Source of the DNA: Kalaharituber pfeilii | Taxonomy: Eukaryota > Ascomycota > Pezizomycetes > Pezizales > Pezizaceae | Assembly (NCBI GenBank): GCA_015179045.1 | Contig: WHUZ01000040.1 | Coordinates: forward strand, 124,001 to 188,000 | DNA length: 64,000 nucleotides | Direction: 5' to 3' | In this document: positions 1 through 64,000 of the stretch, piece after piece | Numbering within the stretch: the stretch's first letter is position 1 | Layout of the letters: each line of letters opens with the position of its first letter | Made by a program: the position numbers and the translations under genes | The notes under the pieces: model-generated | What the model was told of the DNA's origin: nothing | Database searches by the model: none | Seen by the model: only the letters and a program-made list of their open reading frames with translations

Positions 1-1478
1 AGATTCAAGTATTTTGGTTGTCACGCCCCTAGCAGCCTTATGCATGCCACAGACTACATGGATGTATTAGTCAGCCTGTCCAGATACTTTTGCTAGTACA
101 GTACGTACCGACATGAGAGGTGGTGGTGGTTGATTGCGGGAAACAAGGACATATACATGATTAAAGAAAATAAATGTATAGGTAGCCGAATAACTATAAT
201 TTCACAGTTTGATTGTATAAGCAAAGTTATTTGATTTCATACAAAATAATTCTTTAACATGGCAGTTGAAGCGGGAGTGAAGCGGAATGGCATTTGAGGT
301 GCGAACCACAAGCGGGAAAAGAATCCCCGAATCCATGGCCGAAGTTTAAGTAAATATTCGTGAAATGGTGTTCTCCCAAAGTATGTGGTACAAAAAGACT
401 TATTGTATTTTTGGGGCCATTCAGGCTAAGCAAGAATTCATATTCATATTCCAGACAAAATAATAAAAAAAAAAGCACGCCACCTATTTAAATCCCTTTA
501 GTATACATGCATATGGTTCGGGAACGAGTAACCAGAATATATATACCGAAGTAGTTCATCGCATTCGATATTCAGTGTTGTATCCTCAATATTATTATCC
601 GAGGCGTGGGTGCGTGAGAATACTTGATTCGAAAACTAAGTCCTCTCTGTATATCCAAGTTTCCATTAATTGTCATAGGTGTCTTCGCCATTACTGGAAT
701 CTAGTCAGTATGATAGCATCCATGGCTTTCTGGCGCCTATCCCGGGCAACTAGCCAAGTTCGGAGTAGCCTGGGAATCTAAACCAAGGTAAGAAGAATAT
801 GCTTTATCGGCGCAAGCTATTATCAGTACAGTACTGGCGATCTTACCTTGCGATGTAGCAGACAATTTGTCAAGAAAGCTTCCTGTAGATGAACGACAGA
901 CTAACATGGTGGTTTGCAGTGACAAATCAGGAGCGGTCATTGGCAAGTTTTCAAAAGGAAGTCAAGAGGCCTAGTCCATATAGTAGCACAGCAATGATGG
1001 AAGCTTTAGCCATACAGTTGAGAATGGACAATACTCAGCCCCAAATCGACCCACCCGTTTACGGAGTCTTGGATTACTTCTCCTTACCTGAGACGCTAAT
1101 GACAATCCATCCCCCGTTGATCTCTGGAATCTGGGCCATAAGTTACTGACACTTCTCGGTGCGAGAATCACATTCATTTACATACATAGCTTTATTCGCA
1201 TACTGCACTGGAGAGGCCAACTACAAAGGAGATAAATGGAAAAGAAATCAACATTCTCCTTGCACCCTGCTACTCAATCGCGTCATGTCATCACCCCGCT
1301 CCTCCCGGCTTCCATCTCTGTCCACCCATTCCAGCAGCTCAACCAGCGGAACCCATTTCCTCTTTCCATGTATTTCAATGCGGGGTGGACTATAAGTACT
1401 AGTATGAACAAATATCAATGAATATGCTATGTAGCAACCATGAACAATGCAAACCAGCAACACGACAACCATGGGGGA
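1..1478. other. Intergenic, no gene recognised
   Basis: Only short open frames without recognisable motifs occur here, on both strands. The segment is A/T-rich up to about 560 and mixed afterwards. It lies downstream of the minus-strand helicase gene that ends at 1,479, so its right end probably holds that gene's 3' untranslated region. I see no repeat-family member in it. Confidence 0.5.
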
Positions 1479-4400
1479 TCATTGCCCACTCTCCAGTCCC
1501 TCCTCAATCTGCGTTTTCCAACATTCAACTTCGCGATAAAAGCCCTTCAACCTCTCCAGCGCTGTATCCATCCTCTTCTTCCCCTCTCCCGGGGACATTT
1601 TTAACAAAGCTGGAGCTTCTCGCGTAGTGAACTCGGTTTTGCTTTTACTCACATACTTCCTATGTTTGTCCAGCTGCCCGATGAGGTCCTGTGCGTATTC
1701 GACAAAGTTACTACTAAGCCTGTATTGTCCACTGCGGTTTGTCAACGCCTCCATTGTCATTGCGTGCGTTGTGTCGGCCAAAGTTCCTAATTCAATGAGC
1801 AACTTGAGGAACGAGACTCCAATGCTTTGCAAGATGCCTGTTTGCTGCTGATAACAAGCATTCATGGCGCCGGCTTGAGCAATAATATCCTCAACAATAA
1901 CCTCAGCTTCTCCTTGAGGCCCGCTGGCCAATTTTTCCGCTCGTTTCATAGCATTCTCTTTCCGTGCTTTAATCTGTATGCTGCAACGTCTCCACCAGCG
2001 GACTATCTTGGACACTGCCATTACCTCCTCAATTCTGCTGGCGTCCGAATCGTGATCCGTTCCTCGTTGCATCTCTCTTGAAGCCGGAGGAGTAGACTGA
2101 ACACTGCGTGGCACAACTTCAATTCCTTCCGCACTCAGGAACTGGTAACGGGAACTACCCATCCTGGTTGACCGAGACCCTTCAATAATAACTAGTTTGT
2201 CTTTGTTGTATACACGATAGGCATTGACAAGTTGAATGGCTAATTGATCAACTCGGTCACTGGATATATTGGGCCAATTGACCAATGTTGGTGGTCTCAA
2301 TTGGTCCCACTGCAGGTATACCTGTGAGGCTGTATGAATAAAAGGTTTGACCCATGGTGGAAGCTCGCGAGTTGCGTTCTTTACTCACCTGCATTATTCT
2401 CTGCCACAAATCCTGATATTCAGGCGGATTGAATCGACGGGCAACGCGAAAGTTTATCATACAAAGAGCTAAGTGGTCAAGACCCCGACGTATCATGTAT
2501 CTGTTGCCATTCCACAGCGGTCTTCCACAGGCATTGAACAGCGCGTCAGGTCGCGGAGCCACTCCTAACCCCAGGTGCCCAGGTCTTCCAGCTCTTTCCT
2601 TTTGTAGTTTGCGGGAGCGATATTCTGCGGCAAAATTCAGTAGGACATGACACAGACTATGCAAAACAAGGAGGAGGCTTTGTTCAAGGTTATGTTGCTC
2701 TTCCTCATTTGGGGCTAGATGGTTCGACAGATCCCGAACAAGGTGACGTAGTGACAGTGGCACAAGGAAATCCAATCGTGTGATCCGATTTAGCTACAGG
2801 AAAAGTTAAGTCAGCTGTCAATCATAGTCATCAGATTGCTTCTGGGATTGTCTGCACGTACCAGCTCCAAGCTTAGCATCTCGAACAACGACAAAACTGA
2901 ATGCAATGACTGAAGTTCTGACAGAGGATGCGAAGTGATAAAAGTTGTGACCCTATGGACACATTGGACCTTTAAGCTCAATGCCGTCAGCGCGAATAGC
3001 ACTCAATCGTAGAAAGGGCGAAGCTAAATCACCAATTCAACAGTGTTGACGTATGGTACACGGTATAGCTGAAGTTTCTCGGCATCCAAAAGAAAGGGAT
3101 AGAGATTATTTGTTGCTTGATTGACCATCCACATATTGAATAAGAAGCGCACAAAACGTTGCATCGCACCTGGGATTGAGAAATTCATGTAAGCGTCATT
3201 TCTGAGCCTTATCTTCACTTGAGTGCAGGCAATGCAAAAAATGTCTCAAACCTAGCTTGCTTGCAAAGTTCCTCTCCTCGAGAATGGCTGAGATTGTGGT
3301 TCTCTGTTGCCACTCCTGTGGACGCAGGCGATAGAAAAACAACGATTCTAGCCCATCTCGAACGTGCATCCATTCCCTACTCTCCAGTAGCATCTTCCAG
3401 ATTTGCTGTTGCACTACGCTGTCATTAAGAAACGGGGATAGAAACGTGAGCTGTTTCAGCAGAACTTCAAGGAACGCACGCTCTAAGCAAAGTTAGTCTA
3501 AACTTGGCGTGACACAATATCCGCTCGATGCTCGCTCACTATTTCCTTGATATGCTTTGGAATCATCTGCATTTAGCTTGCGATGTAAGTAAAGCCTCAA
3601 CGAACTGCAGGCTAACCCAGTTGCATCCAGCAAGGCCTTGATGACCCAGAGAGACATATCAGCTAATTTCGTCTAGATAATTGTACCACCGGCGCCAATA
3701 ACACGACTTACAAATATATCGCCCTTAATTTCTTCTGTAGGTAACTTGGTGTGCCTATCCGACTTGCATTGGCCTGTCTGTTCTTTCCAGCAGGCACCGC
3801 CTGTGGGTTAAAATTTCATTAGTTTGATCTGTCAACCCTATACCGTAGGGGATTCATGTCACCTTGCAAGTAGCCAAAACACGGCCTAGCGTTGTCAATG
3901 CCCCGTAGCACTACTCGCATTTGTGACAGCGCAACTGGGATGGTTTGCGCTACCACGTTTATTAGCCAGGATTTGGAAATATCATGAACCTGTTGCACAG
4001 TCATGCGGATATATCCTCGCTGACTTCTTTCAATTGTTCCATTCTCAGTTGAGACTGGGAACAAGGGGGACCAATTGAATACGACTGCTTCGATATTAAC
4101 CTTATCGGAATTAGGACCAGAATCCGGCAGGTGAACCAACAACGCCCCAACACAGGTGAGGAAACCTGGTGGTGGGGGCCTGTTTACGTCTCCCAACAGA
4201 TTCCCAGTGAGTATTGCAAATTTGCTTAGGGTAGCAACGGGCAACTGCGCGAAATCTTTCACTTCATCAATACGATCACGAAGAGTCAGGTTCAAGCGCA
4301 ATAATTCCTGTTGCGAACTCAGAATGGTAAACTGGGGACCAGAGGCATGAGCAAGTATTGGAGGATAACCTACAGCAAGATCAAGAAAGTTCGTTTCAAT

Positions 4401-7400
4401 CTCTCCCAAAAAGTTTGAGAAGGATGCACTGGCGTCTGGCCTGGCGAGTTTGAAACCGGTTCCTGCCGCTGCGACGCAGGCTAGTATTTGCTTCCATCTC
4501 GATTGTGATTTATTTAGAGCGAGTGCCGTATACTTAGTCGATGACAGATCATCAGCCATGACAGTGCCTAGCCCGAGCGAGGAGGTTGCTGTCGATTGAG
4601 ACACAGTTTGGATATTGATTCCCACAGAAGACCATGTATTCCCGGCCATCAAACCATTAAACAGAGTCAAGATATCGTCAAGCGGAATTGATAACTCGCG
4701 TCCTGCTGTAGAGGCTCCTGGTTCCTCCGCTAAACGAACGGCATACTGAAATTTTCCTTCGCTAAGAGCAAGCATGAAAGTCTCATGATACCGCTTCTTC
4801 CGCCTATAGAACTCCAATAAATCTTCTGTTCTGTTGAAATCCTTGTAGAATTTCTCCTTTTTATCATCATCTCCCAAGGTATCGACAGCGACAGACATCA
4901 TGTTGTCAGGAAGCTGAAGGTCCCCTCGCTGCAGGAGGATATTTACAAGGGTTGAGTAACGTGTTCGAACGTCGTTACTGATGCGCTGTTGGCGTCTGTA
5001 AACCATTACATTTTTAGGAATTACGTCAGTCAGCGTTGACATCAAAAGGATAGTATTTCGAGCGCTACAAACCGTCCTAGATATTCAATGAGTTCTGTGA
5101 AATGCTCTCCTTTGCGATACACCCTGACTGCATCGTCGTATTGGCCTGCGAGGTCATAACAAGTTCCTGCTTGAAGGAATTCCTCAGCCTTTTCATAATA
5201 TCTTGCTGCTTTGCCGTAGTTTTTATCAGCTTGTAACACTTGTGCAGCCTTTTTGTAGTTCTCCATGGCGGCCCAAGCTTCGGCAGCTTTGTCGATGAAA
5301 GATCCCTCCTCAAACAGGGTTGCCGCTTGCTCGTACAACTCTCTCGCTTCCATGCTCAACGTATCAGGGGCAATATCCAATGCCTGGGCGTCCTGATACT
5401 TAAGAAATGCGTTGGCCAGAGCTTGTCCTTGTCTATGCCCTGCCCTTCTGAAACATCGCAGAGCCTTGTGCAAGCATGTCTGTCAGTCAGAGTTTCAAAT
5501 TGAAACAAAAGGGTCAGATATTATTCTTACCTCCTGGTATAAATCCCGATGCAGAAACATTTCACCCTGTTTTCTCCAAGCATCCGGAGTGGTAGATTTC
5601 CCAGGCTTAATAATATTTCTGGCTTTTTGCTGCGCCTGTTCGGTATGTATATATTAGCCTTTACTCAATAAAAATGCGGTGCTGCGATCCTAGGACTGTT
5701 ACATCTATCTCGTTGGCATCAACAATAGAGACAATTGGGTTTCTTCCGGATTCTTTCCCAGTCATCGTCCATACTGTTAAGATGTTCTGCACCGAAGCGG
5801 GGTCACTCTCGACAATCCACAGGTTCTTTCTTGCTCGCGTTACTGCCACGTACAGGTGCTTGAGCTCCGAGCACAACATCTAGTTCGCTCAGTGTTAGTT
5901 CAAGATTGTATGAGAAACTGAGTGGGGAACTGGATATAACACCAACCCCATATTTTCCAGTATCCAACTCATCCGCTGCTCCCTTTTGCAACAATTGTTT
6001 CAGCACATGTACGCCCACATTTGCCCAGACAGTGTTACGGAAGAAGTTATAGAGGATTACGTCCTCAAACTCAAGACCCTTGCTCTCAAAAATTGTCAGT
6101 ATTGTGGTGGATGGAAGTAATGCTCTTAACTCTGTTTGAGCGTCTTCATCTCGCACAAGAATAGCTTGCTCCGCCCCGAAACATCCCAAGCCTTCCTCTG
6201 TTCCCATCATCCCTGCTCCGCCTTGTGCCAATATTTGATGATCAAAGCCGACTACAAGAAGAATGGGTGTTAGCATGGCTTGTCTTCCACTTTTTCATCC
6301 AACTTGTAGCTATTGATCCCTACCAAAAACAGTGGGCATTGCTCCTGGGTAGTTTCCAACCTCGCGCGGAAGCGAGTCAATTTGGCTCGGGAAGGCTGCT
6401 CCATAAAAGTTGATTATCAGCACATTGCTGAAATCTCAGGGACTCGAAAATCGCCTAGTGCACTGACCGTTACAAAGCATTTCGACGATATCTGCAGCCA
6501 GAGAAAGTATTCCCTGGTGGGATCTATAATTCGTTGCCAGTTGAAACAACTCAGGTCTTGCCCAGGAGGGTTTCCGAGCCTCGTTCGCCATATCTTTGAA
6601 ATGCTCATAAAACCGTAGTTTGACATCCTGAAAACGAAAAGTGTTGTCTCTTGAAATACATTGGGCGGTGTCACCCGCTTGTGGAATATCAGCAATCCCA
6701 ATGTCCAATATCCGTGCTGTGCCTCGACTAACATACCAAAATGAATTCCATTGGGGCTTCGGACGAGGGTTAGTAGAAGATCCAGCTCTAGAAGCCTGTT
6801 GTCCTGTAATTCTGTGAAGCACTTTAGTTCCATGATGATACTCGAACGGGAATTTTGGTAACGCTTACCGTCAACGTAGACCTCATCAAACAAGCTTTGA
6901 ACCCTGCGTTTCAGGTGTTGATCTTTCTCAAGGGACTTCAGCAGATAAGTAACCCTATCAATATCGTCTTGGTGTCCTAGAACTGTTTTATTTCGCTCGT
7001 AGTCCCTGTACAACTCGTAAATGACGTATCTATCACTAGCTTCAGTAAAGACAGGTGCCTTTCGTTGACTCAGGGAAACATAATCTTCCCTAGAAAGTGG
7101 TTCGAAACTACGATGAGCGGAAGTAGAACCTTTGATCGTTCCGATGATTTCGGAGAACACAAGCTCGGGTTCAAATTGTCTCCTATGACCATAAAAATGC
7201 TTTCTCCAATATTGAGTACGAAAGGCTTTATAGTCTATAAGCCTTGACACTCTCCCGGCATCTGCCGTGTTAGCATGGGACGTCAGAGAAGTGAAATCCT
7301 TTCGATCGTTGTATCTAATTGCCGTCAATTCAATAGTGCCGCATGCTCCGCGGTTATCGAGACTTACCTAATTGCTCTTTCCAGGAAGTTGAACAGCTGT

Positions 7401-9884
7401 CCAAAGGTACAAACGAGTGGGAACTTGTCCTCGGTTATATTATCCAGTGTTAGATTTTCCAGAGGGTCTTTCGCTTCTTTGATTGTATATTCTTGTGCCT
7501 GCGGTAAATCCGGTTTAACCGGGGCTGAGAGAATCCCAAGCTGGGAATTCAGTAGCCGTTGAAGATACTCCTTCAGTCTTTCCGCAAGATAGCTCGACCG
7601 AGTGAGAAAAATCTGTCTTGTGTCAATCCTCAAAGGTGGACTCAGAAACAATCACACGGAAAATTTCTCACTTGCCGGACAGAAGTCCCTTCATGTTCCC
7701 TGCTCGCGATGTTTCTACACAAGAGCTTGAAAAGCAAGCATGAGGTTTTCCCAGTCCCACTTCGGCCCTGAATAAATGCTGCCGTGTTGGAGTGTTTGAT
7801 GATTTCCGTCTCTTCCATTGAAATATCAAATGGAAATTCAACCGAGTTGTAACTAGCAAACAGGCGATCGAGGACTTTCCCACTCACACAGTAAAATTTA
7901 TCTTCACAGTATTAGTCGACGCGACATAGCACTTGCTTGGCACAGCGGGAATCAAATGACTTACTACTCATCAATGCCTCTTGGGCTTCCAGCACAGCTT
8001 CGTCAGGCTCTTTCAGGGAGGCTTCGTCAAGCTCTTCCAGCACGGTTTCGTAAGCCTCCCGAAGCTGTACGCTCCTGCGGCGGGCGTGATCAACTCGACT
8101 GCAAGTTTTTGGAAGTACTGGGAAGTCCCGGATTCGGACACGGCGTTCTTGTACTTGTGAGATCGTATATGACTTTTGAAGTATTAAAACGTCGCGGACC
8201 GTCTTCTCTACCTAAAAGTTTATTAGCTTCCTGTGGCGGCTGTTGAAGAGGGGGGGGGGGGGGGGGAAGTACTTCGTCCTGGTTTCCAATTCTCCATACT
8301 AACCACACACACCAATATCATCAGCCTATATCGAGGGAGAACAAATATATGAAAACGATATGACTGCTTACCCGTAATCATCTGACAATTAGAATCAACC
8401 TCTTCGTCAAACCCTACATTTACCTGCCATAAGATTCGTCCATCCACGCCGTACACAGCTGTCCATAATGGAACTTTTTCCTTCTCCTGAACTGCTTCAA
8501 GCAGGTCTTTTGACAGTGGCCTTCTTAAGGATTCAGTATCCCAATGTCCAGATGCAAGGGCGCTAAGTTTATTCGCTATCATAGTGGAATGCCCTATATT
8601 TTTAAACACTGCTTAGTACTAGCCTTTATTGAATATAAGGGGAACTGAATTTTGTATATCGGGCTCAGGCGTACCCTCTTTGCTGGCTGACCGTATGTCT
8701 TCAAAAGCTTTCTCAGAGAGAGATACTCTCCATGGACCCAGCTTTGGTCCAAACAGTGTACCGGTAAATGAGGTCGGGAGATTGGTAGTCAAAAGCTGTT
8801 TTCTCGGGGCAGCAGCTATCGGAGCAGGCAAATTGTCGCGTAAGCAGTGCGCACAAGGAAACGACTTAACAAATGCCTCAAAAAGTACAAAGGTTTCAGG
8901 CTCCTGAAGTCGTGTCAGAACCGCTTCGACTGTCCCGATTCCTGTAGGTGGGCGCATGTTGAGCCGCCTTAAGTTATGATGATCTTCCGGAGAAAGGGAT
9001 ATGTCTGGCAATTGTAGCGACGCTCTGCGCGAATGTGCAGCTGTCCAATTTCCAGATTTTTTATCATCCGCTGAAAGTACTCTCATTCCCGTGAAATCAC
9101 CCCGAGCGACCGGTTGCTGCGGTACCTGCCTCTGTTTTTCCTCATGTACCTTGAGAATCCTAGTAAGCGACTCCTGAAGTTCCAGCAGACAGGTCCAGCG
9201 ACCAAGTTCCTCCTTCACAAGATGATCACCGCGGCACCCTTGACACAGCTCAACTACTACTTTGGTCCACTCCGCCAAAGTTCTCGCAGACCCAAAAGAT
9301 CGGATCTCCGCCCCAGATTGTGCTTCCGCTAAGATGGTTTTAAGAAGCTGTGCACCATCTACCGAAGGGAGGATACGTCGTATCAAATATGGGCTTTTGG
9401 AGACTTTCTCCAAAATAGTTTTGTGTATCTTCACACCAATACCCTTATTCCGATGAATATAAGTCAGATTCGTGACGCTTATGATCAGATCCGTGAAACC
9501 GCGAAACGTATGGAATTCCGAATATTCAGGTTCCAAAAGCGGAACAATGATATTAGCAGCAAAATTGTGTATGATGTTTTTGTGTGTGGACGAAATAGAG
9601 GAACTTCTGGACGGGGCGCTCGATTCTGTAATGTATTGGACCCATGCGAGAATTCGCTGAATCCGTTCTGAGAAATCCGAAAGGAAGAACGCTCGATTTG
9701 TCTCGGAACTCAACAGCAAGCTTGTAGAGTTAGGGTCTTTGGCTAAACTTGTGTTCAGTCGAGTGAAGTCTTGTGAAGTGTAGTGCTTCTTTGAAAGGAC
9801 GAAGATGGTGAACTCGTTAGAGTCCAAGTCACTCGCGTCATCAGATAATCCATATCCAGTAAGTAGCAACCATCTAACAATCAC
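1479..9884 (-). CDS. TRANK1-like superfamily-1 (UvrD-type) helicase with TPR-like repeats, copy A, multi-exon
   Basis: Large ATPase gene read right to left. Exon blocks, approximate: 9,870-8,619 (N-terminal region), 8,609-8,370, 8,217-7,956, 7,884-7,680 (Walker A GRSGTGKTS), 7,616-7,366 (ends in LERAIR), 7,326-6,870, about 6,810-6,440, 6,250-5,940, 5,880-5,661, 5,473-5,080, 5,045-3,830, then smaller blocks to 1,479. Motif II (VYVD + ELQD) is assembled across an intron near 6,869-6,810. Motif V is SKGLEFEDVILYNFF and motif VI is LYVAVTRARKNLW. Residues encoded at 5,080-5,473 form TPR-like helical repeats (AEAWAAMENYKKAAQVLQ and similar). The family (fungal TRANK1-like proteins) are large ATP-dependent nucleic-acid helicases of unclear role. 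No stop interrupts the exons. A run of 17 C on the coding strand (8,246-8,262 as G) falls in an intron. The start is uncertain: the open frame reaches 9,884 without an in-frame ATG, and the ATG matching copy B's start is in another frame, so an upstream exon is likely. Confidence 0.82.
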
Positions 9885-11290
9885 TTCGTTGGGGCGGTGA
9901 CGATGAAAGGTGATTATAGGGCGTAATAGCGACTGTCAGGACAGCAGGTGAATGGTGAAGCGGACTTGCGGAGTTGGTTTGCACACCGTCTATTAGGTGG
10001 GGAAGGTATGGGGAACTGGTCCTCAAAAAAAGCTCGTTAGCATTGCCGGCGCAGAGGCACTTGATGCGTATGTTGGGTGAGACAAAAAAACATATGGCTG
10101 CATTACCTCCCTATGCCCCATCCAGGGATTAAGCAGACGCCATTTTTTGTAGATCTTACGTATTAAACGGGACCATGTAAATCAGTCTTCATGATCTTGC
10201 ATTGCAAATTAAAAGATATTGCATCTGAGTACAGTGGTAAAGATATCGAGTGAACTACATACTATTTGGCACAATTTTGTTATATACAGTACCTAGCAGA
10301 AAGTTTTCCTAGTATGGTTTTGCTATGCAGCATAAGGGAAAGCTTTGACCAAGTCTCCCTTGGAGTTGTAAGACATCCTCCCCTGCAAAATTCTCAGTAT
10401 CATGAAACAAATCATAGAAAAAATCGATAAGTTAACAACAAAATTACAGAAAAATAGTAGACCGCCTGAATGGACACTTGAGAATCTGAATCTTTTTTCA
10501 AACCTTAAAATTGAGTTTTTTTAGTTCGATTGTTCTGTTTTTCAAGGAGGGTGCACTCGGCTGCATGTCTCTCGACTCCAAAGGATACTTGGTAAAGTGG
10601 ACCTCGTGCTTTGCCTTATGCTGCATAGTGAAACCATACTTGGAAGACTTTCTGCTAGGCGTTGTAGGTTAGTATACCAAGTTCAGCGGCAGATTAAATT
10701 GCATCCACGGCAATCTACTAATCTGATTTTTCATCTCCAGCACGCATGCCTACACGATAGTTCAATAACTATCACCAGGTAGTTGGTGTAATGCTGCTCA
10801 TTGCTTAACTCGGATTTCAGGCCTCCCATTGTTAAGGCCTCCCATTGTTAAGGCCTCCCGCTCCAATCGTGTGCCAAGGCTCCCAAGTTAACTGCGCAAC
10901 AAGTTTACCTAAAGATAACTCAGCAAAAGCAATGGAATTAAACTTCAGACCTTGACTTTCGTTCGTCAAAGCAAATATCGAACTCTGGTAAGCCACCGAG
11001 TCGGATACGGTAGGTCCCTTGTTGAATGGAACTATACCAGAATCGTCACTCCAGTACTCTTTTAGGATGACTTGGCATTTACTTGTGTTAACCAGACTAC
11101 CATTCCAGTACAAGTAGTAACAAGCTGTGTAGAAGTAACGAGCCAACACCTTGGCACTTTTCCCAGCACCAAGTTTCCAGTTTTAGCACTCAATAACCCA
11201 CAGAATATATTTCTGATATATGTAATGAATTAATTCTAGACTACATTAATAGCGCTGATTCTGAATCTGACGGAAAAATGTAAAAAAAGC
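9885..11290. other. Intergenic, no supported gene
   Basis: This stretch is upstream of helicase copy A, so its left end should contain that gene's promoter and perhaps a first exon. The rest is A/T-rich. An open frame of 105 codons on the minus strand (10,832-11,149) has no motif I recognise and contains a direct repeat at 10,825-10,855, so I do not call it a gene. Confidence 0.45.
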
Positions 11291-11337
11291 TAGTCTGGTT
11301 GGCACGACTCCGGTCGGGGGTCGTGCCAACCAGACTA
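11291..11337. mobile_element. 47-bp hairpin mini-element with 9-bp target duplication
   Basis: Two perfect 18-bp inverted arms, beginning TAGTCTGGTTGGCACGAC, are separated by an 11-bp G-rich loop. The element is flanked by the 9-bp direct repeat AAAAAAAGC (11,282-11,290 and 11,338-11,346). The first six bases, TAGTCT, and the 9-bp duplication length match the large RecQ-carrying element at 15,134-22,774. This suggests mobilisation by the same transposase. The A-rich duplication weakens the argument somewhat. Confidence 0.6.
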
Positions 11338-12176
11338 AAAAAAAGCTACATCTATAGCATCTATAGTTGTATCACCTCTATACTCTGTGAAATAACCCTG
11401 CTTTGCTACAAGAAAATACCCACATGCTGCATCATTCCAGCTGCTCAAAGCAATAGTGGCAATGGTACTACCAGTGCTATAGTATTACAATACATGGTTT
11501 ATAAAAGCTCCAGATCTATAATATAGCGCTGTATATTCCTGTACTAAGGTATTGGGCAAAACCGAGATATTGCGCATTTTCTAGATGCCACAACAAAAAA
11601 TTCCTATGAGTGCAAATAGCTCTCAAGTGGACTCAAATTGAAGCAAGAACACGGCAGAATATAGAGAATTATCTGCTGCATAATTAAGCCAATTTTTAGT
11701 ATATGAGAAGTAAACTATTTGGTATATATCAAATCCTGTGCTGGAGTACTCGGAGCTGCCAGGTGTCAATGATCCTCCTGAGATTTATTCATCTTGATGT
11801 ATACTCTATTACCTATGCTGAGGGAGTATACCAAGTTTGGTGGTGTCATGGGGTCACCACACTGTAGGGTGAGTGACCTGCCTTTGTCAGATATGCAACG
11901 CCGCGCCGCTTCGGTAGTTTTCAACCGCCAAAACCATTAGCCAGTGCCGCCGGCTGTTTAGAAATTCCTTCATATGCATATCTTTGTATTTTGTAGCTTC
12001 AGAGAGTCTCTACACATTTGTCCTGCATTGCACCTAATTACTACGAAGGCTTAGCCCGCCATCAGGTGATAAACTTAACTGGGCCGGGGGTACCTATTAA
12101 GTACTCTTCAGCCAGTCCAGCTAGGGCTCTCACATGTCGACATGTCGAGTCTGCCACTAATTTCTTACCAGTATTT

Positions 12177-12562
12177 GACACTCTTCTTGCAATTGTCCAT
12201 CGTTATCATCTCACTCTCCTCATGTCTCACAAGATGGAATCCCCTTCGCACACCTGGACCTCGAAGCGTCACTGTTAAAAGGGCTTGGCATTGACAAAAT
12301 CCGAATATATTGGCAGCGCAACAGCTTTTCAAAGAAGACTTCAACCGATGCCACAAAAGGAATGGTGGAAGCCACCAAAGTTCCAGGAAACCCACTACCA
12401 CTGTTAGAGCTTATGGGGGCCGAGAATCTCGGGTCAATGGATACCTCCATTCTTGTTCGGATCTTGAGCATCATAAAAGGAAAATTGCAGCCGATTTACA
12501 AAGAGGAGGATGAGTATGGCTCAAAATGTCGGCTGGTGTTGAACACAGTTGGCAATTTCTAG
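12177..12562 (+). pseudogene. Orphan gene fragment, C-terminal end
   Basis: An open frame of about 128 codons runs from just after a TGA to a TAG at 12,560-12,562. It has protein-like composition with alternating hydrophobic and charged residues (for example PFAHLDLEASLLKGLGIDK, then LLELMGAENLGSMDTS and ILSIIKGKLQPIYKEEDEY). It has no ATG at its left end and no recognisable upstream exon. I read it as the last exon or surviving 3' fragment of a gene whose family I do not recognise. A chance open frame is possible. Confidence 0.33.
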
Positions 12563-13237
12563 TCATGGAATTTTGTACCATCGATTCGCCAAGGCTGCCT
12601 CTCAGCTTCATCCTACTCATCAATCTCAAGCTCATCGTCCATAGCATCAATCAGCATTTACGATCGCTCTTCTTCTAAAGTGTTCCAACACCGCGATTCA
12701 TGTTCTTCATATCACCATCCTAAGAGCCTTCTTTTCATGATAATTTGTGGTATTGTCAGGGCACAAGCGGCGTATCACAGGTCGCTGTCAGAAAGGGTGG
12801 AAGGGATGGGGGTGCTCGTAGCAACTATAGGGTAACTCAGCCGTTGTGCTAGACCTGGTGGGTGCGGTGATACGGGACGCAAGTCGTATTTTCAATTTTG
12901 ACAGCACGCCGGTTCAAGGACGTATTCGCGCTAACACCCACGCCTCGTTGATAGATGACAGAATTTGAAGTACATAAATCAAACTAGAAATAAAAGTGGA
13001 TAAGAAAAACCTGAAATGCATCAATTTCACGCATAAGTTTTTCAAATATGCGAGATTATATTCTTACTGTATTTCTTTGCCCAAATGCAATGGAAGGGTT
13101 GTGATTATACCAAATTGGTATTGTCTCAGAGTTGTTGCATACTTTCTGTATCTTCGTCCTGGTACATATCTTACCTCTTCTCATCAAGCGACCGTGAATA
13201 TGTAGCTATCTCAGCCGAGGCGATGAAAATATCGGCT
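12563..13237. other. Intergenic, nothing recognised
   Basis: There are no open frames with recognisable motifs and no member of the repeat families described elsewhere in the window. The segment separates the orphan fragment from the beta-trefoil-like pseudogene. Confidence 0.45.
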
Positions 13238-14207
13238 TCACATCCATGGACAAACCACAAGAAGGAACTGCTCTGCTGCACCAACGCGCCCATCTTGCAG
13301 ATTTATCACCGCAGTCTCTATGCTGATCCCCTGATGTAACCTCATGTACTTCCCTGGCAGGCTCACGGACTCAATTACCACCGCAGCGGACTTATTGTTG
13401 AGTCGAAGAATCCTAAACCTTTCAGAATTTCCACTAGGACTATACTGAGCGTTGATAGTTCCTGTTCCCCCGAACCATTTCCAGATCAAAGACGATGGAG
13501 CCATGTGTGAATCGATGGTCGCACGTAATTAAAAATTATCAAATGCAGTTGACTTGAACGCAACGGTGCCATCTTGGTAACATTGAAGCTGAAATAAAGC
13601 TTCTGGACAGACGGAGGTTGTAACACTGACAGGTGCACTGTCACTGGGACTTGGCCTGGATACATTGGTCCCATTTACCTGGATGAAGTTGTGATCGCCT
13701 CTCGACATAATTGCAACCCGGGGTATGACATCGCCAGGTATTACAGTGCCGTTCTCAGTGACACCCACGGAGGGTGTCTCCTTTGATATTTTGGAAATGC
13801 GAGTGACGGGAGTGGATTCTACCTCTTCCGCCTTATCCTCGGCAGCTAAAGCTATGGTTTGCCTCCGTTGGTATTGCTTTCGGACCTGCAGATCGGAGAA
13901 AGGTTGGGGTCCACATATTAGCTTAAACCTCAGGAAACTAAACTGCGTGCGCACATATGTGTCGACGCCCAAACTCCCTCATGCGGCGAATCCTCATTTC
14001 ACAGGCCATTAGATTGACTTACCGAATTCACCATCTTCACAAATATTAGCTGCCGGTCAAACCCAGCATCTAGTCCCTGATTGTTCCGAACGAATCCCAC
14101 AAACCATCAAGCATCTCGTCCTCAAGGGTATCATCGCTTATGAAGATATCGCGATCGCGAGGTGTACACTTATACGTTGTGGGCGTAGCTGGGTCTACGA
14201 TTGTCAT
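13238..14207 (-). pseudogene. Beta-trefoil/fascin-like protein gene, disrupted
   Basis: Reading right to left, an ATG at 14,205-14,207 opens an acidic N-terminus. That frame stops at a TAG, but a shifted frame continues smoothly (QGLDAGFDRQLIFVKMVNS) into a canonical intron (donor gtaagt, 13,943-14,022). The next exon runs to a TAA at 13,529-13,531. The same frame then continues after that TAA (LRATIDSHMAPSSLIWKW, then SERFRILRLNN) to 13,238. The last two thirds have the spacing of beta-trefoil/fascin-type modules (HNFIQVNG, ALFQLQCYQDGTVAFKS, FxLRA). The TAA sits where this module usually has Tyr. One frame break plus one nonsense codon indicates a pseudogene. Family assignment is tentative. 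Confidence 0.5.
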
Positions 14208-14348
14208 GGTCGTAGCGGCTGTCTAGTGCGACTGGTTGCAATGGGATACAGTAGAATTCCTATTTATTGGCTGGCGGCGGTGTTGGAGAACCTGAAATAA
14301 ATCACGGATGGCAGTGATGTGGTGAAGAAGAGGCTTAGAATTTACTAC

Positions 14349-14769
14349 TTTTTTTTTTTTTTTTTTTATCATTACTCGCTTGCCGCCCGTTGGGCTATGG
14401 CGAGGTTTTATTAAAAGCAAAAGAAAGAGATAACCAAGTATATGTATTGCCCATAAATGATGCGGGTTGGTTGGGCCAGTATGTCCGTCCTACTTCCGTC
14501 CCCTGTCTCGTTCATACTGTTCCGATCTTAACCAACGTCCTCCGAGCCTTACTCTCCCCACCTCGATAGGCCTCTCCAGGTATACTACCACCGAACTGGT
14601 CTTCTTCCCTTCTTCGACCAGTATGTTCTTCTTTCTCAGCCAGCGAATCCCCACTAGCTTTCCTAGCTTGTTGTCTGCCTCCAACCATTTCCGGACCTTG
14701 CCTAAATCCTTTCTTAAGGCTACTCCGTGTATGACGATGCCATGTGCGGTGGTGGTCGCATCGGGAGCG
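14349..14769 (-). mobile_element. Gag-only retroposon, 5'-truncated 421-bp copy with 14-bp target duplication
   Basis: On the minus strand the element holds the C-terminal part of a LINE ORF1-like protein (VALRKDLGKVRKWLEA, then RVRLGGRWLRS to the stop near 14,490), about 90 bp of 3' untranslated sequence, the conserved tail (gccatagc...gggcggcaagcgagtaatgat on this strand) and a poly(A) run. It is bounded by TTAGAATTTACTAC at 14,335-14,348 and 14,770-14,783. The duplication and poly(A) show target-primed reverse transcription. ORF1, not ORF2, lies next to the tail, so the parent element lacks a reverse transcriptase ORF. Confidence 0.85.
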
Positions 14770-15133
14770 TTAGAATTTACTACGGGGAATATGCATGCAA
14801 TAGAAATTTTTTCGTGAAGGGACCAGGTGGAGGAGAATAAAAGGAGGAGAGCTAATGAGAGAGTAAGGGTAGGTCGGAGGGTTGGTGCAACCAGACTAGA
14901 GTAAGGGGCTGACAGATATTCCAAATTGGTCTCATACCACTTTTCAATCTGTATGCACTCAAGTACTTTGGGATTCATCAATCTCACTGAGTTCGCAGCT
15001 TTGTGGTTGCACAGATTAGCGATGCATAGCAACGACCTTTCCTAATTGGTTATTACAAACAATAATTTTCTCGGAGGGAGTGGGAAGCGACTGAAATGAC
15101 ACGGGCTGAAGACCTTATATATACAGTCAGACC

Positions 15134-15215
15134 TAGTCTCGTAACCAGACGCTGACTAAGCGGAGTTTCATGCATGAATGTGCTCCGCTAGGAGCGTCTG
15201 GGAGAAAATCGCCCG
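15134..15215 (+). repeat. Left terminal inverted repeat of the RecQ element
   Basis: This pairs in inverted orientation with 22,690-22,774. The outer 17 bp are identical. Both ends share the internal block GCTAGGAGCGTCTGGGAGA. Between them a hairpin (arms AGCGGAG, 15,159-15,165, and CTCCGCT, 15,183-15,189) occupies the position of a hairpin with different bases at the other end. Confidence 0.8.
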
Positions 15216-15654
15216 CTTTTGATGGGCGTCTCCGCTCTGCCAAGTTGGTTGATTCCGCAACTAGTTTTGGGACTTCCGCAACTAGTCTCGTAACCATCCC
15301 GCAACACAGTTTTTGATGTTTTGAGCTACTCGAAATGAACTTCGGAAATTGTAAACACCCCCACAAGACTAAAACCCTCCATGCCTATGTCCCAAGCACC
15401 TATTCTATGGTATTTAACCTAACTTGTAAAGTTGTACTTCATAATGGCACCAGGAATAATAATAATACAAATACTGCTAGGCCTATAGGATCCAATGCCA
15501 GTGTTGGTCTGCCAAGTTGGTTGATCCCGCAACTGATCTCGGGACTTCTGCAATGTTCAAACTATTCTGTAACATAGTTTTGCAAAACTTAGTTTACACC
15601 TTCAGTGTCTCTTACGCAAGTAACCCTGTCACTGGTGTCACAATATGCAATGAG

Positions 15655-15880
15655 ACAATATGTGCATACTCAATATGCTCAATGTGCTCAATGTGTTCAA
15701 GTACTACATTTCATGTATGCTCAACATGCTCAATATACTTATGTACTCAATATACTCAATATGCCCAATGTCTCATGTGTGTACCCAATATGCTTAAAAT
15801 ACTTAATATGCTCACACATGCTCAAAATTCTCATGTGCATGCCCAATATGCTTACTTTGCTCAATATGCCCAATGGCATG
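15655..15880 (+). repeat. Imperfect short tandem repeat, about 9 bp period
   Basis: Degenerate copies of a TCAATATGC/TCAATGTGC unit run through this stretch in the left arm of the RecQ element. The open frames across it are repeat translations rich in Cys, Ser, Gln and Tyr and are not considered genes. Confidence 0.6.
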
Positions 15881-16299
15881 AAGATGGTCAATTAACTCCA
15901 TTAGGAAACATCATAGCTTGCCTGGATGCTATCCCATGAACCAGCTGGAATAGCCCATAAGGGCAATCAGACTAGGCATAGTAAGTCGCTGATTAGTCTG
16001 CTTCTAGTTTGCATATGATACTATGAGAATTATACCTAATTATATGTTGAAGAATCAGAAATTAACTCATAGACTCAAGAGGTCTGACAAAGAGGTATGA
16101 AGGTCTCTTGTGGAGGCAAGATAAGGCATAACACAACTTGCTCACACATGTTAATAGGTCTCTCTTAATGGTACGAGATACTGCAGAATAAGGTCTATCG
16201 ACATATATGCCAGGGCCCTTTTGACGGCGTAAGAACGGCAGAATAAGTTAAATTTAATAGATATGGCAGGCCTCCCTTTACGGTGCGAGATACTATGGT

Positions 16300-16815
16300 T
16301 GCAATTGCAGTGGACTATGGCTTTCCGGGGGACTGCAAAGGTGGCGGACTATAGCTTTCCGGCAGCAGACTATGGCTTTCCGCAGTGGACTACAGCCAGT
16401 GGACTACAGAGCAGACTTCAGCTTTCTGGCAGCGGACAATAGCTTTCCAGCAGCGGACTATGGCTTCCCGCAGTGGACTACAGCCAGTGGACTACAGCTT
16501 TCCAGCAGCAGACTACAGCTTTCTGGCAGCGGACAATAGCTTTCCGGCAGCGGACTATGGCTTTCCGGCAGCGAACTACAGCTTTCCGGCAGCGAACTAC
16601 AGCTTTCCGGTAGCAGACTATGGCTTTCCGGCAGCGGACTATGGCTTTCCGCAGTGGACTACAGCTTTCCGGCAGCGACTATATGGCAGTTGTAGTAGAC
16701 TACAGCCTTCCGGCAGTGGACTACAGCTTCCCGTAGTAGACTACAGCCAGTGGACTACAGCTTTCCAGCAGCAGACTATGGCTTTCCGGCAGCGGACTAC
16801 AGCTTTCCAAGTGGC
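16300..16815 (+). repeat. 21-bp minisatellite, left array
   Basis: Tandem units with a 21-bp period and core GCTTTCCGGCAG alternate ACTATG/ACTACA before the core, with several shortened units (CCGCAGTGG). The array begins about 1.17 kb inside the left end of the RecQ element. The reverse-complement array lies about 1.11 kb inside the right end. Confidence 0.85.
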
Positions 16816-17053
16816 AAGGTTTGATGCTGAAGGAAGATGGTTCACCGGCACTCGAACAAACTCTGTAGAGATACAGCCAGGAATTGATGCATTCGGTGAA
16901 GGCATCAAAGCATTGAGTAGTGGGATGCCGCTTGCAAATGCAGTGCACAGAAGAAGCCGCGGAACGATGGGGACTCAAGCATCAGATGTTGAGAATAATA
17001 CGGAGGAATTTTATAATGATGGATCTAATTTGTGTGAGGGACTAGTTACATAG
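16816..17053 (+). pseudogene. Open-frame fragment of unknown function inside the RecQ element
   Basis: About 79 codons directly follow the minisatellite and end in a TAG at 17,051-17,053. Composition looks protein-like (ARFDAEGRWFTGTRTNS, then GIKALSSGMPLANAVHRR). It has no start of its own except through the repeat. It might be the C-terminal remainder of a second gene of the element. No family recognised. Confidence 0.3.
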
Positions 17054-17328
17054 ATTTGAACATATGAGGACTGGGCTAACTAGTCTTTAATGTATATGAT
17101 ATTGCAAAGAATAAATTTGAGCTAGGGTATATATTTTGAGAACACGGTAAAGGTTGCTACTGGTTACGAGACTAGGGGTGGTGAGGTGTCTACCCGCATG
17201 CGCTTTTGTAGAACAGTAGTTGGATCAGTGGCAGGCGAACCATCAGCATAGTAATGTTTCCCAAGTGAAGAAGTCAAGCTGGTAGTGGACGAAATTTCCC
17301 TTGTATCCGCGATATTAGCTTCAATCTC

Positions 17329-20004
17329 TTATAGAATGCGGTGTTCCGAGTTCGGTTGGTGTAGCGGTGTATCATTGACGACAGAATCGGAATTAGAATT
17401 GGATAATTCCTGTGGAGTTTGTATTTGTGGTTTTGCAAGCTTTGCTAGTTTTCTCCGCTGAGCGGAAGCACGATTGAGGGCTAGTCGGTACAAGCGCTTC
17501 TCTTCGTTTTTAATATGTTGCTGGCGTGCTTCCTCAATTAATCGATGTCGTTCATTTGGATCAGTAATTTCAGTCAATAATCGTGGGATAAACTCTTTGG
17601 TTGTGGATACAGGCCTGCCAGATTTCCGGCGATATTCTAATACCGGTGGGTTTCCACCTCCATTAGAGGGAATCGGAGTTGATAGAGGAGTATCTTGTGG
17701 ACTATCTCCATTAATATCTAGATCATTGAAGATATTTGGAATTGAGAGAGCTTGTAGATTTGGAGTACTTTGGGAAGTTGCCCATTCCGGTAAACTTTGC
17801 ACATATGGGGTGTGGATTCTTGATTGAGAGTCAACCTCAATTACCACATCGGAGTTTTGTAACCGGAAATCAGAGACAGTGGTCCGTATGATATCAAGCA
17901 AGTTAGATACACAAGGACCTAGTGGTGAGAATGAGAGATGTCGCTCTTTGGTGAGTACCTTTTGAAGACTTGCGGTGTCGTCTATATCTGTACAGAATCT
18001 AGCAATTCTGCTGATATCATCATTTGAAAGATATGAGAGTTCATCGATGAATGAGTTCTCTGGCCCCCCGGTGGCCTTATGCACATATTTACGGAAGGAT
18101 TCCAATACAGCTGTCACTTCGGCTTTTAACGCCTTTGTTACAGGCTTTTTTCTTGTTCTCGAGGGTTCTGGAGGTGGCGGTGTAAGGACCGGGATTATAT
18201 CTCCAATGGTGTCGGAGTAAGACAACCCTGGTGTGAGCCTTTGATGGCAACGGTCGCAACAGCGAGGGTCTTTTCCAAGAGGCTCTGGAAATGTCACATC
18301 GTTAAAGTATTTCATAACAACCTTGCGCCGACATCCAGAGGTATTGATAAACCATAATAGTGCTCGGTCCACCTTTTTAAGAACTTCTTTTGGCGGTCGA
18401 ATTGGAAGGTCTTCTTTACCCAATCCCACAAACTGTGTATCCGCTTCACCCAATGCAGGCTCTACTTCACCTTCCGCTTCTTCATTTATTTCTATTGGAA
18501 CCAAGGCTAGTTCTTGACCTTCACCTGACTAAAGCACTTGCGCATCTTCGCCAGCGGTGACAACTCTACCACCGGAAGCGTCATTGCCAATCTCCGGTAA
18601 CGTTTCCGCGGGGATCGGAGTATGCGGAAGCGGAAGCTCAATCGGAGCCATGCTTTCGGCGATACCCTCATCGAAAAGTTCTATATTATGTAAAATCTCC
18701 ATGACATGAGAGCCATTGTATGGTTGACTGTATAATCCCAAACCAGGGCCCGGCCTGCAACCTTACTGAGGTTGACATCTATCGCAGCATTATAATAGAG
18801 GATCGCAGCACCTTGAATTTCCGGGTCTCGAGCACATCTGCCAGCTCTCTGGATAAATCCAGGCAGGTTCAAATGAGAAGGAATCGTCCACTGGATTACG
18901 ACTTCAATGTCCTCCACGTCTAGTCCCATTCCTGCAGCCTCGGTACACACTAGAACACGAGTATTCTTTTTGCGCTGGATTAGGGAATCCTTGAAATTCA
19001 ACATGGTTGCTTCTCTGCGTTGTTCACTTAATATGGTCGAATAGTCAATTATGACTTCTCTTCCTTGCAATACCGGTGCGAGGCGACGCTCTAGTTGGTC
19101 TACTACACTGCAGACCGTTTGCCGGGAATCAATAAATATCATGGTTTCGCGAATGCATCCGGGGTCAGAGCAGTTCATCGGAATTACAGACTCTAATTCC
19201 TTTCGCAACTTGATGTTCCCGTGTGCAATTGGAATCGCAGTTAAAAAGACATTAGGTCTATCCATTGTATTTTGAATCAATGAAGTGGGGGAGTGAAGGC
19301 TGAGGCCCTTATGTATAAACCTCATTGCACGCCTCGACAATGTGGCAGATAGACAGAGTACGGGGGCCTTGGGAAAAAAGGTACGGACGACTCCAATGTG
19401 CGCGTATGCTGTACGGAATTCCCGCCTGAAGCAGTTGATTAGCCTTGTTTCGGGAATCGTCTTTCCGCCGTGCCAGAAGCCAAAGCCGCTGCGCATTCCG
19501 CCATGCCAGAAGCCAAAGCCGCATGTTGGCTTTGCAGGAATGCCAAAGCCGCTGCGCATTCCGCCATGCAGAAGCCAAAGCCGCATGTTGGCTTGACAGG
19601 AATGCCAAAGCCGCTGCGCATTCCGCCATGCCAGAAGCCAAAGCCGCTGCGCATTCCGCCATGCTGGAAGCCAAAGCCGCATGTTGGCTTGTCAGGAATG
19701 CCAAACCACCGCCATTTCCGCAATCAAACGGAGCTGGGACTTACCAAGTGTAACATAAATGGGCCTCATCAACCACAATACATGTCAACTTTTCCACAAA
19801 TTTGGAACTCTTTGCCCCACGTCGTGCACCTTTGCACTTTATGCCTAACAGCTTTTGAAAGCTCCTATCCCGCGCATTGATAAACTCTGGACCAACCATA
19901 AAATCTGGTGCGACAAAGTTGGATTTGACACTATGGTGAAGCTGTGCATGGCTTATGGAAAGCGATACTGGTGGTGTAAAATCAGCAAGCAAAATCCTAA
20001 ACAT
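17329..20004 (-). pseudogene. RecQ-like superfamily-2 DNA helicase, 5'-truncated and disrupted
   Basis: Read right to left. The exon ending at 19,745 carries motif II (CIVVDEAHLCYTW). A 319-bp intron (19,744-19,426, donor GTAAG, acceptor cttcag) is followed by motif III (VLCLSATLS), motif IV (ETMIFIDSR), motif V (VLVCTEAAGMGLDVEDIE) and motif VI (FIQRAGRCARDP), near 18,830-19,380. A RecQ zinc-binding-type segment (CRRKVVMKYF ... CCDRCH) lies near 18,250-18,320. A long C-terminal extension ends in a basic helix-rich tail. RecQ enzymes unwind DNA 3'-5'. Defects: motif I and everything N-terminal is missing at 20,004, a frame change occurs near 18,740, and an in-frame TAG lies at 18,529-18,531. 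It resembles the RecQ-like helicases that spread in fungal genomes (for example telomere-linked helicases), but here it sits inside a transposon. Confidence 0.8.
19471..19700. repeat. Minisatellite filling the RecQ intron
   Basis: Tandem units of about 33 and 36-37 bp share the core CCAAAGCCGCTGCGCATTCC, with alternate units ending in a GCATGTTGGCTT segment. The array lies wholly within the 19,426-19,744 intron, so the helicase reading frame is not interrupted by it. Open frames crossing it on both strands are translations of the repeat. Confidence 0.8.
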
Positions 20005-20074
20005 TAGCGAATGAGGTATACGTAGAATTTAGAGTACGTTCTGTATATAGCTAGCTACTGTGTAACTTAACTCA

Positions 20075-20222
20075 CACTGCAGCCTGAATGGCCTGGACCG
20101 GCTTGAATGGCCTGAATGGCCTGGACCGGCCTGAATGACCTGAATGGCCTGAATGGCCTGAATGTTTCAGGCCGGCCCAGCCCTAGATTTCTATGGCCCA
20201 GGCCGGCCCGTTGGGAACACTG
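20075..20222. repeat. GGCCTGAATGGCCTG short repeats
   Basis: Repeated copies of a roughly 10-bp unit (GGCCTGAATG) are followed by a GGCCGGCCC/GGGCCGGCC-type inverted pair. A related GGCCTGGGCCGGC ... GGCCCAGGCC pair occurs at 45,530-45,570, and a short piece at 28,640-28,660. It sits where the missing N-terminal exons of the RecQ gene would be expected. Confidence 0.55.
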
Positions 20223-20225
20223 CTT

Positions 20226-20760
20226 AGAATAGATAGATATCCCTATTGATCTCTACTTTCTGTCAATACCTATACCTATAGGCTACTCAAAATATATTCT
20301 CCTATGTGTAGAGTTATATTCTAGAGCATTTTGAACATGCCTTATATTTTTAGAAATATATACAGACTGAATATTAAAATTCACTTCTAGCAGTAAAAAT
20401 ATATGTATGGATATTGGCTTACCACTTGTTCCATATGTATCCAATTATCATGAAACATTCCAGATCTCTTAAATACATACTATAGAAGGTATATGCACTT
20501 GCTCAAGGTCCTCAATAGCCATCTTGCCATTTTACACCTGCATAGAGTTCAGATGCCTAATTGGGCAACTACCACCATAGAGTATCATTCAAAATTTCCA
20601 ATTGGCTAACTGAGGTACAGAAGTTACTTTCCTATACCTCTCCAAGCTGTATGTGCAATTTGGTTATCTTCTATGAAGATTTGGCCTTACACGAGGCTAT
20701 TGTTTTTATTCCGGAAGTGCGCCGGATCCCGGTAATGCGCCGGATCCCGGTCAGTGACGT
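20226..20760 (+). mobile_element. Foldback element, single right arm (fragment)
   Basis: Highly similar to the right arms ending at 41,772 and 44,059. It ends in the same tandem CGGATCCCGG motifs and GTGACGT, followed by TA (20,761-20,762). The left part is missing. It is inserted in, or fused to, the 5' side of the RecQ pseudogene and probably contributed to loss of its N-terminus. Confidence 0.75.
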
Positions 20761-20836
20761 TACTTAATATCTTAACAAGGATTGCGTTGATGCCAAGAAT
20801 TAGAATTTTGGTAGTTGTATTGCCAGAAATGGCACT

Positions 20837-20960
20837 TCATAGAATCCTTGCAAGCGCCAAGCATCCACTTCTGGCTCTATCCCACTCGTACTGGCAGGAC
20901 TTCAGCCATTTCCCTCCTAATCTCACTCTCGCTGGTATTGAATCTGCTCCCGGTATACTT
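20837..20960 (-). pseudogene. Gag-only retroposon fragment
   Basis: The minus strand encodes RVRLGGKWLKSCQYEWDRAR, the conserved C-terminal segment of the retroposon gag protein seen at 14,490, 25,263 and 37,790. No poly(A) tail or target duplication is visible, so this is an internal piece. Confidence 0.6.
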
Positions 20961-21189
20961 TGCTCCATTACAACATTGTATTCTCCGTTCGCTGCTCGTT
21001 CAACAAGTTTTCGATCGTCACGCATGGTGCTTTTTGTCATGAATATAGTAAATGCAGAGAACTACTGTCTGTTAGATTAAAAAGATACTTGACTATAGTC
21101 TTACAACTAGTCTGCTTGATTGGCTGCCGGAATTGTTAGTACTGTTAGTACTGTCAGAAAGCTGTAATCCAATCCAACTGTAGTTTACT

Positions 21190-21665
21190 AGAAAACTATA
21201 ATCTGTGGTCCACTGCCGGAAAACTGTAGTCCACTGCGGAAAGCCATAGTCCACTGCGGAAAGCCATAGTCCGCTGCCGGAAAGCCATAGTCTGCTGCCG
21301 GAGAGCTGTAGTTCGCTGCCGGAAAGCCATAGTCTGTTGCCGGAAAGCTGTAGTCCACTGCGGAAAGCTGTAGTCCACTGCGGAAAGCTGTAGTCCGCTG
21401 CCGGAAAGCTGTAGTCCGCTGCCGGAAAGCTGTTGCCGGAAAGCTGTAGTCCACTGCGGAAAGCTGTAGTCCGCTGCCGGAAAGCTGTAGTCCGCTGCCG
21501 GAAAGCTGTTGCCGGAAAGCTGTAGTCCACTGCGGAAAGCTGTAGTCCGCTGCCGGAAAGCTGTAGTCCACTACCTTTCCAGTCCACTAGAAAGCCATAG
21601 TCTACTACCTTCAAAGTCCACCAGAAAGTCATTGTCCATTGGAAAGCCTCCACTGGAAAGCTGTA
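21190..21665 (-). repeat. 21-bp minisatellite, right array (inverted)
   Basis: This is the reverse complement of the array at 16,300-16,815: units read TGCCGGAAAGCTGTAGTCCGC-like on the plus strand, with the same full and shortened variants. Together with the left array it brackets the RecQ gene symmetrically. Confidence 0.85.
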
Positions 21666-22689
21666 GTCTGTTGTAATGATTTAGACGGAGTGGCTGATTT
21701 TCTCCTAGATGCTCCTAGACTCCTATCATAGTAGAGCATATCCAATATGAAACTCTACTTAGTCAGTGCATAGTTACAAGACTAACTTGACTAGTGATCC
21801 TCACTAGTCCTCTGTATAGCTCATATAGTATTAATCTCATGAGTACATTTATGTGTTATGAGCTCACCGCAACTATAGGTGGAGTGGTCGGTGGATATAC
21901 GCACGCATATGTGACGTAGGCAATATGTAACAGTAAAGGCGTCACAGTCACAAAATGAGTGCTATATAAGCTATGCAGGGGACTAGGGAGCATTGCTAGT
22001 TAAGTATCTTTTTGACCTAGTGGATAGTACCAATAACTCTCTGTATTTACCAGATCTATTACATACGATACCTTTATTGGCTGTCATATATTGCATGTTT
22101 TTTTTTGTTGTTTTTATATCATTACCCACTTGTATGTATTGTATATATGTATATTGTATGTATATCCACCAACCGCCCACCCTACGGTTGTGGTAACCTG
22201 CAATATATAACAGTTCAATAGATTCTATAGTGGTAGCAGACTATAGAAGTAGTAGCGGACTATAATCTATAGTAGCAATAGACTAGTGATGATAGTCTAT
22301 AGAGGTGGCTAGTAACAAGGTAGATTAGAGATGTGGCCTAGTTACACTACCCTCATAGGGTTAAAGATGAGTAGATTTAGAGTACTGTGGCGATGTATAC
22401 ATATGCTGCTACTAGAGTAGGGAGTTGTGAGGAGCATGGGGGGGTTGATGCTGGAAGTGGGCTGTTGCTGAAACGGAGGGGGGAGGTTGTATTCTGTATG
22501 TCCAGGGTGGATGGAGGTTCTGCTCCGATCAATCTACACTGGCAATACAGAAGTTCTGTCTTGTTGAAGAAACTCCTCTACGGCACTCAATTGGATTTGG
22601 TGTCATTGAGTTTGGAGATACGTAAATACAGTTGTGGATGTCGGAATGACCAAGCCGACGACCAATCCACCAGCAAAAGTTGGTGCTAG

Positions 22690-22774
22690 CAATTGCGGGA
22701 GATAATCTCCCAGACGCTCCTAGCGTCGCCACTCCAATTTCATGCGACGCTGACTAAGTCTGGTTACGAGACTA
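22690..22774 (-). repeat. Right terminal inverted repeat of the RecQ element
   Basis: Inverse of 15,134-15,215. Its hairpin arms are AGCGTCG (22,722-22,728) and CGACGCT (22,745-22,751). These differ from the left hairpin in both arms but keep the pairing. The element ends GACTA at 22,774 and is followed by the second AGTCAGACC. Confidence 0.8.
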
Positions 22775-23110
22775 AGTCAGACCTTGCTATAATGAAAACG
22801 TAAAATTTGGCCCTTTGTTTTCACTATAGCAAGGTTTTCAGTATAGAAAATTGTACTAAATTAGTCATGTAGTCTTGGCAGCTAAGTGACCAGGGGAACT
22901 TCGCTACCAGCTAACATCTGTATCGATCTACTAGTAATGGAAATAGCTACATTAAGAAATTAATTCAAATGGGATAGTAGCAGTCGTGATGAATAGAAAT
23001 AGAAATAGAAATGTAAGGAGTAGTAGTAGTAGGAGAAGGATATAAATTAGAAGTAAATCAGTAGTAGATTAAGATTCGATTGCTGGCAGCAAGCGGGTAT
23101 TCATTCATCT

Positions 23111-23620
23111 TTGAATACTAGTGAGTTGGCAAAGCAATCATATGGGCAATATATTGAACACCTACAGACTGGAACCTTTGTTACCATCAATAGTCTGATA
23201 CAGGATAGTTGTCACTCCGGACAGGTTCAAGATTTGGTAGATGAGTATCTATTTCATGATGAGGATGCAACAGATAGCACTATTTCTATAGAGGCTATTA
23301 GTATTCCGGAACTTATAGCAGACATGCAACAAGCACAAGTGGAAGACCTTCACCAGTCTGAATCAAATCCCGAACCCGAGTCTCTATCCCGCCCTCCCAT
23401 TAGCACCTCAGAGGCTATCCAGTCTATCGATTCTCTCATGTATTATATGGAGAGTTTGCCGGTTTCTTCTCTGGACCACACTACTTTTCGTCAGCCACTA
23501 GAACTTTCAGAGCTTGCTTCTACCTTTCAGCAGCTTTCTCTCACCTTAAAGTCATACCAGCAACATACCCGGAAGCAACAGACCCTCACAACCTGGTTCA
23601 AACCAACCTTTAGCACTTAG
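23111..23620 (+). pseudogene. C-terminal remnant of a pogo-like transposase
   Basis: A 169-codon open frame lies between the terminal repeats of the pogo-like element. The DNA-binding and DDE catalytic domains are absent. What remains is an acidic Ser/Thr-rich tail, a helix-forming LELSELASTFQQLSLTLKSY segment and the C-terminal QQTLTTWF. That last motif fits the PCNA-binding consensus Q-x-x-hydrophobic-x-x-aromatic-aromatic. A C-terminal PCNA-binding motif is known in pogo transposase. Identification rests on element context plus this tail. The frame start may be artificial. Confidence 0.6.
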
Positions 23621-24132
23621 CGTTGTTGGCTGGGCTGCTCGGAATTACTGGTACGCAGGAGGCAAGGCAGGAGCAGGGGGTCCCTATGAATTTCATTAGT
23701 GTCTTTTCATTATAGCAAGAACAATTGTATGTAGATAAAAATAACTTCCTCTAGATTTTTTTTTCATTACACTATTTGGTGTGGGTGTGATTTCATTATA
23801 GCAAGGTCAAATTGTATGGGGATGGAAATCCGAGAGCGTGGTATGTTCATTATAGCAACGTTTTCACTATAGCGAGGTTCATTATAGCAAGGTCTGACTG
23901 TATATAGCTGGCACCAGTATGATATCCATATAATATTCCTAAGTATCCTTCTTGTCTCATTGCACGTAGAAGCACTACTCTTTGTCTCTCCAAGAGAGTA
24001 GTGCTAAGAGGTAGCGTAACCGGAGTGCGTTTGCATGGGCACGTAGGAAGGCACCCCTCCCCAATGTGAGTGCTCAAAAATATAACGAGCCAATATCTCC
24101 TGAGTTCGGTAAAAGTGAGCAGCCACACAATT

Positions 24133-24210
24133 ACTCGCTCGTTTAAAAAGTATTGGAAAGGCTGACTTATGTGTAAGTCAGCCTTTCCAATACTTTTTAA
24201 ACGAGCGAGT
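24133..24210. mobile_element. 78-bp perfect hairpin element, mariner-like ends
   Basis: Two perfect 37-bp inverted arms enclose a TGTG loop. The termini, read from TA, are CTCGCTCGTTTAAAAAG. A relative with the same AAAAAGTATTGGAA-GGCTGAC core is at 45,321-45,390. It is flanked by TA on the left and TG on the right, so the duplication is decayed if it existed. Confidence 0.6.
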
Positions 24211-24999
24211 GAACATCCGGGATATATTTGGGAAGGCATGTTGAATGCGATTAAACACGCCGAAATTTTGTCTACTTTTCAACACCAAATATATCGTGAT
24301 CGGTTGTATCTGAGCAGAGTGGCTGAGGAGGACTGTGACGAATATATCGACCAGCAGAGTGTCAATTGTACTGTTCCTTTATAGACTTGAGGAGGGCCAG
24401 GAGGGTTACCTTCTGACTGGTCCAGCACCTAGTGTTGTCTTTAAGTTACACTCTCATCTCTGTACATGACCCTAAGTACGTTTGATATCTGCGTCTAGTC
24501 TAAAATTTCGCCCTATTACACTTGTATGCATAAACTAGATGCGTTGAATAAAGCCCCCAGTACTAGGACGTGCTTCCGTACTGGTAATACCCTAAACGGC
24601 AAGGGTATCTCCGACTGCCAATACTTATTTTCCAGTTGCGCTCTCAGGTACTTTCCATCTTTATAGCCGAATTCTTTTGTGCCTCCTCGGGGCTGAATAC
24701 GAGTATAACTGAACAAGAAAGCAAAAAGAGGGAAAAAAATAAAGGATGCATAGGCGGTCATAATGAACGGACAATATTATTGTGCTGTGCAAACTTCACA
24801 TAGTCTCTGATTGCACGAATCCTTCCAATCTGCAGCGAACCAATTTGGCATAAACCCTTAAGCGAGGTACAAGTATGCTACCGTGCTACGTAGGGATGTA
24901 GAGTACTCCAGCACTATTCCCTCCAGCCAGGGTGGGGCCATACGTAATGACAAAACACAGCCTATTACTGACGTGGTGAAGTACTTTAGTCGTCAGTAC

Positions 25000-25466
25000 C
25001 TGACTCGCTGGGCAGATCAGCACGGGATTCCCCTGCGGAGGGACTTGGGGAAGATCAGACATTGGCTGGAAGCAGCGAACAGGGAGTTGGGGAAGATAGA
25101 AGGGATTCGCTGGCTGAGGAGGAAGACATTGCTCGAGGAGGAGGGGAAGAAGACGAGCTCGGTGGTTGTTTACGTCGGCAAGGAGACGGAGGTCGAGAAG
25201 GTGAGGCTAGGTGGGCGTTGGTTCAGATCCGTCCGGTATGAGCCGGAGAGGGGGAGGAAGTAGGAAGTACCGGACGCCACCCGCATCACGGAGGAGACTG
25301 CGGGCAATAATACATGTATTTAGGTCGGGGTTAGGATTGGTGCTTTTAGGCGGGAATGCTTCTGTCCTTGTTTTTAGCCTTCTTTTTTTTACTTATTTAG
25401 CATAACATCGCCATAGCCCTTAGGGCGGCATGCGATAAATGATATAAAAAAAAAAAAAAAAAAAAA
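25000..25466 (+). mobile_element. Gag-only retroposon copy with poly(A) tail
   Basis: The plus strand encodes the gag C-terminus (IPLRRDLGKIRHWLEAANRE, then VRLGGRWFRSVRYEPERGRK) to a TAG at 25,261-25,263. About 145 bp of untranslated sequence, the conserved tail (gccatagcccttagggcggc) and 21 A (25,446-25,466) follow. The left boundary is unclear because the open frame extends upstream to 24,883 with unrelated residues. I could not find a target duplication next to the poly(A). Confidence 0.72.
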
Positions 25467-25550
25467 CACATTTGCGGTATCTTGAGGTCTAAATTATGTA
25501 GAGTACTAAGTACTTTACCTGATTGTCACTAGTACGACTTGTATGTACTA

Positions 25551-27306
25551 GCCGAAAAAATAAGTATCCAGACAGGAGACCAATGCATATTATGCGCTAT
25601 GTAGTTTGTGGTATAAACTAGCATATTTTTGTATGGTTGGCTCCTTAGACCAGTCCAAATTTCATGATAGCGTACAATTTTTATTATGTCAGAAGTATCC
25701 GACAGCTGACCTAATGAAATCCGGACAGCTGACATAATGAATTTGGGTCTTCTCCGCAATTCTGGAGACCCCTTATCATACAGTAGTAGAATAAATACAA
25801 GAACAAGGTAATATATACAAGGACGACAGGCGAAAAAAAGTCCGGGTAAAAGACTCAATTATCATACTAAGGAAGATACTGATATTCTTGTAGGTGCTAT
25901 AATAACCCCCTGGAAAACGACAGCCATTGTGGCCTACATTGAGGTATTCGTATACCAAATAGCCCAAGCAAAGTTTTTATCAATAAGAACAATATAATAA
26001 TGAAGACACTGAAATCAACATGCACTGACATCATTGAGAATGGAGTTTTTTTTCGAGCTTCACATATGCATCAGCTACAAATCTTGAAGTTGTAATAAAG
26101 TGCAGATGAGAGTACTGCAACTGGAGGTAGGTCACTACTGCTTGTTTTTACTGCTATTGCAGTGCTTTTCTGTAGCCTGTTCCAGAGGCTTTTCCGGAAG
26201 TTTTTGCGGAGTCTGTTCCAGATGCTGTTCCGGATGCTGTTCCGGAGGCTATTCCGGATGCTGTTCCGGAGGCTATTCCGGATGCTGTTTGAGTAGCTGT
26301 GACATGCTACGAGCAGCTGTTCGAGCAGCTGTTTAAGAGGGTGTTCCGGAGGCTGTTCAGAGGCTGTTCAGAGTCTGTTCCGCAGGTCGTACCGGAGGTT
26401 ACTTCGCAGGCCGTTTCGGAGGCTGTTTCGAGCGCTGTTTCGGAGACTGTTTCGGAGGCTGTTTTGTCGGAACATTACATCCGTTGCCACCTGTTGCTAT
26501 TATTATTGTTCTCTGTTATTGTGTCGTTCCACTCATGCATTTAACCTCGCTATTGGATTATGTATGAATACGCCACAACGCCAGCTTTTATGTGGCTTAC
26601 GCCACGGCGTTCTCTTTGCAAGCCACGCATCCCGTGCCTTTCTCACCTTTCCTGATATGATATCTTCCCTGATAATTTCCTATTCAGTCATGGTTCACAA
26701 GTCACGTTATGCTATGCTTTCTCATGTATATAAACCTGCTGTTCTTGCGACTCTACGTTCAATAGACTTAACGGTATCTCTATACTTCTATAGCCCTCAC
26801 CGTGACAAAGCAGCCCTCGCAGACCCTCCCGCTCGTATATGTTTGAGCTCGAACAGCCTCTTAAACAGTATTTCAATGGTCTCTGGAACAGCCTCAGGAA
26901 TAGCTCTTGGAATATCCTTGGAAAAGCTTCTGGAAAAGCCTTGAAGAGCAGTCTCGAAATCTTAGGATCTATCAGAATAGTAGTCAGACTATCAGAATAG
27001 TAAGTTTTGATCATTATAATGCCTGAACCTGTACTTATCGTACTAGTAGTTGCCTGCAGTGCCATTTTCATATTCCTAGTAAAGGACTTACATCTATTTG
27101 CCTTATCCTCATACGTAGGTATAGGACTGTTGGTGTTGCAAGTCCCCAAATTTGTTATGTCAGCTGTCCAGATTCTGACATAATGAAATTGGACACTATC
27201 CACACTGAGTGTCATCGCCAAGCATACGAAAATATGCTAGTTTATGCCAGATACTGCATAGCGCATAATATGCATTTATCCCCTGTCCGGATACTTTTTT
27301 TTCGGC
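25551..27306 (+). mobile_element. TA-flanked DNA element A (1.76 kb), non-coding
   Basis: It begins GCCGAAAAAATAAGTATCC and ends in the inverse, with TA on both sides (25,549-25,550 and 27,307-27,308). Inverted terminal repeats extend about 130 bp. It contains a 12-bp minisatellite (CTGTTCCGGAGG type, 26,160-26,470). No transposase is recognisable. The TA duplication suggests Tc1/mariner-type mobilisation. Much of its interior is the inverse of element B at 27,335-28,624. A region at about 26,520-26,830 is unique to A. Confidence 0.7.
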
Positions 27307-27334
27307 TAGTATAATTGCATGTGTCGTCATACTA

Positions 27335-28624
27335 GCCGAAAAAATAAGTATCCGGACAGGGGATAAATGCATATTATGCGCTATGCAGTTTTTGGCATAA
27401 ACGAGCATACTTTCGTATGCTTGGCTATGACACTCAGTAGATTTTATTATGTCAGAAGTATCCGGACAGCTGACATAACGAATTTGGGACTTGCAGCACC
27501 AACAGTCCTATACCTACGTATGAGGACAGCGCAAATAGATGTAAGTCCTTTACTAGAAATATAAAAATGGCATTGCAGGCAACTACGATAAGTGCAGGTT
27601 CAGGCATTATAATTGAGCAAAACTTACTATTCTGATAGTCTGACAACTATTCTGATAGATCCTAAGATTTCGAGACTGCTCTTCAGGGCCTTTTTAGAGA
27701 CCATTGAAATACTGGCTGTTCGAGCTCAAACAGCCTCCGAAACAGCCTCCGAAACAGCGCCCGAAACAGCCTCCGAAACGGCCTGGAAAGTTGCCTCCGG
27801 AACAACCTCCGGTACGACTTCCGAAACAGCCTCTGAACAGCCTCTGAACAGCCTCCGGAACACCTTCTTAAACAGCTGCTCGAACAGCTGCTTGTAGCAT
27901 GTTAACAGCTACTCAAACAGCATCCAGAATAGCCTTCGCAACAGCCTCCGGAACAGCCTCCGGAACAGCCTCTGGAACAGCCTCCGCAAAACCTTCCCGA
28001 AAAGCCTCTGGAACAGGCTACAGAAGAGCACTGCAATAGCAGTGAAAACACCCTGTAGTGACCTACCTCCAGTTGCAGTACTCTGTTTTGCAATTTATTA
28101 CAACTTCAAGATTTGTAGCTGATGCATATGTGAAGCTCTCAAAACTCCACTCTCAATAATGTCAGTGCAATTGATTTTAGTATCTTCATTATTCTAGATA
28201 TTGTTCTTATTGATAAAAACTTTGCTTGGGCTATTTGGTATGCGAATACCTCAATGTAGGCCAACAATGGCTGTTCTTTTCCAAGGGGGCTATTTTAGCA
28301 CCTACAAGAATATTAGTATCTTACTTAGTATGATAATTGAGTCTTTACCCGGACTGTTGTTGCTTGCCGTCCTTGTATATATTACCTTGTTCTTGTATTT
28401 ATTCCGCTGCTGTATGATAGGGGTCTCCAGAAGTCATTATGTCAGCTGGCCGGATTTCATTAGGTCAGCTGTCCGGATACTTCTGACATAATAAAAATTG
28501 GACGCTATCATGAAATTTGGACTGGTCTAAGGAGCCAACCATACAAAAATATGTTAGTTTATACCAAAAACTGCATAGCGTATAATATGCATTGGTCGCC
28601 TGTCCGGATACTTATTTTTTCGGC
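27335..28624 (-). mobile_element. TA-flanked DNA element B (1.29 kb), non-coding, inverse of element A
   Basis: Same GCCGAAAAAATAAG termini as element A and TA on both sides (27,333-27,334 and 28,625-28,626). Its interior reads as the reverse complement of A, including the 12-bp minisatellite (27,715-28,020). Open frames over the minisatellite give repetitive Ser-Glu-Thr-Ala protein and are not genes. Only 28 bp separates A from B. Confidence 0.7.
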
Positions 28625-28639
28625 TAGTACAACCTGAAT

Positions 28640-29347
28640 TGGAGGCCTGGAGGGCCTGAATCACATGTTCCTTCTCTATGGAGAGTACGTGCAAACAATG
28701 TAGCAATTACAGCTACGAGTATACACTACATGGTTTTAGATAATTAATTGGGAGTGCTTCTTGACGACACTTCATGTCGGACGTCCACGTCCACCCCAGG
28801 GAGCTGAGAATTTCCTATACTCGCTGGTTCGTAAGGTATTGAACGCTGCATAAATTGTATGCGCTATTCGCCTCTTGGAATAATGCAAATTTGTTATGCA
28901 GCATTCCTTCCCATGGATTGCGAGCCAAATCTCTCAGAGCCGCTATAGTTGAGAGCGTTAGCTTTTACTGCTTGGTTTGGAAGGATAGGAGGTCAAGTAC
29001 AATGGCCTCTCCGGATCCGCCAGTAGCTTAACGACGCCGAGAAGGGCAGAAAGATGTGCGATTCGCTGTGGCTAGCAGCATGTGATACAGTGATAAGGCT
29101 TCATGTTTGTTACCCAGATTCTAAGTATGAGAAGTTATTACCTCCAAGCGTCAGTTAACCCATGCAATAGGATAATCGTGACTCATACATCCCACTTTCT
29201 GGAAACCGCCCTCAAAAGGTATTGCCCCTCCGACATAGTTTACTCCTCAACCTATACATCTTATTCTAGCATTATTTCCAGTGGATCCCCCTTTGAGAAG
29301 GAAGCAAAAATTATACACTGGTTCTCTTTAATCAGGACCCACAGCAA
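28640..29347. other. Intergenic, upstream of helicase copy B
   Basis: No repeat-family member is recognised. It should contain the promoter of the helicase gene starting at 29,348. An open frame at 29,103-29,456 overlaps the gene start in another frame. It could represent an upstream exon, but I see no clear splice support. Confidence 0.4.
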
Positions 29348-32300
29348 ATGGATTATTTCCTCAAGAGTAACGGCGCCGTGGATGTCGATAGCAACGATTT
29401 CACAACTTTCGTTCTTTCAAACAAACACTACACCTCTCAGGACTTTTCATTGTTAAACGCCTCGTTAGCTAAGAACCCTGGTCAAACAGCGTTATTGCTA
29501 TCCTCCAAAGCTAATCGAGCCTTATTTGTCTCTGATTTCTCTGAAAGAAACCAGCGCATACTCACATGGCTTCAAAACATCACTGAATTGAATTCATCGT
29601 CCAAAAACCCTTCTCTTACGTCAATCAACAAAGACATCATACATAAGTTTGCTGCGAGCATTGTCCTTCCGCTTTTGGAACCCGACGAAACAGAGTTGTA
29701 TAGTCTCCGTGGTTTCACAGACCTTCTCATCAGCACAATCCATTTGTCATATGTTTATAGGAACAGGGGTGTTGGTGCAAAAATTCACAAAACCTTGTTG
29801 GAGAAAATCTCGAGAAGTTCATATCTTATACAACGCATCCTTCCTTCAATTGATGGTGCAAAGTTGCTTCAAACTATTCTCGCAGAAGCACAGGCAGGGG
29901 CGGAAATTCGGTCCTTCGGTGGTGTGACAACATTGACGGAATGGACTAGAGTGGCCGTTGACCTTTGTCGGAAGTGCCGAGCTAACCACTGTGTTAATGA
30001 ACAGCTGAGTCGGTGGACCTCCCTCAATGAGTTGCAGAATTCCCTCCAGAAGATACTTGAGGCAGATGATAAACGGCGGAGGGAGTTGCCCCAACTACCC
30101 ATGCTACGGGGCGATTTTAGCGGAATGAGGATACTTTCGATGGATGATAAAAAGTCCGGAAACAAGTCTGAATATTCCTCACTCCTTCCAGAACTCCCGC
30201 TTTCTCCGGAGGATTATCGTAATATGGACCTCTTCAACATTCGGCGACCCACAGGAATCGGTGCAGTTGAAGGGATCATTACACGCCTTCAGGAAACAGA
30301 GACCTTTTACCTTTTTCAAGCTTTGGTGAAGTCATTTCCTTGTGCGCCATGTTTGCTTGACAAGGCGGCTCCTACAGTGGCGGTACCGAGGAAACACCAT
30401 GTGGCTACTGATCTTCCCAATTCGTTCACGAGTACGCTATTTGGACAGAAACTGGGTCCATGGAGGATTTGCCTTTCGGAGGCAGCATTCAAAGATGTGC
30501 AGTCCACAAACAAAGAAGGCATGAGCCCGCTGGTATAAGTGTGCCTGACGTAACAACGAACGCTACCGCTGACTATCTGCACGTTTACATTAAATAGGAC
30601 ACCTCAATGCAATAGCGAATAAGTTGAGGGCGCTAGCGTCAGGACACTGGGATGTTAGCTCTTTAAGAAAGCCGCTTTCACAGAAAATGCTCGAGGAAGC
30701 AAAGGAGGAGCAAAGAGTTCCATTATGGAGGGCTGAATATGCCTCTAACGGGCGAATTTTGTGGCAGGTAAACGTCGGCTTCGATGAGGATGTTGGAGCT
30801 AGTTGCCAAATAATAACCGGTACGCGTTCACTATTTTAACATTTTCCCTATAGGCAAATGCTAATGTGCGTGCGGGAATAGTTTGGAGAATTGGACAAAA
30901 GGACGAGGTTTCTAAATATTTTACCCCACTTCCATTTGTGCAGGCGCTAAATACTCAGTCATAGGTGAGAAAAGCGATTCGGAATGTTTTAAGACTTCAA
31001 AAGCCCTACACAGATGACGATATAAGAGACCGTACAGTGTCCTTCCGGAGTTTTCCTGTTCTTCCAAAGACGTGCGCCGATGTCGAATATCATTCCGATG
31101 CTGGCACTATCATAGATGAGACTGTGCTTGCAGCCCAAGAAGCCCTGATGAGTAGTAAGACATATTCACTCCTCCGCCCGAAGCGACAGTTCATGCAGAT
31201 GCATGCTAACAAAACAAAGATAAATTCTACTGTTTGACTAGCAAAGTTCTGGATCGTATATTCACTGGGTCAAATTCTCTTGAGTTCCCGTTTGATATTT
31301 CCAAGGAAGAGACCAAAATTATAAAACACTCCAACTCCGCCGCATTTATTCAAGGCCGGAGTGGGACCGGAAAAACCACCTGCTTGTTGTTCAAGCTCTT
31401 GTGCAGGAACATTTCGAGTAGGGAGAATGAAGGCAGTCCAGTCCGGCAAGTGCGAAACCCTCGTTTATGTTTACCAATAAATCTATCGTTTTCCGACATT
31501 GACATAAGATAGATTTTTGTTACCCGATCGAGTTTTCTTGCGGAAAGGCTCAGTCAATATCTTCGACGGTTAATGGTGTCCCAACTAGGAAATTTCTCTA
31601 TTCCGGAGAAGCCAGAGGTGGCTTCGTCGTCTCTGGAATTTGCCACCACCCTCAAAGAAGCGGAAGACCCTCTGGAAGAACTAAGTTTGGATAATATAGA
31701 TGATGACAAATTCCCTATTGTGTGCACATTTGAACAGCTGTTTCACTTTCTGGAGCGAGTCATCAAGTAAGTCATGATAAAACACAGCGAGGCTCTAAAA
31801 CTGACGGTGTGTTAGATTCAATGAGCGGAATGATTTTTCTGCCCTCTTCGAGCATAAGAATAGTATTGCGGGTGGGAGAGTATCAAAAGTTGTCGACTAT
31901 GAGATCTTCAGTACCCAATATTGGAAGAAGCATTCTTATGATACCAAGAAAGGATTTGAGCCAGAAATAGCGTTCGCAGAATTTATTGGAACAATCAAAG
32001 GCTCCACATCCGCCCAGAGGGGCTTCAGACCCCTTTCTAGGGATGAATATGTGAACGGAAGGTCACCTGTATTCACTGATCATGCTTCCAGGGACATCAT
32101 TTACGACATGTACCAGGCGTACGAGAGAAAGAAGAGGATATTGGGAGATAGAGACGACATTGATAGAGTTACGAAGCTGCTGAAGTCCCTGGAGGAAGAT
32201 CAAGACTTGAAAACGCGAGTTCAAAGCTTATTTGATGAGGTTTATGTCGACGGTAAGCATGCCGAGATATTCATCAAAAAGACGAGATACTAATTAGTGT

Positions 32301-35300
32301 TACTGTACAGAATTACAGGACAACAAACTTTTAGAGCTGGACCTTATACTGATGCTGGTCCGAAATCCAAACGGAATTCATTTCGGTATGTTATGATTGT
32401 TCTTCAATGATGTTTCCAGCTCAGGGTAGCATTGCTGATATGTAAGAAGCTGGTGACACCGCTCAATGCATTTCCAGGGATAACACATTTCGTTTTCAGG
32501 ATATCAAGGCAAGATTCTATGAGCACTTTATTGCAATGGCGGAGGAAGCTCGGAAGCGGTCCTGGGCAAGACCCGAATTGTTTCAATTAGCAAAAAACTA
32601 CAGATCTCACCAAGGAATTCTGTCTTTGGCCGCGGAAATTGTTGACATGCTCTGTAACGGTAAGTAGGCGTAGCGGATGCTGTGTATCTCGGGTAATGTA
32701 CTCATGATCTGCTACGTGTATACAGGTTTCCCCGGTCAAATTGATCCGCTCCCGCGTGAGGTTGGGAGTTATCCAGGGACAAAACCAACGGTGTTTGGTA
32801 AGTTCGATTTTCAGAAAGAATTTATGAATAAGGAACGAATTATAAGCTAATACGCCCTACAGTTGGTTTCGACCATGAAATACTTGCGGAAGGGGGAGCG
32901 GCTATACTGGGAACTGAGGAAGGCCTGAGCTGCTTCGGCGCTGAGCAAGTGATTATCGTGAGGGATGATGCTGCGAAGGAAGAACTGCAAGAATTACTGG
33001 GAACCACTTTAATATTGACAATCTTTCAGAGCAAGGGTCTTGAGTTTGACGACGTAGTTCTATATAACTTTTTCACTAACTCTATGTGGAGGAATGTGAG
33101 CGTTCGAGTCTTGAAGCTATTGTTGACGAAGAATTCAGCATCCGGATTGGATACTCAAAAGTACGGAGTAAGTAGGAAGCAGCCTCCAGGCTTAATGAGG
33201 TTAGAGTATGTAAGCTAACCCAATTGGATTACAGATGCTCTGTTCGGAGCTCAAGCATCTTTATGTGGCAGTCACTCGTGCACGAAAGAACCTATGGCTT
33301 GTAGAGAGCGATCCAGCGTCTGTGCATAGTATTTTGACGTTATGGATGAGAAGGGAAGAAGACGCAGCAGGTGACCCACTTGTCTCTATTGTGGATGTAA
33401 ACGATCCGGAGGTACATCATCCAACCCCAGGGCATTGAAAAATTGCGTTTCTAATGCTATATTGTAATAGGCTCAGAATAAGGTGCAAAAGATTATCAAA
33501 CCCGCAAGATCAACAAACCCAAAAGCGTGGGAAAAACAGGGGGAAGAGTTCCTTCATCGCAACTTATACAAGGAGGTAGGAATACTGTTATACTCAAGTT
33601 TCGATGTTCCAGTCGACTGATGATAATATGCTAGGCTCTGATATGTTTTAGAAGAGCACGAAACACAACAGGGCAAAGTGTAGCAACTGCATATCTCAAA
33701 TACCAGGAAGCACGGGCAAAAGATGTTGATGTCAAGGAAGTTCAGAGGGAAGCAAGGGTTTTGTACGAAGAAGCAGCGAATTTGTTCCTGAAGGCAAACT
33801 TCATTCAGAAGGCTGCTGAAGCCTGGGCTGCTACGAGGCAATACAGAAAAGCTGCTGACGTTCTGCGAAATCATGGCATGCATGGTCGGGCTGGATTGTT
33901 GTACGAGGAGGCACGCGACTTTCGACAGGCAGCCATCTGCTATGACACTGCGAAGCAATACGATAATGCAGTCACAGCGTATCGAAAAGGAGAATATTTC
34001 ACAGAACTCATTGATTACTTAACAAAGTACGTTTCCTTCTATTAACCACTAGTGTCGGACTTGACTTACCCCCTGGAATGCAGGAACGTGGACCGAATCA
34101 GTAAGAGTCTTCGGACACGTTATTCAACCTTGATCAATATCTTGCTGCAGCGAGGCGACCTTGTGCTTCCAGAAGCATCCCTCTCTGCGGCTGTTGAGAC
34201 CTTGGGAGATGATCAGGAAAAGGAAGATTTCTACAAGAAGTTTAACAGAACTGGTGACTTGTGGAACTTCTACATGCAAAAAACGCGTTATCATAAGGCG
34301 TTCAAACTTGCCCTTAGAGAAGGGAAATTTGAGGATGCTGTTGGTCTGTCACAAGGGCAAGGATTGCGCCCCGCCACCGCAGGAGTTGACTCGGTAATAC
34401 CAGAATATGAAATGTTGACGCTATTCAATGGCCTCATGGCGGAACACGCCTGGTTGTCTATGGGAATCAGATTCAATGGGATTTCTAGATCCAAGGCTAC
34501 TTCATCTGGGGCTGCTAATCCCATTTCTAACATTTTGCGGAAGTCAACGCCACCTGTTTTACGCGGGGCAAGATTGGGATGGGAGCAGATAACCGATTGC
34601 ATCGATGACGCGGGAACCGGGCTAACCTTAACCAGGCCACTCGAGAATCGGTCCTCCGCAAACTTCTTTCAGGAGTTTGGGAATGACTTCCTTGACTTGG
34701 TTGTGAGTTCTTCACTCATTCCTGCTATACTTGCTGGCGTATATATATTACAGTAGTCTAACATCTGGGTGTTGTGATAGGAATTGGTTCGATTGGACAA
34801 GAATCATGGTCATCTTGCTCAAGTCAAAGATTTTGCCGAAGTGCCCATTGCGGCGTTGAGCAAAATTGCTACTATCTCTGGCGACATGTTGGGAAATAAG
34901 CCTCCACCTACGAGTTTACTGACGTGTGTTGGGGCGCTGTTATTAGCTCCCGATCTGGATGCTGACCCAAGCAAAGAGGTTATTGTTTTTAGTTGGTCGC
35001 CTCTATTACCAAGCACAGTCCAGGGCAATTCAAGTGCAACGCTGCAGCGACAACACGTCTTCATGAATACACAACAGGTTTTTGTTTCCTTCAAAAGCTG
35101 GCTAATGAGATTAGTAACGCGAATTATTCCAATTGCCCTGAAACAACTACATGCTGTGGTGAATGGTAGAAAGGATCCTTGTTTTCGCTTCTTGCAATCA
35201 GGTAGATCTTTTTCTTCAAGTCCTGATCTAGCATTGTAGGGAAGCTTTGAACTGATAATATTGGCATAGGTCTGTGCAGGAATCAAATACACGAGGAGAC

Positions 35301-37572
35301 TTTTAGACACACAAGGTCATCGTCTGAAGAGGCCAGGGGTTACACACTGGTGCGTGCTTGTCCCTGGTGCAAAGTGGTGCCAGTGTGCCATATTTACCTT
35401 CAGCTAACCTTGCCTCTGTTTGAGGAGCTAGGCCTTGCTTGAGGTGGCTGGGTTGGCCTGCGCAACCAATCGACTATACTACAACCGTACGCTCGGCGAG
35501 AGTGAATCTAAGGCCTTTCAAGGAACAAGTAAGCGAATCTGCGTGCTATGTTTTCGACACAGTTCGACTAACATTGTATAGAGCGCGCTTTCCTTGAAAG
35601 ATTACTCAAAGAGCTCACATTTATATCCCCATTCTTGAATGACGTTACTGTACAACATCAAACTTGGGATATGATTTTAGCGGAGGACGGGCAATGGCTC
35701 CATGTTCGAGATGGGATGGCATCGCTATTCTTTTTCCGTCTGCAGACCTTTGAGTGGGAGAAAAGAACGACGTTATCAGCCGTGCTTGAGGAGAGTGGTT
35801 TAGCAATCAAGTTAGGTCAGATAAACCTAGGCATTTCACCTCGTCATACAAGGCCTCAGGTAACTGATACTCGTCAATATAGGTGCGATGTGGCGTTTCG
35901 AGAAATTCTTGAAACGGAATAGAGCTACCCGTGACCTAGGGACAACTGTGGCTCTTCTCAAGGATTTCGAGCGTCTTCAGCCGAACAACGTTTCGAAGTT
36001 CAGTTGCGACGAACTGGTAACATGAATCCCCTCTTGAACCATGGGCCTTTTACGCTAACCAACCCGAGCTCAAAAGAGCCACTGCGCCTTCAGATGGACG
36101 ACTTTTATCACAGACCTCGATTTTTATGAACTACAAGCATTCCATGCGGTCTTGTCATTTTTTGAACTTATAAGTTTGGAGCTGGTAGGTGCAGGCAATG
36201 ACTTGTACTATACGACTCTTGATGATTAACTATACATATGTCTGCAGCTGAATCGGGCTACACGTTTGGACTTTCTTGTGCCAAGGTCACGACTTCACTT
36301 TGTTCGGCGAGATCTGTCGGGGACTCCCGCTCTGAACGAAAAAGAGCGGTGTGACATTGAGAATGTCCTAATAGAGGTTCTGCAGCGGCTCTGCGAAATC
36401 TTGTCATACTTTGCACAGGAATACCACCAGCGTCTCGCTCAATTGAAGTTGGCTAGACAAACTGATGATGAGATAGACCCCACCGCTCATCCTGAGGCTC
36501 TCTTTGAGGTTTGTGGATACCCATTGCGGCGTGGAAACACATACATGATACGCCGAGCTCTCGACCATCTGGCGCTGTGCATGGTAAACCTGGGTGTTGG
36601 CCGCATTGCCCCAATTGGGTACCAGAATGTTCTCTGGAAAGCTATTGTTCAGGTAGGTGTAACACAACGCACTGGACGGTATGATAACCTGATATAATCC
36701 TATAGGCATACACGCAATGGAAGGACATTTTGCGCCATCCAACAATGGTCGACTGGTCTTCTCCTCCGCTGCCCGAGAATATAGCTGTTCAACTTGTCAA
36801 CGCCTACAAACGTTATAATAAAGATGAATTAGTCATCCTCGAAGGGTCTAGCTATAGGGCAATCGTTAAGCCGACTTCACGCTATCAGTTTCTAATCGCG
36901 CAGGGAATCAAGGTGCTGCCCAAAGAGCAGCCTATTGTTCGAAAGTCGAAAGCTCCAGCCGCCGTTTCAAAAAGGAAAAAGGAATTGGATAACAGCGAAG
37001 AGGCCATTCAAGCTACCAAAATTGCCCGATGGTGGAAACGTTGCAGCGTGATTCTTCGATCGCGGAGGGAAAATGCGGCACAACGAGCACAAAAAATTGC
37101 TAGCGGGCCACAAGGAGAGGCAGAAGTTGCAATTCATGATCTAATTGCGCCAGCCATGAGACCTCGATTTTGGCACCAGGGGCGCATCTTGGAAAACAGC
37201 GGAGTTGCATTTTTTAGAGGAGTTCTAGAATTAGGAACGTTGATCAACACAACTCACGCAGTAGCAATGGAAGCGTTGACTAGTAGTCGGGGGAAATATA
37301 AGTTAAGTAGCCAATTTGTTGAGCATACGCAGCAGACCATCGGCCTCCTGGAGAAACGAAAAACATATCTTGAGAAACAAAAAACCTTTTTCCGAAATGA
37401 AAAAGAGGGTCAAGCATTGTTGGAAATGCCTCTAGACAAGCTGCAGGAGAAAATGGATACAGCGCTGGAGACGCTGGAGAAGTATACAAAGGAGGTTCAT
37501 AGGTGGAAAACGGAAATTGAAGGGGGACTGAAACAAGGAAAGGCTTCCAGTGTAACTAAACCGTACATTTAG
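29348..37572 (+). CDS. TRANK1-like superfamily-1 (UvrD-type) helicase with TPR-like repeats, copy B, multi-exon
   Basis: Paralogue of the gene at 1,479-9,884, similar exon by exon. The ATG at 29,348 opens MDYFLKSNGAVDVDSNDF. Main exon blocks: 29,348-30,531, 30,598-30,820, 30,963-31,150, 31,240-31,449, 31,510-31,768, 31,815-32,252, 32,311-32,660, 32,725-33,170, 33,235-33,415, 33,475-33,575, 33,635-34,027, 34,080-34,750, 34,780-35,200, 35,580-36,245 in smaller pieces, 36,246-36,655 and 36,705-37,572. Walker A is GRSGTGKTTCLL. Motif II, VYVD-ELQD, is created by splicing across the 58-bp intron 32,253-32,310. Motif V is SKGLEFDDVVLYNFF and VI is LYVAVTRARKNLW. TPR-like repeats are encoded at 33,760-34,027. 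The C-terminal third is helical and includes coiled-coil-like KRKTYLEKQKTFFRNEKEG. No disrupting stop is seen. Block edges are estimates from splice signals and comparison with copy A. Confidence 0.85.
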
Positions 37573-37593
37573 TGAGCTTCGAAATATACTTTC

Positions 37594-38600
37594 TTTTTTT
37601 TTTTTTTTTTTTTTTTTTAATATCCGTGATCGCATGCCGCCCTATGTGCTATGGCGATTTAGTTACATATGAGATAAGTAGAAAAGAAAGGATGAATAAG
37701 AGGGTGCCCGTGGCTATCAGTGTTACAGGCGGAAAGGAGGGGGAAAGGAAAAGGTGCAAGCGACAAGAAACCTATCAACTTCACCGTCCTCTGTCCCATT
37801 CGTACTCGTAAGACTTCAGCCATTTTCCTCCCAATCTCACTCTTCCCGGTGGGGCTCGGTGCGTTCCGTCACGTACAGCACGATCGAGCTTGTGAGCTTT
37901 TCCCTCCTTGATGAGAGTCTCCTTCTTTCTCAGCCACCGAATTCCGACAATCTGTCCCAGCTCCCTGTTAGTAGTTTCCAACCATTTGCGTACATTCCCC
38001 AAATTCTTTCTCAGGGGTATACCGTGCACCACGATGCCGAACTTTGTGGTGGTGTTGGTTGTTCGAGGGGGGTTCCGGGGGTGCGGCTGTCGCTTTGTCG
38101 TTTTTTCCGCTCCGGGCGCCGGGGGCGGGGGGGCCTGGATGTGTCCGGTGGGGGGGTCGTGGTTGTGGCGCTGGATGTGTTGGGGGTTGTTGCGCCTTCG
38201 TGCCCTGTGCTGTGTGCTGTGTGCGGCTGGGGGAGGTGGGTTACTTGATGGGCGATTTTCTCCGCCTCCTTGTCATTTAGCCTACGCTTGAAGGCGTAGG
38301 GGTCTTGGGGTGACGCAGTCTTGCCTTTGCGATTCTTGGATGCAGGTCCCGGGGCGGGCGTCGGTGTCGGGATCTGCTCCGTGGACGGCTCTTCCGAGCT
38401 CTGGGTGGTGATAGTGCTGAATCCTAGAATTTCCGTGACAAGCTGCATCGGGCTGAACCCCAGTGTGTCGGATGGGGGGGAGGGGATGGAGCGGCAAGCC
38501 AGCGTGGGAGGGGGTCGTCTGACCCTCCTCCGCATCGTGGTGCCCTCGCCGAATTTTAGAAATGCTTTCTCTTCAGCGAAATACTCCTCTATAGCAAATT
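37594..38600 (-). mobile_element. Gag-only retroposon, about 1.0 kb, directly downstream of helicase B
   Basis: A 25-base T run at 37,594-37,618 (poly(A) on the minus strand) is followed by the conserved tail and the gag coding region in minus orientation. The gag region has a Pro/Ser/Thr-rich N-terminal part (38,011-38,535; contains YAFKRRLNDKEAEKIA) and the C-terminal segment (VHGIPLRKNLGNVRKWLE and RVRLGGKWLKSYEYEWDRGR, 37,781-38,032). The two parts lie in different frames, so this copy is broken. The poly(A) end begins about 20 bp past the helicase stop codon, antisense to its 3' untranslated region. Target duplication is not clear. Confidence 0.75.
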
Positions 38601-38691
38601 GTGGAGAATCGTATTAAAATACAGATGTATAAATCAAGATTCAAAAATATTAAAAGCATATAACTGCCCAAGGATAAGAGATTAATTTAAG

Positions 38692-40100
38692 TTTTTTTTT
38701 TTTTTTTTTAATATCATTACTCGCGTGCCGCCCTAAGGGCTATGGCGAGGGTCTTAAGTATATAGGAAATAAAGGAGGAATAACAGATATTTACATGTGG
38801 TGCCCGCAACACTCATCTATAATGCGGGTGGGTTGAGGTCAGTATGGTCCCCGTGTCCTCCGATGTATTGGGAATGTACATATGCCAGGGAAAAAGCCAG
38901 TGCTAGTTTACTTCCGTCCTCTGTCCCACTCTTACTGGCTGGTCTTCAGCCATTTTCCTCCCAATCTCACCTTCTCCAGCTCAACCTGTCTCCCAAGGTA
39001 TACCACGCCTGAGCCGGTGGCTTTGCCTTCCTAGGTCAGAATCGCCTTCTTTCTTAGCCACTGAATTCCTTCCGCCTTTCCTAAGTTACCATTTGCTGCC
39101 TCCAACCACCTCCGGATATTGTTTAGGTCCTTCCGGAGTGCAATTCCGTGTACGATGAGGCCGATTTTTGTCCTGGTAGTGGCCTCCAGGGTGCTGGTTG
39201 GGGTGGGCTTCTTTGTCGGGCAGGGGGTGGGAGTTTGGATGGTGTTCTTTGGTCTTGTCTTGGGGGCGGTGGGCGGAGAGGGGGGGGGTTTGCTCGGCAT
39301 TGGTTGCCGCGATCTTTTCTGCCTCTTTGTCGTCTAACCGACGTTTAAAGGCATACTCGGCTTGTGGTGTCGGTGCCTTGCCCTTGCGTTTCTTGGATGG
39401 CGGGGTAGGCGCCGGAGTAGGGGTGGGGGGTGCCACGGTTTCTGGCGGAGACGGTGCCGCATGCTCCGGGGACGGCTCCTCCGAGTATGTCGTTTGTATT
39501 GCACTGAAGTCTAGGGTCTCAATGCAGTCTGCGTGAGCCCCGGGTGTCGTTATGGAGGTGATAGGGCTGAACCCCAGGGTCTCGGGTGGTGGGGGGATGA
39601 GGCTCCAGGGCGGGGGGGCCTGAGGCACTCCTGGGTCGATTGCATGGGTCCGGAATGAGGACGCCGGTGAGCCCCATTGAATAGTCAGGCTGGCCCCTGG
39701 GGTGAGGCGTTCCTTCTTTGCCTTTTCCTTCCAGAGTGATGCGAGTATCATGGTCCATGCGATGCCCGTTTTTTCTTGGATTGCCGTCCGCACGACGTCT
39801 AAGCCAAGTATGTGCACTTCAGGGCCTACGATAGCTTCGGGGGCTTTGGGGGCGCTGGGAGAGGGTTCCTCCGCCGTCGGGGGGTCTGGCGGAGTGTTTG
39901 TCTGTCTTTTTTCTCGGCATCCTTATTGGTGCTTGGCGTGGGGTTGATGTATCGGCAACGTGGTGAGATGAGGATTTCCTCGAAATTTCACCCCAAGGGG
40001 TGAAACTTGCGGTGTCGGGTTTTTGGGAATAAAAATCAGATCAGGAGACTCAGCGCGCTGAGAGCTCTCGATCTATGTGTATTTCGCTGGGGGGGACGTT
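38692..40100 (-). mobile_element. Gag-only retroposon, longest copy (about 1.4 kb)
   Basis: T run 38,692-38,709 plus the conserved tail. Gag lies on the minus strand from about 39,960 to 39,005. It includes an N-terminal conserved block (VHILGLDVVRTAIQEKTGIA), a long Pro/Ser/Thr-rich linker with FSPI repeats, a basic KKRKGKAPTPQAEYAFKRRL segment and the C-terminal VHGIALRKDLNNIRRWLEAA block. One frame change falls between the last two. The upstream part has a perfect 20-bp palindrome (39,986-40,005) that may belong to the 5' untranslated region. No reverse transcriptase domain is present. The 5' boundary is approximate. Confidence 0.75.
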
Positions 40101-40385
40101 GTGATTGTGGAGTCGCTACCAACCACTCGTCCTGAGGTGGTTGTTGTGCGTGAGTAATTTGAGTAAATAAACATGTAAATAAACAATACTCTGAAGAGTT
40201 GAATAAAATTTCAAGTATCATAATGTGGCAACTGCAATAAATAGCAACTAACCTGTTCTATAATAATTATTAGTTTCTGTAATGGAAAAAGGTCAATACA
40301 ATGTTGAAGTACGCGTGTCGTGAGTGATCCAGGCCAGTCATGAACCGTAGTGCTACTGAGTAGACCAGACCAGTGGTGACTGGAA

Positions 40386-40422
40386 GATTTTTTTTTTCTT
40401 TTATATATCATTACTCGCATGC
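40386..40422 (-). mobile_element. 37-bp retroposon tail insertion
   Basis: Poly(T) plus the first bases of the conserved tail (atcattactcgcatgc) is bounded by the 7-bp repeat ACTGGAA at 40,379-40,385 and 40,423-40,429. It is read as an extremely short 5'-truncated insertion of the gag-only family. Confidence 0.55.
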
Positions 40423-40839
40423 ACTGGAACGTTTGTTACGAATGACCCGGCACAACTATATACAAGTTACTAGTAGAACAATCCCACAAAAGTGGTCTAA
40501 CAGCCGGTTAAAGTTCATGAACCTTGTTAATATTCATGCTATCCAATATGACAGGTCCCATTACTATGTAAATTCGGGAAATGGGACAGCAAAATATGCT
40601 ATACATCCAATAATGAAAATATCCAATAATCTACACCGACACTAGCTCGGGCCGACGAAGTTTATCCAATGTGACAGGTTTGACTGTATCAAGTAGGATA
40701 GGCGAGGGATTTACTCGAGAGACTGAGCCTTTGCATACCGTAATACCTGAAATGAATTACAGCTGCCTATAGCAGCGCCCTTTTGTGGTCAACAGCTCAT
40801 CCAACTATTTTACATTTACTATCCTGTATTTAATTATAC

Positions 40840-40897
40840 CTCACCATAGTCTATCAGGCGGCATGTGAGTAATGATATATAAAAAAAAAAAAAAAAA
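40840..40897 (+). mobile_element. Retroposon tail insertion, plus orientation
   Basis: The conserved tail (catagtctatcaggcggcat, then gagtaatgatatat) is followed by 17 A. There is no coding sequence upstream and no clear target duplication. Confidence 0.6.
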
Positions 40898-41112
40898 CTA
40901 CTTCACAGCTGGTGTGGGATCTCAGGCTTGACTGATTCTTGAGTCATTTATCAACCTTGTACATTATTGATTCTTCTCTATTCATGTATTGAAACTATTT
41001 GTATGAAGATAGACTCTCCGCTTAATAAACCTCTCTTACTGAATATTGGACAGAAGCGGGATCACTGCTTCAGCACAACTACCACTAGGCACCTCTATGT
41101 GCCATTTTATTA

Positions 41113-41169
41113 TTTTTTTTGTTTCTTTTTCACTTGATAACTCGCGTGCCGCCCTATGGGCTATGGCGT
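41113..41169 (-). mobile_element. Retroposon tail insertion, abutting a foldback arm
   Basis: A T-rich run is followed by the conserved tail (ctcgcgtgccgccctatggg) up to about 41,169, where sequence of the foldback arm begins. The insertion or a deletion probably removed the rest of that foldback element. Confidence 0.55.
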
Positions 41170-41772
41170 GGTTCATAGCTCAGAACTGTAGCATTTGTAT
41201 ATGGTGTATTAAGGAATATGCATTACCTAATTGGATATATATAGATGGATATCTTTATTGATCTCTACTTTTTGTCAATACCTATACCTATAGGCTACTC
41301 AAGATATATTCTTCTATATGTAGAGTTATATTCTAGAGCATTCTGAACATGCTTCATATTTTTAAAATTATATACAAACTGAATATCAAAATTTACTTCT
41401 AACAGTAAAAATCTGTGTATAGATATTGGTTTACCACTTGTTCCATATGTATCCAATCATCATGAAATATTCCAGATCTCTTGAATACATACTATAGAAG
41501 GTATATACACTTGCTCAAGGTCCTAAATAGCCATCTTGCAATTTTACACCTGTATAGAGTTCAGATGCCTAATTGGGCAACTACTACCATAGAGTATCAT
41601 TCAAGATTTCCAATTGGCTAACTGAGGTGCGGAAGTTACTTTCCTATACCTCTCCAAGCTGTATGTGCAATTTGGTTATCTTCTATGAAGATTTGGCCTT
41701 ACAGGAGGCTATTGTTTTTATCCCGGAAGTGCGCCGGATCCCGGTAATGCGCCGGATCCCGGTCAGTGACGT
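41170..41772 (+). mobile_element. Foldback element, single right arm
   Basis: About 600 bp similar to 43,450-44,059, ending in tandem CGGATCCCGG units and GTGACGT, followed by TA (41,773-41,774). No left arm follows the expected layout. It faces the left arm of the complete element at 42,324. Open frames in it recur only because the repeat recurs. Confidence 0.75.
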
Positions 41773-41774
41773 TA

Positions 41775-42321
41775 CGTTTTATATCGGGATACGATCGTTG
41801 ACCGGGATACGACGTTTCTTGGCACGCCTGCTGGAGATACTACATTTGGCTATATCTCGTGCAACAGATATGCTAACAGCTTACAGTAAACAGTTATATG
41901 TACAGCATAGCTGGTACTACAATTGTAGCATATTGTATCAATTCTGTCAACAATCGTTCACTTGCTATATCAATATATGCATTAATAATGTTAAATTACT
42001 ACCCTCCTCCTCAACCTTCTGCATATTATCTATCAATAGGTCTATATCTATCTTTCCTATAGTAAGAGTGAGTCATTAATGGCTATAGTATATGATAGCG
42101 TATGCAATATAGGCGAGAATAACTTACAGCTTTATTCGCAAGGTCTGAAACTAGCTGCTGCAGCTACTGCATTTGCTGAATTACTTCCTCAAGTGTAGAA
42201 GGAGGGGGTAGTGGTGGCCGAGAGTCAGCAGCTTCAGATAATACTGTTGACTTTACTACTATCTTATTATCTGTATCTTTTGCAGGCCTAGTTCAACCTC
42301 TTTTACTACTCTCTTGTCCTC
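41775..42321. other. Spacer between facing foldback arms, no gene seen
   Basis: The start contains degraded relatives of the CGGGAT-CG end motif (41,785-41,815). The rest is A/T-rich with no recognisable coding sequence. Confidence 0.45.
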
Positions 42322-42323
42322 TA

Positions 42324-44059
42324 ACGTCACTGACCGGGATCCGGCGCATTACCGGGATCCGGCGCACTTCCGGAATAAAAACAATAGCCTCCTGTAAGGC
42401 CAAATCTTCATAGAAGATAACCAAATTGCACATACAGCTTGGAGAGGTATAGGAAAGTAACTTCCGCACCTCAGTTAGCCAATTGGAAATCTTGAATGAT
42501 ACTCTATGGTGGTAGTTGCCCAATTAGGCATCTGAACCCTATGCAGGTATAAAATGGCAAGATGGCTATTTAGGACCTTAAGCAAGTGCATATACCTTCT
42601 ATAGTATGTATCCAAGAGATCTGAAATGTTTCATGATGATTGGATATAAATGGAACAAGTGGTGAGCCAATATCCATATATATATTTTTACTACTAGAAG
42701 TGCATTCAGTCTGTATATATTTCTAAAAATATGAAACATGTTCAAAATGCTCTAGAATATAATTCTACATATAGGAGAATGTATCTTAAGTAGCCTATAG
42801 GTATAGGTATTGACAAAAAGTAGAAATCAATAGGAATATCCATCTATATATACCCAATTAGATAATACATATTCCTTAATGCATCATACATGAATGCTGT
42901 AGTTCTAAGCTATAAAACTTCAGAAATATAATTTAAAGACTTTTGGAATATTATATAAAAACTCTCAGAGTAACCTAATACTACTTGCTCAAAGTAAACA
43001 TAATTATGTCTTCTTTTATATAAAGACACCTTGAATTTTAGTCTATATATCATTGCAACATGCATAAATATGACCCAATAATAGCCAATACATTACTAAT
43101 ACCTTACTTTAAGCGCATCGCACAAGTGTACTAGAAGGTTTATTACTTGTTTCTTATTTTTGTTACTTATTTCTACTCTTATATATACTGTTGTATTTCT
43201 ATAACTGTTTTATTTCCGTACTTAGCTCTCTACTACTCAACTCACTTATAAGGAGTGACTTTCTTATTTACTCTTTCACTATCTCTTCTATGAAATAAAT
43301 AGCATCTATGAATCTAACTGTTCTCTTCACTTTATCCAGTTTTAAAAAAATAATAGACTAAATTTAGGAAATTATGTGTAACTTTAATAAATATAATTGA
43401 ATCACTCTGAAAGTTTTTATATAATATTCCAGAAGTTTCTAGATTATATTTCTGAAGTTTCATAGCTTAGGACTATAGCATTCATGTATGGTGTATTAAG
43501 GAATATGCATTACCTAATTGGGTATATATAGATAGATATTTCTATTGATTTCTACTTTCTGTTAATACCTATACCTATAGGCTACTCAAAATATATTCTC
43601 CTATATATAGAGTTATATTCTAGAGTATTTTGAACATGCTTCATATTTTTAGAAATATATACAGACCGAATGTTAAAATTTACTTCTAGCAGTAAAAATA
43701 TATGTATAGATATTGGCTCACCACTTGTTCCATATGTATCCAATCATCATGAAACATTTCAGATCTCTTGGATACATACTATAGAAGGTATATGCACTTG
43801 CTCAAGGTCCTCAATAGCCATCTTGCCATTTTACACCTGCATAGAGTTCAGATGCCTAATTGGGCAACTACCACCATAGAGTATCATTCAAAATTTCCAA
43901 TTGGCTAACTGAGGTGCGGAAGTTACCTTCCTATACTTCTCCAAGCTGTATGTGCAATTTGGTTATCTTCTATGAAGATTTGGCCTTACAGGAGGCTATT
44001 GTTTTTATTCCGGAAGTGCGCCGGATCCCGGTAATGCGCCGGATCCCGGTCAGTGACGT
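42324..44059. mobile_element. Complete foldback/MITE-type element, 1,736 bp, about 660-bp inverted arms
   Basis: Left end ACGTCACTGACCGGGATCC, with the inverse at the right end, and TA on both sides (42,322-42,323 and 44,060-44,061). Each end has a tandem pair of ACCGGGATCCGGCGCA units. The arms (42,324 to about 42,985 and about 43,395-44,059) are near-identical inverses. The central 400 bp is very A/T-rich with no coding sequence. TA duplication suggests Tc1/mariner-type mobilisation in trans. Confidence 0.8.
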
Positions 44060-44539
44060 TAGCCTGCCATTTCCTCCTTTCCCATCAGTAGTTGACCCCC
44101 TCCCTTTAACTTCTAGTATATTAGTAGTAAGCCTATCTGTCAGAGGTTCGGACCATCTATAGAAGACTCAGGAGAGTTATTAGGGTTTGAATTAAGGTCA
44201 ATATGATAATCATTCATATTTTTCTGACCCTCCAACTATCGTAGTTGAGCAATAAGATAATTTTGATCCAGGACTCGTCCAGATGATAGTTTTTTTCAAC
44301 TCCGAGTTGATAATTGCCTACCATTACGTAGAGTATATAAGGTGTTCATTCGAGGTGATATTTCTCGATATTGCATAATTTTCTCCAAAATGTAGTCCAT
44401 ACAGTTTTCAATCTCCTCTCTTCAGTGAGGCGTAGGGGCCAATTTCGACATACTAGTAATCAGCTGCCAGTACTTTAGCAGCTGAATTTGACTTTGACTT
44501 AGAGTGTTGAGAGCGGTGGTGAACTAGTTTGGAGGGTAT

Positions 44540-44745
44540 ATTCGGGCCTGTAGGTATATCTGGGCCCGGGGATTGTGAGCGGTAAGCTGAGGGCGTATCT
44601 GAGCCCGGGGGTTGTGAGCGGTGAGCCGAGGACATATCTGGTTGCGAGCGGCAAACCGACGGCATACCTGGGCCGAGGGGTTGCGAGTGGCGAGCTGAGG
44701 GCATATCTGAACCTAAGGGTTGCGAGCGGTGGGCCGATTTAGTAC
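44540..44745. repeat. Minisatellite, about 45-48 bp period
   Basis: Four to five degenerate units contain GGGTTGTGAGCGGTGAGCCGA and a TATCTG segment. The minus-strand frame reads as Ser/Arg/Pro-rich repeats and is not supported as a gene. Confidence 0.6.
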
Positions 44746-45320
44746 TATTTAACTGGCAATATGTAGGAGTATAAGAGGGAGAGAGGTTAAATTGGCCTGT
44801 TGATATAATTATTGATATAGCAAGAGCTTGATATTGAAAATAGGCAATAGAATATATAGATAATGTTGTCTCGACATCATTGTATCTATATCACTTTATT
44901 TGATATTACTGGCATATAAGTTGTTGAAGATATTATAAAAATAGTTTCTCATAAGCCATGCCAAGATATACGTCATTTCTAGGTAGGCGATTGTTTCCTG
45001 ATATAAAGTAGTAGAACTTTGGTTAGAGACTATAAGATCAAGCATAAGCAGGTCCTCTAAGACTTCAGTTACCAGAATTAGAATTAGAATCAAGTAACAT
45101 AGAGTCTCGATGTTGGTCATGGCTACCTGTTCGATTTTGACCTTTTCTGACATGGGATTATTACTGGTATGACAATATGTAAGGGTAATATTGGTAACTT
45201 GGGGGTAATCAGCTACTGTCCTCTCATTTAGGCTTAGTTGAAAGACAAGGGTTACCTAACGCAACGTAACATACATTACGCATAACTGATTACTACTAAT
45301 ATCTTGAGACCCCTGTAAAT

Positions 45321-45390
45321 ACTCACTGGTCCAAAGGAACGGCTGACTAATCGTCAGTCAGCCGTTCCAATACTTTTTGGACCAGTAAGT
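45321..45390. mobile_element. 70-bp imperfect hairpin element, relative of 24,133-24,210
   Basis: Inverted arms start CTCACTGGTCC, with TA on each side. The right arm holds 7 bp (AAGTATT, inverse) that the left arm has lost. The shared core with the 24.1-kb hairpin marks one family of Tc1/mariner-type miniature elements. Confidence 0.6.
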
Positions 45391-45722
45391 ACTTAGGATC
45401 TTTAGATACTTAATCAGATTCACCAAGATAGATAACAGGAAGAGCTACAATCTGGTTGTCTATAGAGCAGCGATAAATGCAAAAGTTCACTTAGTATGCA
45501 GGGTATTTATTCAAAAATGGAATCAGTAGCCTGGGCCGGCCGGCACAAATATTGATGGCCCAGGCCGCTCATGTCGGAATCTGGACCCCTAATTGGATAA
45601 AAAGACAGCCAATGTGGAAATAATAAGCTAGAGATAATATGATGCTAGTTACTATCACAAGACTGGTGTGTTTGTATATTCCCTGGATTTTGATCACTGG
45701 ACCACTGTGCACCCCATGTCCC

Positions 45723-45960
45723 TTTTTTTTTTTTTTTTATATCAGTACTCGCATGCCACCCTAAGGGCTAGGCGAGATTAAGTTACATAGGAGATAAAAG
45801 GAAAATAAACAGGTTAATACATGATGTCCGCGGCATTCGCTGGTCTTGCGGGCAGTGTCCTCCTAAATCAGCTTGTACGGGGACCTTCCTATTTCCTTCC
45901 TCTGTCCCACTCTTACGCGCTCGACCTCAACCACCTTTCCTTGTGGGAGGTCTGAATTGT
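45723..45960 (-). mobile_element. Gag-only retroposon, short 5'-truncated copy
   Basis: T run at 45,723-45,738 and conserved tail (gcatgccaccctaagggcta), followed by sequence matching the 3' untranslated region and the last gag codons in minus orientation. The 5' limit is set where similarity ends. Confidence 0.6.
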
Positions 45961-46125
45961 CATTACATCCTGTCATCCACAAGAGAACCCGCGTCGACAT
46001 TGTCACCGTATGCTCCGAGATACGTACTAATAAGCTTGTCTGCCACTGTGTTAGAATATTGTCTTAAAGCATTGCAGAGGGTGGAGGATCCAATATTGGC
46101 CGCTTACAATGTGATGGTGTCTTCT

Positions 46126-47653
46126 TCAATGCATGTCGCATGTACTTTTTGTAGGGCTAGGGATTTCATTAGAGTAATGATGCACAATAAGAGTAATAGT
46201 CGCACTTACTGCGAGACGTTCGCCGGCGGAAAGGTTATACTCAATCTTCTGGAGGTCCGTACCCACATTCTTCCAAACCGCGAGGTGGACTGTTGCACAC
46301 TGTTTGAACATTTTTGCGCAACTGCCCCCCAGCTCTTGAGCATCAGCTCGGTCCGTAACGAACTGCCGCCAATTCACTTTGCACACCATGTCAGATCCAT
46401 CAACTAGATTACAGCTTTCAGGGTGTGTAGGGGAGCAACAAGGAATCACATACGCCAACCTTCGACCATGCTGGGCAATTCTGACGCAAGTAGACTACCG
46501 AGAACAATGGCCTGATGTGAATATAGGTCAGTATCGGAAGTATGTATGCAATACACAAGTGCTGGTAGCATAACATTCAGGAAGCTTACCGCGGCTAATA
46601 TTAGGCCAACACGGCCAGTGAGAGGTAATAAACTCTCCGTGTCAATACCAGTACTGTCCAAGGAGGCCCCTCCTGCGGCGCGATAAAGTATGTAAGGATT
46701 GATTTGCTCAACAATATGCTTCACCTCGAGCTTAGTCTTCCTTTCGTCAACCTGCGTCTTGCGCATAGTGGACGGCTCATGGGTATTGAACTGCTCGCTC
46801 CATGCTTTGAATTGACCTTCGAGTTTGCCAAATTCATCTATCAAAGCCGCAATTTCTCTCACGATGTCCTCAGCTTTTTTATCAAAACACGCTGCTTCCT
46901 AACAGGTTGCCTAACGTAAGTTATTCGAAATGTGCTGGCGTGATTAAAAATGTAATCCTTAAGGACAGGACTTTACGCACCGCCTGCCACTCCTGTAATT
47001 GATTTCTCCTTGCTTGGATTTCGATTCGATCATCAAAAAGGAAGCTGACGAACGTGCCCTCGAACACTGAACAGCACATTATCAATAGAGTGAATAGCGA
47101 ACACAGGTGAATTATTGGACCCACTTTCGGCATAGAGCGCCGCACATATTGCTTGATCCTTGCACCACCGTATAAGTTCTCTATATCGCTGTAGTCGAAG
47201 GTCAGCATATAGATATTAACGACTAGTCTGCAGTTATCCGCGGCCGTGTATGTTATGCTAAGGAAAAATGTATTCTAAGACTCAGGATATCAGCTTCCAA
47301 GGACACAGAACTTGCCTTCTGTAAGGTGTCTACTGTATCCCCTAAGGTGGTTGTACGTTGAGGGTAGCGGTGGTTGAGATATGACAATTTACTAGCTAGA
47401 TTGCGAAACATATCGTCAATCTTGGTGGAAGCTTCAGCGGCCGCTTTTCCAAGCTGTTCTAGAGCTAGTTCCAATGCTGCGGAAGATGTTGTGTTTGACA
47501 TCTGATCATTCAGCATTGTAAGGAAATCTTCAGTCAATTCATCTGCTGACAGCGTTTCCAGTCCACGTAAGTCCCTGGCGAACATTCGATGGATTTCTTT
47601 TAAAGCGAGATCCGCTTCCGTGCCAATATTTGTAGATGTTTTTTGTCCCATGC
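46126..47653 (-). CDS. Orphan multi-exon gene with membrane-type segments
   Basis: An ATG at about 47,651 opens MGQKTSTNIGTEADLALKE, a helical acidic domain of about 120 residues (LSADELTEDFLTMLNDQMS, ALELALEQLGKAAAEAS). A likely intron follows near 47,320-47,225. The next exon (about 47,225-46,930) contains the hydrophobic stretch GPIIHLCSLFTLLIMCC. A further exon (46,862-46,580) has a helical region and the hydrophobic VGLILAAVSFLNVMLPALVY. A possible last exon is at 46,458-46,126. This suggests a membrane-anchored protein with coiled-coil domains on both sides. The splice pattern is uncertain, one donor may be GC. I do not recognise the family. Confidence 0.45.
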
Positions 47654-47770
47654 TTACTATAGTGCGAAAAGGTTGGTCTTGGTAGAGCTTTGGAGCTTTA
47701 GGCAAGAGGTAGTTCTGACTATGATAATTCTACGACCCGCACTAGAGCTGGCAATCGATATCTGGATATA

Positions 47771-48047
47771 GGGAGGTGGGAGAGGTGGGGAGATATAGGG
47801 GAGCCTTCCTGATGCAGAAACCAGAAGAACCGTCCGGAAGTTTCTGGAATCAGGTTTTAGAAGGGGGTGGAACGGGGATGTATATAGAACTTTCTTTGTT
47901 AAGCCTGTCTCCGGGCTTTGAGGGCTTGCCCAGGGATCCTGCCATGGCTTGGCGCTGCAAGCGGGGTTACGTGATATATTTTTTTTTTTTTTTTTTATTT
48001 CATTAATCGCATGCCGCTTACGTGATATATATAAAAAAAACAAGATA
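47771..48047 (+). mobile_element. SINE-like element, near full length, with nested 38-bp insertion
   Basis: Bounded by the 14-bp direct repeat GATATCTGGATATA at 47,757-47,770 and 48,048-48,061. It ends in a CTGCAAGCGGGGTTACGTGA block and an A-rich tail. Without the nested insertion and its duplication it is about 226 bp. Its 3' block is shared with copies at 51,465, 52,128, 53,823 and about 61,585. Clear polymerase III boxes are not evident to me, so the origin (tRNA, 5S or other) is open. Confidence 0.75.
47980..48017 (-). mobile_element. 38-bp retroposon tail insertion with 13-bp target duplication
   Basis: Poly(T) plus tttcattaatcgcatgccgc (conserved tail, minus strand) is bounded by TTACGTGATATAT at 47,967-47,979 and 48,018-48,030. 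It lies in the tail of the SINE-like element, giving a clear order of insertion. Only about 20 nt of template besides the poly(A) were copied. Confidence 0.85.
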
Positions 48048-48124
48048 GATATCTGGATATATCTGCATTGGGGACCAGTGACCGCCCATTGTGGCCCTCG
48101 GGCACCACTGTAGCCCAGTTTTCT

Positions 48125-48310
48125 ATTAAATCTATCCCATTTGCCATTAGCCGCATTTGCATTCAGACTGCCGCTGCATACTAGGGTGTTTGTCAAAGCG
48201 GGAGAATTTACTGATGCTGAATGGCTTCTGACACCATCTAAGACTGTTGCGGTGGTTGCTTCCAGCCTTTCATGAATGTTGGACTGGCCCATGGAGGTCT
48301 TCTTGCCCAC
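48125..48310 (-). pseudogene. Coding-like fragment upstream of the SINE insertion
   Basis: The minus strand reads MGQSNIHERLEATTATVLDG and continues for about 55 residues of protein-like composition before running into the SINE flank. It may be an exon of the orphan gene at 46,126-47,653, now displaced by the insertion, or an independent remnant. No family recognised. Confidence 0.25.
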
Positions 48311-48574
48311 CCCGGTTTCAACCTGCGCAGATGGTACTGACCCCGCTTAGAAGTGCGCGAGTTCGGTAGCACAACGTTAGTGCGGAATTATGTTCATCTA
48401 ACCATCGACTTATCGCAGTGGAGGATTGCGCATCATACATGCAACATTGACAAGAACATCAAGGTCAACTACAACATACTCCATGAGGGTCACCATGTGT
48501 GATATATTATTGCACGTTGCATGCTTTGTGAGGCAACCAATTAGATATCTACCTGGGTGTACAGGCCGACCAAG

Positions 48575-48700
48575 AATAGTATTTTTCTTTTTTCTTTTTT
48601 TGTTTTTTTTTGTATTTTTTCATTCTTAATTATCATTGCTCGCATGTCGCCCTATAGGCTATGGCGAGATTAGGTACAAAGGAGAATAAGGAGATAACTG
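48575..48700 (-). mobile_element. Retroposon tail copy
   Basis: A T-rich run interrupted by C and G is followed by the conserved tail (ctcgcatgtcgccctatagg) and untranslated sequence. It is the most decayed poly(A) of the family, so probably older. Confidence 0.55.
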
Positions 48701-50800
48701 AACCGAACAAATTCAACAGCAGTGGACATGAATATTAACAAAACCCTATCCGCCCTCCTAAGTTAACGTAAGGAAAAAAAAACATCGCCCCACCCACTCC
48801 AGCATATCGACCACGGGATCCCTCTCGCCCTCCTTCGCCTTTGGTGGGTCTCTCACTGAGTCTGCCCCCCCTGGCCACTTCCGCCTTCATACTCTGCATC
48901 CATCCCAGAGGTGATCCCTTTTATGATGATAGAGCTGTCTTGACCGTGCAATCTTTATGCCTGTCCCGAATAGGGGACCCTTCGTCAACTCGGCTGAACA
49001 GAGCCACGCAAGCCACGAAGAGTAAAGCTGCTACTTACCAGCATTCTGGCTATCAGTGTCTGAGATACCGCAATCAGATTTTCCCATCAGCCAACCCGGC
49101 TGTCGCCTGTTTTGATTTATTGAAGGTATCACAGTTTGTAGGCATCAATTCAGAATGGCAGTATAGGCTGCACATGCAAGCATCGCAGCCCACTTTAGAA
49201 ACGGATGAGAAGGAACAGGGGAAGAATTGGCAAGAGACTTGTCAATTGGTTCGCTGCAGCAACTCAGTCGTTCAAGGAAGTGGATGACCGAGTTATGTGC
49301 GGCAAACCCCGATTCAAAGCCTCGCCGCACCACCACTTTGTAGCCCATAGCTGGTTTCGAATGCTATCAATTGCTCCATTTGCAGCATTGGACAAAGATC
49401 TGCAAGTGGCAGAAACAACCTATGGATATCAGTCCTGCAACAAGTCATTCAGGTCTGCAATGTGCAGGAGTCAAATATGAGCTGTCAAAAGCGCAGCCAA
49501 CCTGAGCAAGTACATAGCAGATGACCGAGATCAAGCGGTATATGTATTTGAAGCAGATCAGTAATCCCATTGGATTGGAATTCCTTGAGCCAGCACGCCC
49601 AAGCGTGTTGGTTTACGCCTAGAGCTTAGCTGAAGTTATAGAGCGATAATTGAATAGGATGCATTTGATTTATCATGGTTGCTCGCAGCTCGCGCTGAGC
49701 AGATCCAATAGCTAGATCAGTGTTTGTTTTTTTTTTTTGTTTAGCAACGCACACGCGAATAAAAAAAAAAAAACACATTAACGGCCGCGCTGATAGGGAT
49801 TCACAACTAAGTGCAAAAGCGAGTGCCGAAACAGATCGAATCCAACCACAGTGCGAGCATGAGCCTAGGAGCCTCTCCCGCCCCTACTCTCCAGGGCCTC
49901 CCGAAGCCACCAGTGGAAACACGTGTAATTTTGGAGATCTATTAGGGCCCTGTTTGGTTGACCATGTATAACCGAGATTTCAGGCAACCATATGATTTCC
50001 TAGTTTCGCTAGAGCCGTGTCGCGCGAAACTAAACTGTGAGTTTCCGCCCACAAAAATTGGATTTATCCAACAGGTGACTATCATTTCGCTTGCTACAAC
50101 AAACTGCATCACACTTGCATCCCATCATCACATCGAACATTGCATTGCACAACTATTATGGCGGAACTCAACCATCACGATATCCTCACTCGGACCTATT
50201 ACTAGCAATTGGAATAGAAATAACAGAGTACATGCTGTTATATTACAATAAAATTCCTATGCGGACTCCAGCATTGTAAGGAAATGGGTAGTGGTCTATT
50301 TTTCCGCAAACCTGAGGCGTCCTTTGGAAGGTCGTAGCTCTGACATTTTCAGTAGACTGATTATAGCAGAAGGCATAGACAGTCATAGTGATAGCGGCAG
50401 ACTAGTAGCTTGAGACTCGCAGTGCAATAGCTGCAATTGACAAGTTTGACATTGGTGGTCGTGGGATAAAATTTCTTTTCTTTTTCTTATTGGGGGGTCA
50501 CAATGAGAATGTAGCAAACAAACCCTCAAATTGCCGTTTTTTTTTTGGCACTGCATATCTGTAGGTACGTAGCCAAATTGTAGCAAGCAAACACGTCCCC
50601 AGTTCCAACTGCACCTCTTACATCGCATCCCGCCTTAGCCATTCATACCGATGCTAGGTCTAAACTATCTGATACAACTTACTGCAATCAAACAGGGCCT
50701 AGAATTGTCCTGCATAGTATGGACTGTGCCGGACGTTAATCGAAATTCGGTGTGTCAACAACGACACTCTTCCACTTTAGGAATGCTATTTAAATTAATG
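48701..50800. other. No supported gene
   Basis: Open frames at 48,841-49,287 and 49,205-49,480 have no recognisable motifs and mixed composition. The T and A runs at 49,727-49,773 resemble a decayed poly(A) pair without the conserved retroposon tail. No other repeat-family member is recognised. Confidence 0.4.
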
Positions 50801-50805
50801 CTATA

Positions 50806-50910
50806 TATTTTTTTAATTAAAAAAATAAAATACCATTATTCGTATGCCGCCCTGGGGCCTAGGGCGAGATTAATTACATAGGAGATTAAGGGAAATTGAA
50901 GCTCTGAACA
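50806..50910 (-). mobile_element. Retroposon tail copy, degraded
   Basis: An A/T run is followed by the conserved tail (cgtatgccgccctggggcct) and the downstream agattaattacataggagat sequence that also follows the tail at 45,780 and 54,325. Confidence 0.6.
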
Positions 50911-51464
50911 CAAGGATTGAACGGCACCAAAAGCCCCAAGGCAGAAAACTCATCACCGTGAAGCCTCATCTTTCTGCCATCTCATCAGTTCTACAGACGG
51001 GAAATGACGTATACGTGGTTAGCGTAACGATTTGGTTCCTCCTGAACAGAGCATTGGTACGGGTTCAAGTACCCACGCTTCCATAAAATGTTGCGAAATA
51101 CCGTATCAGCACAAGGTTACGAACTATTTCCTAAAAGACCTTGGCTGGTTGCAAAGCTGCCAGAAAACAACATTAGTCCTGATCTGGATACTATACATGC
51201 ACCTTTCTTAAATTCAACATCTCTTTTTACCACTTAGTTGCAACGCCGCAACCAGGAGGTGCCTCACCATATCTCTAACCCTCGGGTCCACCTGAGCAAG
51301 CCCATTAGCCCATTTTACAGGATTGAGCGGATGCATTTGGTACAAGAGGGGCGCGGAGCAAGTCATGATCGGATGCAATCAAGATTTTATCCCTGCGCTC
51401 ACCCCAAGCCGATTAAGTGGCACCAGAGCATCAGCGCTGGCAATTATGTTGCACCGCGTATTAT

Positions 51465-51549
51465 TAATTTTTTTGTCACGTGACCCCGCGTGCAGCTGTT
51501 CGCCATGGCAGGGCCCCTGGGTCTACACCCTCAAAGCCCGGAGGCAGGC
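51465..51549 (-). mobile_element. SINE-like copy, 85 bp, with 21-bp target duplication
   Basis: Minus-strand 3' block of the SINE family (CCATGGCGAACAGCTGC on that strand) with a short poly(A). The flanking repeats at 51,444-51,464 and 51,550-51,570 match at 19 of 21 positions. Confidence 0.75.
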
Positions 51550-51570
51550 TTATGTTGGACCGCGTATAAT

Positions 51571-52117
51571 GGAGCAATACAATAGGAAAAACAATTGTAA
51601 GTACCCAAATTAACAATGCATTTAAAATCAGAGCTATTGGAAATTTCAGCAGTGAGAGCGCAGTGAGTTGGAAGGAAAGAATGGAACATGGGTTGGAGGG
51701 CAGGCTATTACAGTAGAGATTAGAGGATTAGGGTTTAGTTATAGACGAAACGCTATACATTAGGGAAAGGGCTACAGAAAGAGAAAGATCATGGGCTATA
51801 GAAAGCAGAAGGTGGAGGATATCCTTATCCAGTCATCGAAAAACTGCAGAAGAGCTGGTAGGGGCAAAGGGAGAAGTAGGACTCCAGGCAAAGTGAAGCT
51901 CAGTAGAGGTAGCTGAGTTTAGCGCGTATGAGGCCAGCGATGCATAGTGGAAAGAGTGGGTGTTGTGTGTCAAGCAAGGTATCAGAATTCAAGATGAGGA
52001 ACCTGAGGCTGACTATGATCACAAGGATAATTGGGGAGGATGATATTCAGGACATGATCTGCATGGATATGAGAGCAAGATCGTACAGAGATCCAAATCC
52101 CACATCGCCGGAGAAGG
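51571..52117. other. No supported gene
   Basis: Purine-rich sequence (AGGAAAG, GGAGAAG type runs) with a short open frame at 51,928-52,143 lacking motifs. Nothing else recognised. Confidence 0.4.
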
Positions 52118-52127
52118 GACATGCATC

Positions 52128-52194
52128 CTACTCCCTGCCATAGGCCGGTAGCCTGTATGCGGGGTTACGTGACCAAAAAAAGAAGAAAAAAAAA
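52128..52194 (+). mobile_element. SINE-like copy, 67 bp, with 10-bp target duplication
   Basis: Only the last part of the family (ATGCGGGGTTACGTGACC) plus an A-rich tail, between GACATGCATC at 52,118-52,127 and 52,195-52,204. Confidence 0.75.
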
Positions 52195-52320
52195 GACATG
52201 CATCTCACTGTAGGGAAGTAGTGAGAAGTAACTCCCTAACTCCAGAAGAAACCATGGGCAAATCAGCGTCCAAGATGTCCTAGAAGCAACCTGCACCGTC
52301 AGCTAGTAAGAAAATGGTTT

Positions 52321-52365
52321 TTTCTCGCCATAGCGGCATGCGAATAATGATATATTAAAAAAAGG
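52321..52365 (+). mobile_element. 45-bp retroposon tail insertion with 9-bp target duplication
   Basis: ctcgccatagcggcatgcga, then ataatgatatatt and A7, between AAATGGTTT at 52,312-52,320 and 52,366-52,374. It matches the conserved tail of the gag-only family in plus orientation. Confidence 0.75.
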
Positions 52366-53037
52366 AAATGGTTTGAGTACGTACCTGCTAACAGCCCATG
52401 ACACTGCCATGAGAAAGAAGTAGGTAAGTGATCTACACATGCAGAAGAAGGCCTGGAAGAAGTGCAAGGGCGCAGTGACGGGTAGGATTCCGACACCTGT
52501 GGGAGAGGCCGCGGCTCAGCAATAGGCGAAATTACTGAGAGAACGGAGCTGATAATAAATGTGATGTGAGCTCGTACAAATGATAATACAAGAGAACCAT
52601 CGTTATTGTATTCATTGGTCAACCCATGTAAGAATCTTCTCTCTTTGACCTATTGCATCCTCTCTTCAAAGCTTTCCATAACCGCCAAGGTGGCGTGGAA
52701 CCCTCCTTATTAGCAATTTCTTCTGGGATGAGCGCCTCCTCTCCCTTTTCAACGCTTCGTCTATAGGCTCTTGACTCCCACCAGAAAATCTTTCAATTCA
52801 TCCATTTTTTTCTTTTCTTTTTTTTTTTTTCTTTGACAGCTCTTCATATAAATTTCGACAAAGTTCATATCCTCCCGAATTTTTCTTCTTCCTGTCCCCA
52901 ATCTGGTGCCTCATAGTCAGCAATGCTTGACAGTATTTCTATTACGTACATCAATCACTTTAGTAGTATGTTTGTGATGTGAAAGGGCAAACTCCCTGGG
53001 TCTTTGGTCCAGATGGGAAAGAATCTCTACTCTCAGC

Positions 53038-53370
53038 TCAGTTGAACGTGGTTTTGAAACCCACTAAACTTTTGATAAGCCCGGGTAAACTGTGCTTGCC
53101 CTTGTTCTTGAAACCATCTGCTCCTTGGGTATAGGTGGAGATTAGAAGCATTCGGTTTCCCAGGTCCGCAATGGCTCTTGCAATATTGGCAGAGTCTCCT
53201 TGAGGCCATTTAGTCAAAGCAGTGGACGAGTGATAGAGACAAAACTGCTTGCTTAGCAAGTCTATTGCGGGAGCAGGCGAGGTTTCTTCAGCATCTCCAG
53301 TGTCGGGGTTGGCGCTAGGCGTGCAGGCGTCTGAGGAAGTATCCATCTCGTGCGGCTTGATTGGAAGCAT
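53038..53370 (-). CDS. Small hypothetical protein
   Basis: A 110-codon ATG-initiated frame. Residues 1-45 are acidic and Ser/Thr/Pro-rich (MDTSSDACTPSANPDTGDAE from the second Met). The rest looks globular with helices (DLLSKQFCLYHSSTALTKWP, ANIARAIADLGNRMLLIST). Low-complexity intergenic sequence lies around it and no family is recognised. It could be a real short gene or a gene fragment. Composition is more protein-like than neighbouring frames. Confidence 0.4.
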   Translation of the reverse strand: MLPIKPHEMDTSSDACTPSANPDTGDAEETSPAPAIDLLSKQFCLYHSSTALTKWPQGDSANIARAIADLGNRMLLISTYTQGADGFKNKGKHSLPGLIKSLVGFKTTFN

Positions 53371-53822
53371 GCTGTGAAGTCAATAGGCGTGTTTGCTGTG
53401 CCTGGATGGACGTGACCGGTGCCGGGGATATCTATAGTGCCCCACCACTCAATTCATCGGAGGGTGTCCCAGCGGAGCCGGATAGTGCTATAATTGCGGA
53501 CAGTTAATAGGTAGGGATCGAGGACCGCAAATTGAAACGTTTCTACCTTCGGTCTTGCATTCTTGGCGGAGTGCTTACATTGTAGCAGCCACCACCCCTA
53601 CACTAGTCTAAGTTTTGCCATGTACACAGCCACTATAATCATATAATGCCGCAAGGCCGCTTGCTCGTCCACCTCCGCCATGCAAGGTTTCCATACGCCT
53701 GGAGCTCAGATTCCATGAACCAGCATACGTAGTGTTGGGAAGTCCAGCAGGAGATAAGATATGAATCTATGAACACAATATACCATCAAACCTCGCATAC
53801 AAGAGAACTTACAAGACCGGAT

Positions 53823-53929
53823 TTTTGTTTTTTTTTTTATTTCACGTAGCCCCACTTGCAGCTGTTCGCCATGGCAGGGCCCCTAGACCGAAGTCCTTAT
53901 GGTCCGGAGGCAGGCACCTGTGCAACTAA
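53823..53929 (-). mobile_element. SINE-like copy, 107 bp, with 12-bp target duplication
   Basis: Minus orientation: poly(A), the ...AACAGCTGCAAGTGGGGCTA block and GGGGCCCTGCCATGGC core, between ACAAGACCGGAT at 53,811-53,822 and 53,930-53,941. Confidence 0.85.
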
Positions 53930-54269
53930 ACAAGACCGGATCATATACAGGAGACCTGTGTAGGTGAGGTTCCTAGGCCGGCCTACCACTAGGATCTTGT
54001 ACACTAATATGCCCTTATTCACGTGTCATAAGATATGTTGAGCAGTGTCATCGATTAAATTGTTTTGGTATGAATTGCATATTCGGCGACAAAAAATAAA
54101 AATGCAAAAAATCAAAACTTACTCATTCAGGGCATACTCTCCAAACCGGAGATGTTTTTTGATTCTCGATCCATCTAGTGCATGCATGATTTCAACATCA
54201 CTTTCATTGATATTTCGAAAATCCAAGATGTTATAACTAACTACCATTGCAATCCCATGAAATTCACTC

Positions 54270-54530
54270 ATTTTTTTTTTTTTTTTTATATCAGTAATCG
54301 CGTGCCGCCCTAGGGGCTATGGCGATGTTTAGTTATATATGAGATAGAGGAAAGAAGAAAAGATAGTAGAGATCCACGGATCCTCCTGTGTGACGGGGAA
54401 GTAACCAATTACCGCGTAACCGAAGTGAAAGAGGAGATGTTGCCCGTGATTGTTTCTGTGTTACAGGCTTAAGGAAAGAAAAGAAAAGGCTCAAGTCCGT
54501 CTCCTATCCCTTTATCCATTTCCCTCCCAC
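54270..54530 (-). mobile_element. Gag-only retroposon, 261-bp 3' end copy with 11-bp target duplication
   Basis: T run at 54,271-54,287, the conserved tail and untranslated sequence up to the gag stop region. It is flanked by GAAATTCACTC at 54,259-54,269 and 54,531-54,541. The coding part is essentially lost. Confidence 0.85.
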
Positions 54531-54737
54531 GAAATTCACTCGGTTGTGGTTGTCTACTTACAGTACTACCACTGGAATCCCCGAGAAGCTGACAAAGTAC
54601 AACGGTAATTGCCTGTTAAGTATTACCAGTAGATGATGCCGATTGCTTGTGTCGCTGTGAGATATCAACGTCTGGTAGCAGCCTTACCTCTTAGGCAAAG
54701 GCCCAAACGGCATAATGCGAACTTGAGAGGCCTCGAG

Positions 54738-54991
54738 TGTCAGGGTGACCCAACAAAGTATCAATGATAAGCGATGAGAGATGACGCATGATAATCACGC
54801 CATTCATAGTTATGATGGTGAAGAGAGAGAAGCTTGTTAGTTAGCACTCAAATGTTAAATAGAATAATGCAAATAACCGACACGCTGGACGCCTATATAT
54901 AGAGGCCTCCACGGCCTCTATACAAAGGTCAAGTTCCAAGCGTTGTCCTAAGTTACACCTACACTTCGCTGCAATCGCAGACACCGTAATA
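54738..54991 (+). repeat. 5' LTR
   Basis: Begins TGTCAGGG and ends CCGTAATA. The 3' LTR ends CCGTAACA, so the canonical CA end is mutated to TA here. It contains a TATA box (TATATATA, about 54,892-54,900). Confidence 0.92.
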
Positions 54992-55006
54992 TTACAACGC
55001 TGAACC
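54992..55006 (+). promoter_or_regulatory. Putative self-complementary primer-binding site
   Basis: TTACAACGCTGAACC directly follows the LTR. ACAACGCT (54,994-55,001) is the exact complement of AGCGTTGT at 54,939-54,946 in the LTR, downstream of the TATA box, with partial pairing continuing beyond it. This fits self-primed reverse transcription as in Tf1-type elements. No tRNA match was checked. Confidence 0.45.
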
Positions 55007-55100
55007 TTTTACCTTTACCTTTTACCTCAACGCCTTACCGTTTACCTTTACTCAACAAACGTTCTCGCCTCCAACCCTTTGAAGTTACTCGCTTGCACAA

Positions 55101-56309
55101 ATGGATATGGATGACGAAGTGCCCTACTCCCCAACATTGGGATCGCCTACACCCTACTCCCCAACATTAGGATCACTCTCACCGGAACCCCCAAGATCGA
55201 CTGCAACTACTCAACAGACTATACAAGCCCTTCAGGCTACCATCAAGAAGCTAGAACGAAAAGTAGCAACTCTGGCAGCCACCCCGGCAAATTCAGCAAC
55301 CTCAGCGACTCTGGCAGTCACCCCGGCAATTCCGGCAACCCCAGCAACTCGGGCAGCTCCGGCAACTCTATCAGTCTCAGCAAGCTCGGAAGCAGATAAC
55401 TTAGATACTGCAATCAGTAAGGAGGACCGCGATGCCATTCAAGCACTCCGCCTTACAGAGATACCTAGATTTTATGGTACCTCAAATTTTGATGAATTTG
55501 AGTACGAATTTCAAAACATGGTAGCATTACGGACAACAAACACTCCAGGCATTCGATTCGGACTGCTTAGTCTAGCAATGAAAGGCAAGGCTGGTTTATG
55601 GTGGAGGCATAATAAGAAAGACCTAAAGGATGAACAGACCGCCCTTCGAGCTTTACGAGAAGCTTTCGCTGACCCAGGCCGGCAAGCAAATGATACCACC
55701 TCCCTTATGACACTTCACCAAACTGGTACCATCCTAGACTTCTTTGTTGAAGCAGAGTCACTTAATATTCATGCCAAAATACCAAATGAGAATCTACCTT
55801 TTATGTTGGAACCAGGGCTAAAGCCAAATCTACGGAAGGCTCTGGAAGGCCAGAATGCTCCTCTACATGACTATAATGCTTGGAAGAGTATAGCTATTAA
55901 GACAGGCACTCGGCTAGAGGCACGAACCTCGACAGGCACTCGGTTTGATACTCGAGCCTCGAAATCGCAACAATCCAAAACGACACACCTCCCAGCACCT
56001 CCCACGAATAATATTAGGGCCGAAAATTATGTTCCTCAGCAGGAGATAGATGCAAGAAGGAAAGCAGGCCTCTGCTACAAGTGTGCACGCAAAGGGCATA
56101 TTGCAAGAGAATGTAGAACTGGGTTTCGAAGTACCAAGCCAGAATCAACTGTGAAATTACTAGAGCCATCTAGTAAAAAACGACGACCTACCTCAGGCTC
56201 AGCACCTTCAACTACTAAACGCCAACAGACCGAAACAGCCCAACTGCGGATTACAGAACTCGCCTCAGATGATGAGGAGGAAAACTTGGACCAGCAAGCA
56301 AAAGATTAG
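55101..56309 (+). CDS. gag: Gag (capsid/nucleocapsid) of the chromovirus
   Basis: 402 codons from ATG to TAG. It forms the particle shell and binds element RNA. The N-terminus has a duplicated YSPTLGS motif and a short helical segment (residues 33-58). An Ala/Thr/Pro-rich linker made of short repeats (TPANSATSATLAVTPA) follows. The capsid domain lies at about 110-240 (IPRFYGTSNFDEFEYEF), and a CCHC zinc knuckle CYKCARKGHIAREC at about 331-344. The frame is intact. The protease-pol frame begins just downstream in a different phase. Confidence 0.9.
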   Translation: MDMDDEVPYSPTLGSPTPYSPTLGSLSPEPPRSTATTQQTIQALQATIKKLERKVATLAATPANSATSATLAVTPAIPATPATRAAPATLSVSASSEADNLDTAISKEDRDAIQALRLTEIPRFYGTSNFDEFEYEFQNMVALRTTNTPGIRFGLLSLAMKGKAGLWWRHNKKDLKDEQTALRALREAFADPGRQANDTTSLMTLHQTGTILDFFVEAESLNIHAKIPNENLPFMLEPGLKPNLRKALEGQNAPLHDYNAWKSIAIKTGTRLEARTSTGTRFDTRASKSQQSKTTHLPAPPTNNIRAENYVPQQEIDARRKAGLCYKCARKGHIARECRTGFRSTKPESTVKLLEPSSKKRRPTSGSAPSTTKRQQTETAQLRITELASDDEEENLDQQAKD

Positions 56310-56311
56310 GG

Positions 56312-59300
56312 GGTGCTGCGAGTAGTACTGATCACACACCCCGTCATACCTCATTACTAACAGTACAAGTTACCCTGACGAAAAATGTATATGCTGAAGC
56401 AATTGTTGATACTGCTGCATCCGGACCAGTCATCAATAGGCAACTAGCTGAGAAAATCGGTATACATAAAAGAAAACACGAAATCGCGATATCACAAGCA
56501 GACGGATCGAAGCTAGTTGCAAAAGACATAGTCAATACAAGTATACAGATTGAAGGAGACCCCAGTCAGCAATCATACACCTTCGACGCAGAAGTATTAG
56601 ATTCTCTAGGTCATAGAGATATGGTTCTAGGTCTCTCATGGCTTCAAGAACATGAGTTCGATGTCAAGACTAGGAAGCGCCAGCTTGTTAGAAACGGACT
56701 TATAATCCCATGCAAAGAAAGAAGAATCCCAGTTATTAATGTTCTAGAAGCTGAGACCTATGAAGAAGGAGATATACTATTGATGGTAGATGCAGTCACT
56801 AGATATGCTGACTATGACCGTGTGTTTTCAGCTGAACAAGCTAAGAAGTTACCGCCACATAGAAAGTGGGACCATGAAGTTGTTTTACAAGATCCATCTG
56901 TAAAGCTTCCAAATGGCCCTATTTACAAAACCACATGGGAGGAAAATGAGGCTCTAAGAACATACTTATCTGAGCATGAACCTACAGGCAAGATCAGAAA
57001 GAGCAGAAGTCCTGCAGGTGCTCCTATATTATTTGTGCGCAAGAAAGATGGTTCATTACGCCTTTGTGTTGACTACAGGGCCTCAATAAGTTGACAAAGC
57101 CCAATCGATACCCACTTCCACTGATGAGTGAGCTTCAAGAACGTACACAAGGAGCTCAATGGTTCACCCGGCTGGACCTGAAAAATGGATACTACTTAAT
57201 CAGAATTGCTAGTGGAGATGAGTGGAAAACGGCATTCAAAACCAAATATGGGCTATATGAGTACACTGTGATGCCATTTGGCTTAATCAATGCACCAGCT
57301 AGTTTTCAGGAAATGATGGATGATATTCTACAGCACCTTGCTATAGAAGGTGTTGTATGGTATATTGACGACATCCTTATCTATGGAGGAGCAACTGAAG
57401 CCGAGCATGAAGTACTAGTCAAAAAGGTTCTTCAATGCTTATTGGATCACGATCTTGCAGTCAATTTATCAAAATCCGAATTCCACGTCAAAGAAACCTG
57501 CTTTCTAGGATATATCATCAATGGTACTGAAGTCAAAATTGATCCAAAGAAAGTAAAAGTGATTCAAGATTGGAAAGCACCGCAAAGAAAGAAAGAAATA
57601 CAGTCTTTTCTAGGATTCACCAACTTCTACAGACGATTCATCAAGAATTACAGTGCACGAACCAAGCCACTCGTTGAGTTGACTTGTAAGGATATACCAT
57701 GGTCCTGGGCTGAACAACAACAAAGTGCATTTGACGAACTGAAAAAGCTATTTGAATCTGCTCCTATACTTGCACAGTATGATAGAACACTACGCACACT
57801 CATTGAAACGGATGCATCAAATCAAGCTATTGCAGGAGTATTCTCTCAATTACACCCAGCAACAGACGAAAATGAGGCTGAAGCCCGGCAGTGGAAATTG
57901 GTGGACTGCCACTCACGGTTACTAAAGCAACATCAACGCAACTGGCCTATACATGATAAAGAGTTATGGGCAATCGTCAGCTCTTTACTACACTGGCGTA
58001 CATGGCTTCTTAGTTTGACAATGCAGTTTGAAGTACATACAGATCATCAAGGACTACAGTACTTTCAGACCAAGCCAAGATTAAACATGCGACAGGCTGA
58101 ATGGGCCGAAAAGCTCGCTGAATTTGACTACATTATCAAGTATCGACCGGGATCAGCTATGGGACGCCCAGATGCTATCACACGACGAGAAGGTAACGAA
58201 CCTTCAGGAACCAATGCACCAATGTTCAAAGAAGGCCAACTTATAGTTGCACAAGCCAACGAAGATGCTCCAGCCAACGAAGATGCTCCAGCCAATAAAG
58301 ATACTCCAGCCAATGAAGAAGATGCTTCAGACCCTGAAGAAGAAGACGTTCCAGACCCAAATCTAGAAGGAATTGATGTCACAACATGGCCCAAAGATAT
58401 TGAAAGCGGACTGCTTATTGTACCTACTGATTGTCAGCATGCTGTGCTACAACAGTGTCATGATTCCAGAGTTGCGGGCCATTGGGGACGACGACGTACT
58501 GAAGAGCTTGTATCACGCAACTTTATATGGAAAGGATGGCAAGAGGATATCTCACGCTATGTTGCTGGTTGCCATCATTGCCAAAAGGCTAAAGCAGACA
58601 GACATGCCCGCCAAACGAAATTAGTACCAATGCCTACAGGAACTCTACCTTGGGAAGAAATAGCTATGGACTTTGTAGGAGAACTTCCTGAAAGTGAAGG
58701 ATTCAATGCTGTCTTAGTTATCACAGACCGTTTTACTAAGATGCAGCACTATATACCTGCTAAAACGACATGGACAGCAGAGGACGTAGCAAATGCCTAC
58801 ATTTGTGAAATTTGGCGACTTCATGGCTTACCCAGGCATGTTACCTCAGACCGTGGCCCACAATTCACAAGTGCATTTATGCGAGATCTAAATGCGAAGC
58901 TTCATATTGGTCTGAGGCTGTCAACAGCACATCACCCACAGACAGATGGCTTGAGTGAGAGAGCGATACAAACACTCAAACAATACTTGAGAATCTACTG
59001 CCACGATCGTCAGAAACGTTGGGTACAATGGCTACCACTAGCCGAATTCGCATACAACTCTACAAATACTGCCACACATGGATACAGCCCATTCCGCAGC
59101 TTGTATGGGTTTGACCCACGTACTATTCATGTCAATGATGATTACATATATGCCAGCCCAGCTGCTGAAGAATGGATAGAACGTATGACCGCAGTACACA
59201 GCCAGATTCACCAAACCCTCAAGCAGATCAACGATAAGCGCTCTGCACTCCACATTGACAAGTCTCGCCAATTTCAAGTTGGAGACCAAGTATGGGTGGA

Positions 59301-59736
59301 CCGCCGCAATTTGACAGTACAAACTGGAAACAAGTCCTTATCCAGCAAGTACATTGGCCCATACACCATTACTCGACGAATCAGCCGGCATGCATATGAA
59401 CTGAACATTCCTAAAAGGCTACGCCTGCACAAGGTGATACACACTTCACTACTGAAGCCTTTTAAAGATAGAGTGCAACCACAGGTTGATCCATCATCGA
59501 GAAGTGACAATGATGATGATGAGGAAGAAGAACCACTATATGAGGTGGATTGTATTGTTGATAGCAGACGCACCAAAGGGGGCGTAAAGTACCGAGTCCA
59601 TTGGAAAGATTATGGTGCAGAATCTGACACATGGGAATCATTCGATGATTTACAGGCTCCTTTAGTACTGCAGGAAATTATTAAATTTCATAATGAGCAC
59701 CCAAGAAAGCCAATGGATCGAAGAGTTGACAATTGA
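56312..59736 (+). pseudogene. pol: Pol polyprotein (PR-RT-RH-IN-chromodomain) with one frame break
   Basis: The first frame (56,312-57,094) carries the protease (AIVDTAASG near 56,400, an unusual DTA instead of DSG) and the start of reverse transcriptase (LFVRKKDGSLRLCVDYRA). It runs into TGA at 57,092-57,094. The second frame (57,091-59,736) continues directly (TKPNRYPLPLMSELQ). The join is explained by loss of one base near 57,080. Then come the RT catalytic YIDDILIYG, RNase H (ETDASNQAIAGVFSQ), an integrase HHCC zinc finger, the integrase core (DFVGELPES, TSDRGPQFTS, STAHHPQTDGLSERA) and a C-terminal chromodomain (YEVDCIVDSRR, YRVHWKDYGAESDTWE), which in this group targets insertion to chromatin. 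A short Ala/Asn/Asp-Glu repeat lies between RNase H and integrase (58,255-58,345). Confidence 0.9.
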
Positions 59737-59739
59737 ACT

Positions 59740-60360
59740 AAGCATATACCGATGTATAAGAATTGAATTGAGCTTATACCGATAAATCGAAGAGTGAGCC
59801 TATGCCGATGAGTCGAAGAGCTGAAGTAAGCACATACCGACAAATCGAAGAGTGAACCTATGCCAATGAGTCGAAGAGCTGAAGTAAGCACATACCGACG
59901 AATTGAAGACTGACAATTGATAATTGAGCTATGCCGATGAGTCGAAGAGCTGAAGTAAGCACATACCGACAAATCGAAGAGTGAACCTATGCCAATGAGT
60001 CGAAGAGCTGAAGTAAGCACATACCGACGAATTGAAGACTGACAATTGATAATTGAGCTATGCCGATGAGTCGAAGAGCTGAAGTAAGCACATACCGACA
60101 AATCGAAGACTGAACCTATGCCAATGAGTCGAAGAGCTGAAGTAAGCACATACCGACGAATTGAAGACTGACAATTGATAATTGAACCTATGCCGATGAG
60201 TCGAAGAGCTGAACTGAATACATGCCGACGAATCGAAGACTGATGAATTGAGCCTATACCGATGAAAATCGAAGAGTTGACAATTGAATTGAGCATATAC
60301 CGACGAGTCGAAGAGCTGAACGGAGCACATGCCGACGAATCGAAGAAGTGACAGACACTG
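59740..60360 (+). repeat. 129-bp tandem repeats between pol and the 3' LTR
   Basis: AATTGAAGAC recurs at 59,901, 60,030 and 60,159, a 129-bp period. Each unit is built from about three sub-units of roughly 43 bp sharing CGAAGAGCTGAAGTAAGCAC or CGA-ATCGAAGA. The minus-strand open frame across it is repeat translation. Confidence 0.85.
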
Positions 60361-60533
60361 AGCCTATACCTTCCTCGCCCATGGAGTGCTTTTTCCCACA
60401 GGGTTTTTTTTTACCCATGGAGAGGTTTAACGGTAGCGCAAGGTGATGATACAGGCCCCTGACATACAGAAGGATGAAGTGAAGATCTCAAATGAAGGTC
60501 TGACGAGGACGTCAGCCGTAAGAACGGGGGTAA

Positions 60534-60787
60534 TGTCAGGGTGACCCAACAAAGTATCAATGATAAGCGATGAGAGATGACGCATGATAATCACGCCATT
60601 CATAGTTATGATGGTGAAGAGAGAGAAGCTTGTTAGTTAGCACTCAAATGTTAAATAGAATAATGCAAATAACCGACACGCTGGACGCCTATATATAGAG
60701 GCCTCCACGGCCTCTATACAAAGGTCAAGTTCCAAGCGTTGTCCTAAGTTACACCTACACTTCGCTGCAATCGCAGACACCGTAACA
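60534..60787 (+). repeat. 3' LTR
   Basis: 254 bp, identical to 54,738-54,991 except the penultimate base (C here, T there). Begins TGTCAGGG, ends CCGTAACA. Confidence 0.92.
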
Positions 60788-60959
60788 TTGAGCTCCTGTC
60801 TATAGTTCACCTCTTATTATCTGTTTGCGTTGTCAGTATGTAGTTTTTACCGTTCTCTTCTCGTGATATGGCTCTCCGAGTTGTGTGTATAAGCTGCTGT
60901 ATTCGCCATCTACTGAGATACAATTCATTGCAGACAATCAATCGAGTTGCACTCAAATC

Positions 60960-61345
60960 CTTTATTAGGAACCCGAATCAAAGGGTCGACAAGGCAGGCA
61001 AGCTTGGGGCGTGCCTACCATATCAAGTGGAGCTCACAAAGGAGAAGGTTATTAGGCGGCAGGCTAAGATGAAGAGGAGGGTTAGCAGGCTCAGTGTTAC
61101 GTTTCAGGGTAACAGAAAGGCAGCGCAACACTGCTTTGAGGGGACTCACTTACCTACTGACAGGGAAGAGACCGCGGAGGAGCTGGTCGAAGAAACTCGG
61201 GAGGATAGAGGTGGAACAGTGCAGGCAGGAGGAAGAGAAAACGGGAGCTGATTAAATGGAGGGATATAAGGGACGGCAGGGACGGATGGCTCCAACGTGG
61301 GAGAGTTCAGGAGCTGGTCAATACCAAAGACGGGAGAGGTGGATA
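60960..61345 (+). pseudogene. Possible degraded LINE-like coding remnant
   Basis: A run of Arg/Lys/Glu-rich frames in shifting phases (KVIRRQAKMKRRVSRLS, then KWRDIRDGRDGWLQRGRVQE near 61,250-61,310) resembles the basic C-terminal half of fungal LINE reverse-transcriptase ORFs. Similarity is at the level of composition only. Confidence 0.25.
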
Positions 61346-61584
61346 GAGTTAGGAAGTTCATGGTGTGATGACGGCTCAACAGCATCCACTGTTTCGCACG
61401 GGTACCGGTATCTAGAGCTGGCGGAACGAAGCCTCAAGCGCGGCCTCAATGATCAAATGTCAAGGAAAGGGTCTTCAATTGTCTTGTCTGTGCGTGTCCA
61501 TGTCTTCTCTGCTTGCTTGTATGCCCATACAGTCCTATCTACATCAATTTATAGACCACCTTCACCTTCCAACTGAAGATATGC

Positions 61585-61662
61585 TTGCCGCCGAGCATTG
61601 AGGGTTTAGACCCAGGGGCCCTGCCATGGCGAACACCTGCAAGCAGGGTAACGTGACATACA
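61585..61662 (+). mobile_element. SINE-like copy, tail lost
   Basis: Contains the family core (GGGGCCCTGCCATGGCGAAC and ACGTGACATA) in plus orientation without a poly(A) or identifiable target duplication, hence an older copy. Confidence 0.6.
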
Positions 61663-62159
61663 ACCACATCTGACTTCTTAAACGTAACTTTCTTCCTCAT
61701 CCTACGAATATGGTCCTACCGATAAGTACCGCTCCGGCCCACGTTTAGCCTTATTCTTTCCATCAGTACCGTAGTTACCGCCACAATGGAAGCGGTAGCG
61801 GAGACCTTGAATGGTTATGGGACATGAATTGGGCAATTTCCTTTTTTATCTGCTTGTAGGTAGCTACTCAATAGCGCTCGTAAAAAACGTGAAACCTCCC
61901 CGATGGAGCATAATCCCAATTGAATTTTCGCCAGGCTCAGAGCTATGCACGCGCTAAAAGACTTCAGCCCTGCTACAGCCCTGGGGTTCCAAAATCCGCC
62001 TCATAAAAAGCCAACTGCTTCCGAATGCGCCTTCGCTAGTATGCGGGCCGTTGTTCTCAAAAACTGGAAACAACTCTTGTATTTGTATCGTTTTAGGGCA
62101 GATGGAGCTTCCGAAGGATTTGCAAGAAGTGTATCTGACTGCTCAACTTCACGGACACC

Positions 62160-62512
62160 CAAGGTAATGTTATCGGAATTGCGGAGGAGAAGGCAACCCT
62201 GGGTGGAGCTGGACAGACAGGAAGAAAGGATAGCGTGGGGAGGCCTGGAGGTGGCGGTAATGTGGGTGAATGTAGATGGTGAGAGGAGAAGGAGGAGACA
62301 GCAACACACATTTGGAACAGGTGTGGGGTATGGCAGAGGAGGTCGCCGGGTGGGCTGGAGAGAATATAAAGGCCCCCTGCGGCAGAGGGGGAAGGGGACT
62401 CCCTGGTGGAATTGTTGAGGCACCCTCGCCATAGCCTACCAGGCGGCACGCGAGTAATGAAATAAAAAAAAAAAAAAAAAAAATTTGTTGAGGCAGATAG
62501 AGAGATAGGCGC
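62160..62512 (+). pseudogene. Remnant of LINE ORF2 C-terminus, interrupted by a tail insertion
   Basis: Near 62,277-62,330 one frame reads EEKEETATHIWNRCGVW, matching the ETxxHxxxxC pattern at the C-terminal end of fungal Tad-type LINE ORF2 proteins. With the 62,423-62,484 insertion and its duplication removed, the frame reads VELLRQIER to a stop, a plausible protein end. Upstream the frame is broken. Confidence 0.4.
62423..62484 (+). mobile_element. 62-bp retroposon tail insertion with 11-bp target duplication
   Basis: ccctcgccatagcctaccag, then the rest of the conserved tail and about 20 A, between TTGTTGAGGCA at 62,412-62,422 and 62,485-62,495. Confidence 0.85.
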
Positions 62513-62602
62513 ATCATAGGCGCGGGGATTTGCTCTTATCGTTGACTCTACTTCATGTCATTTTCTGATACTATTTTCATTTCTTCTCTCCTTTGTAATT
62601 AA

Positions 62603-62695
62603 TCTCGTCATAGCCAATAGGGTGGCTTACGAGTAGTGATTTTTTTTTTTTCTTGTAAAAAAACCAAAAAAAAACAAAAAAAACAAAAAAACAGC
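62603..62695 (+). mobile_element. Retroposon tail copy, degraded
   Basis: ctcgtcatagccaatagggt and acgagtagtgat match the conserved tail. A T run and a long A-rich stretch with C interruptions follow. Confidence 0.5.
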
Positions 62696-63063
62696 CATCG
62701 GACTAGGAAATAATTTGCAGAAGTCTTCTAAAATCATCTCTCCTTCGCGCTGTCCCTCCCTGGCAAGTGTGACAAATCTGCCATTTCTATAGAGCTGGAC
62801 GTCCAAAGCGGCCTTGAGGAGACATGGTAATGACAGTCCGGTAAGCAACTGAATTTGCACTTGAGATCTGAATATCATACACGGAAAATTTCAGACCAAG
62901 AGGATCCCCTCGTGGCCCTGTTGACCTGGATGGAGCAATAACGGCGGCATCTTGTTTATGTGTCTAAAAGGGGGTGTTCTACCACATTTCCGAGAATTTT
63001 AGGGGGCCGAGGTAATTTCTTTTCTTCTTTCATTTTTCACTTTTATCCCTTTTGTACATAAAC

Positions 63064-63113
63064 CTTGCCATAGCCCATAGCGCGGCATGCGAGTAATGAT
63101 ATAAAAGAAAAAA
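63064..63113 (+). mobile_element. Retroposon tail insertion
   Basis: ccttgccatagcccatagcg and gcatgcgagtaatgatataa, then an A-rich run. No coding part. Target duplication is unclear. Confidence 0.6.
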
Positions 63114-63719
63114 AACAACGGAAATTTTTCATATTTCACAATTTGTTCATCTCCTGCATACCTCGTCACAAGCACATGACCTCTCACTATAGTGAAAGCT
63201 GAATCTGATCAAGAAAACAGATCGGATTCTTGGCCTTGATTATAGCTGGGACTGCCTGTACTGCATCTATATATGTGTCAGTTTGTTCAAATACTGTTTG
63301 GTCTAGGTAATGCTTGTCAGTTAAGTCCATTCAGCCATATGCGTTGCTGTCTAATGGTTCCTATTACATTTGAGCTTTTGGAAAACCCCCATCTCCGGGA
63401 CAGCCAACTTTTGGCTGGTCAACAGCTGTCCCTAAGGGAAGCATGGCTGATAGTAGCATAGACCCATGCTAGGTCAATTCATTGTAAAACTACACTGCCT
63501 GCTTCTCAAGTACGTACGGGCACTGTATTTCACGACGAGGCGGCGCACACCACCACGCATGTTTTGCACCAAAACTGACGACTGCATATTTTCAATCACA
63601 AGAACAGAGTTTTTCTACGCACCTAGTGCAGCTAAGTCAAGGACTGACCTGCATATCTGGCTTGTTTGGCTCGTCTGCTTCCTAAGCATTCAGTGTTCAA
63701 GTCTGCATATTTCGCAAAT
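63114..63719. other. No supported gene
   Basis: Short frames at 63,273-63,461 and 63,466-63,756 have no recognisable motif. No repeat-family member is seen until the T run at 63,720. Confidence 0.4.
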
Positions 63720-64000
63720 TTTTTTTTTTGATATCAGTAATCGCATGCCGCCCTAAGGTCTATGGCGATATTTAGTTACATATGAAATGAAAGGAAAGTT
63801 AGATATGAGAGTGGAAATCCCCGGAACCTCCTGTGTGAAGGGGAAGTGACAACAACAATAACAGCTTTCCGTCGGTACATGAGGGGACGTCCTTATCCTA
63901 TCTCCGTACTCTGTCCCACTCGTACTGGCATGCCCTGAGCCATCTTCCTTGTAGCCTCACCTTGTCTATTTCGGTTGGTCTCTCCAGGTACACGACCACC
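63720..64000 (-). mobile_element. Gag-only retroposon, cut by the window end
   Basis: T run at 63,720-63,729 and conserved tail (atcgcatgccgccctaaggt), followed by untranslated sequence. The last gag codons in minus orientation run from about 63,905 to the window edge. Length and 5' end cannot be determined here. Confidence 0.75.

Follow-up and report, generated by a model that had tools for sequence, protein, structure and literature searches.

The desert truffle Kalaharituber pfeilii has a 78-Mb genome in 360 contigs, one of which (C296) contains, at positions 124001 to 188000, the 64,000-nucleotide stretch that was analyzed here and is referred to below as the window. The window carries a helicase-bearing element with imperfect inverted ends and flanking target duplications, which lies inside a pogo-like element (Table 1). 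The left end, at 15,134, begins TAGTCTCGTAACCAGAC and the right end is at 22,774; the alignment of the two inverted ends (∼80 bp each) is gapped and spans 83 and 80 bases, respectively. Deletion of the insert together with one copy of the duplicated word AGTCAGACC joins the flanks as TATATA-CAGTCAGACCTTGCTATAATGAA, which is a pogo-like terminus, identical to the opposite end of the same element at 23 positions, plus the TATATA. The ends, the duplication, and the nested site described in an earlier, sequence-only reading of this DNA were all reproduced, and its claim of a single insertion by a truly mobile element is supported by the restoration of the pogo terminus. The genome thereby gains a clear order of insertion, with the helicase-bearing element entering the pogo-like one. 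The latter has, at positions 23,111-23,620, a 169-aa reading frame without a Pfam match; it ends in KQQTLTTWFKP, which resembles a PCNA-binding motif.

Table 1. Features of the element and its surroundings, in window coordinates (C314 refers to the fuller copy described in the text)
Feature	Position	Strand	Notes
Whole element	15134..22774	+	7,641 bp; decayed copy without a full (putative) transposase gene
Left 9-bp target duplication AGTCAGACC	15125..15133	.	
Right 9-bp target duplication AGTCAGACC	22775..22783	.	
Left terminal inverted repeat, imperfect	15134..15216	+	End alignment; the first 201 bp match the genome at least 53 times
Right terminal inverted repeat, imperfect	22695..22774	-	End alignment; the last 175 bp match the genome at least 40 times
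Pogo-like host element	15124..23900	+	About 1.13 kb without the insert
Internal perfect terminal motif TAGTCTCGTAACC	15283..15295	+	
DUF6589 gene remnant	16808..17050	+	Residues 898-978 of the 978-aa C314 protein, 97.5% identical (tblastn)
Internal perfect terminal motif, inverted	17162..17174	-	Between the two convergent genes
Helicase, last frame	17167..18066	-	96.7% identical to the C314 copy
Helicase, middle frame	18121..19460	-	Helicase_C; sub-threshold RecQ zinc-binding match; frame break near 18,705-18,750
Helicase, first-frame remnant	19744..19899	-	Final 52 residues of the C314 first frame (219 residues)
Displaced scrap of helicase first frame	20927..21040	-	

Both ends of the element recur in the genome (Table 1), and a search for the 27-base terminus that tolerated up to 2 mismatches gave 245 sites, compared to 0 for a reversed control pattern. 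Both flanks were read for 27 elements, ranging from 78 bp to 10.7 kb; a 9-bp duplication was present at 8 or 9 of the 9 positions in 22 of these (18 exact and 4 with one mismatch), and the other five had no 9-bp duplication. As a control, the left flank of one element was paired with the right flank of another, which gave at least 8 of 9 matching positions in 3 of 702 pairings. The duplicated words vary from site to site. Pairs that arose from end motifs inside elements (L017, L018, L076, and L086) were dropped from this tally, as were right ends whose left end could not be read (e.g., C101); L027 and L103 were counted as one element, and L024 was scored with the farther, not the nearest, right end. 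For the C79, C321, C317, C112, C335, and C113 elements, the two facing ends were read, and it is their matching flanks that identify them as single elements. In the C321 copy, the duplicated word, GTTACGAGA, coincides with a portion of the family's end motif, a hint that this copy may have inserted into another family member. The search of the genome with the element's ends, which the sequence-only reading had recommended, yielded a series of further copies with 9-bp duplications, now recognizable as a trait of the family, along with candidate fuller copies. The refuting outcome named in that reading, a lack of other copies bearing such ends and duplications, was thus not observed.

Two such fuller copies are 10,128 bp (C314:259697-269824, duplication CTCGCTACG) and 9,616 bp long (C296:305408-315023, duplication GCGGAATAA). 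In both, the left part holds a large gene, towards which a helicase gene runs, and further frames on the helicase strand, at the right, constitute the third gene. The left gene belongs to the Pfam family DUF6589 and is represented by a single 978-aa frame in the C314 copy (E value of 9.4e-75) and by frames of 299 and 704 aa in the C296 copy (E value of 8.2e-70). The helicase frames of both copies contain DEAD and Helicase_C domains (Pfam). When one helicase first frame was compared to the sequences of solved structures, 34 of the 37 matches had RecQ-family names and 3 were named only “ATP-dependent DNA helicase.” One search with a helicase second exon gave 35 matches, a single one of which (Prp28) was outside the RecQ family. 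A RecQ zinc-binding match was detected in the window piece and in the C314 copy, just below the Pfam cutoff in both cases. The third-gene frames that were scanned gave no Pfam match at E values of ≤0.01. Between the C314 and C296 copies, pieces of the DUF6589, helicase, and third genes differ at 23 to 34% of replacement sites and at 79 to 89% of synonymous sites (the latter saturated), and this disparity indicates that all three genes were maintained by selection. Within the window family there are few differences, and the frame break of the window copy inflates its values, so that the comparison says little about selection there. The third-gene copy in C341 (L083:2519-3100) runs into a frame that by eye resembles a piece of a Ty1/copia-type reverse transcriptase, which suggests the insertion of a retroelement at this site.

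Measured against the fuller copies, the window copy is a remnant. Its DUF6589 protein is reduced to the last 81 residues, and the earlier statement that no DDE transposase is visible there is correct. The view of RecQ as the main cargo holds only to the extent that a RecQ-type helicase does lie inside the element: compared to C314, the helicase has lost most of its first exon, including the ATP-binding motif, its frame is broken, and it sits among minisatellites. No match to the third gene was found in the window. With so little of the DUF6589 gene, a broken helicase, and no third-gene match, this copy has no visible means of self-mobilization, and it looks exotic mainly through the loss of most of its candidate transposase gene. 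Its left arm, 1.4 to 1.7 kb, is shared at 91 to 93% identity by the C298, C146, and C336 copies, so that a subfamily poor in transposase appears to have spread, presumably by using the proteins of other copies. The minisatellite arrays occupy positions 16,344-16,814, 19,463-19,724, and 21,200-21,606; the first recurs in inverted form as the third, at about 80% identity, and the second lies at a place where the helicase of the fuller copies has an apparent intron.

Genome-wide, matches to DUF6589 group into 23 clusters and those to the helicase into 42. A convergent helicase cluster lies within 0.7 to 2.8 kb of 14 of the 23 DUF6589 clusters, compared to 0.2 neighbors expected under a rough uniform estimate. 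At the C304 locus, which is not among the 14, a downstream frame resembles the helicase tail by eye; the other 8 clusters have no helicase within 8 kb among the matches listed.

DUF6589 (Pfam accession number PF20231) is labelled as having unknown function in the copy of Pfam that was used, and no mention of it was found in the literature searched. Two features suggest that it could be a DDE transposase: acidic residues that are conserved and a core whose predicted structure weakly resembles the Hermes transposase. In the C314 protein, D287, D495, and E825 are the candidate triad. Prediction from the full-length protein was of low quality (pLDDT of 52), and a trimmed core with more alignment rows was used instead. 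Foldseek returned nothing at E values of ≤0.001, the comparison of the alignment profile to the sequences of solved structures produced 0 matches at E values of ≤1, and protein searches retrieved, apart from the query itself, just two other Kalaharituber proteins and one relative (P0004). The DUF6589 gene of the fuller copies most likely encodes a DDE transposase, and the current analysis offers evidence for such a role of this Pfam family in helicase-bearing elements.

The end motif TAGTCTCGTAACC is found inside the elements as well, near gene boundaries, at positions 15,283, 17,174, and 21,784 of the window and at positions 171, 3302, and 7102 of the C314 copy; the C296 copy has no perfect internal copies. 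These internal motifs could be additional sites for transposase binding or could be what remains of nested ends. The DUF6589-helicase copies in C2 and C57 carry TGTTCTCGTACCCAG ∼80 to 105 bases before the first DUF6589 frame, as opposed to TAGTCTCGTAACCAG in the window family. With up to 1 mismatch, this 15-mer occurs at 1,088 sites in the genome, compared to 3 in the control, and has no match in the window. Five facing pairs, 4.9 to 6.0 kb apart, were chosen by eye among the 100 sites listed and read at their ends; four of them have exact 9-bp duplications and one has none. The TGTTCTCGTACCCAG ends are a second, related, and much more abundant end family.

The ends, duplications, copies, gene content, and gene neighborhoods observed directly in the genome are best interpreted, with a probability of roughly four in five, by considering the window element a decayed, nonautonomous copy of a multicopy transposon of the AcademH kind, in which the fuller copies supply a DUF6589 catalyst, a RecQ helicase, and a third gene. 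The DUF6589 transposase would most likely bind the TAGTCTCGTAACCAGAC ends and excise the element in a cut-and-paste fashion. It would then join the element to target DNA through cuts staggered by 9 bases, and filling of the gaps by host repair would create the 9-bp duplication. During this process, the helicase probably serves to open or remodel DNA. With the third gene and most of the transposase gene gone, the window copy, if it moved in its present form, would have needed the proteins of another copy, acting in trans.

A more far-reaching version of this scheme is unlikely: it regards the DUF6589, RecQ, and third proteins as a conserved three-part machine, perhaps of a lineage outside Academ, in which DUF6589 is catalytic and the helicase is required and helps to set the 9-bp stagger. 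A distinct superfamily, related to Academ but outside it and defined by the genes for the same three proteins, is also improbable. Matches to the third gene were found at 10 loci, at 5 of which (C314, C296, C35, C298, and C295) they are on the same strand as a helicase match and 1.3 to 3.7 kb from it, those in C298 and C295 being borderline, with E values just under 0.001. This pattern points to a third recurrent gene beside the convergent DUF6589/helicase pair and speaks for a superfamily of its own, as does the absence of DUF6589 from the literature searched. Against it, the length of the duplications and the presence of a helicase match AcademH, as portrayed in the accessible portion of PMC10045372.

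In the sequence-only reading, the 9-bp duplication was taken as a sign of Mutator-like mobilization, and the helicase as possible captured cargo. Mutator-like elements usually have duplications of about 9 bp and long inverted ends, both of which are seen here, and the element could be pictured as one that captured a RecQ gene and is mobilized by a MULE transposase that escaped notice. However, when long frames of both fuller copies were scanned against Pfam, DUF6589 (the left gene) and helicase domains were detected but no Mutator transposase domain, and the helicase, as a convergent neighbor of DUF6589 in 14 of 23 clusters, is a recurrent partner and not a one-off capture. The helicases of these pairs are about 30 to 95% identical to the window helicase. 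Neither part of that proposal is supported, and a Mutator-like origin is very improbable.

Kolobok elements insert at TTAA and generate 4-bp duplications. Their KolobokH lineage, according to the part of PMC9587614 that was available, is known only from fungi and encodes a RecQ helicase, which is a feature of the present element as well. However, the duplications here are 9 bp long and of varied sequence (22 elements), and the helicase is encoded by a convergent gene, which leaves KolobokH with a very low probability. The hAT transposons, to which Hermes belongs, produce 8-bp rather than 9-bp duplications, and the frames scanned from the fuller copies had no hAT match in Pfam. Helitrons, described in the accessible text of PMC4522978 as having neither inverted ends nor duplications, differ from this element, which has both; the subtelomeric RecQ genes of fungi covered in the same text are likewise repeated, but the RecQ genes here sit inside elements with inverted ends and duplications.

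The nearest described relatives of this element appear to be the AcademH transposons, a lineage of the Academ superfamily (Kojima 2020). In the available sections of PMC10045372, duplications of 9 or 10 bp are ascribed to AcademH and those of 3 or 4 bp to AcademX, and these lengths are linked to the helicase and nuclease that the two lineages encode; those of PMC10799480 list AcademH from Basidiomycota, Ascomycota, and Mucoromycota. The fit of the 9-bp duplications and the helicase to this description makes the element most likely AcademH-like, an assignment based on these two described features. The sequence-only reading had considered it a transposon type not known as described, but helicase-encoding AcademH elements with duplications of 9 or 10 bp already appear in PMC10045372. 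What seemed to be a new transposon is thus most likely a degenerate copy of a transposon type that has been described before, to which the current analysis adds the pairing of convergent genes, a third gene, and the evidence for DUF6589 as its transposase. The likeness to AcademH, as that lineage is portrayed in the accessible parts of these papers, is one of description: both are helicase-bearing DNA transposons with duplications of the same length range, seen here in 22 of 27 elements and in 4 of 5 pairs of the second end family, and the helicase that AcademH carries beside its transposase adjoins DUF6589, the putative transposase, in K. pfeilii. Possible differences from AcademH, as known from PMC10045372 and PMC10799480, are the convergent orientation of the helicase gene, the third gene, and the internal copies of the end motif.
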